In this document: positions 1 to 64,000 of the stretch, in pieces
How the letters are laid out: each line of letters begins with the position of its first letter
Position numbering within the stretch: position 1 is the first letter of the stretch
From: Marilutibacter penaei
GTDB lineage: Bacteria > Pseudomonadota > Gammaproteobacteria > Xanthomonadales > Xanthomonadaceae
Reading direction: 5' to 3'
DNA length: 64,000 bases
NCBI RefSeq assembly: GCF_014145395.1
Contig: NZ_JACHTE010000006.1
Location: forward strand, 1 to 64,000
The notes under the pieces: generated by a model
What the model saw: only the letters and a program-made list of their open reading frames with translations
What the model was told of the DNA's origin: nothing
The model's database searches: none
Program-made: the position numbers and the translations under genes

Positions 1-1489
1 CCTGCGCCACGCCCTGCTGCTGGTCACCGGCGGCCCCGGCACCGGCAAGACCACCACCATCGCCCGCCTGCTGGTGCTGCTCGCCGCCCAGGCCGACGGC
101 GAAGGCCGGCCGGCGCCGCGCATTGCCCTGGCCGCCCCCACCGGCCGCGCCGCCGAACGCATGGCCGGCAGCCTGCACGCCGCCCGCGCGCGGCTCGCCG
201 ACGACGGCATCGACCCCGCCCTGCTCGAACGCCTGCCGCTCACCGGCACCACCCTGCACCGCCTGCTCGGCCCGCTGCCCGACAGCCCGCGCTTCCGCCA
301 CCACGCCGACAATCCGCTGCCCTTCGACCTGGTGGTGGTCGACGAAGCCTCGATGATCGACCTGCCGCTGATGGCCAAGCTGGTCGACGCGGTGGCCGAC
401 GGCGCCCGCCTGGTCCTGCTCGGCGACCCCGACCAGCTGCCCTCGGTCGAAGCCGGCGACGTGCTCGGCGGGATCCTGCGCGCCGCCGGCGACGGCGAGG
501 CGCTGGCGGCCGACGACACCGACGCCCTGCGCCCGCTGCTCGGCCGTGGCATGCCCGGTCCCGGTCCCGGCCCCGAGGCCGCCGCCGATCCGGTTCCGGG
601 CCACAGCGGCGACCTGTTCGCGCCGCCGGCCCCCGCGCCCGAACCGGTGGCCGCAGTGGCCCATCCGCCCGCGCCCGGCTTCCCCGGCGCCCGCGTCCAC
701 CTGCAACGCGGCTACCGCCAGCACGACAGCCTGCAACTCGCGCCGCTGGCCGACGCCGTCCGCGCCGGCGACACCGGCCGCGCCCTCGCCCTGCTGCGCG
801 GCGGCGGCCTCGCCGGCATCGACTTCCACGAAGGCCAGCCCGACCCGCTGGCCGTCCACCGCGAGCGCCTGCTCGCCCACGCCCGCGCCCTCGCCGACGC
901 CGACGGCCCCGCCGACGCCCTCGCGATTGCCGGCCGCCTGCGCCTGCTCACCGCCCTGCGCGACGGTCCCGCCGGTGCCCTGACCCTCAACGCCCGCATC
1001 GAAGCCCTGCTCGCCGAGGCCGGCAGCGGCGGCGGCACCCGCCGCGACGGCCGCCGGCACTTCCACGGCCAGCCGCTGCTGGTCACCGAGAACAGCTACC
1101 GCCACGGCCTGTTCAACGGCGACATCGGCGTCTGCCTCGCCGACGGCAGCGGCGCCCTGACCGCCTGGTTCCCGGGCCACGCCGCCGACGCCGACGGCGG
1201 CCCGGCGCCGCCGCGCCCCTTCCACCCCGCCGCCCTGCCTGCCCACGAAAGCGCCTTCGCGATGACCGTGCACAAGGCGCAGGGCAGTGAGTTCGACGAG
1301 GTCTGGCTGCAGCTGCCCGCCGGCGACAGCCGCGTGCTCTCGCGTGAACTGGTCTACACCGGCCTGACCCGCGCCAAGCGCCGCCTGCACCTCGCCGCGA
1401 CCGCCGACGTCCTCCGCGCCGCCCTCGCCCGCCACGTCAGCCGGGTCTCGGGCCTGGACTGGCGGCTGGGGGCCGGCGCGCGCGACTGA
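1..1489 (+). CDS. recD: RecD, exodeoxyribonuclease V alpha subunit (5' part outside window)
   Basis: ATP-driven 5'-3' helicase subunit of the RecBCD double-strand break repair enzyme. The gene enters from the left: the frame is open from base 2 and immediately encodes the Walker A motif GGPGTGKTTT. It continues with the Walker B region VVDEASMID, motif III-like LLGDPDQLPSVEAGDV, GYRQ, and the C-terminal helicase motifs MTVHKAQGSEFDEV and TGLTRAKRRL, so the whole motor is present and only the N-terminal domain is missing. A proline/glycine/alanine-rich insert of about 60 residues (bases 545-690) separates the two RecA-like lobes and is longer than usual. recB and recC would be expected upstream, outside the window. 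The identification is firm because the motif order is diagnostic of RecD/TraA-type helicases; RecD2 is less likely given the genus. Confidence 0.93.
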   Translation, partial: LRHALLLVTGGPGTGKTTTIARLLVLLAAQADGEGRPAPRIALAAPTGRAAERMAGSLHAARARLADDGIDPALLERLPLTGTTLHRLLGPLPDSPRFRHHADNPLPFDLVVVDEASMIDLPLMAKLVDAVADGARLVLLGDPDQLPSVEAGDVLGGILRAAGDGEALAADDTDALRPLLGRGMPGPGPGPEAAADPVPGHSGDLFAPPAPAPEPVAAVAHPPAPGFPGARVHLQRGYRQHDSLQLAPLADAVRAGDTGRALALLRGGGLAGIDFHEGQPDPLAVHRERLLAHARALADADGPADALAIAGRLRLLTALRDGPAGALTLNARIEALLAEAGSGGGTRRDGRRHFHGQPLLVTENSYRHGLFNGDIGVCLADGSGALTAWFPGHAADADGGPAPPRPFHPAALPAHESAFAMTVHKAQGSEFDEVWLQLPAGDSRVLSRELVYTGLTRAKRRLHLAATADVLRAALARHVSRVSGLDWRLGAGARD

Positions 1490-1543
1490 CCGCACCGCTG
1501 GCCCCCCGCCCGGCCGGCCTTCGTTCGCTCCGAAAGACCCGGG

Positions 1544-1690
1544 AAAACCGGGGTCAGAGTCGACTTTTCCTGGAGATGCCCCGGCTGCGGAAAACCGGGG
1601 TCAGAGTCGACTTTCCCTGGAGATGCCCCGGCTGCGGGTGTTCCCCGGGGGAAAAGTCGACTCTGACCCCGGTTTTCGACCCCGGTTTTC
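1544..1690. repeat. Direct and inverted repeat cluster (GGGGTCAGAGTCGACTTT family)
   Basis: Two nearly identical 47-bp units lie in tandem at 1544-1590 and 1591-1637. Each begins AAAACCGGGGTCAGAGTCGA and they differ by one base. The first 27 bases recur inverted at 1651-1677, and the 13-mer GACCCCGGTTTTC is then repeated at 1665-1677 and 1678-1690. The cluster ends nine bases before the ribosome binding site of the hydrolase gene. Similar GGGTCAGAGTCGAC repeats are, from memory, associated with REP-type Y1 transposases in xanthomonads; no transposase is present here. Confidence 0.8.
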
Positions 1691-1710
1691 CCCCGCGCAA
1701 GGAGCCACCG

Positions 1711-2823
1711 ATGTTCATCGTCACCAACCGCGACGTCGACGAAAGCCGCAACGACCCCGGCGCACTCGGCGACACGCCCAACCCCAAGGGCCCCAACGAA
1801 CTCCGGCTGGCCGAGGCCACCCGCAAGGGCCGCGGCTGGCACGTGCAGGTGCTGCCCGACCTGATGACCCCGGCGATGGCGCGCGAGATCGGCCTCGACA
1901 GCCTGACCGTGCCCGGCACCGGCGAGCCGGTTCCCTCCAGCCGCTACGTCGCTTCGAAGATCCTCGAACGCATCAACCGCTCCATCGACGCGAACGGCAC
2001 CGTCGCCAGGCGCAACTTCCTGTTCTTCATCCACGGCTTCAACAATGACGTCGCCGCGGCGCTGGACCGCGCCGAGCGGCTGGAGAAGGCCTACGGCGTC
2101 GAAGTGCTGGTGTACTCGTGGCCGGCGAACGGCGGCGGCGGCGTCCGCGGCACCCTCAGCTACAAGTCCGACAAGCGCGACGCACTGGCGTCGGTCGGCG
2201 CGCTCGACCGCTGTTTCGGCCGCATCAAGCACTACATGGACGAAGCCCACCGCGCCAACGTCGCCCGGATCGAGGCCGAGGCCTGGCGCCTGTACCCCGA
2301 CGACGCCGAGAAGTGGGACCGCCATTTCACCCGCCAGTCGCAGAAGGCCTGCCCGTTCAAGCTCACCCTGATGACCCACAGCATGGGCACCTACCTGTTC
2401 AAGCACCTGCTGATGTCCACCGTGTACCGCTGGAAGGAGCTGATCTTCGACAACGTCGTGCTGGTCGCCGCCGACACCAACAACGAAGACCACGCCCACT
2501 GGCTGGACCGCATGCCCTACCGCAACCGCATCTACGTCACCCTCAACGAGAACGACTCGGCGCTGAAGGCCTCGCGGATGAAGATGGGCGAGCACCAGAA
2601 GGCCCGCCTCGGCCACTACCCCTACGAACTCAGCGCCCGCCGCGTCGTCTACGTCGACTTCACCGGCGAACCCCGGGTCGCCGACTCGCATGCCTATTTC
2701 GAGGGCAACGCGCTCAAGCACCCGCCGGTGCGGCGCTTCTTCCTCGACGCCTTCAACGGCCTCAACGCCGAAGCCGCGATGGCCTACGACCCCTCGCGCA
2801 ACCTGCACCGGCTGGGGCGGTGA
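1711..2823 (+). CDS. DUF900-type alpha/beta hydrolase
   Basis: 370-residue putative serine hydrolase. The oxyanion-hole segment FFIHGFNND near residue 110 and the nucleophile elbow THSMGTYLFKH near residue 225 fit the DUF900 alpha/beta hydrolase family, which resembles lipases and esterases; the substrate is unknown. No signal peptide is visible, so it is probably cytoplasmic. ATG at 1711 is chosen because AAGGAG lies at 1699-1704 with good spacing. The reading frame stays open back to 1576 through the repeat cluster, but that 45-residue extension is repeat-encoded and unlikely to be translated. The gene stands alone between the repeat cluster and a gene-free stretch. Confidence 0.82.
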   Translation: MFIVTNRDVDESRNDPGALGDTPNPKGPNELRLAEATRKGRGWHVQVLPDLMTPAMAREIGLDSLTVPGTGEPVPSSRYVASKILERINRSIDANGTVARRNFLFFIHGFNNDVAAALDRAERLEKAYGVEVLVYSWPANGGGGVRGTLSYKSDKRDALASVGALDRCFGRIKHYMDEAHRANVARIEAEAWRLYPDDAEKWDRHFTRQSQKACPFKLTLMTHSMGTYLFKHLLMSTVYRWKELIFDNVVLVAADTNNEDHAHWLDRMPYRNRIYVTLNENDSALKASRMKMGEHQKARLGHYPYELSARRVVYVDFTGEPRVADSHAYFEGNALKHPPVRRFFLDAFNGLNAEAAMAYDPSRNLHRLGR

Positions 2824-3396
2824 GGGTGTGACCTTGCTGCCCACCGCTGACCTCCGGCAATGCCGGTGTCCGGTGCCCTTGGGGGCGAAATAAAGGAGGA
2901 GGCCTCGGCCGGGCGCCTTTCCGCCCCGCCCGCGGCGGGGGTGCGTCCCCCCGCTCGCCGCCGGGCCCGGTCAGTGGCGGTCTTTTGTCCACCCGGTCGG
3001 CTTTCTGAGCCGTCGCCGGTGATCTTTTGTCCACCGGGTCGCCTTTTTGCTCCGGCGCTGCTGATGTTTTGTCCAGCGGGCCGGCTTTTTGCTCCACCGG
3101 TGGCGATATTTTGTCCATCGATGGTGAAACTTTGTCCAACGGTGGCGGGTTTTTCACCATCGACTCGGCTTTTTGCTGCGCGAAGTCGGCAAAAAGGCCC
3201 GTGGGGCCCGCCGGACAGGGCCGGAAGGCCGCCCGGCGACCGGTGGGCGGCCTTCACGCGCGGGATGTGACCCCCGGCAGGCACTGTGACGGGGTCCGGA
3301 TGATAGCGTTGTCATCGATGCGCCCCCACCGCCCCGTGCAGGCGCCGCATCCCTATCGAAATGCACGATCCCATCCAAAGGAAGGAGGACGGCAAC
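2824..3396. other. Gene-free spacer with tandem repeats
   Basis: 573 bp between the hydrolase and the glycanase. Its middle holds the 21-bp tandem array described separately. Three frames stay open through the array because the unit length is a multiple of three, but none has a convincing start or ribosome binding site. The last 20 bases contain the AAGGAGGAC ribosome binding site of the downstream glycanase. Confidence 0.6.
2983..3192. repeat. Ten-unit 21-bp degenerate tandem repeat
   Basis: TTTTGTCC recurs at 2983, 3025, 3067 and 3109, exactly 42 bp apart. It alternates with TTTTGCTC-like half units, giving ten 21-bp units that diverge gradually. On the minus strand this reads as alternating heptapeptides of the type xDKxSPx / xxQKxxP in one frame and GQxxxxx / GAKxRPx in another. 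On the plus strand it reads xFCPPGR / LFAPxxx. Preservation of a 21-bp period could mean a decayed or unannotated repeat protein, or only DNA-level tandem duplication. Confidence 0.8.
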
Positions 3397-4818
3397 ATGA
3401 AGTTCCGAAAGCAGTGCATGGCATTCCTGCTCGCATCCCTGGCCTCCGGCGGCGCGCTGGCGCAGGACTGGCAACTGGTCTGGAGCGACGAGTTCAACGG
3501 CGCGATCGGGCCGGACTGGGTGTTCGAGACCGGCAACGGCAGCGGCGGCTGGGGCAACAACGAGCTGCAGTACTACCGGCGCGAGAACGCCGGCATCGAG
3601 AACAACGCCCTGGCGATCACCGCCCGCCGCGAGGACATGGGCGGATTCCGCTACACCTCGGCGCGGATGAAGACGCAGGGGCGCAGGACGTTCCGCTACG
3701 GCCGCATCGAGGCGCGGATGAAGCTGCCCTCGTTCATGGGCGCGTGGCCGGCGTTCTGGATGCTGGGGGCGAACCTGCCGCAGGTCGGCTGGCCCGCGTC
3801 CGGCGAGATCGACGTGATGGAGCACGTCAACAACGAGGACCGCAGCTACGGCACGATCCACTGGCGCGACCACACCGGCACCTACGCGCAGTACAGCGGG
3901 CACACCGACGTCAGCGTGCAGGACTGGCACGTCTATTCGGTGGAGTGGGACGCCAACGCGATCCGCTGGTACGTCGACGGCGACAAGTTCCACGAGGCCA
4001 GCATCCAGGGCGGCGTCAACGGCACCGAGGAGTTCCACGCCGACCACTTCCTGCTGCTGAACTTCGCGATCGGCGGCAACTGGCCGGGCTTCAACGTGGA
4101 CGAGAGCCGGCTGCCGGCGAAGATGCTCGTCGACTACGTGAGGGTGTACTCGGCCGGCGGCGGCACGCCGGGGGTGGCGTCGGTGCACGAGCACTGCAAC
4201 TTCGGCGGCCAGGGGGTGTCGTTGCCGGTCGGCAATTACACGCTGGCGCAGCTGCAGGCGCGCGGCATCGGCAACGATGCGATCTCGTCGCTGCGGGTCA
4301 CGCCCGGCCACCAGGCCACGCTGTTCGCGGACGACCACTTCAACGGCGCGAGCGTATCCAGGACCGCCGACACCGCCTGCCTGGTCGCGGACGGTTTCAA
4401 CGACCGGGCGTCCTCGGTGGTCATCGCGCCCTTCACCCAGGGCTGGTCGCGGACGATCGAGGCGGAGAGTTTCAGCGCGCAGCAGGGGGTGCAGACCGAA
4501 GCCTGTTCCGAAGGCGGACTCAACGTCGGCTGGATCGATACCGGTGACTGGCTGTCCTGGGGCGGCGTGAGCTTCCCGGCCAGCGGCACGTATCGGGTCG
4601 AATACCGCGTGGCCAGCCCGTCCGGCGGGAGCCTGTGGCTGGACCTCAACGCCGGCGGCGTCGTGCTCGGCAGCCGCGCCGTCCCGGCCACCGGCGGATG
4701 GCAGAACTGGACCACGGTGTCGCACACGGTGACCGTGCCCGCCGGCACCCACGACCTCGGCCTGTACGCGTCGCAGGGCGGATGGAACCTCAACTGGCTG
4801 CGGATCACCCGGCTCTGA
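3397..4818 (+). CDS. Secreted GH16 glycanase with beta/gamma-crystallin and CBM6 modules
   Basis: 473-residue exported endo-beta-glucanase of glycoside hydrolase family 16 (laminarinase or lichenase type). The signal peptide covers residues 1-23, ending SGGALAQ. The catalytic domain spans about 25-260 and holds the family signature GEIDVMEH with its two catalytic glutamates. Residues about 270-355 form a beta/gamma-crystallin-like fold (CNFGGQGVSLPVG; GNDAISSLRV). Residues about 360-473 are a CBM6-type carbohydrate-binding module (IEAESFSAQQGV to the terminal NWLRITRL). ATG 3397 follows AAGGAGGAC at 3381-3389. It probably hydrolyses fungal or plant beta-1,3-glucans outside the cell, with CBM6 as the sugar-anchoring module. 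The crystallin module may bind calcium; that is inferred from the fold. Confidence 0.9.
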   Translation: MKFRKQCMAFLLASLASGGALAQDWQLVWSDEFNGAIGPDWVFETGNGSGGWGNNELQYYRRENAGIENNALAITARREDMGGFRYTSARMKTQGRRTFRYGRIEARMKLPSFMGAWPAFWMLGANLPQVGWPASGEIDVMEHVNNEDRSYGTIHWRDHTGTYAQYSGHTDVSVQDWHVYSVEWDANAIRWYVDGDKFHEASIQGGVNGTEEFHADHFLLLNFAIGGNWPGFNVDESRLPAKMLVDYVRVYSAGGGTPGVASVHEHCNFGGQGVSLPVGNYTLAQLQARGIGNDAISSLRVTPGHQATLFADDHFNGASVSRTADTACLVADGFNDRASSVVIAPFTQGWSRTIEAESFSAQQGVQTEACSEGGLNVGWIDTGDWLSWGGVSFPASGTYRVEYRVASPSGGSLWLDLNAGGVVLGSRAVPATGGWQNWTTVSHTVTVPAGTHDLGLYASQGGWNLNWLRITRL

Positions 4819-4824
4819 ACGGCA

Positions 4825-4850
4825 CCCGCGGGCCAGGGAGGGCCCGCGGG
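4825..4850. terminator. Hairpin between convergent GH16 and brnA genes
   Basis: A 10-bp perfect stem (CCCGCGGGCC at 4825-4834 with GGCCCGCGGG at 4841-4850) and a 6-nt loop lie just after the glycanase stop and before the convergent brnA stop. No T tract follows on either strand, so intrinsic termination is only possible, not certain. Confidence 0.45.
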
Positions 4851-4857
4851 GGTGGGC

Positions 4858-5085
4858 TCAGGCCCGGTCGCTGGGCCAGGTGATCCGGATCTTCCGGTGG
4901 TTCACCATGCAGTCGCGCAGGTACAGGTCGATGAGGCTCTGGTAGGGAACGCCAGCTTCGCCGGCCATGCCCTTGAAGTATTCGACCACGTCTTCCGACA
5001 GGCGCATGGACACCGGCTTCTTGAGCTTCGCGGCGTAGGGATTCTTTCGGGACTTCAGGCTGGAGAGGTCGTATTCGGCTTTCAT
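4858..5085 (-). CDS. brnA: BrnA-type antitoxin
   Basis: 75-residue antitoxin of the BrnA family. The C-terminal half holds a ribbon-helix-helix DNA-binding domain (KKPVSMRLSEDVVEYFKG, about residues 22-40), and the N-terminus is the toxin-binding part. BrnA neutralises BrnT and represses the shared promoter. Its ATG overlaps the brnT stop as ATGA (bases 5082-5085), so translation is coupled. The order toxin then antitoxin is typical of brnTA and unlike most type II modules. Confidence 0.88.
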   Translation of the reverse strand: MKAEYDLSSLKSRKNPYAAKLKKPVSMRLSEDVVEYFKGMAGEAGVPYQSLIDLYLRDCMVNHRKIRITWPSDRA

Positions 5086-5369
5086 GGTGATGTCTGCCCG
5101 TAGTGGGTGCTTTCCCGCCGCGTGGCTTTCCGTGCCGAGATGATGCGGATGACGTCGCCACTGCTGCGTTCGCAGTGACACACGAGGAGCAGGTTCGCGT
5201 CGCGGCTCATGCCGAGCATCAGGAAGCGGTCCTCTCCCGAGTCGTCGTCTCCGTCGAAGAACTGGACGGCGAACTCGTCGCGGAAGACGGTCTGTGCCTC
5301 CTCGAATGAGACGCCATGCTTCCTGAGATTCGACGCGGCCTTCGTCTGATTCCATTCAAACGTGATCAT
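5082..5369 (-). CDS. brnT: BrnT-type ribonuclease toxin
   Basis: 95-residue toxin of the BrnT family, a RelE-like ribonuclease that blocks translation until bound by BrnA. The family features ITFEWNQTKAASNLRKHGVSF at the start and the C-terminal RIISARKATRRE are present, including the basic residues expected in the active site. The start is set at ATG 5369: six bases upstream is TACAAT, a good -10, and no ribosome binding site exists, so the message may be leaderless. The frame extends eight codons further upstream, into the operator. It forms an operon with brnA through a 4-nt overlap. Confidence 0.87.
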   Translation of the reverse strand: MITFEWNQTKAASNLRKHGVSFEEAQTVFRDEFAVQFFDGDDDSGEDRFLMLGMSRDANLLLVCHCERSSGDVIRIISARKATRRESTHYGQTSP

Positions 5370-5404
5370 CCATACATTGTATGGACCGAGCAACCGTCTG
5401 CAAG
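5369..5404 (-). promoter_or_regulatory. brnTA promoter and palindromic operator
   Basis: TCCATACATTGTATGGA at 5369-5385 is a perfect 17-bp palindrome around a central T. It contains the -10 hexamer TACAAT (minus strand, 5381-5376) and touches the first base of the brnT start codon. A weak -35, TTGCAG, lies 16 bp further upstream (5403-5398). BrnA ribbon-helix-helix dimers repress their own promoter in characterised systems, so this is the likely operator. Confidence 0.7.
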
Positions 5405-5546
5405 CGCGGGTCGGCGCCTTTCATTCCCCGTTTCATCGCCCCCCACCCCGGTCCGTCGCATGCCCTCTTGCCGCCCCGTCTGGTCACCCGCAGGGTGGAG
5501 GCGCGGGGTTTCGTGCCCCCGCGCCCGTTCCCCGTGGAGGATGTCG

Positions 5547-5762
5547 ATGAACACGCTGTTCGCCCTGGTCGCTTGGTGCGTGCTGTTCGTGCTGTGCTGG
5601 CCGCTGGCGCTGCTGGTACTGGTGCTCTACCCGCTGGTGTGGCTCCTGCTGTTGCCGTTCCGGCTGGTCGGGATCACTTTCTCGGCGCTGTTCGCCTTCC
5701 TGCATGCGGTGCTGATGCTGCCTGCACGCATGCTGGGTGGCCGGCCGGCGGTCGCCGGCTGA
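5547..5762 (+). CDS. Small hydrophobic membrane protein
   Basis: 71-residue protein consisting almost wholly of two hydrophobic helices (about residues 3-30 and 34-58) separated by a short LLPFRLVG turn. No known domain is recognised. ATG 5547 is preferred because GGAGG at 5536-5540 gives six bases of spacing; ATG 5541 in the same frame abuts the ribosome binding site. It stands alone between brnTA and the aldo/keto reductase. Good spacing and clean hydrophobicity support a real inner-membrane protein of unknown role. Confidence 0.6.
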   Translation: MNTLFALVAWCVLFVLCWPLALLVLVLYPLVWLLLLPFRLVGITFSALFAFLHAVLMLPARMLGGRPAVAG

Positions 5763-5817
5763 GCTCGCAGGCCGGCGTCTTCGCGCCGACCCGTTTTGCG
5801 TCACGCGCGGGCGCGCC

Positions 5818-6831
5818 TCACGCGCCGCCGGGCAGGGGCGCGTCGGGCGCCACCAGGTCGGCACTGCGCAGGTCCTGCCAGAAGCCGGCCGGCACGGCCT
5901 CGTCCAGCGCGGCGCGGTCTTCGGCGATCCGCGAGGGCTTGCTCGCGCCGGGAATCACCGCAGCCACGGCCGGGTTGGCCAACGCAAACTGAAGCCCCGC
6001 GGCCTTCATGCTGATGCCGTGGCGGTCGGCGATCGCCTTGATCCGCGCGACCTTGTCGAGGATCGCCGGGGTCGCCGGGGCGTATTCGAAGTTCGGGCCG
6101 CCGACCAGCGCGCCGGAGCTGTAGGGCCCGCCGACGACGATCCCGAGGCCGCGCTCGGCCACCTTCGGCATCACCCGCTGCAGCGCGCGCGCATGGTCGA
6201 GCAGGGTGTAGCGGCCGGCGAGCAGGAAGCCGTCCGGCCGCGGGCCTTCGAGCTCGAGCAGCAGCTCGATCGGCTCGACGCGGTTGACGCCCAAGCCCCA
6301 GGCCTGGATCACGCCTTCGTCGCGCAGGCGGTCAAGCGCCTTGAAGGCGCCTTTGCGCGCGCTTTCGAACACGCCCAGCCATTCGTCGCCGTAGAAGTCC
6401 TGGGCGACGTCGTGCACCCAGGCGATCTCGATGCGGTCGGTGCGCAGGCGCTTCAGGCTGTCCTCGATGGAACGCAGGGTGGCGTCCTCGGAGTAGTCGT
6501 TGACCACGCGGTTGCGGCGGCCGTGCAGGAACACGCCGCCCTTCTCGCCCTGGTCGCGCGCGGCGGGGTCTTCGTGCTCGTCCAGCACCAGCCGGCCGAC
6601 CTTGGTGCTGATGACGTAGGCATCGCGCGGCTTGCCGGCGAGCGCCTCGCCCATGCGCAACTCGGCGAGGCCGGCGCCATAGAACGGGGCGTTGTCGAAG
6701 TAGCGGATGCCGTCGTCCCAGGCCGCCTCGACGGTGGCGAGGGCCTCGACCTCGGGAATGTCGCGGAACATGTTGCCCAGCGGCGCGGTGCCGAAGCCGA
6801 GCTTGCCGGGGAGCAGGGATTTCAGGGACAT
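5818..6831 (-). CDS. Aldo/keto reductase
   Basis: 337-residue NAD(P)H-dependent oxidoreductase with a TIM-barrel fold. The catalytic region is DDGIRYFDNAPFYGAG (active-site Asp and Tyr, about residues 40-55). ISTKVGR supplies the lysine and AWVHDVAQD the histidine. The cofactor-binding end is AVIPGASKPSRIAED. It resembles the D-threo-aldose 1-dehydrogenase / pyridoxal 4-dehydrogenase branch; the exact substrate cannot be told. Start ATG 6831 gives a normal N-terminus MSLKSLLPGKLGFGTAPLG. It is an isolated minus-strand gene. Confidence 0.88.
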   Translation of the reverse strand: MSLKSLLPGKLGFGTAPLGNMFRDIPEVEALATVEAAWDDGIRYFDNAPFYGAGLAELRMGEALAGKPRDAYVISTKVGRLVLDEHEDPAARDQGEKGGVFLHGRRNRVVNDYSEDATLRSIEDSLKRLRTDRIEIAWVHDVAQDFYGDEWLGVFESARKGAFKALDRLRDEGVIQAWGLGVNRVEPIELLLELEGPRPDGFLLAGRYTLLDHARALQRVMPKVAERGLGIVVGGPYSSGALVGGPNFEYAPATPAILDKVARIKAIADRHGISMKAAGLQFALANPAVAAVIPGASKPSRIAEDRAALDEAVPAGFWQDLRSADLVAPDAPLPGGA

Positions 6832-7015
6832 GGCGAGGCCTTGGGGGAGGGGGACTGGCAGTGTCCGCCTGCCGCCCTGCCGGCGCCACCCCGGCGGCGG
6901 CACGCTGTGTTGCGGGGCCCGCTCGGCACGCCTTGCCGTGCGCCCGCCACGGGCCTAGGCTCGACCCGACGCCGGCGGGGGTCGCCGGTCACCGTCCAAT
7001 TCGGGGAGGAAGGCC

Positions 7016-7441
7016 ATGCATCCCATCGTCCGCAACGTGCTCGGCGTCGTGCTGGGCCTGGTCGTCGGCAGCGCCGTCAACATGGCGATCATCAGCTTCG
7101 GCCCGATGCTGGTGCCACCGCCGGCCGGGGTCGACGTCATGGACCCTGACAGCCTGGCGCAGGGCATGCACCTGTTTGAGCCGAAGCACTTCCTCGTGCC
7201 CTTCCTCGCCCATGCGCTGGGTACCCTGGTCGGCGCGACGATCGCCAGTGCCGTCGCCGCCCGCCGCAAGGGCGTGATGGCCGCCGTGGTCGGTGTGTTC
7301 TTCCTGGCCGGCGGAATCGCCGCAGCGACCATGATCCCGGCCCCGGCCTGGTTCATCGCCCTCGACCTGCTGCTGGCCTACCTGCCGATGGCCTGGCTCG
7401 GCCACTGGATCGCCGGGCGGTTCGGGCCGCGGCGCGGGTAG
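7016..7441 (+). CDS. Conserved small integral membrane protein
   Basis: 141 residues with four predicted membrane helices (about 7-30, 60-82, 88-110 and 113-133). The arginine/lysine-rich loop AARRKG between helices 2 and 3 is probably cytoplasmic. The ribosome binding site GGGAGGAAGG at 7002-7012 precedes ATG 7016. The protein looks like a conserved hypothetical family of proteobacteria, but no function can be assigned. Confidence 0.75.
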   Translation: MHPIVRNVLGVVLGLVVGSAVNMAIISFGPMLVPPPAGVDVMDPDSLAQGMHLFEPKHFLVPFLAHALGTLVGATIASAVAARRKGVMAAVVGVFFLAGGIAAATMIPAPAWFIALDLLLAYLPMAWLGHWIAGRFGPRRG

Positions 7442-7488
7442 TCGGCCCGTTCGACGGCCTGTTCTTTCAAGGGCCGGGTGGCTGACCA

Positions 7489-7598
7489 GAAGGGGGAGCC
7501 CCGGGGATTGGCGTGACCGTGCGCGGCATGGATGCCGCGCCCGAGCCCCCATGGATGGGTTTACGGCGTGTCACGCCAATCCCCGGGGCTCCTCCTTC
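7489..7598 (+). repeat. Hairpin cassette copy A: 52-nt core in self-complementary arms
   Basis: Perfect 23-bp inverted arms at 7495-7517 and 7570-7592 enclose a 52-nt core at 7518-7569. The core contains its own small hairpin GCGGCATGGATGCCGC. The outer stem extends to 7489/7598 with one G-T pair. The same core occurs at 11377, 11543 and 60249 with different arms. Relative to copies B and D this copy is inverted. Confidence 0.85.
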
Positions 7599-7617
7599 CT
7601 CGCTATATGGAAAGAAG

Positions 7618-7642
7618 AAGGGCCGGAGATCATCCGGCCCTT
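7618..7642. terminator. Rho-independent terminator of the DUF885 gene
   Basis: A perfect 10-bp stem AAGGGCCGGA/TCCGGCCCTT with a 5-nt loop lies 28 bp past the DUF885 stop. Read on the minus strand it is followed by CTTCTTTCC, a pyrimidine-rich tail. Confidence 0.75.
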
Positions 7643-7669
7643 CCCTGTTGAAGCCCGCGGCGACTGGCC

Positions 7670-9577
7670 TCAGGCGGCTTCGGCCGTGCTGCCGGCCTTG
7701 GCCTTCTCGGCATCGACCCAGTGCTGGACGCGCTTCTCCAGCAGGTCCAGCGGCATCGCGCCACCGCCGAGCACGGCGTCGTGGAAGCCGCGGATGTCGA
7801 AGCCCTCGCCCAGCGCCTCTTCGGCCTGCCGGCGCAGCTGCTGGATGCGGATCATGCCGACCTTGTACGCGGTCGCCTGGCCTGGGTTGACCAGGTAGCG
7901 GCGCACCTCGGACTGGATCGCGGCTTCCGGGATCGAGCTGTTGGCACGGAAGTAATCGATCGCCTGCTGCTCGGTCCAGCCCTGCGCGTGCAGGCCGGTG
8001 TCGACCACCAGGCGGATGGCGCGCCACATCTCCGAGGTCAGGCGGCCGTACTCCGAGTACGGGTCCTGGTAGGTCCCCGGCATCTCCTTGGCCAGCCACT
8101 CCGAATACAGGCCCCAGCCTTCGGAGTAGACGGTGGTGCCGTACTGGGTGCGGAACTTCGGGATGCCGGTCAGCTCCTGCGCGATGGAGATCTGCATGTG
8201 GTGGCCCGGCAGGCCCTCGTGGTACGCGATCACCTCCAGCTCGGTCTTCGGCATGGCGTTCATGTCGGACAGGTGCGCGTAGTAGATGCCCGGGCGCGAA
8301 CCGTCCGGCGTCGCCGGGTAGTAGTGCTGGGCGGCGCCGTCCTGCTCGCGGAACGGCTCCACGCGCTTGACCTCCAGGTCGGCCTTGGGCAGCAGGCCGA
8401 AGTACTCCGGCAGGTGCTGCTTGATGTTGTCGATGACGCGGGTGGCCTCGTCGATGTAGGCCTGGCGGCCTTCGTCGGTGTTGGGGAACAGCCGCGCCTT
8501 GTCGGCCTGGACATGGGCGAAGAAGGCCTGCAGGTCGCCCTCGACGCCGATCTGCTGCTGCAGGGCCTCGAACTCGCCGCGCAGGCGCGCGACTTCGGAC
8601 AGGCCGAGCTGGTGGATCTCCTCGGCGCTCATGGCGGTGGTGGTGTTCTGCCTGAGCTGGTAGGCGTAGTACGCGGCGCCGTTGGACTGGGTGCTGCCGA
8701 CGCCGGTGGCATTGTCGGCGGCCTGGGGCAGCTCCTCCTCGGCGAAGGCGATGACGCGCTCGTAGGCGGGCTTGATCGACTCCAGCAGGGCGGTGCGGGC
8801 CTGGTCCTTCAGTTCGGCGGCGCGCTCGGCGGTGACCGTGCCGGCCTCGGCCAGTGCGTCGGCCTTGGCCTGCGCGTCGGCCCACAGGGCGCTGTCGGGG
8901 CCGTCGGTGAACGGTGCGCCGGCGATCACCTTCTTCGACTGGTCGATGACACCTTCATAGGCGAACTTCGGCGGGCGCACGCCGTTGGCGGTCGCGGCGC
9001 GCGCACGCTCCAGCAGTTGGTCGAAGGCGGTCGCGGACTTCTGCAGGCGGCTGACGTAGGCGAGGTAGTCGGACTCGTCGTCGACCTTGTGGAAGTTGAT
9101 CAGGAACATCGGAACGATGTTCTGTGCACCGTTCATCTGGTCGAAGGCGTAGCCGTTGCCGAGGAAGGGCAGGCCGGCGGTCGCCTCCTCGGACTGGTGC
9201 TTCCACAGGTCCCAGGACAGCTTCGTCTCGTCGTCGAGCTTGTCGTAGTCGAACTGCGATTCCATCTGCGCGACCGAGGCGGCCAGCCACTCGACCTGCT
9301 TGCGCGCGCCGGCTTCGGACAGGTCGTCGATCTGGTCGTACAGGTCCTTGCGGCCCTGGAAGGTCAGCTGGATCGGGCTGAATTGCAGTTGCGCTTCGTA
9401 CTGCTCGTCGAACCAGGCGTTGAGGCGCTGCGACTCGGCGGCGATCTCCTCGGCGCTGGCCGGGGCGGCCGTCGCGGCCGGTGCATCGGCACCCTGCGTG
9501 GACGGCGAGGGGTTGCAGGCCGCCAGCCCGAGGGCCAGGGCAACGGCAAGGGTGGTACGGAGGGGCAGTGCGCGCAC
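7670..9577 (-). CDS. DUF885 putative zinc-dependent lipoprotein
   Basis: 635-residue envelope protein. The N-terminal signal ends in the lipobox LGLAAC, so it is probably a lipoprotein with the cysteine near residue 20. The DUF885 hallmark YHEGLPGHHMQ lies in the C-terminal half and is the presumed metal-binding catalytic motif; FYFRANSSIPE-like elements follow. Several xanthomonad homologues are annotated as dipeptidyl-peptidase or X-Pro-like hydrolases, but the substrate is not established here. GTG 9577 is chosen because GGAG lies nine bases upstream; the frame extends upstream to a GTG at 9625 without a ribosome binding site. An intrinsic terminator follows the gene. Confidence 0.85.
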   Translation of the reverse strand: MRALPLRTTLAVALALGLAACNPSPSTQGADAPAATAAPASAEEIAAESQRLNAWFDEQYEAQLQFSPIQLTFQGRKDLYDQIDDLSEAGARKQVEWLAASVAQMESQFDYDKLDDETKLSWDLWKHQSEEATAGLPFLGNGYAFDQMNGAQNIVPMFLINFHKVDDESDYLAYVSRLQKSATAFDQLLERARAATANGVRPPKFAYEGVIDQSKKVIAGAPFTDGPDSALWADAQAKADALAEAGTVTAERAAELKDQARTALLESIKPAYERVIAFAEEELPQAADNATGVGSTQSNGAAYYAYQLRQNTTTAMSAEEIHQLGLSEVARLRGEFEALQQQIGVEGDLQAFFAHVQADKARLFPNTDEGRQAYIDEATRVIDNIKQHLPEYFGLLPKADLEVKRVEPFREQDGAAQHYYPATPDGSRPGIYYAHLSDMNAMPKTELEVIAYHEGLPGHHMQISIAQELTGIPKFRTQYGTTVYSEGWGLYSEWLAKEMPGTYQDPYSEYGRLTSEMWRAIRLVVDTGLHAQGWTEQQAIDYFRANSSIPEAAIQSEVRRYLVNPGQATAYKVGMIRIQQLRRQAEEALGEGFDIRGFHDAVLGGGAMPLDLLEKRVQHWVDAEKAKAGSTAEAA

Positions 9578-9759
9578 GGGGAAGCTCCGGTGTCGGGTCG
9601 TCGCCCATTCTGGCGTGTCCGACACCGGGGCGCCCCCTGTGGATCGTCATGTCACCGGCATGACGCATGCGGGTGGCGGCCGCGCCTGCCACAATCCATG
9701 ACATCCTTCGTTCAGCTCCGCGCCGCCATGCTCGGCGGTCGTCCCGCTCCCAAGCCGCC

Positions 9760-10545
9760 ATGACCCAGCCCGCCCCCATCGTCCGCCTGCAGGACGTCCG
9801 CCTCGACCGTGGCGGGCGCACGATCCTGCGTGGGCTGGACCTGTCGGTGTCGCCGGGCCAGGTGGTGGCGGTGCTCGGCCCCTCGGGCAGCGGCAAGTCC
9901 ACCCTGCTGGCGGCGCTGACCGGCGAGCTGGACGCCGCCGCCGGCACCGTCGAGGTGTTCGGCCGGCCGATCCCGACCCGCCATCGCGAACTTCTGGAGC
10001 TGCGCAAGGGCATCGGCGTGCTGCTGCAGGGCAACGGCCTGCTGACCGACCTCAGCGCCGCCGAGAACGTCGGGCTGCCGCTGCGCGCGCACACGCGGCT
10101 GCCGAAGCCGGTGATCGAGCGCCTGGTCGACATGAAACTGCACGCCGTCGGCCTGCGCGCCGCCCGCGACGCCTATCCGCGCGAGCTGTCCGGCGGCATG
10201 GCCCGCCGCGTCGCGCTGGCCCGCGCGCTGGCGCTGGACCCGCCGCTGATGATCTACGACGAGCCGCTGACTGGCCTCGATCCGATCGCCAGCGGCGTGG
10301 TCATGGCCCTCGTGCGCCGGCTCAACGACACCCTGGGGCTGACCAGCATCGTGGTGACCCACCACGTCCACGAGACCCTGCCAGTGGCCGACCACGCGCT
10401 GGTGATCGCCAATGGCGGCATCGTGTTCTCCGGCACGCCGGAGGCGCTTCAGGCCACTACCGACCCGCTGGTCCGGCAGTTCCTCGACGGCCAGCCCGAC
10501 GGCCCCATCGGCTTCGACGCCGCCCCCCGGACGGAGGCCGCCTGA
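9760..10545 (+). CDS. mlaF: MlaF, phospholipid ABC transporter ATP-binding protein
   Basis: 261-residue ATPase of the MlaFEDB inner-membrane complex, which moves phospholipids between inner and outer membranes to keep outer-membrane lipid asymmetry. Visible motifs are Walker A GPSGSGKST (residues 40-48), the ABC signature LSGGMARR, Walker B LMIYDEPLTGLDP and the H-loop VVTHHVHE. It is first in a block mlaF-E-D-C-B-A. Its stop overlaps the mlaE start (TGATG at 10543-10547). No clear ribosome binding site precedes ATG 9760. Confidence 0.95.
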   Translation: MTQPAPIVRLQDVRLDRGGRTILRGLDLSVSPGQVVAVLGPSGSGKSTLLAALTGELDAAAGTVEVFGRPIPTRHRELLELRKGIGVLLQGNGLLTDLSAAENVGLPLRAHTRLPKPVIERLVDMKLHAVGLRAARDAYPRELSGGMARRVALARALALDPPLMIYDEPLTGLDPIASGVVMALVRRLNDTLGLTSIVVTHHVHETLPVADHALVIANGGIVFSGTPEALQATTDPLVRQFLDGQPDGPIGFDAAPRTEAA

Positions 10546-11294
10546 TGCCCTTCATCGACGCCACCCGCGCCGTGGGCCGCGCCGGCCTGTTCTCTCTGGC
10601 GGTCCTGCGCGCCTCCAAGCCGACCGCGGACTTTTTCCGCGAACTGGTGCGCGAAATCTACAAAATCGGCGCACGTTCGCTGCCGATCATCGCCGTTGGC
10701 GGCGCGTTCGTTGGACTTTCCGTGACCCTTCTGGGCTGGCGGGCCCTCGACACCTACGGCGCGGCCAACCAGGTCAGCGCCATGCTCGGCCTGGGCCTGT
10801 ACCGCGAACTGGGCCCGGTGCTGACCGCCCTGCTGTTCATCGGCCGCGCCGGCAGCTCGATCGCCGCCGAACTGGGCCTGATGCGCGCGACCGACCAGAT
10901 CACCGCGCTCGGCCTGATGGCGATCGACCCGGTCGGCAAGGCGGTCGCGCCGCGGTTCTGGGCGGCGGTCCTGTGCGTGCCGCTGCTGACCGGCTTCTTC
11001 TGCAGCTTCGCGATCACCGCCAGCTATTTCGAGGCGGTCCACGTGATCGGCATCGACGGCGGCGTGTTCTGGCAGGTGCTGAAGGACAGCGTCGACTTCG
11101 GCAAGGATTTCGGCATGGCTTTCGCCAAGGCCGGCGTGTTCGGCGCGATCGCCTCGCTGGTCGCCGCCTTCGTCGGATTCCACGCGGAGCCGACCATCGA
11201 GGGCACCTCGGTGGCCACCACCCGCGCGGTGGTCAACGCCTCGCTGCTGGTGCTGATGTTCAACTTCGTCATGTCGGCGCTGCTGTTCCAGTGA
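10545..11294 (+). CDS. mlaE: MlaE, phospholipid ABC transporter permease
   Basis: 249-residue inner-membrane permease of the Mla system. It has the family-typical amphipathic N-terminus, then about five membrane helices, with the conserved LGLYRELGPVLTALLFIGRAG and AAELGLMRATDQITAL segments at about residues 75-125. The start overlaps the mlaF stop by one base, indicating coupled translation. Downstream, mlaD is separated by an unusual 354-bp gap filled with two hairpin repeats. Confidence 0.95.
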   Translation: MPFIDATRAVGRAGLFSLAVLRASKPTADFFRELVREIYKIGARSLPIIAVGGAFVGLSVTLLGWRALDTYGAANQVSAMLGLGLYRELGPVLTALLFIGRAGSSIAAELGLMRATDQITALGLMAIDPVGKAVAPRFWAAVLCVPLLTGFFCSFAITASYFEAVHVIGIDGGVFWQVLKDSVDFGKDFGMAFAKAGVFGAIASLVAAFVGFHAEPTIEGTSVATTRAVVNASLLVLMFNFVMSALLFQ

Positions 11295-11346
11295 ACATGC
11301 GCCCGGCTAATGGAAACGTGGGAAAAGAATTCTGGTGCCTTGTCGG

Positions 11347-11458
11347 CTGGCGGGGCGGGCCATGCCATGCCAGGACTCGCCGTGAATACGTCCATGTAGG
11401 CTCGGGTGCGGCATCCATGCCGCACACGGTCCTGTCACGGCACAGCCCACCCCACCTA
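11347..11458 (-). repeat. Hairpin cassette copy B
   Basis: The core at 11377-11428 (52 nt) shares the inner hairpin TGCGGCATCCATGCCGCA with the other copies. Arms of about 30 bp (11347-11376 and 11429-11458) are imperfect. Most mismatches are transitions that become G-U pairs in an RNA read from the minus strand. Orientation is the same as copy D and opposite to copies A and C. Confidence 0.75.
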
Positions 11459-11514
11459 CCAGAGTTTCGCTCTGCCCCCGCGTCGACCGCATTGCGCGCT
11501 TCGCCAAGCATCAG

Positions 11515-11622
11515 GACGCGGCCGGGCTTGGCTTTGCACGACCGTATGCGGCATGGATGCCGCATTCGAGCCTACAAGGAGGTATCTACGGCGTGTCGTG
11601 CAGAGCCAAGCCCGGCCGCGTC
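11515..11622 (+). repeat. Hairpin cassette copy C
   Basis: The 52-nt core at 11543-11594 is flanked by 28-bp inverted arms (11515-11542 and 11595-11622) that match except for one position, a U-G pair in plus-strand RNA. Its 3' arm ends 26 bp before the mlaD start. Confidence 0.85.
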
Positions 11623-11648
11623 AACCCGCATCCACAAGGTGAATTGAA

Positions 11649-12197
11649 ATGAGCACCCGCGCCCCCCGCATCGAGTTCGCCGTCGGTGCCTTCCTCCTGC
11701 TGGCCCTGGCCTCGCTGCTGGTGCTCGCCCTCGCCTCCACCAACGGCCGCTTCGGCTTCGGCGGCGACACCTATGAAGTCACCGCCCGCTTCACCAACCT
11801 CGGCCCGCTGCGCCCCAACGCCCCGGTCAAGGTCGGTGGCGTCGCCATCGGCAAGGTGGCCGACATCGGGCTCGATCCGGTGAAGCTCGACTCCGTCGTC
11901 ACCCTCGCCATCGACAGCCGCTACGACGACCTCCCCGCCGACACCAGCGCCGCCATCCTGACCAGCGGCCTGCTCGGCGAAAGCTACATCGGCCTCGCGC
12001 CCGGCGGCGACCCCGACCCGCTCAAGGACGGCGACGAGATCTTCCTGACCCAGTCCTCGGTCGACATCATCCAGATGGTCGGCAAGTACATGTTCAGCGG
12101 CGGTGCGGCCGGCGCCGGCAATGATGCCGCCACGGGTGAAGGGAACGCCACGCCCGCCGATGCGGGCGACGACGACGTCCCCGACTACCTGAAGTGA
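11649..12197 (+). CDS. mlaD: MlaD, MCE-domain substrate-binding protein
   Basis: 182-residue periplasmic MCE protein anchored by one N-terminal helix (EFAVGAFLLLALASLLVLAL, about residues 9-28). The MCE domain follows (YEVTARFTNLGPLRPNAPVKV to LLGESYIGLAPG, about 38-120). The C-terminal helix TQSSVDIIQMVGKYMFS forms the hexamer channel. An acidic tail ends DDDVPDYLK. MlaD hands lipids between MlaC and MlaFE. AAGGTGA at 11636-11642 is the ribosome binding site. Confidence 0.94.
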   Translation: MSTRAPRIEFAVGAFLLLALASLLVLALASTNGRFGFGGDTYEVTARFTNLGPLRPNAPVKVGGVAIGKVADIGLDPVKLDSVVTLAIDSRYDDLPADTSAAILTSGLLGESYIGLAPGGDPDPLKDGDEIFLTQSSVDIIQMVGKYMFSGGAAGAGNDAATGEGNATPADAGDDDVPDYLK

Positions 12198-12234
12198 CCC
12201 TTTCCCGCACGAGCCCTCCCCACAGGAGCCGCCC

Positions 12235-12891
12235 ATGACCCGCCTTGCCCGTCCCCTTCCGCTGTTGCTGGCCACCGCGCTGGCCTTCGCCGCCCCCACC
12301 GCCGTGCTCGCCCAGGCGACCGCGGTATCGCAGGCGCCGGCCAATTCGCCCAGCAAGCTGGTGCTTGACAACAGCACCCGCATCCTCAACACGCTCGAGG
12401 CCCGCCGCGCCGAATTCACCGCCGACCGCAGCAAGCTGCGCGACTTCATGAAGAGCGAGTTCGACACTGTGTTCGACCGCGACTATGCGGCGCGCCTGGT
12501 GCTGGGCACGCATGGCCGCGGCGCCTCCGACGCCGACGTGAAGCTGTTCGCCGACGCCCTCGCCGACAGCCTGATGCAGCGCTACGGCAGTTCCCTGCTC
12601 GACTTCAACACCCGCCTGCAGGTGCGCGTGAAGTCCGAGACCCCGATCCGCGGCGGTGCCATCGTCAAGGTGTCCAGCGAGTACGTGCGGCCGGCCGGCG
12701 AACCGATCCCGGTCGACTACCTGATGCGCCAGAGCGGCGGGCAGTGGAAGCTGTTCGACGTGATGGTCGAAGGCGTGAGCTTCATCCAGACCTTCCGCAA
12801 CCAGTTCGACGCGCCGCTGCGGCAGAAGTCGATCCCGCAGGTCGCCGCCGACCTGCGCGCCGGCACGCTGAGCCCGGGCGCCGGACGCTGA
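12235..12891 (+). CDS. mlaC: MlaC, periplasmic phospholipid carrier
   Basis: 218-residue soluble shuttle carrying phospholipids between MlaA at the outer membrane and MlaFEDB at the inner membrane. The cleavable signal peptide ends about AVLAQA (residue 26). The Tol_Tol_Ttg2 domain follows, with KLRDFMKSEFDTVFDRDYAARLVLG and the C-terminal DYLMRQSGGQWKLFDVMVEGVSF. AGGAG lies before ATG 12235. The stop shares one base with the next start (TGATG). Confidence 0.94.
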   Translation: MTRLARPLPLLLATALAFAAPTAVLAQATAVSQAPANSPSKLVLDNSTRILNTLEARRAEFTADRSKLRDFMKSEFDTVFDRDYAARLVLGTHGRGASDADVKLFADALADSLMQRYGSSLLDFNTRLQVRVKSETPIRGGAIVKVSSEYVRPAGEPIPVDYLMRQSGGQWKLFDVMVEGVSFIQTFRNQFDAPLRQKSIPQVAADLRAGTLSPGAGR

Positions 12892-13175
12892 TGGCCGGGG
12901 CCGGCGTCCGTCGCGACGGGGCGCGCCTCGTGTTCGAGGGTGCGCTGCTGCGCGATGTCTGCGCCACGCTGTGGGCGCGCGCACGGCCGCTGGCCGAGGG
13001 CGCCGACCGCTTCGACCTGCAAGGTGTCGAGCGGATCGACAGTGCCGGCCTGGCCCTGCTCGCCGAGCTCGCGGGCCACGCCTCCGCAACGGCGATCGAC
13101 GGCGAACCCGAGGGCTACGCGCCGCTCTGCAACGCCTATCGCCTGGACCGCGCGACGCTGCGTTACGCCGGCTGA
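12891..13175 (+). CDS. mlaB: MlaB-like STAS-domain protein
   Basis: 94-residue cytoplasmic STAS protein that binds MlaF and is needed for assembly and activity of the transporter. The STAS signature is seen as FDLQGVERIDSAGLALLAEL (about residues 40-60). The start codon overlaps the mlaC stop by one base. Sequence divergence is high, as usual for MlaB; position in the operon supports the call. Confidence 0.88.
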   Translation: MAGAGVRRDGARLVFEGALLRDVCATLWARARPLAEGADRFDLQGVERIDSAGLALLAELAGHASATAIDGEPEGYAPLCNAYRLDRATLRYAG

Positions 13176-13211
13176 GCCCCGGCCCCCGACACGGACCGTT
13201 AGACTGCCCCC

Positions 13212-14300
13212 ATGCGAATCCCCCGCTCGCACCCCACCGCCCGCCTGCTGGCGGGCCTGCTGCTGACGCTGGCCGCCACGGCGGCCAGCGCGCAGATCGT
13301 CCTGCCGCCGGCGTCGGCCCGCCAGCAGATCGCCTTCCAGCAGTGCATGGAGGCGGCCGGCAACGCGCAGGAGGCCTTCCAGCGTTGCTGGAACGAAGCC
13401 GCGGGCGACGCCCCGCCCACCGCGCGCCCCAGCACACCGCCTGAGACACCGCTGCCGCCCGAGGGGCCGGATGCGGTGGATCCCGCCGACGCCCCGGACG
13501 CGCCCACCCAGGCCGAACTCGACTACCAGGCGATCTACGGCAGCCCCTACGACCCGGTCGCCGACCCGACCCTGCCGGCCCCCGCGGAAATGACCGCGGC
13601 CTACGACCCGTGGGAGCGCTTCAACCGGCCGATGCACCGCTTCAACAATGCAGTCGACCGCCATATCGCCCAGCCGCTGGCCCGGGGCTACGTGAAGGTC
13701 GTGCCGCGTCCGCTGCGGCTGGGCATCAGCAACTTCTTCAACAACCTCGGCCAGCCCGTTTCGGCGGTGAATGCGCTGTTGCAGGGCAAGCCCCGGCAGG
13801 CGGGCCAGACCTTCAGCCGTTTCCTGCTCAACTCCACGCTGGGCATCGGCGGCATCTTCGATCCCGCCAGCGACGCCAAGCTGCCCAATCGCCGCGAGGA
13901 CTTCGGCCAGACCCTCGGCGTATGGGGCTGGGAACGCTCGCGCTATGTCGAACTTCCGCTGTTCGGTCCACGCACGCTGCGCGACAGCCTGGGCATGGCC
14001 GCCGACGCACCGCTGAGCCCGCTGCGCCAGGTCGAGGAAGACGCGGTGCGGATCCCGCTGCAGGGCCTGCAACTGGTCGACGTACGCACGCAGTTGCTGG
14101 CGACCGACAGCCTGCGCGAAGGCGCGGCCGACGATTACAGCCTGGTGCGCGATGCCTGGCTGCAGCGCCGCAACTACCAGATCTTCGGCGACCGCACGCT
14201 GGAGGAGGACGACTCGCTGCCGGAATACCTGCGCGAGGAGAACAACCCCACCGTCCCCATCGATGCGATGCCGGTGCTGCCACCCGACGTAGGCGGTTGA
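13212..14300 (+). CDS. mlaA: MlaA (VacJ-like) outer-membrane phospholipid removal protein
   Basis: 362-residue protein that extracts mislocalised phospholipids from the outer leaflet. The MlaA core begins about residue 130 (YDPWERFNRPMHRFNNAVDR) and contains the LNSTLGIGGIFDPAS and DFGQTLGVWG motifs. Two things are unusual. MlaA is normally a lipoprotein, yet this N-terminus looks like a type I signal (TAASAQ near residue 28) with no lipobox cysteine. There is also a proline/alanine-rich stretch of about 100 residues before the core. TAGACT six bases before ATG 13212 and no ribosome binding site suggest its own promoter and a leaderless message. Confidence 0.92.
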   Translation: MRIPRSHPTARLLAGLLLTLAATAASAQIVLPPASARQQIAFQQCMEAAGNAQEAFQRCWNEAAGDAPPTARPSTPPETPLPPEGPDAVDPADAPDAPTQAELDYQAIYGSPYDPVADPTLPAPAEMTAAYDPWERFNRPMHRFNNAVDRHIAQPLARGYVKVVPRPLRLGISNFFNNLGQPVSAVNALLQGKPRQAGQTFSRFLLNSTLGIGGIFDPASDAKLPNRREDFGQTLGVWGWERSRYVELPLFGPRTLRDSLGMAADAPLSPLRQVEEDAVRIPLQGLQLVDVRTQLLATDSLREGAADDYSLVRDAWLQRRNYQIFGDRTLEEDDSLPEYLREENNPTVPIDAMPVLPPDVGG

Positions 14301-14351
14301 GCTGCTAAGGTGGCACCCGGATTGGCCCCCACCCTGCCTAGAAGGACCTGG

Positions 14352-14729
14352 ATGATGCTCATGAACGCCGCCCGCCCGCTGTTGCTCGTCGCCGGCCTTG
14401 CCGCGACCACCACCGCCTGCGCCACGACGCCGCCCGCTCCGACGACGACGGTGCGTGGCCAGTACGTCTACATGGACGGTTCGCACGTGCTGCGGCCGTG
14501 CGGCAATGCCACCGCGCTCTGGGTGGTGGGCGACGAGGACGCGCTGGAGCCGTTGCGCACGCGCTCGACCGCCAAGTCGATGGCGGTGGGCCTGCCCAAC
14601 CAGGGCGTGTATGCCGAGGTCAGCGGCGTGCTGGAACCCAGTGACGCGGTCGGTTATCCGCAGAAGCTGCGCGCCACTGCCGCGGACCGCCTCTCCGACA
14701 CCCTGCCGGAGACCTGCGCGGCAGGCTGA
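14352..14729 (+). CDS. Small putative lipoprotein
   Basis: 125-residue protein whose signal peptide ends in the lipobox-like TTTAC (cysteine about residue 23). A proline/threonine linker follows, then a compact domain (VRGQYVYMDGSHVLRPCGN) with a second cysteine pair. It may adopt an NlpE/META-like beta-barrel fold, but that is a guess. GAAGGAC lies before ATG 14352; a second in-frame ATG is at 14355. It is downstream of mlaA and could be cotranscribed with it. Confidence 0.7.
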   Translation: MMLMNAARPLLLVAGLAATTTACATTPPAPTTTVRGQYVYMDGSHVLRPCGNATALWVVGDEDALEPLRTRSTAKSMAVGLPNQGVYAEVSGVLEPSDAVGYPQKLRATAADRLSDTLPETCAAG

Positions 14730-14776
14730 GGTCCCCCGGGCGCAGGCCCGCAGCGCGCGGTTCTGCGCCGTAGCGT

Positions 14777-16243
14777 TCAGTCCGGCTCGGCTTGGTCCGG
14801 CTCGGCTTCGTCCGGTGCGACGAGACCCGACGCGCCGCCGGCACCGGTGTCGGCCGCGGCAGGCAGCGCCTTGCGACCGCGTGCACCCATCGCCTCCAGC
14901 CGGCGCGCGCGTTCCAGCACCGACTGCGGCGATTCGTGCAGGCGTCGGCGAGCGCTGTCGTAGCTGTCGCGTGCCTGCTTCAGGCGCTCGTCGACCTTGT
15001 CGAAGTCCGCCAGGAAACCGTTCAGCGCATCGATCAGCAGGCCACCGCTGCGGCTGATCTGCATCGCCTGCTTCTGGATGCGGTCGCGCGTCCACAACCG
15101 GTCGACCACGCGCAGCACCGCCATCAGGGTATTGGGCGAGGCCAATACCACGCGCCGGTCGAACGCATAGGCCTGCAGCTCGCCGTCCGCCCCCAGCGCC
15201 GCCGACAGCGCGCCTTCGATCGGCACGAACAGCACCGTCACCTCCAGCGTGTCCTCGCCCAGCGCCCTCGGGTAGTCGCGCTCGGCCAGGTCCTTGACGT
15301 GCTGCCGGAGCGCCACGGCATGGCGACGCAGCGCCTCCTGCTGGACCTCCGGCGCCTCGGCGTTCATCGCGTCCTGCCAGGCGATCAGGTTGACCTTGCT
15401 GTCCACGACGATGCGACGCTCGTCGGGCAGGCGGACCACGATGTCCGGACGCAGGGTGCGGCCGTCCTCGTCGCTGGTGCTGTGCTGGCGCTCGTAGTGC
15501 TCGCCTTCCTCCAGGCCGGAGCCGCGCAGCACGCTCTCGAGCATCAGTTCGCCCCAGTCGCCGCGCACCCGCGCGTTGCCGCGCAGGGCGCGGGTCAGCT
15601 CGTGGGCACGCTCGGCCATGTCCTGGTTGAGCGACTTCAGCTCGTTGACGGCGCCCGCGAGCGCGGCACGTTCCTTCGCCTCCTCGGCGTACAGCACGTC
15701 GACCCGCTTGCGGAACTCGCCGATGCGCTCGGCGAAGGGCTTGAGCAGCACTTCGATGTCGCTGCGCGAGCGCTCGGCACTGGTCTTCACCGTATCGGCG
15801 AAGGTCTTGCCGGCCAGTTCGCTGAAGGCGGCGGACAGTTTCTGCTGGGCCTGGTCCAGGAACGCCTGCATTTGTGCATGCGCACGCTCGCGGTGTTCAA
15901 GGTGGGCGCGGGCCGCGGACAGCTCGCTGTCGAGCGCGGCGCGCGCCTCGCGCAGCTGCCGGGCTTCGTCCTGGAGCGCGGCGATGCGTGCGTGTGACTC
16001 ATCCAGGCGGGCCTGCAGCGGCTGCAGTTCGGCGTCGCGGGCCTGAAGGCGTTCCTGCAGGCGGGCGACGTCCGCGGCCAGCGCGTGCCGGGCGCTGCGT
16101 TCCTCCTGCAGCTCCGCGTGCAGGCGTTGGCGCTCGCCATCGCCGGCGGTGTCCGGGCGGCGGCGCAACAGCACCAGCAACAGGACAATGGCGGCGGCGA
16201 CGGCCACCAGCAGGATCAGCACGAGGGCGTGGAGGTCGGGCAT
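14777..16243 (-). CDS. rmuC: RmuC family DNA recombination protein
   Basis: 488-residue RmuC. An N-terminal membrane helix (about residues 5-27, ending LLRRRPD) is followed by a long coiled coil (about 35-160, rich in RLQERLQARDAEL-type heptads). The RmuC nuclease-like domain is at about 190-420 (RGDWGELMLESVLRGSGLEEG, LRPDIVVRLPDERRIVVDSK). RmuC limits rearrangements at inverted repeats in E. coli, which is of interest in a genome carrying hairpin cassettes. TACACT lies exactly six bases before ATG 16243 without a ribosome binding site, a leaderless arrangement. Confidence 0.93.
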   Translation of the reverse strand: MPDLHALVLILLVAVAAAIVLLLVLLRRRPDTAGDGERQRLHAELQEERSARHALAADVARLQERLQARDAELQPLQARLDESHARIAALQDEARQLREARAALDSELSAARAHLEHRERAHAQMQAFLDQAQQKLSAAFSELAGKTFADTVKTSAERSRSDIEVLLKPFAERIGEFRKRVDVLYAEEAKERAALAGAVNELKSLNQDMAERAHELTRALRGNARVRGDWGELMLESVLRGSGLEEGEHYERQHSTSDEDGRTLRPDIVVRLPDERRIVVDSKVNLIAWQDAMNAEAPEVQQEALRRHAVALRQHVKDLAERDYPRALGEDTLEVTVLFVPIEGALSAALGADGELQAYAFDRRVVLASPNTLMAVLRVVDRLWTRDRIQKQAMQISRSGGLLIDALNGFLADFDKVDERLKQARDSYDSARRRLHESPQSVLERARRLEAMGARGRKALPAAADTGAGGASGLVAPDEAEPDQAEPD

Positions 16244-16347
16244 GCGCCCAGTGTAACGGCCGCCATCGCACGGGCTGCGACGGCCCCTGTGATCCCGCCG
16301 GCACGAGGCGTATGGTCTGCAGACCCCAACGAGGAAGGAGTCCGAGG

Positions 16348-16698
16348 ATGGCGACGCATACCGGCAGCTGCCACTGCGGCGACGTGACGTTCGAGGTGGA
16401 GGGCACGATCGACGCGGGCATGGCCTGCAACTGCTCGATCTGCCGGCGCAAGGGGGCGCTGCTGTGGTTCGTGCCGCGCGAGGCGCTGCGCGTCACCGCG
16501 GGCGAAGCGAAGCTGAAGGACTACACGTTCAACAAGCACGTGATCCACCACACGTTCTGTCCTGCGTGCGGCATCCACGCGTTCGGCCATGGCACGGGAC
16601 CGGATGGGCGTGAGATGGCCGCGATCAACCTGCGTTGCGTGGATGGCGTCGACCTCGAGGCACTGAAGGTCCACCACTACGACGGCGCCGCCTTGTGA
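16348..16698 (+). CDS. GFA family (glutathione-dependent formaldehyde-activating enzyme-like) protein
   Basis: 116-residue zinc-binding protein of the GFA/CENP-V fold. The cysteine pattern GSCHCGDVTF, CNCSICRRKG and CPACGIHAFG is complete, giving two zinc sites. Family members act on S-hydroxymethylglutathione or related thiol adducts; the substrate here is not known. AAGGAG at 16335-16340 sets the start. A decayed second copy follows directly. Confidence 0.9.
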   Translation: MATHTGSCHCGDVTFEVEGTIDAGMACNCSICRRKGALLWFVPREALRVTAGEAKLKDYTFNKHVIHHTFCPACGIHAFGHGTGPDGREMAAINLRCVDGVDLEALKVHHYDGAAL

Positions 16699-16856
16699 AC
16701 CCCGGCGGCACGCGGGCCCGCCCGCTTGCCGGCCCCTGCGCCTGCGACGAGGTCCACTTCCGCGCCGACGCCGCGCCGCGGGTCGTCCATGGCATCCACT
16801 GCAGCGGGAGCCGGCGCGAAGCGGGACGCGCGTTCGCCCTCAACGGGATGGTTTGA
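16698..16856 (+). pseudogene. Remnant of a second GFA-family gene
   Basis: The frame after the GFA stop encodes GPCACDEVHFRADAAPRVVH and then HCSGSRREAGRAFALNGMV before a stop. This lines up with the first half of a GFA domain: the CxC start is kept, the CHCxxCR motif is changed to HCSGSR, and the protein ends halfway. The missing second cysteine and the lost C-terminal zinc site mark it as broken. It is probably a decayed tandem neighbour. The resemblance was judged by eye. Confidence 0.55.
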
Positions 16857-16936
16857 CGCGACCGGGACGCGAAGATGTGCCTGGGCTGTAGCCAGCGCGT
16901 TGAACCGCCCGGCCGGCCACGCGCGGGCAGCGACGG

Positions 16937-17311
16937 TCAGTCGCCCAACAAGGCCAGCAGGCCCTTGCGGCGGGCCGGCTTGAGGGCGCGGAAACGGTCC
17001 AGCAGCAGGGCCTCCTCGGCCGTGCGGACGGCGTGGGCCGGATAGGGGGTGGCCCGCTCGCGGACACGGCGTCCGGCGGACGACGCGCCCGTTACCTCTC
17101 CCGCCAGTCCTTCGATCAGCGTATCCAGGCTGAGCCCGTGTCGGGCCAGCAGGGCACGGATCTCGGCGAGGCTCTCCAGGCGCGGCTGTGCCTGGCCACT
17201 CTCCCATTTGGAGACGGTGGCCTTGGAAACGTTGAGTTCGAAACCGAGTTGCTCCTGGGACCAGCCCTGATCGTCCCGGAAGCGTTTCAGCCGCACGCCG
17301 AAGTGCTCCAT
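16937..17311 (-). CDS. XRE-family transcriptional regulator
   Basis: 124-residue protein with an N-terminal Cro/CI helix-turn-helix (WSQEQLGFELNVSKATVSKWESGQAQPR split over about residues 17-45). A helical C-terminal part ends in FRALKPARRKGLLALLGD. It is divergent from the first of two secreted paralogues, with 348 bp between, so it may control them. An inverted repeat in that spacer (17365-17386) is a candidate operator. CAGAAT stands six bases before ATG 17311 and no ribosome binding site is visible. Confidence 0.85.
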   Translation of the reverse strand: MEHFGVRLKRFRDDQGWSQEQLGFELNVSKATVSKWESGQAQPRLESLAEIRALLARHGLSLDTLIEGLAGEVTGASSAGRRVRERATPYPAHAVRTAEEALLLDRFRALKPARRKGLLALLGD

Positions 17312-17659
17312 GGCCGGATTCTGTGGCCATCGCCACGGCGTGTCGTTTCTACTTGTTGACACTGGATGTTTCTTTATGGAAACATCAGGCTTGGCTTCAG
17401 GGAATCGATGCAATGCACGGACCGCTCGACATCCGCCACGTCGCGACGCCGCCGGCCCCGCCGGGCGGTGCCCCTGGCCGTTGGCGCTTCGCCGGCACCC
17501 GACCGGACTGACCGTCCCCGCCCTGCTCCGCGGATGCCGGCACGCGGGGTGGGACAGCCCCCCGACCTGCCGGGACCGCGCGCGAGGCCGGTGCGCGGGC
17601 CTCTGGATGGAGGCCACCCGGTCCACGGAGACCCACCCCGCTCGAAAAGGAGTTCGAAC
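17312..17659. other. Divergent regulatory spacer
   Basis: 348 bp between the XRE regulator and the first VVVCNNC gene. It contains an inverted repeat at 17365-17386, a TTGACA hexamer at 17356-17361 on the plus strand, and AAAAGGAG before the downstream gene. No gene is supported. Confidence 0.6.
17365..17386. promoter_or_regulatory. Candidate XRE operator
   Basis: Eight-base arms GATGTTTC and GAAACATC flank TTTATG, forming an A+T-rich dyad in otherwise G+C-rich DNA. Its size suits a Cro/CI-type dimer. It starts 54 bp upstream of the XRE start codon and overlaps the region after a TTGACA on the plus strand. Confidence 0.5.
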
Positions 17660-18394
17660 ATGCGAGAACGCCCCTATCTCACTCCCGGCCTGCTGGCCTT
17701 CCTGGGCCTCATGGCGGCCTCGGGCGACGTGCCCGCGGGCGGCGTGGTGGTCTGCAACAACTGCACGTCGGTCACCCGTGCGGCACGGCAGGGTGGCAGC
17801 GGGATCGTCATCGTGTCCGACTTCAGCCGTGGCCAGCTCTGGGGCTTCCGCAACGAATTCGACCGTGGCACCGGCGAGCACCTGCCGCTGCCGGCGGCGA
17901 TTCCCGCCCCGATCCGCCACAGCCATGCGCTCACTCTCGCCGCGGCCGCGGGTGCCCAGGCCGACCTCGTGCTGCGGCAGGGCGATCCCAGCGGCAATGC
18001 CTTCCCGTTTCCCGACGGCTTCGACGGCTGGACCGCGCACGACGTGGCCACCGACAACCGCATGCGGGTCCGGTTCGGCCAGGCGCTCGCGGCAGCCTAT
18101 GCCGGCGCCATCACGTCGTCCGCGGCCTGGAACGACCTGGCGATGTCACTGAAGTCGCTGGCGCTCAACTGGCTCGCCGGCCATCACGCGATCACACAGG
18201 TCACCCTCGCCGTGCACTGGCGGGACGGCAGCACCTCTCCCATGGCGATCCGTCGCGGCCGCAGTGCCCGGGCCACGCTGCTGCCCGTCCCACGCGCCGC
18301 GCCGCAGCGCAGTCCCCACGCGAAGCACGCCGTTCCCCCGACCCTCGAACCCTGTCGTCCACCCACCGGTCGCCGTCACGGCATGCCGGGCTGA
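17660..18394 (+). CDS. Secreted protein of unknown family, VVVCNNC paralogue 1
   Basis: 244-residue protein with a signal peptide (about residues 1-26) directly followed by GGVVVCNNC. It shares with the next gene the segments ARQGGxGxV, LWxFxNExDRxTG, FPDGF, ALAAxYxGAxTSS and WxDGS, which shows tandem duplication. The two diverge after about residue 195. Here the C-terminus is arginine- and proline-rich with no resemblance to the partner and looks frameshifted or decayed. AAAAGGAG precedes ATG 17660. No known domain was recognised; the CxxC pair just after the signal peptide is the most striking feature. Confidence 0.7.
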   Translation: MRERPYLTPGLLAFLGLMAASGDVPAGGVVVCNNCTSVTRAARQGGSGIVIVSDFSRGQLWGFRNEFDRGTGEHLPLPAAIPAPIRHSHALTLAAAAGAQADLVLRQGDPSGNAFPFPDGFDGWTAHDVATDNRMRVRFGQALAAAYAGAITSSAAWNDLAMSLKSLALNWLAGHHAITQVTLAVHWRDGSTSPMAIRRGRSARATLLPVPRAAPQRSPHAKHAVPPTLEPCRPPTGRRHGMPG

Positions 18395-18506
18395 GCAGAC
18401 GCCGCCCCCGTCATCCGGACCAGCGTTCACTGCGTTCCACCCCGCGTTCCACCCACACGCCCTTCGATTCACCCACACGCCCTTCAAAAGGAACAGGAGG
18501 CTTTCC

Positions 18507-19361
18507 ATGCGTCATTCGTCCCCCTTCACACACCCCATCCTGCAGGTCGCGGTCGCCGCTGCGCTCCTGGCAGGCAACCCCATCTCCGCCGAGGCAGCAG
18601 GGGTCGTGGTCTGCAACAACTGCGCCGCCCCCCAACAGGCCGCGCGGCAAGGCGGTCCCGGCATGGTGTTCGTGCCGGATTTCCGGAACAAGAAGCTCTG
18701 GGCGTTCGAGAACGAACGCGATCGCGAGACCGGGCAGCTGATGCCGATGCCGCGCCAGGTGCCCGGCAGCGTCTCGTCCTCGTACGGCCGGGTCGTCAAC
18801 ATTCCCAATCCCGCGGGGGCCGAAGTCATCATCCGGCAGGACGGCACGGGGCGGAACGCCAATCTGTTCCCGGACGGCTTCGAGAATGCCAATGCCGCGC
18901 TGGTGGCCGGTGACGTGAACCTCCAGGCCGCCCTTGGGCGCGCACTGGCCGCGAACTACGTCGGCGCCACCACCAGTTCCGTCGCGATCAACGACCTTGC
19001 CTTCGAGCTGATTTCCCTCGGCATCGACTTCATGGGGGCGGCGGTCGGCTTCGAGAGCATCACGATCACGCTGGTCTGGAACGACGGGAGCCGGACCGTC
19101 ATGAGCATGTCAGGCGATCACACCACCGAAGCCGCCTATGTGCGCGGCAAGAGCTACGACAGGGACGGCAACCGGCTGCCCGACGCAAGTGCCATCCATG
19201 ACGGTGACAACTACATCGGTGGCTACACCTTCCGCCGGGAGTCCACCATCGAGGACTGGGTGAATACCGCCAGCCAGTACGGCATCCCCGTCAGCGGCAC
19301 GCGCAGCAACCGCATGTCCTGCAGCTGGGACGGCAACCGGCTGACCTGCCGGTTCTACTGA
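18507..19361 (+). CDS. Secreted protein of unknown family, VVVCNNC paralogue 2
   Basis: 284-residue exported protein. The signal peptide ends about SAEA-A (residue 31) and the mature protein starts GVVVCNNC. The middle has IIRQDGTGRNANLFPDGFENA and ATTSSVAINDLAFEL. The C-terminal third, absent from paralogue 1, holds SYDRDGNRLPDASAIHDGDN and ends in a second cysteine pair CSWDGNRLTCRFY. AGGAGG at 18495-18500 gives a strong ribosome binding site. A strong terminator follows, so the pair forms its own transcription unit next to an XRE regulator. Function is not known. Confidence 0.75.
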   Translation: MRHSSPFTHPILQVAVAAALLAGNPISAEAAGVVVCNNCAAPQQAARQGGPGMVFVPDFRNKKLWAFENERDRETGQLMPMPRQVPGSVSSSYGRVVNIPNPAGAEVIIRQDGTGRNANLFPDGFENANAALVAGDVNLQAALGRALAANYVGATTSSVAINDLAFELISLGIDFMGAAVGFESITITLVWNDGSRTVMSMSGDHTTEAAYVRGKSYDRDGNRLPDASAIHDGDNYIGGYTFRRESTIEDWVNTASQYGIPVSGTRSNRMSCSWDGNRLTCRFY

Positions 19362-19461
19362 CGCGCGCGGACTGGACCCCCGCACGCACCGGTACTGCAA
19401 CACGCCGTCACTGCAGGACCGGGTACGCCCCCGCAACCCCTCACAGGCGCCAGCGACGTTT

Positions 19462-19510
19462 GGCCGCGCCTGCATGCGTCCCATGGCGCATGCATCGCGC
19501 GGCCTTTTTT
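19462..19510 (+). terminator. Strong Rho-independent terminator
   Basis: A long stem (19462-19478 with 19487-19504, one bulge) is followed by six T residues at 19505-19510. It ends the transcription unit of the two secreted paralogues. Confidence 0.88.
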
Positions 19511-19614
19511 CTTGGTTCATCTCCCCACTCCGGGGAGACGGCTTCGGAAGGCGTCGCCGCCCATCGGGAGATGAACCTTTTTCTTCCAGCGGACGCGTGC
19601 GTCTGTAGCGGGTC

Positions 19615-20784
19615 TCAGTCGACCACGCGGCAGAACACCGCCTTGAGGTAACGGGACTCCTGCACGCCCGCGATCCACGGATGGTCTGGACCGGCGCCGG
19701 CGACCTTGAGCACCTGCACGGTGCGGCCGGCATAGAAGGCGGCGCGGCGCAGCATGTCGAGGAACTGCTCCTCGCTGACGAGGCCGGTGCAGGAGAAGGT
19801 CGCGAACAGTCCGCCCGGCTTGACCACGCCCAGCGCGAGCTTGTTCATGTCCAGGTACTTCTTGAGCGCCGGGATGACCTGGTCGCGGTCGCGGGTCATC
19901 TTGGCCGGGTCGAGGATCACCATGTCGAACTGCTCGCCCGCATTCGCGGCATCCCGCAGCCACGGGAAGATGTCGGCCTGCACGAAGCGCGGACGCACGT
20001 TGTTCAACTTCGCGTTGCCCTTGGCGATCTCGATGACGTCGGCGTCGATGTCGATGCCGACGACTTCGCTGGCGCCACGCACGGCCGCGTACACAGCGAA
20101 ACCGCCGGTGTTGCAGCACAGGTCGAGCACCCGGCGACCTTCGGCCTGCCGCGACAGCCACTCGCGATTCTCGCGCTGGTCGGCAAAGAAGCCGGTCTTG
20201 TGGGCGCCGGCCGGATCGGCGCGGAAGCGGATGCCATGCTCGGTGATGACGGCCGGCGGCACCGGCGGGTTGCCGCGGAAGTCGAAACTCTCCTGCTTCT
20301 GCACGTGCTCGTCGGCGAAGCTGTAGAAACGGCAGCCGGGGAACTGCGCCGAGAGTGCGTCGTAGATCCACTCGCGGTGGCGGAACATGCCGGCGCTGAA
20401 GAACTCGACCACGACGAGATCGTCATAGCGGTCGACCACCAGGCCTGAGAGCCCGTCACCCTCACTGTGGACCACCCGCCAGGCATTGCTGGTTGCGTCC
20501 AGCTTCAGCGTGTCGCGGCGCAGTGCGACAGCCTCGCCGATCTTGCGGGCGAACCAGGCGGCGTCGACCGGCACGTTGGGGTCGGTCTCCAGGATCCGCA
20601 CCGAGATCCGCGAGTGGCCGTTGTAGAACCCGCGGCCGATCCACTCGCCGTCCACGCCGATGACGTCGACGATGCTGCCGGGCTTCGGCCTCGGATTCGG
20701 CTTGTCGACCAGGCGCTGGAAGATCCAGGGGTGGCTGGACTTCCAGGCGTTCTTCAGATGGACGGTGGGGAGCGGCGCATTCAT
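19615..20784 (-). CDS. rlmI: Class I rRNA methyltransferase, RlmI type
   Basis: 389-residue SAM-dependent 23S rRNA cytosine-5 methyltransferase. The N-terminal PUA-like domain is about residues 1-70 (SSHPWIFQRLVD). The central EEHEAD-like domain contains HKTGFFADQRENR. SAM motif I is VLDLCCNTGGFAVYAA (about 215-230), and the catalytic region has VILDPAKMTRD and ATFSCTG with its cysteine. TACAAT lies six bases before ATG 20784 with no ribosome binding site, so this may be a leaderless gene. It is convergent with the secreted paralogues. Confidence 0.9.
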   Translation of the reverse strand: MNAPLPTVHLKNAWKSSHPWIFQRLVDKPNPRPKPGSIVDVIGVDGEWIGRGFYNGHSRISVRILETDPNVPVDAAWFARKIGEAVALRRDTLKLDATSNAWRVVHSEGDGLSGLVVDRYDDLVVVEFFSAGMFRHREWIYDALSAQFPGCRFYSFADEHVQKQESFDFRGNPPVPPAVITEHGIRFRADPAGAHKTGFFADQRENREWLSRQAEGRRVLDLCCNTGGFAVYAAVRGASEVVGIDIDADVIEIAKGNAKLNNVRPRFVQADIFPWLRDAANAGEQFDMVILDPAKMTRDRDQVIPALKKYLDMNKLALGVVKPGGLFATFSCTGLVSEEQFLDMLRRAAFYAGRTVQVLKVAGAGPDHPWIAGVQESRYLKAVFCRVVD

Positions 20785-20854
20785 CCCGCCATTGTACCGG
20801 CGCGACCTGCACCGCCGATTGACGCAGGGCCCGCGGGCGCCCAGAATCGCGGCC

Positions 20855-21048
20855 ACAGAAGGGGAGTAGCTCCCAACTTCGCCGTCGTCATTACGAGTTG
20901 CCGGGTTTCATCCGCGCGACTCCGGCCCGAAGGCGACCCGGCTCCTGCAGGAGCGGGCTCGCGAGCAAGACCTTCGCCGCAAGGCGGAGGTCTGTCCGGA
21001 ACCCACCGAAACAGCCCGAGCCACGCGGTTCGGGCTTTTCTTTTTCCG
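20855..21048 (+). ncRNA. yybP-ykoY manganese riboswitch
   Basis: The leader of the terC gene contains the hallmark GGGGAGTAGC (20861-20870), then helical arms, and ends with a 10-bp hairpin (21013-21036, tetraloop ACGC) followed by TTTTCTTTTT. This is the layout of the yybP-ykoY class, which senses Mn2+ and controls TerC/MntP exporters. The Xanthomonas oryzae member of the class has been studied structurally. The terminator just before the ribosome binding site suggests transcriptional control: high Mn2+ would favour readthrough. Confidence 0.85.
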
Positions 21049-21055
21049 GAGACGC

Positions 21056-22018
21056 ATGGCAATGGAAACGATCGGCAGTCCCCTGCTCTGGGGTGTATTC
21101 GCGGTGCTGGTGATCCTGGCGCTCCAGGCCGACCTGGTGCTGATGCGGCATGGCGGACCCCACAAGGTCACCGTGCGCGAAGCGGCCTGGTGGAGCCTGG
21201 GCTGGGTGGTGCTGGCCCTGGCCTTCAACGCCGGTCTGTGGTGGTACCTGAAGGGCACCGCCGGGCCGGAGGTCGCCAACCGGATCGGGCTGGAGTTCCT
21301 GACCGGTTATCTGGTCGAGAAGTCGCTGGCAGTCGACAACATCTTCGTCTTCCTGACGATCTTCACCTTCTTCGCCGTCCCCGAGATCCAGCGCCAGCGC
21401 GCGCTGGTGATCGGCGTGCTCGGCGCGATCGTGCTGCGCGCGATCATGATCTTCGCCGGCGCCGCCCTGCTGGCCCGCTTCCACTGGATGCTTTACGTGT
21501 TCGGCGTGTTCCTGCTGGTCACCGGCGTCAAGATGTGGATCGCCGCGGGCCAGGAGCCCGACCTCGCGGAGAACCCCGTCCTGCGCTGGATGCGCGGGCA
21601 CCTGCCGCTGCTGAAGCAGTACCAGGGCAACGCGCTGACCGTGGTCCGGGGCGGGCGGCGCCTGTACACGCCGCTGTTCGTGGTCATCGTGATGATCGCG
21701 ATCACCGACGTGATCTTCGCGGTCGACAGCATCCCGGCGATCTTCGCGATCACCTACGACCCGTTCATCGTGCTGACGTCCAATGTCTTCGCGGTGCTCG
21801 GTCTGCGCGCGATGTTCTTCCTGCTCGCCGGCATGGCCGACCGCTTCCACCTGCTCCCCTACGGCCTGGCGCTGGTGCTGGCGTTCATCGGCACCAAGAT
21901 GCTGGTCATCGACCTGTACAAGATCCCGGTCCTGGTGTCGCTGGCCGTGGTCGCGGTGATCCTGGCGGCCACGATGCTCCTCAGCGTGCTGGTGCCCGCG
22001 CGCGAAAAGGGCCATTAG
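21056..22018 (+). CDS. TerC/Alx family integral membrane protein (probable Mn exporter)
   Basis: 320-residue membrane protein of the TerC family with about nine helices. The acidic family motifs FLTGYLVEKSLAVDNIFVFL (about residues 80-100) and ITDVIFAVDSIPAIFAIT (about 220-238) are present and carry the aspartates thought to bind metal. Homologues such as Alx and MeeY export manganese. A Mn riboswitch upstream strongly supports that role. GGAG lies at 21048-21051. Confidence 0.9.
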   Translation: MAMETIGSPLLWGVFAVLVILALQADLVLMRHGGPHKVTVREAAWWSLGWVVLALAFNAGLWWYLKGTAGPEVANRIGLEFLTGYLVEKSLAVDNIFVFLTIFTFFAVPEIQRQRALVIGVLGAIVLRAIMIFAGAALLARFHWMLYVFGVFLLVTGVKMWIAAGQEPDLAENPVLRWMRGHLPLLKQYQGNALTVVRGGRRLYTPLFVVIVMIAITDVIFAVDSIPAIFAITYDPFIVLTSNVFAVLGLRAMFFLLAGMADRFHLLPYGLALVLAFIGTKMLVIDLYKIPVLVSLAVVAVILAATMLLSVLVPAREKGH

Positions 22019-22087
22019 CCCCGGGCGGGACACAGTCGCCCGTGGGCGGGACTTGCAAACCCGCCCGCGGGCTGCCATCTGGATTCC

Positions 22088-22861
22088 ATGCACCTGCCCA
22101 CCGACGCCGAGATCGCCGACACCCCCGACCAGCGCCAGGCCGACAAGCGCCGCTGGCTGCGGGCCTTCAACCTCAGCCTGGGTTTCGTAGGCCTGCTGCT
22201 GGGCGTGTTCCTCGCCCAGCCGCACTTCGATGTCAGCCGCTGGACGGTGAACCCGGGCGAGCTGTCGGGCCTGTTGGGCGTGTTGACCGCGCCGCTGCTG
22301 CACGGCTCGTTCGAACACTTCGCCGCGAATGCGGTCGCCCTGCTGATGCTCGGCACGCTGGCCGGCGGCATGTACCCCAAGGCGACGCTGCGCGCGCTGC
22401 CCTTGATCTGGCTGGGTTCGGGCCTCGGTGCCTGGCTGCTGGGCGATGCCGGATCCCATCACCTGGGCGCGAGCGGCCTGACCCACGGCCTGATGTTCAT
22501 GGTGTTCCTGCTGGGCCTGCTGCGGCGCGACCGCCCGGCTGTTGCCGCGTCGATGGCGGCGTTCCTGTTCTACGGCGGCATGCTGCTGACCGTGCTGCCA
22601 CGCGAGCCCGGCGTGTCCTGGCAGGCCCACCTGGGCGGTGCACTCGGCGGCGTCTTGGCGGCATGGCTGTTCCGCCGGCTGGACCCGCAGCCGCCGCGCA
22701 AGCGCTACAGCTGGGAAGACGAGGATGAGCTCGATCCCGTGGCCGAATCCGACCGCCGCGAGTTCGAGCCCGAGGGCCCACGCGACGTGCCGGTGATCTG
22801 GCAGCGGCCAACGCCCGCCGACGAGCGCGGCAAGGTGCTGCCGTTCCCGCGGCGCGACTGA
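22088..22861 (+). CDS. Rhomboid family intramembrane serine protease
   Basis: 257-residue membrane protease with six helices. The catalytic serine is in GASGLTHG (about residue 130) and the histidine in WQAHLGGALGG (about 182). HGSFEHFAANAVAL is the conserved helix-2 segment with oxyanion residues. A cytoplasmic C-terminal tail of about 60 residues is acidic and has no recognised domain. The substrate is unknown. Confidence 0.9.
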   Translation: MHLPTDAEIADTPDQRQADKRRWLRAFNLSLGFVGLLLGVFLAQPHFDVSRWTVNPGELSGLLGVLTAPLLHGSFEHFAANAVALLMLGTLAGGMYPKATLRALPLIWLGSGLGAWLLGDAGSHHLGASGLTHGLMFMVFLLGLLRRDRPAVAASMAAFLFYGGMLLTVLPREPGVSWQAHLGGALGGVLAAWLFRRLDPQPPRKRYSWEDEDELDPVAESDRREFEPEGPRDVPVIWQRPTPADERGKVLPFPRRD

Positions 22862-23029
22862 ACACACCTCCCGCCAGGCCCGTCTCCGGCGGGCTCGCGG
22901 CAACCGCACGGCCTTGGCGCGCCGCCCGAAAGGACGCCGCCTTTCCCGACGAGGGCGGGAGAGGCGGCATCGGACCGGCGTGCTGGCCGGCGGGTACGTG
23001 CCTGGGCTCGCGGCCGGCGTCGCGCGGGA

Positions 23030-25417
<2,388 letters not shown>

Positions 25418-25444
25418 TCAGGCACAGACCATGGCGTTGCGCGG

Positions 25445-26784
25445 CTAGAGCAGGCCGTCGCGCTTGACCGCCAGGTAGCGCTCGACCAGGGAAGCCGCCA
25501 GCTGGTCGCAGGTGACGTCGAGCACCAGTACGCCGTGGTGCCGCAGCGCCTCGTGCGCCGCGCTGCGCTGTTGCAGGTACTGGGCGGTGGCACCGGCACG
25601 CAGGGCGCCGGGCAGGTCCTCCACCTCGCGGGCCAGCGCGTCGTCGAGCGCCTTCTCGCGCAGGCTGGCCACGCACACCAGGTGGCGCTTGCGCAGCAGC
25701 TGGACCGCTGCGAGCACATCGTCCATGTCCTCGTCGCGCAGGTTGGTCACCAGCATCACCAGCGAACGCCGGCGCTGGCGCACCGAGAGCTCGGTGGCGG
25801 CGGCGAGGAAGTCGGTGGCGACCGCGCTGGGCTGCAGCGCGTAGCTGCCGCGCAGCAGCCCCTCGATGGCGCCGGCACCGCGCCGCGGCGGGACCCACGC
25901 ATGGTCGCCGCCGGCGGCCAGCAGGCCAACCGCATCGCCCTGACGCAAGGCGAGGTAGGCCACGACCAGCGCCGCGTCGAGCACATGGTCGAAATGGGCC
26001 AGGCCGCGGCCGTCGTCGCCGGTGTCCTGGGCGAGCAGCCGGCGGCCGGTGTCGAGCAGCAGCACCAGCTGCTGGTTGCGCTCGTCCTGGTACTCGCGCG
26101 ATATCAGCTTGCGCGCCCGCGCGGTGGCCTTCCAGTCGACCTGGCGCAGGCTGTCGCCGAGGCGGTACTCGCGCATCTGGTGGAAGTCGGTGCCCTCGCC
26201 ACGCCGCCGCTTGAGGTGCGCGCCGACCAGCCGCGAGGCCTGCTCGGCGGAGAACATCGCGAACTTCGCCAGCGGCGCGAAATTGGGGAACACGCGCACC
26301 GGCTGCGCTTCGCCGACGATGCGGTCCTGCCACCACAGGCGCCATGGCGCATGCAGGCGCAGCTGCACGCCATCGAAGGCGAAGTCGCCGCGTTCGCCGG
26401 CGCGCAGGCGGTAGTCGAAGCGGGTCGATTCGCCCCGGCGCAGCCGCAGGTATCGCGGCAACCCGTGGGCCGTCCAGCCTTCCGGATGGAGATCGAACAC
26501 CTCCACGCGCTGGGAGCGCACCGGTTGGAGCTCCAGGCTCACGGGGCGTTCGATGCCGATCGGCCAGGTGTCGGCCACGTGGCGTTGGACCCCGGGCGCG
26601 GGCGCGCGCCACAGGCGCAGCAGGTCGAGCAGGGCGACGACGGCCAACGCGACGCCGCTCCACCTCCAGACCGGCGTGGAGGCGGCGTGGAGGCTCGCCA
26701 CCAGGCCGAGCGTTGCCCATGCGCCCAGGGCCCCCAGCAGCGCCGGGGCAGGACGCGGCAGCGCGCGGCGCGCGGCCGTGCAGC

Positions 26785-26788
<4 letters not shown>
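25445..26788 (-). CDS. DUF58 domain protein
   Basis: 447-residue protein, last gene of the six-gene cluster. Two hydrophobic helices occupy the N-terminus (LGALGAWATLGLVASL and WSGVALAVVALLDLLRLW). The DUF58 core motif GTDFHQMREYRLGDSLRQVDWKATAR (split over about residues 215-240) leads into a VWA-like fold (LVLLLDTGRRL). MoxR-DUF58 pairs are widespread and are thought to act as chaperone/ATPase and von Willebrand-like partner. Its GTG start overlaps the moxR stop as GTGA (26785-26788). Confidence 0.9.
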
Positions 26789-27833
<1,045 letters not shown>

Positions 27834-27837
<4 letters not shown>

Positions 27838-29315
27838 AGCTGATTCCTCAACCGGATCAGGGTGGCAATGCGGGTGTGCAGGGCCAGCGCATCGCGCCGG
27901 GGCGGTGTCGAGAGGGCCTGGCGGATCTCGTCCGAAGGCAGGCCGAAGCGTTCGGACAGCAGGCGGGCCTGAAGGTCGCCGTCCAGCGCCGCCAGGCGCG
28001 GATCGCGGTGACGCAGGCGGGTCAGGAAGGCTTCGCGGGCGGCGGCATGCAGGACGGCGCCCTGTCCATATCGCCAGTCGTGCTCGCCGGTGGCGGTCAC
28101 GTGTTCCATCAACGAGCGCCGGCCCTGCGGGGGCGACGGCCGCAGCGGACCGAGTCTGGCCGTGCGCGCCCACAGCCATGCCAGCAACGCCAGCAACGCC
28201 GGTCCCCAAGCCATCCAGCTGTTCTCGAACAGCCAACGCCACAGCGACGGCATCTCGGCGGCGTAGAGCAGGTGCGCGGTGCCCGCCCCGTGGTTGGGCT
28301 CGAACAGCTGGCGGGTCAGGGTGACGTGCGGCGGTTCGGCCAGGCTGTCGTTGGTGAGGAAGTCGAGGTCGGCCAGTACGTCGACGGTACCTTCGCCATG
28401 GCTGACGCGGGCATAGACCAGGACTTCGCCGGCGTCGGCCTCGGCCTCGGCGTCGTCGCTCCCGACCTCGCTCCCGGCTTCGCTTGCGCCATCGCTCCCT
28501 GCATCGACAGGGGCATCGCCCGCGTCGCTGCGTTCCCGGAAACGGCTGGACGCGGGGGCATCGTCGCCGGTCGCCGTGCGATCCGTGTCCTTGCTTGCGT
28601 CCTTGCCCACGTCCTTGCGCAGGGCGGTATCGCGCTTCGGCGCGTGCGTGTCGCGCACCGGTGCCGGGCGGGGCCGCGTCGGCGTCGGCACGGGTGCCAG
28701 GTCGGCGAGATCGCCGGCCTTGTCGTCCGACTCGCTGCCGTCCTTCGCCCCCGCTACGCGCGCGATGAAGCGGGACGCGGCTTCTTCACGGGCGGGATGC
28801 CACGCATGCTGCACCGGCGCGTCCACCACGAAGCCCTGGCCCTGGCAGAACTCGACATGGGGATCCTCGCCGGCCACCTGCATCGGCGTGCAGCCCGAGC
28901 TGCCCTCCAGCGCCACGCCGATCGCCTCGAGCAACGCGGCATTGGCCTCGGGGGTGAAGGTCTCGGGCGGCGGCGTGCGCATCACCAGGTGTCCGCCGCC
29001 TTCGACGAAGTCGAGCAGGGCGCGCGTGTCGGCCCCGGACAGGCGGCGCGGATCGTTGAGCAGCAGGACGGTGTCACGTGCGCCCAGCGCGACGGTATCC
29101 GGCGTCAGCCGCTGGCGCATGTCCACGGTCCAGCCGGTCTCGCGCAGGGAAAGACCCAGCACGTACAGGGGGTTGTAGGTGATCTCGCCGATGCGCGGCA
29201 GGTCGACGTCTTCCTCGACCCGCTCGAAGTGGGTCGACCAGTACCAGGCACCGAGCAGCAACGCGACTGCGAGCAGCACGAAGCCGGCCACGTAGAGCAG
29301 GATGCGACGGCTCAC
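27834..29315 (-). CDS. DUF4350 domain membrane protein
   Basis: 493-residue protein. An N-terminal helix (RILLYVAGFVLLAVALLLGAWYW) is followed by a periplasmic GATase-like DUF4350 domain (LLNDPRRLSGADTRALLDFV, GGGHLVMRTPPP). A long acidic, low-complexity insert lies at about residues 220-330 (DGASEAGSEVGSDDAEAEAD), then a C-terminal helix (WMAWGPALLALLAWLWA) and a soluble helical tail. The insert is much longer than usual. Starts at GTG 29315 overlapping the upstream stop (GTGA). Function is unknown but it belongs with MoxR clusters. Confidence 0.82.
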
Positions 29316-30916
29316 GCGGAAGCCTCGACGGGCGGGGGTGCGCGGTGGCCCCAGCCGAAGCGGGCGGCGATGCGGTCGAGCATTGCCTCGACATGCGGCG
29401 TGTCCGGCCAGCGGTCGGCGTACGCCGCATATTGCCAGGTGCGCACGACGGTCTCGAACGCGTCGCGGTCGGCGGCGTCGGGAAGGCGGCGTGCGGCGCG
29501 CAGGCAGGTCGCCTCGGTCGCGCCCGGCACCAGGTCGACCCGCGCCCGCGCCGCCATGCTTTCCACGCTCGCGCGATAGAGCAGGGCCAGTGCATCGCGG
29601 CGACGGCCGTCCTGCCACAGCGCGCGGACCGCACCCGGCACGTCATCCGGCAGCGGCGCGTGTTCGGGCAGGGCCGCCTGGACCGCCTCGGCATCGGGCC
29701 GGCGTTCGCGACGCGTGGCGCCCTGCAGCCACGGCCACCAGTGCCGCGCGGTCAGCGTGAGCAGCAGGGCCACGGCAGCGAGCACCACCCACAGGCCGAT
29801 CTCACCCAGCAGGCCCAGCGCCTTCCCCATCGCACGCGAGAATCGCTGGAGGGGGCCGGTATCGAGCTCGGCCTCGTCTTCCTCTTCGCGATCGATCCGC
29901 TTCCAGCGCTGCACGGTGCGTTTCGGCGTGACGCTGGGATCGGCCATGGCGCGTTCCACCCCTTCGCGCAGGGCCGCGTCATCGGCCAGGGTGCCGAACA
30001 CCGGCGGCAGGGTGGGCGGGGCTTCCTTCGCGCCTGCGTCATCGTCCGCATCGCGCGTTTCGACCGGCGCGGGTGCACGCGCGGGCCCGGGCGTGTCCTG
30101 CGCGTGCGCCCACTGCAGCGGCGCGAGGCACGCGAGCACCAGCACCACTGCCGCGCCGGTGCGCGCCAGCCGGGCCGCCAGGCGCCGCAGGGCCACTTCG
30201 ATGTCCCACCCTTCGATTTCGGTCCGGCGATTGAGGTACAGGCCGAACCCCGCGCCCACGTAGAACGGCGACACCAGCGTGATCGCCAGCCACGTGAGCA
30301 GGTTCTGCACCACGTCCAGCCAGGTCGGGGGTTGGAGCATGGCCTCCCACAGCGTATGTGCCGTTTCAGCCAGTTGTTCGGCGGGGATGAACAGCACCGC
30401 GAGGAAGTTGAAACCGAGGTACAGCGCAAGCTCGAAATGCAGGCACAGCAGCGTGGTCAACGTCGCCACCCCGTACGCCGGACCGACCAGGGCGCGGCGG
30501 CGTTGCCGGGCCGATGCGGCGTTGCCGCCTTCGAGCAGGTCCACCGGGAGGTTCAGCGCCCGGACCGGGCTCAGGCGTCGCCAGGTGAGGTAGGCCGGCA
30601 TCCAGCGCAGGCCCCAGTGCCATTGCGCACGCAAGGTCTCGCCCGTCCCGGGCACGCTGCCGAACACCGCGCGCGACAGGACGTACAGTGGGATTCGGTC
30701 GAACACCGGCTTCAGCCACCACATCAGCAGCGGGACCAGCCACATCGCCTGCAGCGCCCAGCCCAGCAGGTGCAGTACGGCCAGCACCCCGACGCTCTGC
30801 ACCAGCCAGGGCCGCCAGATCGCGCCGGCATGGCGCCGGGTCAGCGCGGTGCCCAGTTCGACCGCCTCCCAGGCGGTGCGTGGCCGCAACGCGACGGTGA
30901 TCGACTCGACGTTCAT
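29312..30916 (-). CDS. DUF4129-like multi-helix membrane protein
   Basis: 534-residue membrane protein. Residues 1-290 have five or six helices with a conserved-looking WRRLSPVRALNLPVDLLEG element. A soluble segment and another helix (LGLLGEIGLWVVLAAVALLLTL) follow, then a C-terminal domain with ALALLYRASVESMAARARV and WQYAAYADRWPD, which resembles DUF4129. ATG 30916 overlaps the upstream stop as ATGA. The C-terminal domain call is by resemblance and neighbourhood. Confidence 0.75.
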   Translation of the reverse strand: MNVESITVALRPRTAWEAVELGTALTRRHAGAIWRPWLVQSVGVLAVLHLLGWALQAMWLVPLLMWWLKPVFDRIPLYVLSRAVFGSVPGTGETLRAQWHWGLRWMPAYLTWRRLSPVRALNLPVDLLEGGNAASARQRRRALVGPAYGVATLTTLLCLHFELALYLGFNFLAVLFIPAEQLAETAHTLWEAMLQPPTWLDVVQNLLTWLAITLVSPFYVGAGFGLYLNRRTEIEGWDIEVALRRLAARLARTGAAVVLVLACLAPLQWAHAQDTPGPARAPAPVETRDADDDAGAKEAPPTLPPVFGTLADDAALREGVERAMADPSVTPKRTVQRWKRIDREEEDEAELDTGPLQRFSRAMGKALGLLGEIGLWVVLAAVALLLTLTARHWWPWLQGATRRERRPDAEAVQAALPEHAPLPDDVPGAVRALWQDGRRRDALALLYRASVESMAARARVDLVPGATEATCLRAARRLPDAADRDAFETVVRTWQYAAYADRWPDTPHVEAMLDRIAARFGWGHRAPPPVEASA

Positions 30917-31938
30917 GCCGCGCCCGCCGCCGCATCGTCCGTCGACGTCGGGCCGAGGTGGCGACCGCCGAAGAACAGCCAGCCCAGGACCCCGCCCCAC
31001 AGCAGGGCCGCGACTGTGTATTTGATCCACGCCGGCATCCACGCGATCGAGGACCAGAAGGCCTCCACGAAGGCCGCGAACAGCAGCATCACGAAAATGC
31101 CCAGGCACAGCCGCGCGCCCCGCATGCCGCCATCGACGAGCGCGTCGATCCGCCGGCGCCGGCCCGGCGCGATCAGGTTCAGTCCCAGCCGCAGCCCGGC
31201 ACCGCCCGCGATGACGATGGCGGTCAGCTCCGGGGCGCCGTGGCCGCACACGAAGCGCCAGAACGGATCGCCATGCCCCACCGCCTGCAGGTGGCCGGCC
31301 ACCCCGCCGAACAGCACCCCGTTCATCAGCAGCACCACCACGCTGCCCAGTCCCGCGAGCAAGCCGCTGGCGAACGTGCGGAAACCGATGCTGATGTTGT
31401 TCCAGATGTAGTACCCGAACATCTGCAGGTTCGTGCCGCTGTCGCGGCCGAGCGCGCGGTCCGGGTCGTTGGGGTCATACATCCGTTCGAATTCGGCCAG
31501 CTGCGCCGGATCGAACAGGCTCGATGCGATTTCCGGTCGCACCTGGATGGCCACGTAGATCGCAACCAATGGCACCGTGAACAGCAGCAACGAGGCCAGC
31601 ATGCAACCGCGCTCGGCCCGTACCAGGCGCGGGAACCCGGACACCAGGAACTCCAGCACGAGGCGCCAGCGGGGCGGCGGCGGCCGGTACAGCACCGCGT
31701 GCCCACGCTGCATGATGGCTTGCAGGCGCGCGGTCAGGACCGGGCTGTAGCCGCGTCGCCGCGCCAGCGCGAGATGCTGGCAGAGACGACGGTAGCGGGC
31801 AGGCACCTCATGGTCGGGCAGGCCATTCCACGGCTTGGGATCCCGGCGCGCCTTGCGCGCGGACGCCCGTGCATCGAACCACTGCTCGAGGGCCTGCCAC
31901 TCCGCTTCGTGGCGCCGGACGAACTGCGCCTGCTTCAT
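30913..31938 (-). CDS. SpoIIM-like (DUF95) membrane protein
   Basis: 341-residue membrane protein of the stage II sporulation protein M family, found also in non-sporulating bacteria. The N-terminal soluble part has FVRRHEAEWQALEQWFDA and a helical region. The membrane part has FGYYIWNNISIGFRTFASGL and the conserved GHGAPELTAIVIAGGAGLRLG. A role in remodelling or transport at the envelope is guessed from the family. ATGA overlap with the RDD gene upstream. Confidence 0.87.
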   Translation of the reverse strand: MKQAQFVRRHEAEWQALEQWFDARASARKARRDPKPWNGLPDHEVPARYRRLCQHLALARRRGYSPVLTARLQAIMQRGHAVLYRPPPPRWRLVLEFLVSGFPRLVRAERGCMLASLLLFTVPLVAIYVAIQVRPEIASSLFDPAQLAEFERMYDPNDPDRALGRDSGTNLQMFGYYIWNNISIGFRTFASGLLAGLGSVVVLLMNGVLFGGVAGHLQAVGHGDPFWRFVCGHGAPELTAIVIAGGAGLRLGLNLIAPGRRRRIDALVDGGMRGARLCLGIFVMLLFAAFVEAFWSSIAWMPAWIKYTVAALLWGGVLGWLFFGGRHLGPTSTDDAAAGAA

Positions 31939-32639
31939 CGGCCGAGCAATCCGTTGGCGATGGCGAACAGGCGCTGCACGGCGGCATGGCCGCGCAGGCC
32001 CAGCCACGGCGTGGCGAGCTCGGCGATCTCGACCTGGCGGGCCGGCGTCAGGTGGGCGGCCCGCTCGGCGAACGCGACCAGCGCCGCCTGGTCGGCCGGC
32101 AACAACGTGACCGGCGCGGGAAACGCTTCGGCGGCAGGGAGGGTGGGCGCGTCGCGATCCTGCACCTCGTGGACGACCAGCGTGCCCGCGACCATGTCGC
32201 CCAGGCGTCGGCCCCACGGATCGGCGAAGCTCGCCAGCAAGCCGACGGTGTAGCCGAACGGCAGCATGTCGACCACGCGCAGGAGGTTGCGCGCGATCGC
32301 CGCCAGCCAGCCGACCGGTGCCCCGTTGCCGGCGATCACCTGCAGCCGCAGCAGGCGCTTGCCCGGCGTGCGGCCGTCCCACAGGCATTCGAACAGGATC
32401 GGATAGCACCAGAACACCACGAACAGGCCGATCAGGTACACGCCCGTGCCGCTGCGCCCCATCAGGCCCAGCACGACGCCGATCGCGAACACCAGCGCCA
32501 GGCGGATCGCGAAGTCCACCAGCCACGCGAGCGCGCGCGGCATCGGTCCGGCGGCGGGCAGCCGCAGCGCAACGCCTTCGGGCGTCACCACCTCACGACA
32601 GGTATCCAGCATGGGCCTCGCGTGACCCGCGTTCGTCAT
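31935..32639 (-). CDS. RDD family membrane protein
   Basis: 234-residue protein, first gene of the six-gene cluster. The RDD domain covers about residues 25-150: RALAWLVDFAIRLALV with its Arg-Asp pair, CLWDGRTPGKRLLRLQVI, and PWGRRLGDMVAGTLVV. The C-terminal soluble helices are unusual for the family. ATG 32639 has AAGG upstream; an alternative is ATG 32612 with GAGG upstream. RDD proteins may act as ion antiporters or as accessory subunits. Confidence 0.87.
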   Translation of the reverse strand: MTNAGHARPMLDTCREVVTPEGVALRLPAAGPMPRALAWLVDFAIRLALVFAIGVVLGLMGRSGTGVYLIGLFVVFWCYPILFECLWDGRTPGKRLLRLQVIAGNGAPVGWLAAIARNLLRVVDMLPFGYTVGLLASFADPWGRRLGDMVAGTLVVHEVQDRDAPTLPAAEAFPAPVTLLPADQAALVAFAERAAHLTPARQVEIAELATPWLGLRGHAAVQRLFAIANGLLGR

Positions 32640-32706
32640 GCCGCCTTCCGCTGTACCCAGCACGCGTCCCCCTGCTGCCCGTCCCTGGTGGCGTTGCGCG
32701 TCCGGC

Positions 32707-33249
32707 TCAGGCGCCACCGCCCTCTAGATAGCGGTTCTTCAGCCGCACGTAGTGCTGGGCACTGTACTGCAACTGTTCGATCTCGCGCTCGCTTAGTGTC
32801 CGGACGAAGCGCGCCGGGTTGCCCAACCACAGTTCCGCCTCGCCGACCGTCTTGCCGGGCGACACCACCGCACCCGCGCCGACGAAGCCGAAGCGCGACA
32901 CCGTGGCCCCGTCCAGCAGGGTCGCGCCCATGCCGATCAGGGCGAACTCGTGAATGGTGCAGGCATGGACGATCGCGCCGTGGCCGATGGTCACGTCGTT
33001 CGCGATCACCGTCGGCAGGCCGCCCGGGCGCGTGAACGGCCCTTCGTGGGTCACATGGACGATGGTCCCGTCCTGGATGTTGGTGCGTGCGCCGACTTCG
33101 ATGTGGTTGACGTCGCCGCGCACCACGCAGCCGGGCCAGATGGAGACGTCGTCAGCAAGCCGCACGTCGCCGATGACGGTGGCGGCAGGATCGACGTAGA
33201 CGCGCTCGCCGAGCGCGGGAAAGGTGTCCAGGTAAGGGCGCAGGGTCAT
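32707..33249 (-). CDS. Gamma-carbonic-anhydrase-like hexapeptide protein
   Basis: 180-residue left-handed beta-helix protein of the YrdA/gamma-CA family. The repeats DVSIWPGCVVRGDVNHIEVG, NIQDGTIVHV and IGHGAIVHACTI contain the metal-binding histidines. Family members are gamma carbonic anhydrases or ferripyochelin-binding-like proteins; activity cannot be judged from sequence. TAGAAT stands six bases before ATG 33249 with no ribosome binding site, another probable leaderless start, divergent from the dehydrogenase. Confidence 0.92.
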   Translation of the reverse strand: MTLRPYLDTFPALGERVYVDPAATVIGDVRLADDVSIWPGCVVRGDVNHIEVGARTNIQDGTIVHVTHEGPFTRPGGLPTVIANDVTIGHGAIVHACTIHEFALIGMGATLLDGATVSRFGFVGAGAVVSPGKTVGEAELWLGNPARFVRTLSEREIEQLQYSAQHYVRLKNRYLEGGGA

Positions 33250-33372
33250 GGCCCGATTCTATCGCCGGCGCGTGGTCGGTGGTGGGCGGCCGCGCCGGCG
33301 GGCAAAACCGGCCAGCAATGGACGACCGGATTGCCCCTTATCCCGCGGTACATGGCCACTACACTGGACCGC

Positions 33373-34785
33373 ATGGATACCCGAACCGACAACACCGGCG
33401 AACGCCTCCCGGCCACCCTTCGGACCCTCCGCGACGCCTGGCAGGCACGCGTGCCGGACCTGGCGCAGCGCCGCACGGACCTGCAGCGGCTGCGCGACGC
33501 CTTCCGTGCCGAGCAGGCCGCGATGGACGCGGCGATCCGTGCGGATTTCGGCCATCGTTCGGAGCACGAGAACCTGATCTCCGAGTCGATGGTGGTACTC
33601 GCCGAGATCGATCATGTGCTGAAGCACCTGCGACGCTGGAGCCGGCGGCGGCGGGTGGGCAGCGGCTGGCGCTTCTGGCCGGCGCGCGCGTGGATCGAGC
33701 CGCGCCCGCTTGGCGTGGTCGGGATCCTGTCGCCCTGGAACTACCCGGTAAACCTCGCCCTGATGCCCTTGGTGTCGGCGATCGCCGCTGGCAACCATGT
33801 CTATCTCAAGCCCTCCGAGCACACGCCGGCCACGAGCGCGTGGCTGCGCGACCTGCTGGCCCGCGTATTTCCCGCCGACCGCGTGGCCGTCGCTCTTGGG
33901 GGGGCCGATGTCGGCGCTGCCTTCGCGGCCCTGCCCTTCGACCACCTGCTGTTCACCGGCTCGACGGCGGTCGGCCGCAAGGTGATGGCCGCGGCCGCGC
34001 CGAACCTGACCCCGGTGACGCTGGAGCTGGGTGGCAAGGCGCCCGCCGTCGTCTGTCCCGGTTTCGACCTGGCGAAGGCGGCCGCCCGCATCGCCACCGG
34101 CAAGTGGATCAACGCGGGCCAGACCTGCATCGGCGTGGACTACGTGCTGGTGGAGGCCTCGCGACGCGACGCCTTCATCGACGCGGTCCTGGACGAGCTG
34201 CATCACCGCTATGGCGACATCTCGGCGTCGCCCGACTACACGCGGATCATCAATGACGCGCAGCTGGGCCGCCTGCGCGGCTATATCGACGATGCGCGCC
34301 AGCGCGGTGCCCGGGTCATCGAACCCTTCGATGGCACGGAAGGCGTCGAGCGGCTGCTGGCCCCCACCCTCGTGGTCGACCCACCGCTCGAAAGCGAGGT
34401 CATGCGGCACGAGATCTTCGGTCCGATCCTGCCGGTGCTCTCCTACCGCACGCTCGACGAGGCGCTCGCCACCCTGCAATGCCTGCCCCGGCCGCTGGCG
34501 CTGTATCCCTTCACCGATCGCAAGGCGGACGTCGGGCGCATCCTCGATGCCGCGCTACCCGGCGGCGTGACGGTCAATGACACCCTGTTGCACTTCGGCG
34601 TGCACGACCTGCCCTTCGGCGGCGTCGGGCCGAGCGGCATCGGCAGCATCCACGGCCGCCACGGCTTCGACACCTTCAGCAAGCTGTTGCCGGTGGTCCA
34701 CCAGGCACGCTGGGCCGGCAGCGACATGATCCGGCCGCCGTACACCGGTCGCGTGGATACGCTGATCCGCTGGCTGTCGAAGTAA
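33373..34785 (+). CDS. Coniferyl-aldehyde-type aldehyde dehydrogenase
   Basis: 470-residue NAD(P)+-dependent aldehyde dehydrogenase. The cofactor region GILSPWNYPVNLALMPL, FTGSTAVGRKVM, the catalytic glutamate in LELGGKAPAVV and the nucleophile in INAGQTCIGVDYVL are present. The C-terminal PFGGVGPSGIGSIHGRHGFD resembles coniferyl aldehyde dehydrogenases (CalB). Start ATG 33373 lies seven bases after TACACT; an in-frame ATG at 33352 is upstream of that hexamer. It may oxidise aromatic or fatty aldehydes. Confidence 0.88.
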   Translation: MDTRTDNTGERLPATLRTLRDAWQARVPDLAQRRTDLQRLRDAFRAEQAAMDAAIRADFGHRSEHENLISESMVVLAEIDHVLKHLRRWSRRRRVGSGWRFWPARAWIEPRPLGVVGILSPWNYPVNLALMPLVSAIAAGNHVYLKPSEHTPATSAWLRDLLARVFPADRVAVALGGADVGAAFAALPFDHLLFTGSTAVGRKVMAAAAPNLTPVTLELGGKAPAVVCPGFDLAKAAARIATGKWINAGQTCIGVDYVLVEASRRDAFIDAVLDELHHRYGDISASPDYTRIINDAQLGRLRGYIDDARQRGARVIEPFDGTEGVERLLAPTLVVDPPLESEVMRHEIFGPILPVLSYRTLDEALATLQCLPRPLALYPFTDRKADVGRILDAALPGGVTVNDTLLHFGVHDLPFGGVGPSGIGSIHGRHGFDTFSKLLPVVHQARWAGSDMIRPPYTGRVDTLIRWLSK

Positions 34786-34816
34786 CCGGGTAAGTTCCGC
34801 CGCGGACAGCGGAATG

Positions 34817-34846
34817 CAGAACGGCGGGCCCAGGCCCGCCGTTCTG
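34817..34846. terminator. Bidirectional terminator between aldehyde dehydrogenase and yidC
   Basis: A 13- to 14-bp G+C-rich stem (34817-34830 with 34833-34846) lies between the convergent genes. TTTC follows on the plus strand. Confidence 0.7.
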
Positions 34847-34869
34847 TTTCAACCAGTCGAATGCAGCGA

Positions 34870-36546
34870 TCAGGCCTTGGCCGGCGGCGCGTCCGCGTAC
34901 TTGCGGATCATGTACCACTGCTGCAGCAGGCCCAGCGCGCCGTTGGTGACCCAGTAGAGCACCAGGCCCGACGGGAAGAAGGCGAACATCACGCCGAACA
35001 CCAGCGGCATGAACTGCATCATCTTCTGCTGCATCGGGTCCATGCCGGTCATCGGTGTCAGGCGCTGGGTCGCGAACATCACCGCGGCGTTCAACACCGG
35101 CAGCACGAAGAACGGATCGCGCGCGGTCAGGTCCTGGATCCACAGGATCCACGGTGCATGGCGCAGCTCCACCGACTCCAGCAGCACCCAGTACAGCGCC
35201 AGGAACACCGGCATCTGCACCAGCATCGGCAGGCACCCGCCGACCGGATTGATCTTCTCCTTCTTGTACAGCTCCATCATCGCCTGCTGGAACTTCTGGC
35301 GGTCGTCGCCGTAGCGCTCCTTCAGCTGCTGGATGCGCGGCTGGAACTTGCGCATGCGCGCCATCGACTTGAACTGCGCGGTCGACAACGGGAACATCGC
35401 CAGCTTGATCACGACCACCAGGCCGATGATCGCCCAGCCCCAGTTGCCGACCAGGCCGTGGATCTTCTCCAGCAGCCAGAACAGCGCGTTGGCGAGGGCG
35501 GCGAAGATGTCGAAGCGGCTGTAGTCGACGGCGCGGTCGAGGCCCTTGACCCCCTGTGCCTGGATGCCCTCGACCAGCTTGGGGCCGACCCAGAGCCGGG
35601 CGTCGGTCACCACGCTGTCGCCACCGGCGACCGTGAACGACGGTCCGCGTGACTCGATGCCGTAGCGGCCGCCCGCGTTCTCGAGCACGAACAGCGACGC
35701 CTGGTCCTGCTGCGGGATCCATGCGGCGAAGAAGTGGTGCTGCAGCATCGCCACCCAGCCGCCGGTGACCGTGCGGTTCAGCGGGCCGTCGTCGATGAAG
35801 TCGTCGTACTTGCGGCGGTCGTACTCGCCGTCGTACCAGACCGCGCCCTGGAAGCTGTAGCTGGCGGCGTTCATCGGGCCACCGCCCTGTTCCGCGGCCG
35901 GCACGCGGTCGAGCTCGCGGTAGATGTAACCGGTCCAGGGGCTGGCGCCTGCGTTGCGGACTTCGTCACGCACCTCGATCGCGTAGTCGTTGCGCTTGAA
36001 GATGACCTCGCGGCGGATGGTCACGCCGTCGGCGCCGGTCCAGGTGTAAGGGACGACGACCTGGTCCTGGCCGTCGGCCAGCACGAAGTCGCGCGCCTCT
36101 CCCTCCAGGCGGAAGGCCTGCGCGTCGGGCGCACCCTGCTCGCTGGCCCAGGCGCTGCGCGCCACGAAGTACTGCGTCGGGTCGGTGTTGAAAAGCTGCA
36201 CCGGCGGGCTGTTGTCGTCCGCGGTCTGGCCGTACTTCAGCAGGTCGACCTGGCGGAGCTCGCCACCGGCCAGCTCGGCGCGCACCACGTCGGTGGTCAC
36301 GGTGACCACGGGAGCGGTGCCGGCCACGGGGGCGGCACTGACCGCAGCTGGCGTGCCCGGCGTCGCGCTGGGCACGCCACTGGCATCCACCGCATCCGGG
36401 ACCGTCCCCGCCGAGGGCACGCCCGCCGCCGTCGTGGCGGTGGTCGTGGGGGCCGGTGCAGGCGCCTGCTCCTTGTTCCACTCCATCCACAACAGGGTGG
36501 CCACCATCAGCCAGGCGATGATCAGGAAGATGCGGGTCTGGTTCAT
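34870..36546 (-). CDS. yidC: YidC membrane protein insertase
   Basis: 558-residue insertase/chaperone for inner-membrane proteins, working alone or with SecYEG. The N-terminal helix is about residues 5-21. A threonine/proline/alanine-rich stretch follows (about 28-80), then the large periplasmic beta-sandwich domain. The conserved core of five helices has [20 protein letters not shown] with the functional arginine region [16 protein letters not shown] and [21 protein letters not shown]. It is in the rpmH-rnpA-yidC operon. yidD, usually between rnpA and yidC, is not found, and mnmE does not follow. Confidence 0.97.
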
Positions 36547-36621
36547 AGCGACTCGGGAAATGGAAAGGAGGAGCGCGCGGCCCGAACCTGAGGTATGCGG
36601 TCGCGACGGGGCCGGGACAAG

Positions 36622-37107
36622 TCAGGGGTCCTGGCGCGGGGCATCCGGGGACACCCGGTCGGCGCGCATTGTGCCGCCCTGCCCCGGACGCGGCAACGCG
36701 CCGGCCCGCTGCAGGAGGTTCTCGAACGCCTGCCGCAAGCGGTCCCCCGTCTCACGGGCGGCGGCGGGACGGGCCACCACGACATAGTCTCCGGCGGGCA
36801 GGCGGTGCCGGTGGCCGCGGAAACTTTCGCGGAGCGCCCGCTTGATGCGGTTGCGGCCGACCGCGCGCGGATCGACCTTGCGCGATACCGCCAGGCCCAG
36901 GCGGGCGCCAGCCGGGCGCGCGTAAGCGTCCGCCGCCGCTGCCGGCGTGGACGCCTCGTCAAAGCTGTAGTGCAACGCAAGCACGGGCAACGCCACGCGT
37001 CGCCCGTGCTTGAAGATGCGGTCGAAGTCCCGTTTGGCGCGGACCCTCGCACTGGGCGGGAATCGCGACGCCATCAACGCGGACGGCGGCCGGTCGGTGG
37101 TATCCAC
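36622..37107 (-). CDS. rnpA: RnpA, ribonuclease P protein component
   Basis: Protein subunit that helps RNase P RNA remove tRNA 5' leaders. FPPSARVRAKRDFDRIFKHG and the RNR motif LAVSRKVDPRAVGRNRIKRALRE (split here: VGRNRIKRALRE) are diagnostic. The start is uncertain: GTG 37107 lies 26 bp after rpmH and gives 161 residues, while ATG 37074 gives 150 and fits the usual N-terminus better; neither has a clear ribosome binding site. The C-terminus is extended by a proline-rich tail. Confidence 0.93.
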   Translation of the reverse strand: MDTTDRPPSALMASRFPPSARVRAKRDFDRIFKHGRRVALPVLALHYSFDEASTPAAAADAYARPAGARLGLAVSRKVDPRAVGRNRIKRALRESFRGHRHRLPAGDYVVVARPAAARETGDRLRQAFENLLQRAGALPRPGQGGTMRADRVSPDAPRQDP

Positions 37108-37132
37108 CGTGTCGGCCGGAGGCCCGACGGCC

Positions 37133-37273
37133 TCAGGCGGTCAGGCGCTTGCGGCCCTTGGCGCGGCGGCGGGCCAGGATCTTGCGGCCGTCGGCGGTCG
37201 CCATGCGGGCACGGAAACCGTGGTCGCGCTTGCGCTTGAGGTTGCTGGGCTGGAAGGTGCGCTTGGTGGCCAT
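37133..37273 (-). CDS. rpmH: Ribosomal protein bL34
   Basis: 46-residue large-subunit protein, the usual length. It begins [20 protein letters not shown] and ends [11 protein letters not shown], the diagnostic bL34 sequence. It heads the rpmH-rnpA-yidC operon divergent from dnaA. It is shorter than common open-frame cut-offs, so it is easy to miss. Confidence 0.98.
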
Positions 37274-37311
37274 GGTGGCGACTCTGCAATCGGATGCGAA
37301 ATGAACCGCGA

Positions 37312-37340
37312 ACTTTAACGTGGTGACCTCCCCCGGTCAA
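37312..37340 (-). promoter_or_regulatory. rpmH promoter
   Basis: On the minus strand TTGACC (37340-37335) and TAAAGT (37317-37312) are separated by 17 bp, 39 bp before the rpmH start. This suits a sigma-70 promoter for rpmH-rnpA-yidC. Confidence 0.6.
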
Positions 37341-37563
37341 GTTCGTCGCCACCAACGCGTCTGTACTACGGGTGGCCGTTCAGGCATTCCCGCCGGTGTG
37401 CCATCCGTCGCTTCGGCTGCGCTGGCCTCGCGCGGACGCTGTTCCGGCCCCCGGGCGGGTGATAGTCTGGCCCACCCCCGTCCCCTGCCGTGTCGCGTCG
37501 CCCGCGGGCACGCGCGCCGGTGGACGTCGCGCCCACGCATCACCGGAACACCGCTCGCACCCT

Positions 37564-38886
37564 ATGGACGCCTGGCCCCGCTGCCTCGAACGCCTTGAAG
37601 CCGAATTCCCGCTCGAGGATGTCCAGACCTGGCTGAAACCGCTGCAATCCACCCGCCGGGACGACGTCACCGTGCTCTATGCGCCGAACGCGTTCGTCGT
37701 GGAGCTGGTGCGCGATCGTTATCTCGCGCGCATCCGCGAACTGCTCGAGTACTTCGCGGGAAGCCCGGACGTCAGCCTGGAAGTCGGTGAGCTGCCGCGC
37801 GCGCATGCAGCCGCGCCGGCCCCTCGGGCGGCCCCTGCGATCACCAGTCCCGCCGCCCCTTTCAACGGGCACATGGACAACCACTACACCTTCGACAACT
37901 TCGTCGAAGGCCGCAGCAACCAGCTGGGACGCGCCGCGGCCTGGCAAGCGGCCCTGAAGCCGGGCGACCGCGCCCACAACCCGTTGCTGCTGTACGGCGG
38001 CACCGGCCTTGGCAAGACCCACCTGATGTTCGCGGCCGGCAACCAGATGCGGGCCAACAACCCGGGCTTCCGCGTGCTCTACCTGCGCAGCGAACAGTTC
38101 TTCAGCGCCATGATGAAGGCGCTGCAGGACAAGACCATGGACGCATTCAAGCGCCAGTTCCAGCAGGTCGACGCGCTGCTGATCGACGACATCCAGTTCT
38201 TCGCCGGCAAGGACCGCACCCAGGAAGAGTTCTTCCACACCTTCAATGCGCTGTTCGACGGCAAGCAGCAGATCATCCTGACCTGCGACCGCTATCCCCG
38301 CGAGGTCGAAGGCCTGGAGCCGCGCCTGAAGTCGCGCCTGGCCTGGGGATTGAGCGTCGCGATCGAACCGCCGGATTTCGAGACCCGCGCACAGATCGTC
38401 CTCAGCAAGGCCCGCGAGCGGGGGGCGCAGATCCCGGAAGACGTGGCCTTCCTGCTGGCCAAGAAGATGCGCAGCAACGTGCGCGACCTCGAGGGCGCGT
38501 TGAATACCCTGACGGCCCGCGCCAACTTCACCGGACGGGCCGTCACTGTGGAGTTTGCCCAGGAGACCCTGCGCGACCTGCTCAGGGCGCAGCAGCAGGC
38601 CATCGGCATCCCCAACATCCAGAAGACCGTGGCAGACTACTACGGCCTGCAAATCAAGGATTTGTTGTCGAAACGGCGGACCCGCTCGCTCGCTCGCCCA
38701 CGCCAGATGGCGATGGCGCTGACCAAGGAGCTGACCGAGCACAGCCTGCCGGAAATCGGCGACGCTTTCGCCGGGCGCGACCACACCACGGTGCTGCATG
38801 CCTGCCGGCAGATCCGCACCCTGATGGAGACGGACGGCAAGATGCGCGAGGATTGGGACAAGCTGATCCGTAAGTTGAGCGAATAG
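37564..38886 (+). CDS. dnaA: DnaA, chromosomal replication initiator
   Basis: 440-residue AAA+ initiator. Domain I is [20 protein letters not shown] to about residue 75, with a short proline/alanine linker. Walker A is GGTGLGKTH (about 145-152) and Walker [13 protein letters not shown] (about 207). The C-terminal DNA-binding helix-turn-helix ends with the signature [14 protein letters not shown] (about 404-417). ATG 37564 is chosen from the family N-terminus; the frame is open further upstream. It starts the dnaA-dnaN-recF-gyrB block. Confidence 0.98.
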
Positions 38887-39201
38887 GCTTGTCAGGCACC
38901 GTCGAGCTGGCGCATCTGCGCCGCGCCGGAAGCCGTGGACAGTCCATCATGAACAGGGAAAGCGAAAAGGTCTGGACGGACGCGGTACAAACTGTGGACA
39001 AGTGGAGTCCGACAGCAGGGCCGAAAAGTTGTCCACAACATGTCCCAAGGCCATCGCCCAGTTCTACCGGGCTTCATGTTCCAAATAAACTTAGTAAAAA
39101 CAAGTATTTACATCGGTTTTCCAGTGGTTTTCGGGACACCACCACCACCACGCTTTTGATTTATCCAATCTTTTGTCTTGGGCATAGGGGAGCGGTTGAG
39201 C
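38887..39201. other. Likely replication origin oriC in the dnaA-dnaN spacer
   Basis: 315 bp without a gene. It has two perfect TTGTCCACA DnaA boxes in inverted orientation (38993-39001 and 39029-39037), a degenerate box at 38934-38942 and TTATCCAAT at 39161-39169. The segment 39076-39180 is markedly A+T-rich for this genome and could be the unwinding element. In xanthomonads the origin is placed in this spacer. Confidence 0.8.
38993..39037. promoter_or_regulatory. Pair of consensus-like DnaA boxes
   Basis: TGTGGACAA at 38993-39001 (minus-strand TTGTCCACA) and TTGTCCACA at 39029-39037 face each other with 27 bp between them. Confidence 0.8.
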
Positions 39202-40302
39202 ATGCGTTTCAGCCTGCAACGTGAAGTGTTTCTCAAGCCGTTGGCGCAGGTCGTCAACGTGGTCGAACGGCGCCAGACGCTGCCCGTACTGGCCAACCTG
39301 CTGGTCCAGGTGCAGGACGGCCAACTCTCGCTGACGGGCACGGACCTGGAAGTCGAGATGGTGTCGCGGATCCCGGTGGACGATGCCGAAGACGGCGAGA
39401 CCACGATCCCTGCGCGCAAGTTGTTCGATATCGTCCGTGCGCTCCCCGACGGCAGCAAAGTCACCATCAGCCAGACCGCCGAGAAGGTGACCGTCCAGGC
39501 CGGCCGTTCACGGTTCACGCTGGCCAGCCTGCCGGCCAACGACTTCCCCGCCATCGACGAAGTGGAAGCCACCGAGCGCGTGCGCGTGCCGGAAGCCTCC
39601 CTCAAGGAGTTGATCGAGCGGACCGCGTTTGCGATGGCGCAGCAGGATGTCCGCTACTACCTCAACGGTCTGTTGTTCGACCTGCGTGAGGGCAGCCTGC
39701 GCTGCGTGGCCACCGACGGCCACCGACTGGCGCTCTGCGAAGCCGCTCTGGAAGGTGGGAACGGCACGAAGCGTCAGATCATCGTGCCCCGCAAGGGCGT
39801 CACCGAGCTGCAGCGCCTGCTTGAGGGGGGCGAGCGCGAAGTGGAGATCGAGATGGGCCGTGGCCATATCCGTATCAAGCGCGATGACGTGACCTTTACC
39901 AGCAAGCTCATCGACGGCCGCTTCCCGGATTACGAAGCGGTGATTCCGATTGGCGCCGATCGCGAGATCCGCATTGACCGGGAAGTGCTGAGGGCCTCGT
40001 TGCAGCGTGCAGCCATCCTGTCGAACGAGAAGTACCGCGGCGTGCGGATCGAAGTGTCCCCGAACCAGCTGAAGATCAGTGCCCACAACCCCGAGCAGGA
40101 AGAGGCGCAGGAAGAGGTTGAAGCGGATACCAAGGTCGATGACCTGGCGGTGGGCTTCAACGTCAACTATCTGATGGACGCGTTGACGGCACTGCGCGAC
40201 GAGCAGGTGGTCCTGGCGCTGCGGGACGCCAACTCCTCGGCCCTGATTCGCGAGGCCGGCAACGAGCGCAGCCGCCATGTCGTGATGCCGCTGCGACTCT
40301 GA
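39202..40302 (+). CDS. dnaN: DnaN, DNA polymerase III beta sliding clamp
   Basis: 366-residue ring-forming clamp that tethers polymerase III to DNA; length is exactly typical. It begins MRFSLQREVFLKPLAQVVNV and contains the inter-domain element YYLNGLLFDL and the C-terminal SRHVVMPLRL that forms the partner-binding pocket. GGGGAG lies before ATG 39202. A parS site and a terminator follow the stop. Confidence 0.98.
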   Translation: MRFSLQREVFLKPLAQVVNVVERRQTLPVLANLLVQVQDGQLSLTGTDLEVEMVSRIPVDDAEDGETTIPARKLFDIVRALPDGSKVTISQTAEKVTVQAGRSRFTLASLPANDFPAIDEVEATERVRVPEASLKELIERTAFAMAQQDVRYYLNGLLFDLREGSLRCVATDGHRLALCEAALEGGNGTKRQIIVPRKGVTELQRLLEGGEREVEIEMGRGHIRIKRDDVTFTSKLIDGRFPDYEAVIPIGADREIRIDREVLRASLQRAAILSNEKYRGVRIEVSPNQLKISAHNPEQEEAQEEVEADTKVDDLAVGFNVNYLMDALTALRDEQVVLALRDANSSALIREAGNERSRHVVMPLRL

Positions 40303-40309
40303 ACATCCC

Positions 40310-40325
40310 TGTTCCACGTGGAACA
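40310..40325. promoter_or_regulatory. parS site 1
   Basis: TGTTCCACGTGGAACA is a perfect 16-bp palindrome identical to the origin-proximal parS sequence described for Pseudomonas. It lies 7 bp after the dnaN stop. ParB binds such sites near oriC to organise and segregate the chromosome. Confidence 0.92.
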
Positions 40326-40330
40326 TCGAG

Positions 40331-40353
40331 ACGCCCGGCTTCTTGCCGGGCGT
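40331..40353 (+). terminator. dnaN terminator hairpin
   Basis: ACGCCCGGC and GCCGGGCGT pair over a 5-nt loop, followed by TTCCGTTTCC. It sits just after parS site 1. Confidence 0.65.
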
Positions 40354-40518
40354 TTCCGTTTCCAGCGTGGTGACGTTCGGAGGGGGCGACTGGGCTTCCC
40401 TGCTCCATCGCATCCCTGCCCTGCCACCATCCGATTCCCGATTCCAGGGCCCAATCACCCTGGGTCACAACCCTGCCGGGTCGGCTTCCGGCCCGCCTTG
40501 ACCGCTTAAGCTGTGACG

Positions 40519-41622
40519 ATGCAGATCACCCGCCTCGACCTCCATCAGTTCCGTCGCTTCGAACACGTCCGCTTCGAACCGGCCGATGGGATCAACCTGA
40601 TCCTGGGAGAGAACGGTGCGGGCAAGACCTCCCTGTTGGAGGGCATGCACCTGATGGCGCACGGCCGGAGTTTCCGGGGTCGCGTGCGGGACGGCGTGCT
40701 GCGGGCCGGGGCGGATGCGCTGGAGGTGTTCGTCCAATGGAACGAGCTCACGCCCACCGGGCTCAGAGAGCGAAAGGCCGGCCTTCGCCACAGTGGACAG
40801 GCCTGGAGCGGCCGCCTGGATGGGCAAACCGTCGCCCAGCTCGGGGATCTCTGCGCGGCGCTGGCAGTGGTGAGTTTCGAGCCTGGAAGCCATGCCCTGG
40901 TCACCGGCGCGGCCGACATGCGGCGTCGCTACATGGATTGGGGTTTGTTCCACGTGGAACATGAGTTCCTGCCCGTATGGCGTCGTTACAATCGGGCGTT
41001 AAAACAGCGCAATGCGTTGCTGAAGACCGGCCGCATACAGGACGGCCTGGACGCCTGGGAGCGGGAGCTGAGCGAGGCGGGCGAAGTCCTGACCCGACGC
41101 CGGCAGATGCACCTGGACGACCTCCAGCATCAACTGGGTCCGGTGGTGAAGGCGCTGGCGCCGAGCCTGGGTCAGCTGGAGCTCGAATACCTGCCCGGAT
41201 GGCGCCGGGAGAGCCTCGCCCTCGGCGATGCACTGTTGTTGTCGAGAGAGCGGGATCTCCAGGCGGGCTTCACCTCGGTCGGGCCTCATCGCGCGGATCT
41301 ACGCGTGCGATACCCCACCCTGCCCGGTCGGGAAGCGCTCTCCCGGGGGCAAGCGAAGCTCAGCGCACTGTCGATGATCCTGGCCCAGGGGGCGGAACTC
41401 GCCAGGCATCACGGGCGGTGGCCGGTCATTGCACTTGATGACCTGGGCTCGGAGCTCGACCGGCAGCATCAGGGGCGGGTCCTGCAGTGGCTGGCCACAG
41501 TGGGTGCGCAGGTCTTCATCACCGGCACGGAAGCCCCATCCGGCTTCGGCGCGATGGCCGCGACGGTAGCCCGGTTCCACGTGGAACATGGCACGGTGCG
41601 GGCGAGCCCCGCGGGTACTTGA
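40519..41622 (+). CDS. recF: RecF recombination mediator ATPase
   Basis: 367-residue SMC-like ATPase that loads RecA at gaps. Walker A is GENGAGKTS (residues 30-38), the signature motif LSRGQAKLSALSMILAQ and Walker B VIALDDLGSELD. The gene contains two parS palindromes, each encoding FHVEH. ATG 40519 is preferred; GTG 40513 is in frame. TAAGCT lies six bases before the ATG. Confidence 0.95.
   Translation: MQITRLDLHQFRRFEHVRFEPADGINLILGENGAGKTSLLEGMHLMAHGRSFRGRVRDGVLRAGADALEVFVQWNELTPTGLRERKAGLRHSGQAWSGRLDGQTVAQLGDLCAALAVVSFEPGSHALVTGAADMRRRYMDWGLFHVEHEFLPVWRRYNRALKQRNALLKTGRIQDGLDAWERELSEAGEVLTRRRQMHLDDLQHQLGPVVKALAPSLGQLELEYLPGWRRESLALGDALLLSRERDLQAGFTSVGPHRADLRVRYPTLPGREALSRGQAKLSALSMILAQGAELARHHGRWPVIALDDLGSELDRQHQGRVLQWLATVGAQVFITGTEAPSGFGAMAATVARFHVEHGTVRASPAGT
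40946..40961. promoter_or_regulatory. parS site 2, inside recF
   Basis: A second perfect TGTTCCACGTGGAACA within the recF coding sequence, encoding part of GLFHVEHEF. Confidence 0.9.
41573..41588. promoter_or_regulatory. parS site 3, near the end of recF
   Basis: GGTTCCACGTGGAACA matches the consensus at 15 of 16 positions and encodes part of ARFHVEHG. Confidence 0.85.
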
Positions 41623-44217
<2,595 letters not shown>

Positions 44218-44220
44218 CCG

Positions 44221-45045
44221 GTGCCGGACGTGCGCATGGACGCTGGATCCCCGGTCGCGGTTCCGCCGCCGCTGCCCGTTCACCGGCAGTCGCCGCTCGT
44301 CGGTTTTTTCATCGACCTGGGCCTGGCGCTCGGCCTCATTTTCGCGCTGAGCATGGTGTTCACGCTCGGGCTGGCCGTGTGGGAAGGGTTCGCCGCGCTG
44401 CGCGAGGGGCGGGGCGACATCGACCGCCTGCTGCAGGAGGTGGCCCAACCCGACGGTGTCGCCCTGGTCTGGCTGACCCTGTTGGCAACGGGCAGCGCCG
44501 CGCTGATCGTGTATGCCCTGCGGGGGCGCGCCAGCACGCCCGAACGGCAGGCGTCGCGAGCGGCCCTGCGCCGACCGGCGACATGGGGCTGGACGCTCCT
44601 GGTGGGGCTGGGCGTGCTGCTGGGGAGCGCCGCCATCGGCTGGGCCGGAGAGCAGCTGGGCTCGCAACCGGTGCCCACCAACGAGGCCCTCATCAAGACC
44701 GCCTTTGCCCAGAGCCCGGTTTTCCTGGTGGTGTTCGCGGCGCTGCTTGCTCCCGCGTACGAGGAACTGCTGTTCCGCCGCGTCCTGTTCGGACGGCTCT
44801 GGCGCGCCGGTCGCACCGGTCTGGGGTATGCACTGAGCAGTGTCAGCTTCGCCCTCGTGCATGAACTGCCCGGCCTGAGCGCCAATCCGTGGCCGGCCAC
44901 CCTGCAGCTTTGGCTGACCTATGGCCTGATGGGGTGGGCGTTCGCCTGGGTGTACCGACGGACTGGCACCCTCTGGGCGGCGATCGGCGCCCATGTCCTG
45001 AACAACGCGCTCGCCGTCGCGCTGCTGGTCGCGGGTACCGGCTGA
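44221..45045 (+). CDS. CPBP (Abi) family intramembrane glutamic protease
   Basis: 274-residue membrane protein with seven or eight helices. The three catalytic motifs are EELLFRRVLFGRLW (about residues 180-193), FALVHELPG and HVLNNALA. CPBP proteases process membrane-anchored substrates (Rce1-like). It starts three bases after gyrB at GTG 44221, or at ATG 44236, so it is probably cotranscribed with gyrB. Confidence 0.9.
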   Translation: MPDVRMDAGSPVAVPPPLPVHRQSPLVGFFIDLGLALGLIFALSMVFTLGLAVWEGFAALREGRGDIDRLLQEVAQPDGVALVWLTLLATGSAALIVYALRGRASTPERQASRAALRRPATWGWTLLVGLGVLLGSAAIGWAGEQLGSQPVPTNEALIKTAFAQSPVFLVVFAALLAPAYEELLFRRVLFGRLWRAGRTGLGYALSSVSFALVHELPGLSANPWPATLQLWLTYGLMGWAFAWVYRRTGTLWAAIGAHVLNNALAVALLVAGTG

Positions 45046-45133
45046 GCGGTCTACACCCACCCTCCACGGCCGGCGGATTACACCGTGTTAATCCGCTTTC
45101 CGCTACAAGGGCCTGTCCCTGCCTGGAGGTTGC

Positions 45134-45976
45134 ATGCACCCTGCCCGTCCCCAACCCGCTTCCTGTCCCGCCTGGTACGCACTTGCCGTCGGGGGCGTGT
45201 TGACGCTCCTGCTGGCCGGCTGCGCCACCACCACCTCGCCGACCGGCCGCACCCAGGTCGTGGGCGCGGTGTCCCAGGAACAGTTGCAGCAGATGGGCAT
45301 CCAGGCCTTCGACCAGGCCAAGCAGCAGGGCCGGATCAGCGGCAACGCCGCGCAGACCCGCTATGTCCGCTGCGTGGTCGACAGCCTGACCCGGCAGTTG
45401 CCGGCAGGACAGGCCAGCGGCTGGGACGTGGCCCTGTTCATTGACCCCTCGCCCAATGCGTTCGCGTTGCCGGGCGGCAAGATCGGGGTCAACGACGGCA
45501 TCTTCAAAGTCGCGAAGAACCAGGACCAGCTGGCGACGGTCATCGCCCACGAGATCGGGCACGTGATCGCCCACCACCATGATGAACGGATCACCCGCCA
45601 GGTCGGCGCCCAGACCGGCCTGGGCCTGCTGGGGGCCCTGGTCGGATCTCAGTACGGCCAGGGTGCCGCAAGCGCCACCCAACAGTTCGGCGGTGCCGCG
45701 GTGCAGGGCGTGTTCCTGTTGCCCAACAACCGTACCCAGGAGAGCGAGGCCGACGTCGTGGGCCAGCGCCTGATGGCCGAAGCCGGCTACGACCCCCACC
45801 AGGCCGTCGACCTGTGGCAGCACATGATGGAAGAAGGGGGTGGCCAGCCGCCTGAATGGCTGTCCACGCACCCCAGTCCCGGTACCCGCATCAGTGAACT
45901 CGAGCGTCGCGCCGATGGCCTCGCGCCCACCTACCGCCAGGCCCAGGCCGCCGGCCGTACGCCGAAGTGTGGTTGA
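45134..45976 (+). CDS. M48 family metalloprotease lipoprotein
   Basis: 280-residue periplasmic protease of the LoiP/YcaL/BepA kind. The signal peptide ends in LLLAGC (lipobox cysteine at about residue 30). The zinc motif HEIGHVIAHH is at about 139-148, with the third ligand in ESEADVVGQRLM. The end ERRADGLAPTYRQA is family-like. GGAGG lies before ATG 45134. It is probably tied to outer-membrane protein quality control. Confidence 0.92.
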   Translation: MHPARPQPASCPAWYALAVGGVLTLLLAGCATTTSPTGRTQVVGAVSQEQLQQMGIQAFDQAKQQGRISGNAAQTRYVRCVVDSLTRQLPAGQASGWDVALFIDPSPNAFALPGGKIGVNDGIFKVAKNQDQLATVIAHEIGHVIAHHHDERITRQVGAQTGLGLLGALVGSQYGQGAASATQQFGGAAVQGVFLLPNNRTQESEADVVGQRLMAEAGYDPHQAVDLWQHMMEEGGGQPPEWLSTHPSPGTRISELERRADGLAPTYRQAQAAGRTPKCG

Positions 45977-46124
45977 TGGGAGTCACGAATCCCCCGTGCA
46001 ACACCAGAATCCGAGCCAGCGCAACCCCGTAGCACCCTGTCATCCGTTTCTGGTAGCGTGACCGCCCCCGACGGTGCAGGGTTTTTCGAAGCCCCGCCCG
46101 GAACGATATGGAGAAGGTAGCCCG

Positions 46125-47339
46125 ATGAGCCCATCCAACGCCCGTCCCCTCAACCTGCTGGCCGCCGCGGTTGGCGCGATCCTGTTGCTGGGCAGCGTGT
46201 CCGACGCCAGTGCCCAGAGTGCCCGCGAGCGTTCCGAGCAGCGCCGCGAGCGCCAGGGCGAGAACAGCAGCAGCCAGGCCACCGAAGACGCCTACCCCGA
46301 CGCCACGCGCGAGGAGCCCGGCACGAAGGCGTCCTCGCGCATGAGCCAGCGTCTCCAGCGCATGGTCGACTACTACGACAAGGACGAGGGCGACAAGGCG
46401 CTGGAAGTCGCCAACGAGATCATGGCGAGCGACAAGGCCAACGAGTACGACAAGGCCTTCGCCGCGCAGATCAGTGCCCAGGTCCACTACGACCGGGACG
46501 ACAGCGCCGGCGCGATCGCCAGCCTGCAGCAGGCCATCGATTACAACGGTCTCGACAACAACGGCCATTACGGCGCGATGCTGATGATGGCCCAGCTGCA
46601 GCTGCAGGAAGAGCAGTACGACGCCGCGCTCTCCACCATCGACCGGTTCTTCGCCGAGACCCGCAGCACCAATCCCGAGCACCTCATCGTCAAGGGCAAC
46701 GCGCTGTACCGCATGGAGCGCTATCCCGAGGCTGCCACCGTGCTCAAGCAGGCCATCGACGCCAGCCCCGAGCCGCGCAACGACTGGCAGCAGATGCTGA
46801 TGGCGACCTACTTCGAGACCGGGCAGACGGCCGAGGCCGCCGCGCTCGCCGAGTCGATCGCCGCGAAGACACCGGATGACAAGCGCGCCCAGATGAACCT
46901 GGCCGCCACCTACCAGCAGGGCGAGCAGTTCGACAAGGCCGCCGAGGTCCTGGAGGGCCTGCGCGCGTCCGGCCAGCTGACGACCGACCAGGAATACCGC
47001 CAGCTCTACAGCACCTACCTCAACATGGACGGCAACGAGGCCAAGGCCGCCGGCGTGATCCAGGAAGGCTTCCAGAAGGGCATCCTGGAGAACAGCTTCC
47101 AGAACAACCTCGCCCTCGCCCAGTCGCTCTACTTCTCCGACCAGGTCGCGCCCGCGATCGAGGCCTACAAGAAGGCTGCGCCGCTGGACGACGACGGCGA
47201 GACCTACCTCAACCTCGCGCGCATCCTCTGGCAGGAGGATCGCGTTCCCGAGGCCAAGGAAGCCGCCCGCCAGGCCAAGGCCAAGGGGGTGCGCAGCGCC
47301 AAGGACGCGGACACGATCCTGGCCCTCCCGGGGGGCTGA
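46125..47339 (+). CDS. Periplasmic TPR protein upstream of tonB
   Basis: 404-residue exported protein. The signal peptide ends about SDASAQ (residue 31). A charged linker follows, then about eight tetratricopeptide-like repeats (ALEVANEIMASDKANEYDKA, AAIDYNGL-type, AAEVLEGLRASGQL, YLNLARILWQEDRVPEAKE). GAGAAGG precedes ATG 46125. TPR proteins stand beside tonB/exb genes in several proteobacteria and modulate TonB-dependent uptake, for example TtpA in Vibrio; that role is inferred. Confidence 0.85.
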   Translation: MSPSNARPLNLLAAAVGAILLLGSVSDASAQSARERSEQRRERQGENSSSQATEDAYPDATREEPGTKASSRMSQRLQRMVDYYDKDEGDKALEVANEIMASDKANEYDKAFAAQISAQVHYDRDDSAGAIASLQQAIDYNGLDNNGHYGAMLMMAQLQLQEEQYDAALSTIDRFFAETRSTNPEHLIVKGNALYRMERYPEAATVLKQAIDASPEPRNDWQQMLMATYFETGQTAEAAALAESIAAKTPDDKRAQMNLAATYQQGEQFDKAAEVLEGLRASGQLTTDQEYRQLYSTYLNMDGNEAKAAGVIQEGFQKGILENSFQNNLALAQSLYFSDQVAPAIEAYKKAAPLDDDGETYLNLARILWQEDRVPEAKEAARQAKAKGVRSAKDADTILALPGG

Positions 47340-47388
47340 TCAATACGACCAAAAGACGGCACGCAGTCTGGTTCATCACGCCGCATTT

Positions 47389-47397
47389 TGGTATAAC
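47389..47397 (+). promoter_or_regulatory. Candidate tonB promoter (extended -10)
   Basis: TTGGTATAAC contains TGG-TATAAC, an extended -10, 95 bp before the tonB start. The -35 region is poor. Confidence 0.4.
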
Positions 47398-47491
47398 CTA
47401 GGAGGTTCGGGCAGCGTGCAAGCGCTCTCCGGATCGGTTCAACGCCCGCGGCGTCAGACGTTGCGGAAACACCTCCCCGAGCTGACGGCGC

Positions 47492-48169
<678 letters not shown>

Positions 48170-48262
48170 GCCTGCGTCGGATTCGAGCAACACCCGAGCT
48201 GTACCCGTTACACCTTTTCCAGTAACAGTTATTCCTTCCACGACATTTCAAAGGTAAGCGTC

Positions 48263-49012
48263 ATGCTGCAGGAAACCACCACCGCCACTGCCGGAGGCTC
48301 CAACGCCGAAGCCCTCCAGCAGATGAGCTTCGCGAACATGATCCAGCACTTCGATCCGCTGGCGTGGATCGTGTTCCTTACCCTCATCGCCATGTCTGCC
48401 ATGTCGATCTACTGGATGATCTACAACTTCGTCCGCAACATGCGCCTGCGTTCCAGCACGGACCGCGTCATGGCGACGTTCTGGGAAACCCCGAACGCGC
48501 AGGATGCGATCCGCTTCATGGAAGAGCAGCCCAAGAGCGAGCCGTTCTCCAAGATCGCGCTGGACGCTGCGCAGGCCGCGTCGCACCACCAGCGACACGA
48601 GGGCTCGCGCCTGGTCGAGTCGCTGAACCGCTCCGAGTTCGTCGACCGCGCCCTGCGCCAGGCTGTCACCCGCGAGAGCTCGCGCCTCGAGTCGGGCCTG
48701 ACACTGCTGGCTTCGGTCGGTGCGACCGCCCCGTTCGTCGGTCTGCTCGGTACGGTCTGGGGCATCTACCACGCCCTGATCCGCATCGGTATGACCGGCA
48801 ACGCATCGATCGACGCCGTCGCCGGCCCGGTGGGTGAGGCGCTGATCATGACCGCGATCGGTCTGTTCGTCGCGATCCCGGCCGTGCTCGCGTACAACTT
48901 CTTCACCCGTGCCAACCGCGTGACGAACAACAAGTTCGACACGTTCGCGCACGACCTGCACGACTTCTTCGCCACGGGTTCGCGCGTGGGCGACCTCGGC
49001 GCCAAGCGCTGA
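48263..49012 (+). CDS. exbB: ExbB, MotA/TolQ/ExbB proton channel
   Basis: 249-residue inner-membrane channel subunit. Helix 1 is about residues 33-53. The conserved core is ESGLTLLASVGATAPFVGLLGTVWGIYHAL (split here: TAPFVGLLGTVWGIYHAL) and the final helix ALIMTAIGLFVAIPAVLAYN. With ExbD it powers TonB. AAAGG lies before ATG 48263. Confidence 0.96.
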   Translation: MLQETTTATAGGSNAEALQQMSFANMIQHFDPLAWIVFLTLIAMSAMSIYWMIYNFVRNMRLRSSTDRVMATFWETPNAQDAIRFMEEQPKSEPFSKIALDAAQAASHHQRHEGSRLVESLNRSEFVDRALRQAVTRESSRLESGLTLLASVGATAPFVGLLGTVWGIYHALIRIGMTGNASIDAVAGPVGEALIMTAIGLFVAIPAVLAYNFFTRANRVTNNKFDTFAHDLHDFFATGSRVGDLGAKR

Positions 49013-49051
49013 TAGGTCCACTCGTCACACACGCGATCCGGGAGTTCTACG

Positions 49052-49471
49052 ATGGCTATGAGTTCTGGTGGTAGCGGCGGCGCAATGGCCGACATCAACG
49101 TCACGCCCCTGGTGGACGTGATGCTGGTGCTGCTGATCATCTTCATGATTACCGCGCCGCTGATGACCCACAAGGTCAAGGTGGACCTGCCGGAGGCCAA
49201 CCTGGAGAAGAAGCAGGATCCGCTGGACACGGCACCGATCACGGTCGCCATCCAGGATGACGGCTCGCTGTTCTGGAACGACGAGCCGGTCACCCAGGAG
49301 ATGCTGGAGAGCCGTCTGTCGGTCGAGGCCCAGAAGGTCCCGCAGCCCCAGGTGAACGTGCGTGGTGACAAGACCACCCGCTATCGCATCGTGGATGAGG
49401 TCGTGAAGACCGCGCAAGCCCAGGGCATGCGCAAGGTCGGCTTCGTCACCATTGCCGATCGCGAAAACTAA
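49052..49471 (+). CDS. exbD1: ExbD1 biopolymer transport protein
   Basis: 139 residues with one membrane helix ([20 protein letters not shown]) carrying the essential aspartate in [11 protein letters not shown]. The periplasmic domain ends MRKVGFVTIAD. GGGAG precedes the start. Xanthomonas has two exbD copies here, and exbD1/exbD2 follow that naming. Confidence 0.95.
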   Translation: MAMSSGGSGGAMADINVTPLVDVMLVLLIIFMITAPLMTHKVKVDLPEANLEKKQDPLDTAPITVAIQDDGSLFWNDEPVTQEMLESRLSVEAQKVPQPQVNVRGDKTTRYRIVDEVVKTAQAQGMRKVGFVTIADREN

Positions 49472-49483
49472 CGGAGCGCAGCC

Positions 49484-49894
49484 ATGGCTTTTACGACTGG
49501 TGGCAGCGGTGCGATGGCCGACATCAACGTCACGCCCCTGGTGGACGTGATGCTGGTGTTGCTGATCATCTTCATGGTCACCGCACCGATTGCCAGCTAT
49601 CCGGTGGATATCGCGCTGCCGCAACGCAGCACCAATCCGCCACCCACCACCACTGATCCGCCGCCGCCGATCCGGCTGCGGATCGACGGCACCGGCACGG
49701 TCTACTGGAACGACTCGCCGGTTCCGCTGACCCAGCTCCAGCAGCGCATGTTGCAGGAAGTGGCCAACGACCCGACCAACCAGCCCCTGCTGGAGGTCGA
49801 CGCCAGCGGTGATGCCGCGTACGGCGTGTTGGCCAAGGTCCTGACCGCGGCCAAGAATGCCGACATGCAGAAGATCGGGTTCGTCCAGAACTGA
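49484..49894 (+). CDS. exbD2: ExbD2 biopolymer transport protein
   Basis: 136 residues with the same [20 protein letters not shown] helix as ExbD1 and a proline-rich segment after it ([12 protein letters not shown]). It is 12 bp after exbD1, in the same operon, and GGAG precedes the start. In X. campestris ExbD2 is needed for some plant interactions but not for iron uptake. Confidence 0.95.
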
Positions 49895-49940
49895 TCAGAC
49901 AGAACCCGATCGACGTCTTACCGTCGTGTAGCAGGAATTG

Positions 49941-49969
49941 AACGCCGCCCCACCGGGGCGGCGTTTTTT
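49941..49969 (+). terminator. Terminator of the tonB-exbB-exbD1-exbD2 operon
   Basis: AACGCCGCCCC and GGGGCGGCGTT form an 11-bp stem over a 3-nt loop, running into six T residues at 49964-49969. Confidence 0.92.
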
Positions 49970-50120
49970 ATGGCGAGGGTCCGCGGCCCGGCACCGGGGC
50001 CCGGCCTTCGCCCTGGCCGGCGCTGCCTGGATTCGTCCAGCGCGTGTTCATCTTCGAGGGCGCAGCGTGGATCCAGGCGGGCACACGCCCGTCGTTCCCG
50101 ACGGATCAAGGAGGTGTTCG

Positions 50121-50528
50121 ATGGCAAGCACGCTCTACGCCGACGGCAGCCGTGGTCAGGCCGCCCTCGCCGAGATCAACATAACCCCGCTCGTCGACGT
50201 GATGCTGGTCCTGCTGGTGATCTTCATGGTCACCGCGCCCATCGCCAGCCAGACCCTCCTGACACGCCTGCCGCAGCCCAATACGGAGGCCACGCCGCCG
50301 ACGGACTCGCCCGTCCAGCTGCTCGCGACGGCGGACGGGAGCTACCTGCTCGACGGCGTGGCGCATGACCGGTCGACGCTGGGCTCGGCACTGGCGGATC
50401 GTTTCGCGGGCCATCCCGAGCGCGTGCTGCAGATTGCGGCGAGTGGCGATGCCGAATACCAGGCCTTCGCTGGAGCCCTTTCGGCGGCACGGGAAGCCGG
50501 CGTCACCCACATCGCCCAGGGGCGCTGA
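50121..50528 (+). CDS. Third ExbD-like protein
   Basis: 135-residue ExbD homologue with [21 protein letters not shown] (essential aspartate kept) and a divergent periplasmic part ending AREAGVTHIAQGR. AAGGAGG lies 5-11 bases before ATG 50121. It lies beyond the operon terminator, so it needs its own promoter. It may partner the same ExbB or another TonB system. Confidence 0.9.
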   Translation: MASTLYADGSRGQAALAEINITPLVDVMLVLLVIFMVTAPIASQTLLTRLPQPNTEATPPTDSPVQLLATADGSYLLDGVAHDRSTLGSALADRFAGHPERVLQIAASGDAEYQAFAGALSAAREAGVTHIAQGR

Positions 50529-50543
50529 CCGGTTGGAGGTGGC

Positions 50544-50563
50544 GGGGTGGGCGTGCCCACCCC
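50544..50563. terminator. Hairpin between exbD3 and pdxJ
   Basis: GGGGTGGGC and GCCCACCCC form a nearly continuous stem between the convergent genes. No T tract is present. Confidence 0.4.
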
Positions 50564-50607
50564 CAAGCCGATCCGGCTGACGCCGACGTCTGGACCCGGG
50601 GCGTCGC

Positions 50608-51372
50608 TCAGCCGTCCCCGAGCAGGCGGAGATAGCGGGACACCGTGGTCGACAAGCCCGCATACAGGGCCTCGGCCACGAGCGCATGACCGATTGAGAC
50701 CTCCAGCACGCCGGGCACGGCCGCCAGGAACGCCTGCAGGTTCTCCTGGTTGAGGTCGTGGCCGGCGTTGACCCCCAGACCTGCGGCCTGCGCGCGCATC
50801 GCGGCCCCGGCGAAGCGCTCCAGCATGCGCTCCGGCTCACCCTGCGCAAACGCCTCGGCCCAGGGCCCCGTGAACAACTCGACGCGGTCCGCGCCGCAGT
50901 CGCTGGCGCGCGCGATGGTGCAGGTCGCCGGGTCGCCATGGGCGTCCGCGAACAGACTGACCCGGCAGCCCATGCCCTTCAATTGCGTCACAAGCGGGCG
51001 CAACTGGACGGCATCCTTCACGAAATCGAATCCGTGGTCCGAGGTCAGCTGTGCATCCCCGTCCGGCACCAGGGTGGCCTGGGCCGGACGGGTCCGCTCG
51101 CACAGGGCGAGGAAGCCGGGATAACCGGGGCGGGGCGGCGCAAACGGGTTGCCCTCGAGGTTGAACTCGACGCCTCGCGCACGCGTGAGCTCGGCCAGCG
51201 CGTATACGTCGTCAGCGCGGATGTGGCGGGCATCGGGACGCGGGTGGACCGTGATCCCGTGCGCGCCGGCATCCAGGCAGGCCCGCGCGGCGGCCACGAC
51301 ATCCGGTTCCCGTCCGCCGCGCGAGTTGCGCAGCACCGCGATCTTGTTGACGTTGACGCTGAGGACGGTCAC
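50608..51372 (-). CDS. pdxJ: PdxJ, pyridoxine 5'-phosphate synthase
   Basis: 254-residue TIM-barrel enzyme that condenses 3-amino-2-oxopropyl phosphate with deoxyxylulose 5-phosphate in vitamin B6 synthesis. It starts [20 protein letters not shown] and has [41 protein letters not shown] and the C-terminal [12 protein letters not shown]. The GTG start 51372 is supported by GAGG upstream. It follows the small membrane gene with 7 bp between. Confidence 0.96.
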
Positions 51373-51379
51373 GCGGCCC

Positions 51380-51652
51380 TCAGTTCGAAGGGGGCGCGGG
51401 GGGCGGCGTCACCGCCTCGGCGCGACGCCGGGCCTCGGCGGCTTCCCGCAGGCGCTGCAGCTCGGCGGTATCGACGATGGTGGCCACGTCGCGACTGGCA
51501 TCGCCGACCCGACGTGCCAGCAGCCCCATCACCCACGCGACGGTGAAACCAAGCGACAGCAGCAGGCAGAGGGCCAGCACGCCGGGCGAACTGGTCAGGA
51601 AAGCCGCCGCCAGCGCGGCGAAAGCGAGCAGCAGGAACAGCCAGGGCATCAT
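51380..51652 (-). CDS. Small membrane protein upstream of pdxJ
   Basis: 90 residues: two hydrophobic helices ([19 protein letters not shown] and [20 protein letters not shown]) and a charged helical tail ([17 protein letters not shown]). ATG 51652 or 51649. It is probably cotranscribed with pdxJ. No function can be assigned. Confidence 0.72.
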
Positions 51653-51761
51653 CTCGGTGCGATCCGGGCGGGGTGTGGGCACGAGTGTACCCGGGCCGTG
51701 CCTGCCCTCGCGCCCGGCCAGCCCGGTGCTGCGGCCATCCGTCGGTCGCCGGGCTTCCCCC

Positions 51762-53186
51762 TCACAGCAGCGGCGACACCAGCCGCGCGAGGGCCTCGGG
51801 CAGGCGCACGCGCCACAGGGCACGGTCGCGTTCGTCCTGGACCTGGCAGGCATAGTCGCACTCGCCTTCGATCAGCTCCGCCACCTGCGCGCACAGCCCC
51901 TTGTCCCGGAACAGCACGGACACTTCGAAGTTCAGCCGGAAGCTGCGGTGGTCGAAGTTCGCGCTGCCCAGCAGCACCAGGTCGTCGTCGCACAGCAGGG
52001 CCTTGGTGTGCAGCATCCGCGGGCCGTACTCGTAGATCTTGACCCCGGCCTGCAGCAATTCGTCGAAGTAGGACCGGGCGGCATAGGTCACCAGGTGGCT
52101 GTCGCTCATCTTGGGCACCACCAGGCGCACGTCCAGTCCGCCGAGCGCGGCGGACGTGAGCGCCATCCGCGCCGCTTCCCCGGGCACGAAATAGGGGGTG
52201 ACCAGCCACACCCGCCTGCGCGCATCGTGGATCGCGCTGACATGCAGCCGATGGATGGCCTCCCACGGCGAATCCGGGCCGCTGACCACCACCTGGGCGG
52301 GCACCTTGCCGATCACCCGGTTCGGGTGGGCGAGCTGGAGGGGCGGTTCGCCCGTGGCGTAGGCCCAGTCCTCGATGAACACCAGCTGCAGCTCGAGCAC
52401 CACGTTGCCCTCGAGCCGCATGTGCAGGTCGCGGTAGGCGTCGTCGCGCCGCCGCTCGTCCTCCTCGTCGGTGATGTTGATGCCACCGGTGAAGGCCACC
52501 CGGCTGTCGATCACCACGATCTTCCGGTGCGTGCGCAGGTTCAGCCACGGCCGTTTCCACAGGAACTTCAGCCGCATCGGGTGGAACCAGGCCACCTCGC
52601 CACCGGCGTCCAGCAACGGCTTCAGGAAGGTGTGCTTGCACTTCCCCGATCCCACCGCATCGATCAGCAGGCGGACCTTGACGCCGGCCTGCGCGCGGGC
52701 GACCAGCGCATCCCGCAGCTCGGTGCCGATGCAGTCCGGATTGAAGATGTAGTACTCGAGATGGATGTGTTCCCGCGCTTCGCGCACGGCGTCGATGAGG
52801 GCCGCGTACTTGGCCCCGCCGTCCACGAGCAGCTGGACCTCGGACGCGGTCGTCGGCGGCAGGCCGGTCACGGACTGGCCGAGGCGGGCGAGCTCCACCG
52901 CGTCGGGATCGGGCGTCAGGCCCGCCGGTGGGGCCGGGAGCGCAGCGCGCGACAGCTGCCGCTGCGCGGAACGGCGCCGGATCTTCTGCGGACCGAGGAA
53001 GTAGTAGATCAGGAAGCCGAGATAGGGCAGGGCGGCCAGGCTGATCAGCCAGCTCAGCGTCGCGACCGGCTCCCGCTTCTGCAGGATGATCCAGCCGCCG
53101 ATCCACACCAGGTACACCAGCCAGCCGATCGCCAGCCACAGCTCGATGCGCGGAAGTTCGAAGAACGAGTGCCAGAATGCGATCAG
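51762..53186 (-). CDS. cls: Cardiolipin synthase
   Basis: About 474-residue phospholipase D-type enzyme that joins two phosphatidylglycerols into cardiolipin. Two N-terminal helices (ELWLAIGWLVYLVWIGGWII and ATLSWLISLAALPYLGFLIY) are followed by two HKD sites: HRKIVVIDSRVAFTGG, and HTKALLCDDDLVLLGSAN. The helix-1 codons extend in frame upstream to a CTG at 53186, six bases after GGAGGG; no ATG or GTG with such spacing exists. The first GTG is at 53117 and would cut away helix 1, so CTG initiation is proposed. Confidence 0.9.
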   Translation of the reverse strand: MIAFWHSFFELPRIELWLAIGWLVYLVWIGGWIILQKREPVATLSWLISLAALPYLGFLIYYFLGPQKIRRRSAQRQLSRAALPAPPAGLTPDPDAVELARLGQSVTGLPPTTASEVQLLVDGGAKYAALIDAVREAREHIHLEYYIFNPDCIGTELRDALVARAQAGVKVRLLIDAVGSGKCKHTFLKPLLDAGGEVAWFHPMRLKFLWKRPWLNLRTHRKIVVIDSRVAFTGGINITDEEDERRRDDAYRDLHMRLEGNVVLELQLVFIEDWAYATGEPPLQLAHPNRVIGKVPAQVVVSGPDSPWEAIHRLHVSAIHDARRRVWLVTPYFVPGEAARMALTSAALGGLDVRLVVPKMSDSHLVTYAARSYFDELLQAGVKIYEYGPRMLHTKALLCDDDLVLLGSANFDHRSFRLNFEVSVLFRDKGLCAQVAELIEGECDYACQVQDERDRALWRVRLPEALARLVSPLL

Positions 53187-53260
53187 GGGGAACCCTCCGG
53201 TGCATGAACGAGCCGTCCCCGGTCGCGCAGGGTGCGACGGGCGCGGCGTAGCCTAGGTGC

Positions 53261-54361
53261 ATGGATGATGCCCGGAAACCGCGCGAACCGAATCCACGCC
53301 GCGTGAAGGGGCGCGGGGCGCCCTCGCAGGTGGACGGACGCTTCGCGGTGACCCGGGTGGAAGGCGCCGACGATGGCTGGGGCTCGCTGGGCGAGGCCCT
53401 GGCGGACACGCCCAACCCGGCGACGCGCGTCAGCGAGGAACGCGCCCGCTCCATCATCAGCCGCAACGCGTCGCCGGACGTCGGCTTCAGCCAGTCGGTC
53501 AACCCGTACCGCGGCTGCGAGCACGGATGCGCGTACTGCTTCGCGCGCCCCTCCCATGCGTACCTGGACCTGTCGCCCGGCCTGGACTTCGAGACCCGGC
53601 TGTTCGCGAAGACCAATGCCGCCGAACGGCTCCGCGACGAACTGGGGCGGCGCGCCTACCGCTGCGCACCCATCGCGCTCGGCATCAATACCGATGCCTA
53701 CCAGCCCAGCGAGCGCCGCTACCGCATCACCCGTGCCTGCCTGGACGTGCTGGCCGAGTGCCGGCATCCGGTCAGCATCGTGACCAAGAGCGCGGCGGTC
53801 CTGGACGACCTCGCGCTGCTCGCGGACCTCGCGCGCGACCGGCTGGCGACCGTCTACCTGTCGGTGACCACGCTCGACAATCGCCTGTCGGCCCGCATGG
53901 AGCCCCGCGCGTCCGCCCCGCATGCCCGGCTGAACGCCATCCGCGCGCTCCATGAGGCGGGGGTGCCGGTGGGCGTGCTGGTGGCGCCGGTCATCCCGGG
54001 CATCACCGACCACGAGCTCGAAGCCATCCTCGAAGCCGCCCGGGAGGCCGGCGCCGCTTCGGCCGGCCACGTGCTGCTCCGCCTGCCGCACGAACTCCGG
54101 CAACTGTGGCGGGAGTGGCTGTCGGTGCACTATCCGGAGCGCGCGGCGCACGTCATGAGCCTGGTCCAGCAGATGCGCGGCGGCAAGGATTACGACAGCA
54201 CCTTCGGGACCCGCATGCGCGGCGAAGGCCCGTTCGCCGAGCTGATCGCGCAACGCTTCAAGCGGGCGCACCGGCGACTCGGATATGCCCGCCTGCCGCC
54301 GCTCGACTGCAGCCGTTTCGTTCCGCCTCGGCCCGACTCGCCCCAGCGCGAGCTGTTCTGA
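53261..54361 (+). CDS. PA0069-type radical SAM protein
   Basis: 366-residue iron-sulfur enzyme of the PA0069/Rv2578c family. The cluster motif CEHGCAYC with YRG before it is at about residues 86-94, preceded by the family's NPYRG signature. The substrate is not known. TAGCCT lies six bases before ATG 53261 and no ribosome binding site is visible. Confidence 0.9.
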   Translation: MDDARKPREPNPRRVKGRGAPSQVDGRFAVTRVEGADDGWGSLGEALADTPNPATRVSEERARSIISRNASPDVGFSQSVNPYRGCEHGCAYCFARPSHAYLDLSPGLDFETRLFAKTNAAERLRDELGRRAYRCAPIALGINTDAYQPSERRYRITRACLDVLAECRHPVSIVTKSAAVLDDLALLADLARDRLATVYLSVTTLDNRLSARMEPRASAPHARLNAIRALHEAGVPVGVLVAPVIPGITDHELEAILEAAREAGAASAGHVLLRLPHELRQLWREWLSVHYPERAAHVMSLVQQMRGGKDYDSTFGTRMRGEGPFAELIAQRFKRAHRRLGYARLPPLDCSRFVPPRPDSPQRELF

Positions 54362-54369
54362 GCCGGCGC

Positions 54370-56223
54370 TCAGACCCCGCCGAAGCCACCGGGCATCAGT
54401 GGACCGCCCAGCCATAGCCAGCGGGCGATCCAGGCGCTGGTCAGCGCGAGCAGGATCGACAGCGGCAGGCCGATGCGGATGAAGTCGCTGAAGCGGTACT
54501 GGCCCGGCCCGAGGATCAGCAGGTTGCCGTGGTGCCCGATCGGGATCAGGAAGGTCACGACCGCGCCAAGGGCCGTGCAGACCACGAAAGGCGTCACCGG
54601 AAGGCCGAGCGACTGCGCCAGCGAGATCGCAATCGGCCCGAGCAGCACCGTGGTCGCGGCATCCGACAGGACCTGCGACAGCAGCCCGGCCGCGGCGAAC
54701 ATCACCAGCAGGATCGACAGTGGCGACCATTGCGAGACCACCTGCAGCAGGCCCTGGGCGAGCAGGGCGGCAGTGCCGGTCTGCTCCATCGCGATGCCCA
54801 GCGGGATCACGCCGGCGATCATCACGAAGATGCGCACGTCGACCTCGCGGTAGGCCTGTTCGATGTCGACGCAGCGCGTGGCCACCATGGCCACCGCGCC
54901 GAGCAGGAACGCCAGCGGCACCGGCAGCCACTCGGTGGCGGCGGCGAGGATGGTGGCGCCCATCACCATCAGGGCGATCGGCGCCCGGATGCGTCGTTTG
55001 GCCTCGCCGGCGAACGGCACCAGCATCAGGAAGCCGTGATGCGCGGCCAGTTCCGCGAAGCGCGCGGGCTTGCCCCACAGGACCAGCAGGTCGCCTTCGC
55101 GGAGGCGGGCATCGGCGATGCGCGGCGCGATCGTCGCGTCGCGTCGCCACAGCCCGGCGATCACCGCATGGAAGCGGCGCGAGAAATCCAGTTCGCGCAC
55201 CGAGTGGCCGATGAACTCCGAGCCCGGTGCCACCACCGCCTGCACCAGCTGTGCCTCGCCGTCGCCGGTCACGGTGCTGCCGAACCGCGCCACCGCGTTG
55301 AGGTCCAGGCCCGGGTCGTCGTGCAGCGACGCCAGGGTGTCGGCCGAGGCCTCCACCAGCAGCACGTCGCCGGAGATCAGCGGGCTGGACTCGCCCAGGT
55401 CCTTGCGCAGCCGGCCGTCGCGCATCCAGCCGACCAGGCGGAATTTCTCGCCCAGCGCCTTGCGCAGGTCGGACAGGGGGCGCGTGCTCCAGCGCGATCC
55501 TTCGACGACCAGCAGTTCGGTCCGGTAGCGGTCCAGGCGCAGGTATTCGTCGTCGCTGCTGTCGGAGCCACGCTTGGGCAACAGCCAGTGCGTGAGCAGC
55601 ATGTAGACCATGCCGATCAGCACCAGGGCGATGCCGATCGGCGTGATCGAAAAGATCCCCAGCCCCTCGGTGCCGGTGCGCTGGATCAGGTTGTTGGCCA
55701 GCAGGAACGCCGGCGCACTGACGAGGGTGAGCGTCGTCCCCAGCGAAGCGGCAAAGGACATCGGCATCAGCAGCCGCGACACCGACAGCCCGCGCGCCCG
55801 CGCGAACCGGCTGAGGATCGGCAGCATCATCGCCGTCACCATCACGTGGTGCGTGAACGAGGACAGCGCGGCCACCACCGGCATCACCACCGCGATCGCC
55901 CGGCTCTCGCTGTGGCCGCCGACACGGGCGATCCACTGGCCGATGCGCTCGGTGATGCCGGTCGCGGCGAGTCCGCCTGAGATGATGAAGACCGCCGCGA
56001 CGATGATCGCCGGCTCGCTGGCGAAGCCCGACAGCGCCTGCTTCGAGTCCAGGATGCCCGTCACCACCAGCGCCAGCAGGCTCAGCATGGCGGTCACGTC
56101 CACGCGCAGGCGCTCGCTGACGAACAGGTACAGCGTGCCCGCCAGGATCAGCAGGAACGCCACCTGCTGCCAGGACACCTGGCTGAGCAAGGTCTGCGTG
56201 AACGGGGAGGCGACGGCATCCAT
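54370..56223 (-). CDS. SLC13-family transporter with TrkA-C domains
   Basis: 617-residue membrane protein of the CitT/ArsB-like SLC13 group. It has about twelve helices in two halves (AFLLILAGTLYLFVSERLR; IFVMIAGVIPLGIAMEQTG; TALGAVVTFLIPIGHHGN) separated by two cytoplasmic TrkA-C (RCK) domains (about residues 200-390; DVLLVEASADTLASL, GDLLVLWGKPARF). Substrates may be sulfate or dicarboxylates. Start ATG 56223, or ATG 56232. Confidence 0.88.
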   Translation of the reverse strand: MDAVASPFTQTLLSQVSWQQVAFLLILAGTLYLFVSERLRVDVTAMLSLLALVVTGILDSKQALSGFASEPAIIVAAVFIISGGLAATGITERIGQWIARVGGHSESRAIAVVMPVVAALSSFTHHVMVTAMMLPILSRFARARGLSVSRLLMPMSFAASLGTTLTLVSAPAFLLANNLIQRTGTEGLGIFSITPIGIALVLIGMVYMLLTHWLLPKRGSDSSDDEYLRLDRYRTELLVVEGSRWSTRPLSDLRKALGEKFRLVGWMRDGRLRKDLGESSPLISGDVLLVEASADTLASLHDDPGLDLNAVARFGSTVTGDGEAQLVQAVVAPGSEFIGHSVRELDFSRRFHAVIAGLWRRDATIAPRIADARLREGDLLVLWGKPARFAELAAHHGFLMLVPFAGEAKRRIRAPIALMVMGATILAAATEWLPVPLAFLLGAVAMVATRCVDIEQAYREVDVRIFVMIAGVIPLGIAMEQTGTAALLAQGLLQVVSQWSPLSILLVMFAAAGLLSQVLSDAATTVLLGPIAISLAQSLGLPVTPFVVCTALGAVVTFLIPIGHHGNLLILGPGQYRFSDFIRIGLPLSILLALTSAWIARWLWLGGPLMPGGFGGV

Positions 56224-56312
56224 GGGGCGCATTGTGCGGCATAAGGCGCCGTTCGCCTGCACCGGGCCATCACGACCGTCCCGGCTACACTGGCATCGAC
56301 CCCGGAACCACG

Positions 56313-57461
56313 ATGCCGATGCAAACCACTGCAACGCTTTCCAGCCTGCCGGGCGATACGGCACTGCGTCTGGTCATGGCGGCGTCGGGCATCGGGATGG
56401 CAATCGTCTCCATCGACGGCCACTTCGTCGAAACCAATGCCGTGTTGTCGCGAATGCTCGGTTACGCGGGCGAAGACCTCGCTGGCCGCAGCCTCCAGGA
56501 CGTGACCCATCCTGACGACCGCCCGCTCGTCGAGCAGTTCACCCGGCGCCTGACCCACGGCCCGGACGGCCTGCTCGATGCCCGCAAGCGCTATCTCCGC
56601 CGCGACGGCTCCATGTTCTGGGCGCAGTTGAACAGCGCGGTCATCCGCGACGCCGACGGCGAGCCGATGTACCTGCTCTCCCAGGTGCGCGACATCAGCG
56701 ACGAAGTCCAGCGGGAGGAGGCCCTGCGCGCGCGCGCCGACCAGCGCGGCCTGGAGCTGGAGGCCTCGCATCACCAGCTGCAGCTGTTCGCCGATGCCGT
56801 CGCGCACGACATGCGCGCGCCGCTGCGGTCGATCGAAAGCTTCTCGCAGCGCCTCGGCCAGCGCCTGGCCCCGCACCTCGACGACGAGGCCCGCGAGCAC
56901 CTGCAGCGCATCCACTCGGCGGCCAACCGCATGTCCAGCCTGCTGGACGGGCTGGGCCGGCTCTCGCGCGCCACCCGCGCGCCGCTGAACCCCAGGCGCG
57001 TCGACCTCAGCCTGCTGGCCGAGTGGGCGCTGGCCGAACAGCAGGACGCCGATCCGGACCGGCAGGTGGAGATCAGCGTCGAACCGGGCCTGCTCGCCGA
57101 GGGCGACGAACGCCTGCTCAAGCTGATGCTCGACGAACTCGCCGCGAATGCCTGGGTGTTCACCCGCGGCCGCGAGGCGGCTAGCATCGAGGTCGACGGG
57201 CGCTGCGAAGGCGGGCGGCTCCGCCTGCGGATCCGTGACAACGGCACGGGCTTCGACATGCGTTACCTTCATAAACTGTTCGAGCCGTTCCAGCGCCTGC
57301 ATGGCCTGGAAGACGGCGCGGGACACGGGCTGGGCCTTGCGATTGCCCAGCGGGTGGCGGAACGCCACGGGGGGCGCATCACGGCCGAATCACGGCCCGG
57401 ACACGGCAGCACGTTCACGCTTGAACTGCCGGTGCCACCCGCTGGAACAGGGGGAACGTGA
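56313..57461 (+). CDS. PAS-domain sensor histidine kinase
   Basis: 382-residue cytoplasmic kinase with no membrane helix. A PAS fold spans about residues 12-125 (GIGMAIVSIDGHFVETNAVL, YLLSQVRDIS). The HisKA box FADAVAHDMRAPLRSIESF is near 165-185, and the ATPase motifs are DELAANAWVFT, RDNGTGFD and GHGLGLAIAQR. It resembles phytochrome-type kinases without the chromophore domain. It pairs with the response regulator three bases downstream. Confidence 0.92.
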   Translation: MPMQTTATLSSLPGDTALRLVMAASGIGMAIVSIDGHFVETNAVLSRMLGYAGEDLAGRSLQDVTHPDDRPLVEQFTRRLTHGPDGLLDARKRYLRRDGSMFWAQLNSAVIRDADGEPMYLLSQVRDISDEVQREEALRARADQRGLELEASHHQLQLFADAVAHDMRAPLRSIESFSQRLGQRLAPHLDDEAREHLQRIHSAANRMSSLLDGLGRLSRATRAPLNPRRVDLSLLAEWALAEQQDADPDRQVEISVEPGLLAEGDERLLKLMLDELAANAWVFTRGREAASIEVDGRCEGGRLRLRIRDNGTGFDMRYLHKLFEPFQRLHGLEDGAGHGLGLAIAQRVAERHGGRITAESRPGHGSTFTLELPVPPAGTGGT

Positions 57462-57464
57462 TAC

Positions 57465-57899
57465 GTGGACAAAGTGATACTGCTGGTCGAAGACAATCCC
57501 GACGACATCGAGCTGACCCGCCTGGCCTTCGACGAGGCCAAGGTCGCCAACCAGCTGGTGGTGGCCGGCGATGGCGTCCAGGCGCTGGATTACCTGTTCG
57601 CGCGCGGCCCCCACGCCGACCGCGACCCGCACGACCTGCCGTCGATCATCCTGCTGGACCTCAACCTGCCCAAGGTGGACGGCCGCGAAGTGCTGGAAGC
57701 GATCCGCGCCGAACCGCGCACCCGCACCATCCCGGTCGTGGTGATGACCACCAGCTCCGAACCGATGGACATCGACGCCTGCTACGCGCTGGGCGCGAAC
57801 AGCTACATCCGCAAGCCGGTGGACTTCGAGCAGTTCGTGTGGGCGGTGAAGCAGGTCGGCCTGTACTGGTTGGTGCTCAACCAGGCCCGCACCGCCTGA
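57465..57899 (+). CDS. Rcp1-like single-domain response regulator
   Basis: 144-residue CheY-like receiver. Acidic pair VEDNPDD, phosphoacceptor LLDLNLPKVDG, and YIRKPVDFEQF with its lysine. It lacks an output domain, like cyanobacterial Rcp1. GTG 57465 lies three bases after the kinase stop, so it is in the same operon and is its likely partner. Confidence 0.92.
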   Translation: MDKVILLVEDNPDDIELTRLAFDEAKVANQLVVAGDGVQALDYLFARGPHADRDPHDLPSIILLDLNLPKVDGREVLEAIRAEPRTRTIPVVVMTTSSEPMDIDACYALGANSYIRKPVDFEQFVWAVKQVGLYWLVLNQARTA

Positions 57900-57915
57900 G
57901 CCGCGCCGGCGCGCC

Positions 57916-58638
57916 TCAGCCGCGCGCCCCGGCGCCACCGCCGTAGAGCGTCTCCGCGCGCTGGAACAGCACCCAGCTGGTGGCGATGTACTTGTCGCCG
58001 CCCTCGGGGCGGTTGCCGCGATGGGTATGGGTGAACGCGGCCGGCGCGATCAGCAGGCTGCCGGTCCGCGGCGCGACCTTGCGTCGCTGGTGCAGGAACT
58101 CGGTCTCCCCGGCCCCGAACCCCTCGTTGAGGTACACCGTCCACAGCAGGTGGCGATGCAGGGTCTCGCCGTGGGCATCGCGCGGGAACAGCTCGCAGTG
58201 CCAATAGGGATAACCGCCGCGCCCCCCGGTGTAACGCTGCAGGTTGATCGCGCCGGGACGGAGCACGGTCTGGGCGACCCCGGCCAGCGCCTCGTCGTCC
58301 ATGGCCTGCAGGCGTTCGGCGGTGAGCCGGTGGCGGCGGCCGTCCGGATCGGCCACCTCCAGCATCAACGGCGCGATCAGGGTGTAGGGATGGCGGCGCA
58401 GGTAGGCCATCACGCCCTTGAACACCGCGGCATTCAACTGCTGCTCGATGTCCTGCCACTCGGGCTTGCCCGCCAGCGTGATGTCGCGGCTGTCCTTGAG
58501 GTCCGGGCGGTGCCCGCCGCCGACCAGGCCGGGCTGGTCGGCGCCGCTGCGCTCGAAGCGCTCGATCATCGCCGCGCACTGCGCGCGGTCGAGCGCATCC
58601 GGGAAGACTTCGATGAAGTCGGGGGCGGTGTCGTCCAT
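57916..58638 (-). CDS. 2OG-Fe(II) oxygenase superfamily protein
   Basis: 240-residue non-heme iron enzyme of the prolyl-4-hydroxylase-like group. The iron ligands are in YPYWHCELFPRD (His and nearby Asp/Glu) and the distal THTHRGNRP, where the arginine binds 2-oxoglutarate. RYTGGRGGYPYWH is the family's core. ATG 58638; ATG 58668 is an alternative. Substrate unknown. Confidence 0.85.
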   Translation of the reverse strand: MDDTAPDFIEVFPDALDRAQCAAMIERFERSGADQPGLVGGGHRPDLKDSRDITLAGKPEWQDIEQQLNAAVFKGVMAYLRRHPYTLIAPLMLEVADPDGRRHRLTAERLQAMDDEALAGVAQTVLRPGAINLQRYTGGRGGYPYWHCELFPRDAHGETLHRHLLWTVYLNEGFGAGETEFLHQRRKVAPRTGSLLIAPAAFTHTHRGNRPEGGDKYIATSWVLFQRAETLYGGGAGARG

Positions 58639-58720
58639 GCCAATGCCGGTGTCGGAGCCGGCCTGCATCCTCGCATGAAGCCCCGGGGGAGGGCCAAACC
58701 GTGCGCCCGGGGCAGGGGCC

Positions 58721-59755
58721 TCAGCCGGCGTCGTGGCGGGCGTGGTAGCCCACCGCGGCCTCGACCTCGGCCTTGGAGCCGAGGAACACCGGCACGCGCT
58801 GGTGCAGGCCGGTCGGCTGGACCTCGAGCATGCGCTGGCGGCCAGTGCTGGCGGCACCGCCGGCCTGCTCGACCAGGAAGCTCATCGGGTTGGCTTCGTA
58901 CATCAGCCGCAGCTTGCCGCCCTTGGCCGCGCACTTGCTGTCGAGCGGATAGCTGAAGATGCCGCCGCGGGTCAGGATGCGGTGCACGTCGGCGACCATG
59001 CTGGCCACCCAGCGCATGTTGAAGTCCTTGCCGCGCGGGCCTTCCTTGCCGGCCAGGAGGTCACCGACATAGGCCTGCATCGGCGCTTCCCAGAAGCGCT
59101 GGTTGGACATGTTCACGGCGAATTCCTTCGTCTCCTCGGGAATCGTCATGCCGCGCTGGGTCAGCACGAAGCTGCCGATCTCGCGGTCCAGGGTGAAGGC
59201 ATGGGTGCCGTGGCCGATGGTCAGCACCAGCATCGTGCTGGGCCCGTAGGTGCAGTAGCCGGCCGCGACCTGCGCGGTGCCGGGCTGCAGGTAGTGCTCG
59301 TCGGCCGGCGTGGTGACGCCGTCGGGGCAGCGCAGCACCGAGAAGATCGTGCCGACCGAGATGTTCACGTCGATGTTGGAGCTGCCGTCCAGCGGATCGA
59401 ACAGCAGCAGGTAGTTGCCGCGCGGATGGACGTCCGGGATCGGCTGGCTGTGGTCCATCTCCTCCGAGGCGAGGCCGGCTAGGTGCCCGCCCCAGGCATT
59501 GGCCTCCATCAGGATCTCGTTGCTGAGCACGTCGAGCTTCTTCTGCGCCTCGCCCTGGATGTTGATGCTGGCCTCGCCGGCGGTGCCGGCATCGCCGAGC
59601 ACGCCGCCAAGCGCGCCCTTGCCGACCGCGATCGAGATGCTCTTGCAGGCCCGGGCCACGACTTCGATCAGCAGGCGGGCATCGGCATTGATGCGCCCGG
59701 CACGCTGTTCCTCGAGGAGATGGCGGGTCAGTGAAACGGTGCTGGACGGCGACAT
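58721..59755 (-). CDS. fbp: Fructose-1,6-bisphosphatase class I
   Basis: 344-residue gluconeogenic phosphatase, the usual length. Metal and phosphate motifs are [28 protein letters not shown] and the C-terminal [22 protein letters not shown] with the catalytic lysine region. Start ATG 59755. It is a single gene. Confidence 0.96.
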
Positions 59756-60219
59756 GGCGGGTGCAGGCCTGCGGAAACGGGGCGCCATTGTCGCCGAAAG
59801 CCACCGGCGGTGCTGCCTTCGGGCGGAGGAAAAACCCAGCAAAAACAATGACAACGATGTCAGCTGGCATGCCCGGTAGGCAGCGCTCCTGCCGCGACGC
59901 CGGGGCAGGAGCGGTCCACGTACTCGGGTGCGGGCGCCGTGCACGGGCCAGCGCGGCGCGCAAGCGGACACGGGACCGTCTCCGAACGGGGCACCCCGGC
60001 CCTGCGGCCGGCCCGCCGGGCGTCCACGCGCACCGCGCCGGCCCCGTCGAGGTCCCCGTCGTGCCCGCCGATGGACCTGGCGGGGCCCCGGCCGGACGCC
60101 CGCGGTCCGCAGGCGAACCGCGCTGGCCCTCGCGCGAACCCGATGCGGTCCATGCGAGCGCTGTTGGGACGAGTCGTCGGGCAGAAAGGCATTCGTGATT
60201 GCGGGGTGGGGGGTCGTAG

Positions 60220-60329
60220 GAAGCCGGTGGCTCTGGAAGTCGCGTGACACGCCGTGAATCCGTCCTTGGAGGCTCGGGCGCGGCATCCATGCCGCGCACG
60301 GTCACGCGACTTCCAGAGCCACCGGCTTC
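60220..60329 (-). repeat. Hairpin cassette copy D
   Basis: 29-bp arms that are perfect inverted repeats (60220-60248 and 60301-60329) enclose the 52-nt core at 60249-60300, with the inner hairpin GCGCGGCATCCATGCCGCGC. The arms share only about seven inner bases with copy A, yet are fully self-complementary. Confidence 0.88.
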
Positions 60330-60395
60330 TGACCGGCTGATCGGCGCCTGTGATGAGAAGCAACCGAAAACCCGGAGCTACACGTTCGCGATAGG

Positions 60396-60507
60396 CGCTG
60401 CCCGGCGGGAGGGGGGTTGCGGAGAGCAGACCACGAAGGTCTGCGACCCGACTTAAAGACAGGACGTCGTCAGGAGGGCGCAGCAACCCCCCTCCCGCCG
60501 GGCGGCG
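60396..60507. repeat. Large inverted repeat E, same layout, different core
   Basis: A 21-bp perfect stem (60400-60420 with 60483-60503), extended by four further pairs with one G-T, encloses 62 nt. That core has its own inner hairpin GCAGACC/GGTCTGC. The core sequence does not match cassettes A-D. Confidence 0.75.
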
Positions 60508-60597
60508 ACGCCATCCGAAGCCCGTGCCTCGAGAACCTCGCAAGCCTCGAACGCCCGCACTCCGGAAACGCCGCCCACCCCACTCGCGGCGGCGACC

Positions 60598-60903
60598 TCA
60601 GGCCGCGATGCGCATCCGGTGGGCATGTCGGCGCACCGCGCGGGCGAGCGCGTCGCGGGCCATGGCCAGCATCAGCAGCGGGGCGGCGGGATCGGCCGAG
60701 GTCATCACGCGCCTCGCCGCTTCGATCGCATCGCTGGCGAGATCGGCGTCTTCGCCCAGGAGGGCCCGCAGCTGGCGCTGGTGCCGGTCCAGACGCCGCT
60801 CGAACGCCGGGTCGAGTCCGACGCCCGCATGCGCCACCACATGCTGGAACGCGGCTTCGATACCGGCGTGGACGTCTTCGAGGGTACGGTCGGGTCGGGT
60901 CAT
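60598..60903 (-). CDS. Hypothetical protein
   Basis: 101-residue soluble, mostly helical protein, MTRPDRTLEDVHAGIEAAFQ at the start and ALARAVRRHAHRMRIAA at the end. No membrane segment, signal peptide or known domain is recognised. ATG 60903 has no ribosome binding site but AAGAGT lies six bases before it, again a possible leaderless start. It could be an unrecognised small regulator. Confidence 0.5.
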   Translation of the reverse strand: MTRPDRTLEDVHAGIEAAFQHVVAHAGVGLDPAFERRLDRHQRQLRALLGEDADLASDAIEAARRVMTSADPAAPLLMLAMARDALARAVRRHAHRMRIAA

Positions 60904-61099
60904 GCCCACACTCTTGGCGGATCGGGTCGCGGAGCTTGCGACGGGCGGAGTGTGGGCGGCGTGCATGACACCGGCGTGCGTTCAGGGTGACGGTTGCGCT
61001 CGGTTCAGACGCGCCGGGCTGCGGCCGACGGCTGCTGCCAGCAGGCTGGCAGGAGGCAGGTGGCAGGCTGGACCGGACGCCATCACACGGAGTGACACG

Positions 61100-61210
61100 A
61101 TGCGCCCCGCTTTCAATTTCGATCCCGTGGCAGCGGATGCCCGGGTTTCCCCCGCGACCGCCCCGGGCGAAGATGCCGCATGCGCCGCGCCGACCGCCTG
61201 TTCCTGCTGA
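61100..61210 (+). CDS. Possible short leader ORF overlapping the YafY-type gene
   Basis: 36 codons from ATG 61100 with GGAG eight bases upstream. It ends inside the next gene, which starts at 61180 in another frame. The product ends CAAPTACSC. Coding is uncertain, but the ribosome binding site is better than that of the main gene, so translational coupling is possible. Confidence 0.3.
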   Translation: MRPAFNFDPVAADARVSPATAPGEDAACAAPTACSC

Positions 61211-61878
61211 TCCATGCGTTGCGTGGCCGCCGCCGTGCGATCACCGCCCAGCAGCTGGCCGACACGCTGGAAGTCTCGCTGCGCACGGTCTACCGCGACG
61301 TCGCCGACCTGCAGCGCTCCGGCGTGCCGATCGAGGGCGAGGCCGGTGTCGGTTACCTGCTGCGCCGGGGTGCGGACATCCCGCCGCTGATGTTCACCCC
61401 GGACGAGCTCGAAGCCCTGGTGGTCGGCACGCGGTTCGTCCGTGCCTTCGGGGGCGTGCGGCTGGGGCGCGGCGCGACGTCCGCCCTGCTCAAGATCGAA
61501 GCGGTGCTGCCGCCCGGGCTGGCCGACATCGCCGACCGCAGCCGGATCTTCGCGCCCGAGGTCGAGCGGCTCGAGAACAGCGGCCTGATCGACGGCCTGC
61601 ACGAGGCGATCACCGCCCGCCGACTGTTGCGGCTGGCGTACCGCGACGAAGCGGGACAGCCGAGCGAGCGGGACATCGAACCCCTGTGCCTCGCCTTCTG
61701 GGGCGGCAGCTGGACGCTGGGGGCCTGGTGCCGGCTGCGCGCCAGCTTCCGCAGTTTCCGCCCGGACCGCATCGTGGGTTGGCGCGAGACCGGCGAGGTG
61801 TACCCGGACGACCCGGCCCGCGGGCTGGACGCCTACCTCCGTGCCATGCGAGCGGATGAGGCACGACCGGCCGGCTGA
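61180..61878 (+). CDS. YafY-type HTH/WYL transcriptional regulator
   Basis: 232-residue regulator. The N-terminal HTH_11 domain has RRAITAQQLADTLEVSLRTVYRD (split here: LADTLEVSLRTVYRD). Then PIEGEAGVGYLLRRG and a WYL ligand-binding domain, about residues 135-200. Members of this family control diverse stress and DNA-damage genes. No target is clear from the neighbours. Confidence 0.9.
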   Translation: MRRADRLFLLIHALRGRRRAITAQQLADTLEVSLRTVYRDVADLQRSGVPIEGEAGVGYLLRRGADIPPLMFTPDELEALVVGTRFVRAFGGVRLGRGATSALLKIEAVLPPGLADIADRSRIFAPEVERLENSGLIDGLHEAITARRLLRLAYRDEAGQPSERDIEPLCLAFWGGSWTLGAWCRLRASFRSFRPDRIVGWRETGEVYPDDPARGLDAYLRAMRADEARPAG

Positions 61879-61986
61879 GCACCGCCCGTCGGCCCCTGCA
61901 ACCGCCGCGTCGATCCACGCATCCCTTCGTTCGTCGCCGTATACCCGGGTTCGTCGCCTGCCCCCTTTTCCCCGCCGGGGGGCTGG

Positions 61987-61992
61987 CTATGC
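61987..61992 (+). promoter_or_regulatory. Candidate -10 for the LytS-type operon
   Basis: TATGCT lies 41 bp before ATG 62034. No good -35 is visible. Confidence 0.3.
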
Positions 61993-62033
61993 TCGGTCCA
62001 TCGTCATTGCCAACGTCTTCCCGGTCGCCTCCC

Positions 62034-63314
62034 ATGAGCTTCGGTTTCTTCTTCATCGCACGTCGCGTCGCCGCCTGGGCGGCGGTCTTCATCGTGCTGA
62101 CCATCCTCTGGGACGAGTTGCCGTTGCCGGACGTGGTGCCGTTCTTCCTGTTGTTCCTGATCGCGGCGATCGCGGTGGTGTCGCTGGGCACCTCGCACCT
62201 GCGCCGGGTGCGCATGATCGCTGGCGACGTCGACGCGACCACGGTGGCCAGCCGCCAGCGCCGCCAGATCGAGATCCCGCTGGATGCCGACGAGGCCTTC
62301 GCCCTGCTCGATGCCGCGATCCGCGACCTGCCCGGCGTGGTGCATGTCGACACGGCACGCGACAGCCTGCAGGTGCGGGCGCGGGTCGCGACGCAGAAGC
62401 CGGCGGAAGGTTGGGTCTCCCGCGTGCTGGCCTTCCTCGACGGCCTGGTGCGCGCCTCCTGCGGCCGCATCGTCGCCACCCTGGCGCCGGGCGACGGCAG
62501 CAGCCGTGCGACCGTGCTCTGTGAACCCGACACCGATGCCTGGAGCGACTGGTTCCGCATCGACGACGGCAGCAACCTCGACAACGCCGAAGCCCTGGCC
62601 CGTGCGATCACCCGCCGCGTGGCCGAACACCGGCGCCGCGAACAGGCCGCCGTCCGCCAGACCGAAACCGAGAAGGAACTCACCGTGGCCAAGCTCAGCC
62701 TCCTGCATGCGCAGGTCGAACCGCACTTCCTCTACAACACCCTGGCGAGCGCGCAGGTGCTGACCCGCCACGACCCGCAGCGCGCCGACGTGATGCTCGG
62801 CCACCTGATCGACTACCTTCGCCGCTCGCTGCCGCGTGCCGACGAGTCGATGTCGACGCTGGGCGCGGAGCTGGACCGCTCCACTGCGTACCTGGAGATC
62901 CTCAAGCTGCGCATGGGGCCGCGCCTGCAGGTGCAGGTCGACGTGCCCGCGGACCTGCGCGGCGTCGCGCTGCCGCCGATGATGCTGCAGACCCTGGTCG
63001 AGAACGCCATCAAGCACGGCCTGGAGCCCAAGCCCGGTGGCGGCACCGTCTGGCTGCTGGCGCGCGCCTCCGACCACAAGCTGGCGGTGACCGTCGCCGA
63101 CGACGGCATGGGCTTCAACACCCAGAACAGCGGCACCGGCATCGGCCTGAAGAACGTGCGCGAACGCCTGCGGCTGACCCATGGCGAGGCCGCGCACCTG
63201 GCCGTCGTCGCCAACTTCCCGCAGGGCGTCGCGGCGACGATCACCGTGCCGCTGGACCGCCCGCTGCCGCCGCCGGTGCCCGCCGCCGATGCCGAGGAGG
63301 CTCCCCATGCCTGA
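62034..63314 (+). CDS. LytS/AlgZ-type sensor histidine kinase
   Basis: 426-residue membrane kinase of the His_kinase family. Two N-terminal helices (FFIARRVAAWAAVFIVLTIL and VVPFFLLFLIAAIAVVSL) are followed by a domain of about 130 residues and the phosphoacceptor HAQVEPHFLYNTLAS. The ATP site has TLVENAIKHGLEPK and GIGLKNVRERLRLTHG. Start ATG 62034. It overlaps the response regulator start by 8 bp. Confidence 0.9.
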   Translation: MSFGFFFIARRVAAWAAVFIVLTILWDELPLPDVVPFFLLFLIAAIAVVSLGTSHLRRVRMIAGDVDATTVASRQRRQIEIPLDADEAFALLDAAIRDLPGVVHVDTARDSLQVRARVATQKPAEGWVSRVLAFLDGLVRASCGRIVATLAPGDGSSRATVLCEPDTDAWSDWFRIDDGSNLDNAEALARAITRRVAEHRRREQAAVRQTETEKELTVAKLSLLHAQVEPHFLYNTLASAQVLTRHDPQRADVMLGHLIDYLRRSLPRADESMSTLGAELDRSTAYLEILKLRMGPRLQVQVDVPADLRGVALPPMMLQTLVENAIKHGLEPKPGGGTVWLLARASDHKLAVTVADDGMGFNTQNSGTGIGLKNVRERLRLTHGEAAHLAVVANFPQGVAATITVPLDRPLPPPVPAADAEEAPHA

Positions 63315-64000
63315 GTTCCGCGCCATCGTCGCCGAGGACGAAGCCCTGCTGCGGCAGTCGCTGGTCGAGCAGCTGATGCGGGCCTGGCCCGGCCTGGAGA
63401 TCCTCGCCGAGTGCGAGGACGGGGCCGAGGCACTGGATGCGATCAGTGAGCATCGCCCGGACGTGGCCTTCCTCGACATCCGCATGCCGGGCCTGACCGG
63501 CCTGGACGTCGCCGCCGCCGCCGCCGAGGCCAGCCCGTCGACCCGCATCGTCTTCATCACCGCCTACGACCAGCACGCGATCGAGGCCTTCGAGCACGGC
63601 GCGGTCGACTACCTGCTGAAGCCGGTGGACAGCGAGCGCCTCGCCACCACCATCAAGCGCCTGCAGGCGGCCCCCGCCAATCCGGTCGATGCCGCGCTGA
63701 TCGAGGCCCTGGCGGCGCGCCTTAGGGGCGGCGGCAGCCTGTCGCCGGCTGAGCCGCTGACCTGGATCACCGCCAGCGCCGGTCGTGAGACGCGGCTGAT
63801 CCTGGTCGACGACGTCGCCTATTTCCGCGCCGACCACAAGTACACCGTGGTGGTCACCGCCGAGGGCGAGTCGGTGATCCGCAAGCCGATCCGCGACCTG
63901 CTGCAGGTGCTCGACCCCAACGTGTTCAAGCAGGTCCACCGCTCGACCATCGTCAACCTGCGCGCGGTCGCCGCCATCGTCCGCGACGACAGTGGCCGCG
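63307..64000 (+). CDS. LytTR-family response regulator (3' end outside window)
   Basis: Receiver domain with VAEDEALLRQSL, phosphoacceptor FLDIRMPGLTG and LLKPVDSERL. Then a LytTR DNA-binding domain (YFRADHKYTVVV, VHRSTIVNLRAV), open to the window end. ATG 63307 overlaps the kinase stop. With the kinase it forms an AlgZR/LytSR-like system. Confidence 0.92.
   Translation, partial: MPEFRAIVAEDEALLRQSLVEQLMRAWPGLEILAECEDGAEALDAISEHRPDVAFLDIRMPGLTGLDVAAAAAEASPSTRIVFITAYDQHAIEAFEHGAVDYLLKPVDSERLATTIKRLQAAPANPVDAALIEALAARLRGGGSLSPAEPLTWITASAGRETRLILVDDVAYFRADHKYTVVVTAEGESVIRKPIRDLLQVLDPNVFKQVHRSTIVNLRAVAAIVRDDSGR

Follow-up and report, generated by a model that had tools for sequence, protein, structure and literature searches.

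At positions 60220 to 60329 on the minus strand of the window (the whole 64,000-nt stretch of DNA that was analysed) lies copy D of a repeat that is present there in four copies, A to D. Each copy is exactly 110 nt long, with a core of 52 nt between two arms of 29 nt, and the four ungapped cores begin at 7518, 11377, 11543 and 60249, as the preliminary description had reported. The copies and their parts are listed below. Genes were called with a purpose-written codon-usage script, and the bit scores are those of R1, a covariance model made from 23 aligned copies of the window's own genome.

7489..7598, plus strand: copy A, complete module flanked by two genes that the script called convergent; arms with 28 Watson-Crick pairs and 1 G-U pair; 123.3 bits
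7528..7533, plus strand: copy A, hairpin 1 hexaloop AUGGAU
7551..7556, plus strand: copy A, hairpin 2 hexaloop AUGGAU
11295..11623, no strand: segment with B and C between mlaE and mlaD (MlaE and MlaD by Pfam); not at that place in six other congeners searched
11348..11457, minus strand: copy B, on the left of the head-to-head pair that it forms with C in the mla operon; arms with 22 Watson-Crick, 5 G-U and 2 other pairs; 108.6 bits
11413..11418, minus strand: copy B, hairpin 1 hexaloop AUGGAU
11390..11395, minus strand: copy B, hairpin 2 hexaloop AUGGAC
11514..11623, plus strand: copy C, right member of the head-to-head pair with B; arms with 27 Watson-Crick, 1 G-U and 1 other pair; 117.4 bits
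11553..11558, plus strand: copy C, hairpin 1 hexaloop AUGGAU
11576..11581, plus strand: copy C, hairpin 2 hexaloop AAGGAG
60220..60329, minus strand: copy D, whole 110-nt module; all 29 arm pairs Watson-Crick; 124.1 bits
60301..60329 and 60220..60248, minus strand: copy D, arms; 60249..60300, minus strand: copy D, core
60285..60290, minus strand: copy D, hairpin 1 hexaloop AUGGAU (element positions 40-45)
60262..60267, minus strand: copy D, hairpin 2 hexaloop AAGGAC (element positions 63-68)

A scan of the 64 kb for 29-nt arms separated by 52 nt and paired at 25 or more of their 29 positions gave only four places, and 20 mononucleotide shuffles of the window gave none. The core pattern was matched four times in the window against 0.00 expected. 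The 29 perfect arm pairs claimed earlier for copy D proved to be Watson-Crick throughout; the arm length, given as 23 to 30 bp, is instead fixed at 28-29 bp. Read in the RNA orientation, the arms of A, B, C and D contain no A-C pair. No U tract, which is a feature of intrinsic terminators, follows any of the four copies on the 3' side. No Rfam family reached its gathering score in the window, and a permissive scan of 60150-60400 gave seven sub-threshold matches, for example MIR1437 and Ysr224. The match to Ysr224 (Yersinia sRNA 224; 60199-60304, plus strand) scored 29.2 bits, where the gathering score is 70, and is probably due to chance. A 25-bp inverted repeat adjoins copy D (60396-60420 and 60483-60507, 96% complementary, 62 nt apart). 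Another repeat, AAAACCGGGGTCAGAGTCGACTTTTC with its complement, lies at 1543-1696; a near-identical inverted repeat flanks the genome's Y1 gene (L030), and a similar repeat fills the gap between mlaE and mlaD in genome G005.

The core pattern, which held the hairpin 1 loop and neither the arms nor the hairpin 2 loop, was matched at 29 places in the 3.17-Mb own genome and at none in the reversed control. Paired arms were found at 25 of the 29 places, the exceptions being L003, L006, L024 and L025. In L003, L006 and L025, one side has the usual sequence and the other half is different but common to all three (GCATAGCCTCCGGGCGTTC...); these loci are apparently hybrids with another repeat family. 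R1 gave 43 matches in this genome, a number that includes degraded copies and, because both strands are counted, some copies twice; among them were 28 full-length copies of 109-110 nt scoring above 90 bits. The values of 62 for G005, 143 for G306 and 138 for G296 are likewise numbers of matches and not of copies. The mean pairwise identity within the own genome was 0.51 for the arms and 0.87 for the core, and the arms form subfamilies with a recognisable framework. In G023 the mean arm identity was 0.87. Between genomes, the arms have little in common beyond the innermost three pairs. Thus, the earlier statement that the arms differ between copies holds between genomes and is slightly overstated for copies within one genome. 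The idea that the arms are conserved fixed ends was rejected, because they have so little sequence in common between genomes.

Pairing and covariation of the arms were examined in two sets of copies. In the 23 copies of the own genome, 27 of the 29 arm pairs showed changes on both sides, and the covariation score was 0.662, compared with 0.182 for shuffled and at most 0.134 for slid arms. The other set held one copy each from 23 gammaproteobacterial genomes, that is, 23 of the 35 rows of the class alignment (limited to the first row of each locus, to a length of 110 nt and to copies in register, with L337 excluded). In this 23-genome set, 648 of the 667 arm cells were paired, a percentage somewhat inflated because R1, with which the copies were found, rewards the core and arm pairing; when the 3' arms were re-dealt among the copies, the mean was 335 and the maximum 396 in 500 trials. 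Arm pairing at the level of chance, which the preliminary description had named as evidence against its own reading, was therefore not observed. All four Watson-Crick pair types occurred at 24 of the 29 arm positions. Covariation extends to the inner stems, where pair 8-19, for instance, was C-G in nine copies, G-C in six and A-T in six. An alternative junction pairing of core positions 1-3 with 46-48 was rejected, since pair 1-48 could form in only 14 of 23 copies. These results indicate that the arms remain paired by compensatory change and not by duplication of a target.

The imperfect arm pairs had been described as G-U wobbles in the orientation of copies A and C, and this was borne out far beyond the window. 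In 25 copies of the own genome, the arms contained 50 G-U against 5 A-C pairs in that orientation, and the ratio was 48:0 in the 23 in-register copies found by the core pattern when the outermost pair was excluded. In G005, all pairs together gave 28:30, and 29 of the 30 A-C cells lay in the outermost pair, leaving one. Because nearly all A-C cells of G005 sit there, the outermost pair was dropped for all groups. The counts were made on in-register copies of exactly 110 nt: 23 of 25 from the own genome (themselves from the 29 core matches), 40 of 47 from G005, 22 of 39 from G023, 25 of 27 from G051 and G041, and 65 of 150 aligned named loci (168 matches, found by a pattern containing both loop motifs). 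In these 175 copies of five groups, the ratio of G-U to A-C was 302:17. With the named loci set aside, the distinct events per genome group and position (own genome, G005, G023, G051/G041, 23 class loci) numbered 80 for G-U against 10 for A-C. The bias had the same direction in every group, being weakest in G051/G041 (12:5 events), and the numbers of the relatives are not independent. Such an excess of G-U over A-C on one strand means that one strand, as RNA or as DNA, is selected to fold; structure in double-stranded DNA or strand-symmetric repair would not yield the asymmetry. Together with the double-sided changes at 27 of 29 arm pairs, this strongly supports the earlier proposal of selection on a single-stranded structure in the A/C orientation.

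On the acting strand, the core forms two hairpins joined at a three-way junction. The stems of both hairpins covary, and each loop preserves CANGGANG, in which N is free. In the 23-genome set, both loops read C-A-N-G-G-A-N-G and are invariant (C10, A11, G13, A15 and G17; C33, A34, G36, G37, A38 and G40) except for one G of loop 1 (G14, 22 of 23). The other invariant core bases were A27, G28, T43, T44, A46 and C50. The hairpin 2 loop, which lay outside the search pattern used for the own genome, read ANGGA in all 23 own copies, in 40 of 40 from G005, in 21 of 22 from G023 and in 21 of 25 from G051 and G041, where the other four read ANGGA one base out of register. In the class sample, ANGGA was found in 25 of 25 copies at hairpin 2 and in 23 of 25 at hairpin 1, with N free. 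The hairpin 1 loop of the own genome is nearly always AUGGAU, and its N varies in G051/G041 (AGGGAT 15, AAGGAT 4, ATGGAT 3, three others). A UUNAC bulge (core 43-47; 60254-60258 in copy D) and A27 (60274 in copy D) likewise show little or no variation in the 23-genome set. RsmA binding does not account for these, and a tertiary contact or a second partner is possible.

These two like loop motifs are the best clue to function. The target of RsmE is an ANGGAN hexaloop in which A and GGA are conserved and N is variable, and the SELEX consensus of CsrA is RUACARGGAUGU, presented mostly in six-base loops closed by AC/GU pairs, according to PMC7652899; most of the SELEX hairpins described there have four or fewer stem pairs. 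The common form of hairpin 2, UAC-ANGGAY-GUA, closely matches that consensus. The stem of hairpin 1 has 7-9 bp and that of hairpin 2 only 3+3 bp, and hairpin 2 is missing from the minimum-energy fold of copy D. Both loops of the module carry the ANGGA that marks a hairpin of CsrA/RsmA-binding RNA. In all four window copies the sites begin at element positions 40 and 63; two CsrA/RsmA sites 23 nt apart can be bridged, so that this spacing is a candidate for occupation by one protein dimer. The folds are very stable: on either strand, the z values of copies A to D lie between -5.4 and -12.9. The sense and opposite strands gave -90.6 and -88.6 kcal/mol for A, and -86.1 and -90.8 kcal/mol for D; the opposite strands of B and C fold less stably than the sense strands.

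With regard to neighbouring genes, 78 single copies from five groups without the own genome were classified: 27 stood between convergent genes and only 8 in divergent, promoter-bearing regions, and of those between co-directional genes 23 were sense and 20 antisense; that is, a consistent sense orientation was not seen. The co-directional singles of G051/G041 were sense in no case and antisense in six. Of 26 copies in the own genome, paired ones included, 10 were convergent and 2 divergent, and the remainder leaned to sense (10 sense, 4 antisense). Adjacent pairs had their RNA 5' ends facing each other in 49 of 68 cases in Xanthomonas, 15 of 19 in G023 and 6 of 6 in G051/G041 (counts that include overlapping loci); in this arrangement, it is the antisense strand that is read first from the nearest gene. 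These orientation data count against a simple 3'-UTR element.

The preliminary description had considered the repeat to be unlike a mobile element. This view was not supported, in light of the fixed length, the patchy presence in congeners, the empty sites at B/C and the carriers found in G306. Copies B and C stand head to head between mlaE and mlaD. At the same place in six congeners, the flanks abut in two, about 48 bp intervene in three and another repeat lies in one. Read by eye, none of the six has arm sequence there, so that both arms must have arrived with the insertion; an inverted duplication of the target, or insertion into an existing hairpin, was rejected at this place on the same ground. 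In G306, where 143 of 150 scored candidates matched, the module lies inside members of at least two families of miniature inverted-repeat transposable elements (MITEs). Five copies lie in a 161-bp unit running from GCAATTCCC to GGGAATTGC with target duplications of about 9 bp (TAGTTATGT, ATCTCATTG, AATTCTAAT and TTAAAATAC; the fifth 9-10 bp), other copies lie in units of 159-162 bp with TATACC../..GGGTATA ends, and a third repeat context was also found around the module. Terminal inverted repeats with target-site duplications were thus observed in G306 only. The loci L373-L392 of G306 are near-identical MITE copies with target duplications, which suggests recent transposition there. Some copies in G005 are enclosed, as read by eye, in yet another inverted repeat, which is similar to GTCATCCCGAGCGTAGCGAGGGATCTGCTTT. 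That different ends surround one module suggests that the module is cargo and not the end of a transposase substrate. The window copies probably moved as the MITE copies of G306 did.

The module is unevenly distributed. Matches were found in 13 of 60 genomes of relatives (own included); 62 fell in G005 and 12 in G003, and four more members of that genus had none. The earlier suggestion of searching other genomes with a covariance model of the core and stem was followed with success, and 72 of 369 gammaproteobacterial genomes matched; among the matches listed, most were exactly 110 nt. In a phylum sample, 30 of 398 genomes matched, all labelled as the same class or closer among the matches listed. 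The named carriers, among the matches listed, were Xanthomonas, Rheinheimera, Stenotrophomonas, Vulcaniibacterium, Haliea, Parahaliea, Allochromatium and metagenome-assembled genomes of Cellvibrio and Thiohalocapsa. No match was obtained in E. coli at the sensitivity used. Copy D matched none of 72,556 plasmid and 50,697 phage records at an E limit of 1e-5, and a plasmid or phage vehicle was rejected on this result; a lax core search of plasmids gave seven partial matches (Sinorhizobium, Paracoccus), none covering 80%. The csrA gene is present in the own genome. It was found in 67 of 72 genomes with the module and in 246 of 297 others (Fisher p 0.029), and among good-quality genomes in 59 of 60 with the module and 221 of 254 without it (Fisher p 0.009); both tables were cross-tabulated by eye, and genome size confounds the association. 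Of the five module genomes lacking a csrA match, four are less than 90% complete; the fifth, G253, is 98% complete and has eight module matches.

We therefore consider, with moderate confidence, that the repeat specifies a structured RNA module which binds RsmA/CsrA and has miniature transposons as its carriers. The repeat would be the DNA of an RNA module of about 110 nt, in which a closing stem of 28-29 bp, nearly free in sequence and fixed in length, encloses a three-way junction with two hairpins, and the two CANGGANG loops 23 nt apart would suit one CsrA/RsmA dimer. It would move as the cargo of more than one miniature inverted-repeat transposon family and come to lie mostly in intergenic places adjoining at least one gene end. 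The sense strand is presumably transcribed, and its transcript should recruit RsmA/CsrA. Binding by RsmA may then have either of two effects: the dispersed copies may act as a decoy that lowers free RsmA, or each copy may be a local landing site that alters the stability of its host transcript. Mutations in the arms would pass through strand-specific G-U intermediates and then be compensated, and in this way the arms could diversify and still stay paired, which the preliminary description had left unexplained. Several observations count against this interpretation: the lack of a consistent sense orientation, the antisense-first arrangement of most paired copies, the five module genomes with no csrA match, the long stem of hairpin 1 and the short one of hairpin 2, the stability of the opposite strand in A and D, and the conserved UUNAC and A27.

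The asymmetry of the wobbles would also fit a sense strand that folds as single-stranded DNA and serves as a recognition structure for a transposase, either a REP/RAYT-like HUH enzyme or another, so that the covariation and wobble reflect transposition. The fixed 110-nt length, the patchy high copy number, the inverted pairs reminiscent of REPINs and the direction of the copies in G005, where 37 of 55 listed point against fork movement (p 0.014; dnaA position known, terminus taken as opposite), agree with this. We nevertheless regard it as unlikely. The own genome has one Y1 (RAYT-type) gene only, and the inverted repeat on either side of it is not the module; G003 combines 12 module matches with no Y1 match; and in G005, G023, G041 and G051, every Y1 gene is more than 10 kb from the copies among the matches listed, the closest approach being 10.7 kb (G041). 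No RAYT (Y1_Tnp) gene flanked by the module was seen in the own genome or the relatives among the matches listed, and a RAYT/TIRtron origin thus received no support. Moreover, the different ends of the MITEs in G306 argue against the module being the end for one transposase, and the free N inside ANGGA is a feature of CsrA sites. It is also rather unlikely, in our judgement, that the repeat is an ERIC/REP-like RNA hairpin that stabilises, processes or terminates transcripts near gene ends without RsmA. The scarcity of divergent copies (8 of 78 classified singles) and the very stable folds speak for such a hairpin, and 28-bp RNA duplexes are plausible substrates of RNase III. However, a stabilising hairpin needs no invariant loops, whereas CANGGANG is retained by both loops across the 23-genome set, and no U tract follows the four window copies.

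Pairing of the arms might, on the other hand, be maintained without selection, by quasi-palindrome correction (template switching) during DNA replication. In favour of this, arms are often perfect, as in copy D (29 of 29), and changes are mostly double-sided. That process is strand-symmetric, and G-U and A-C pairs would be expected in equal numbers instead of 302:17. It is disfavoured by this asymmetry unless mutation is strongly strand-biased at these sites; we think it quite improbable as the whole explanation, and it may still be a contributor. Finally, complementary flanks that differ between copies could arise if the 52-nt core had been inserted into pre-existing terminators or had duplicated its target in inverted form. 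This is scarcely credible, because the arms have a fixed length and a subfamily framework, and no arm sequence was seen by eye at the B/C place in six congeners.

We return to the RsmA/CsrA-binding module carried by miniature transposons. If this interpretation is true, it joins two fields that have been treated separately, namely, the dispersed MITE/REP repeats and the Csr/Rsm network. It would represent an RNA family spread through a bacterial class with a predicted target protein, and a clean natural case of compensatory evolution, in which about 29 bp stay paired with nearly free sequence and the acting strand is given by the G-U bias. A further speculation, which we hold only tentatively and with some doubt, is that different miniature transposons across the Gammaproteobacteria repeatedly captured one such module, and that tens, perhaps more than 100, copies form a genome-wide RsmA buffer, that is, a transposon-borne stand-in of the CsrB/RsmZ type. 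In Xanthomonas, a published search reported no homologue of CsrB/RsmB, CsrC or RsmV-Z, and RsmU is described as an RsmA-sequestering RNA derived from a 3'-UTR (PMC7694677). The same source reports that a survey of Xcc sRNAs gave 612 candidates with only two small groups of homologous sRNAs, which makes it less likely that free module RNA is abundant in that strain, provided that the strain has the module.

We found no description of the module in the open literature, to which our search was confined; in a full-text search with words of the core sequence, only the short word CCATGGATGG matched, among the matches listed. The module appears to work like a CsrA-binding RNA and to travel like the cargo of a MITE, each membership having been tested in part. 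The sRNAs that sequester CsrA/RsmA (CsrB/C, RsmX/Y/Z, RsmU of Xanthomonas and Aln1a-c of Alteromonas) resemble it in having several GGA motifs per RNA in loops or single-stranded stretches, as presented in PMC7694677 and PMC5864184. These sRNAs, however, come from dedicated genes, one or few per genome, whereas the module is a repeat scattered in tens of copies, each with two sites and a variable stem of fixed length, and is carried by MITEs in G306. The REP/REPIN repeats with their RAYT/TIRYT genes are, like the module, extragenic palindromes found as inverted pairs in high copy in gammaproteobacteria, and REP elements carry a GTAG or CGTC tag at one end, according to PMC3733652. They are only 20-40 nt long, compared with 110 nt for the module, for which no linkage to RAYT was found. 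ERIC, NEMIS and other structured MITEs are likewise miniature and non-coding and would form a stable hairpin if transcribed, and the terminal inverted repeats and target duplications around the module in G306 are of their type. In contrast to them, the conserved part of the module is an internal cargo common to MITEs with different ends, and its long stem is not conserved in sequence. The clearest outside hint of a role with RsmA/CsrA comes from P. putida KT2440, in which RNA of intergenic regions adjacent to ISPpu8 and of a "long palindromic region" co-purified with the three Rsm proteins of that species (PMC7937890). ISPpu8 belongs to the IS4 family and has 11-bp repeats (PMC3056050), and these palindromic, intergenic, IS4-linked sequences may be likened to the module by their published description.
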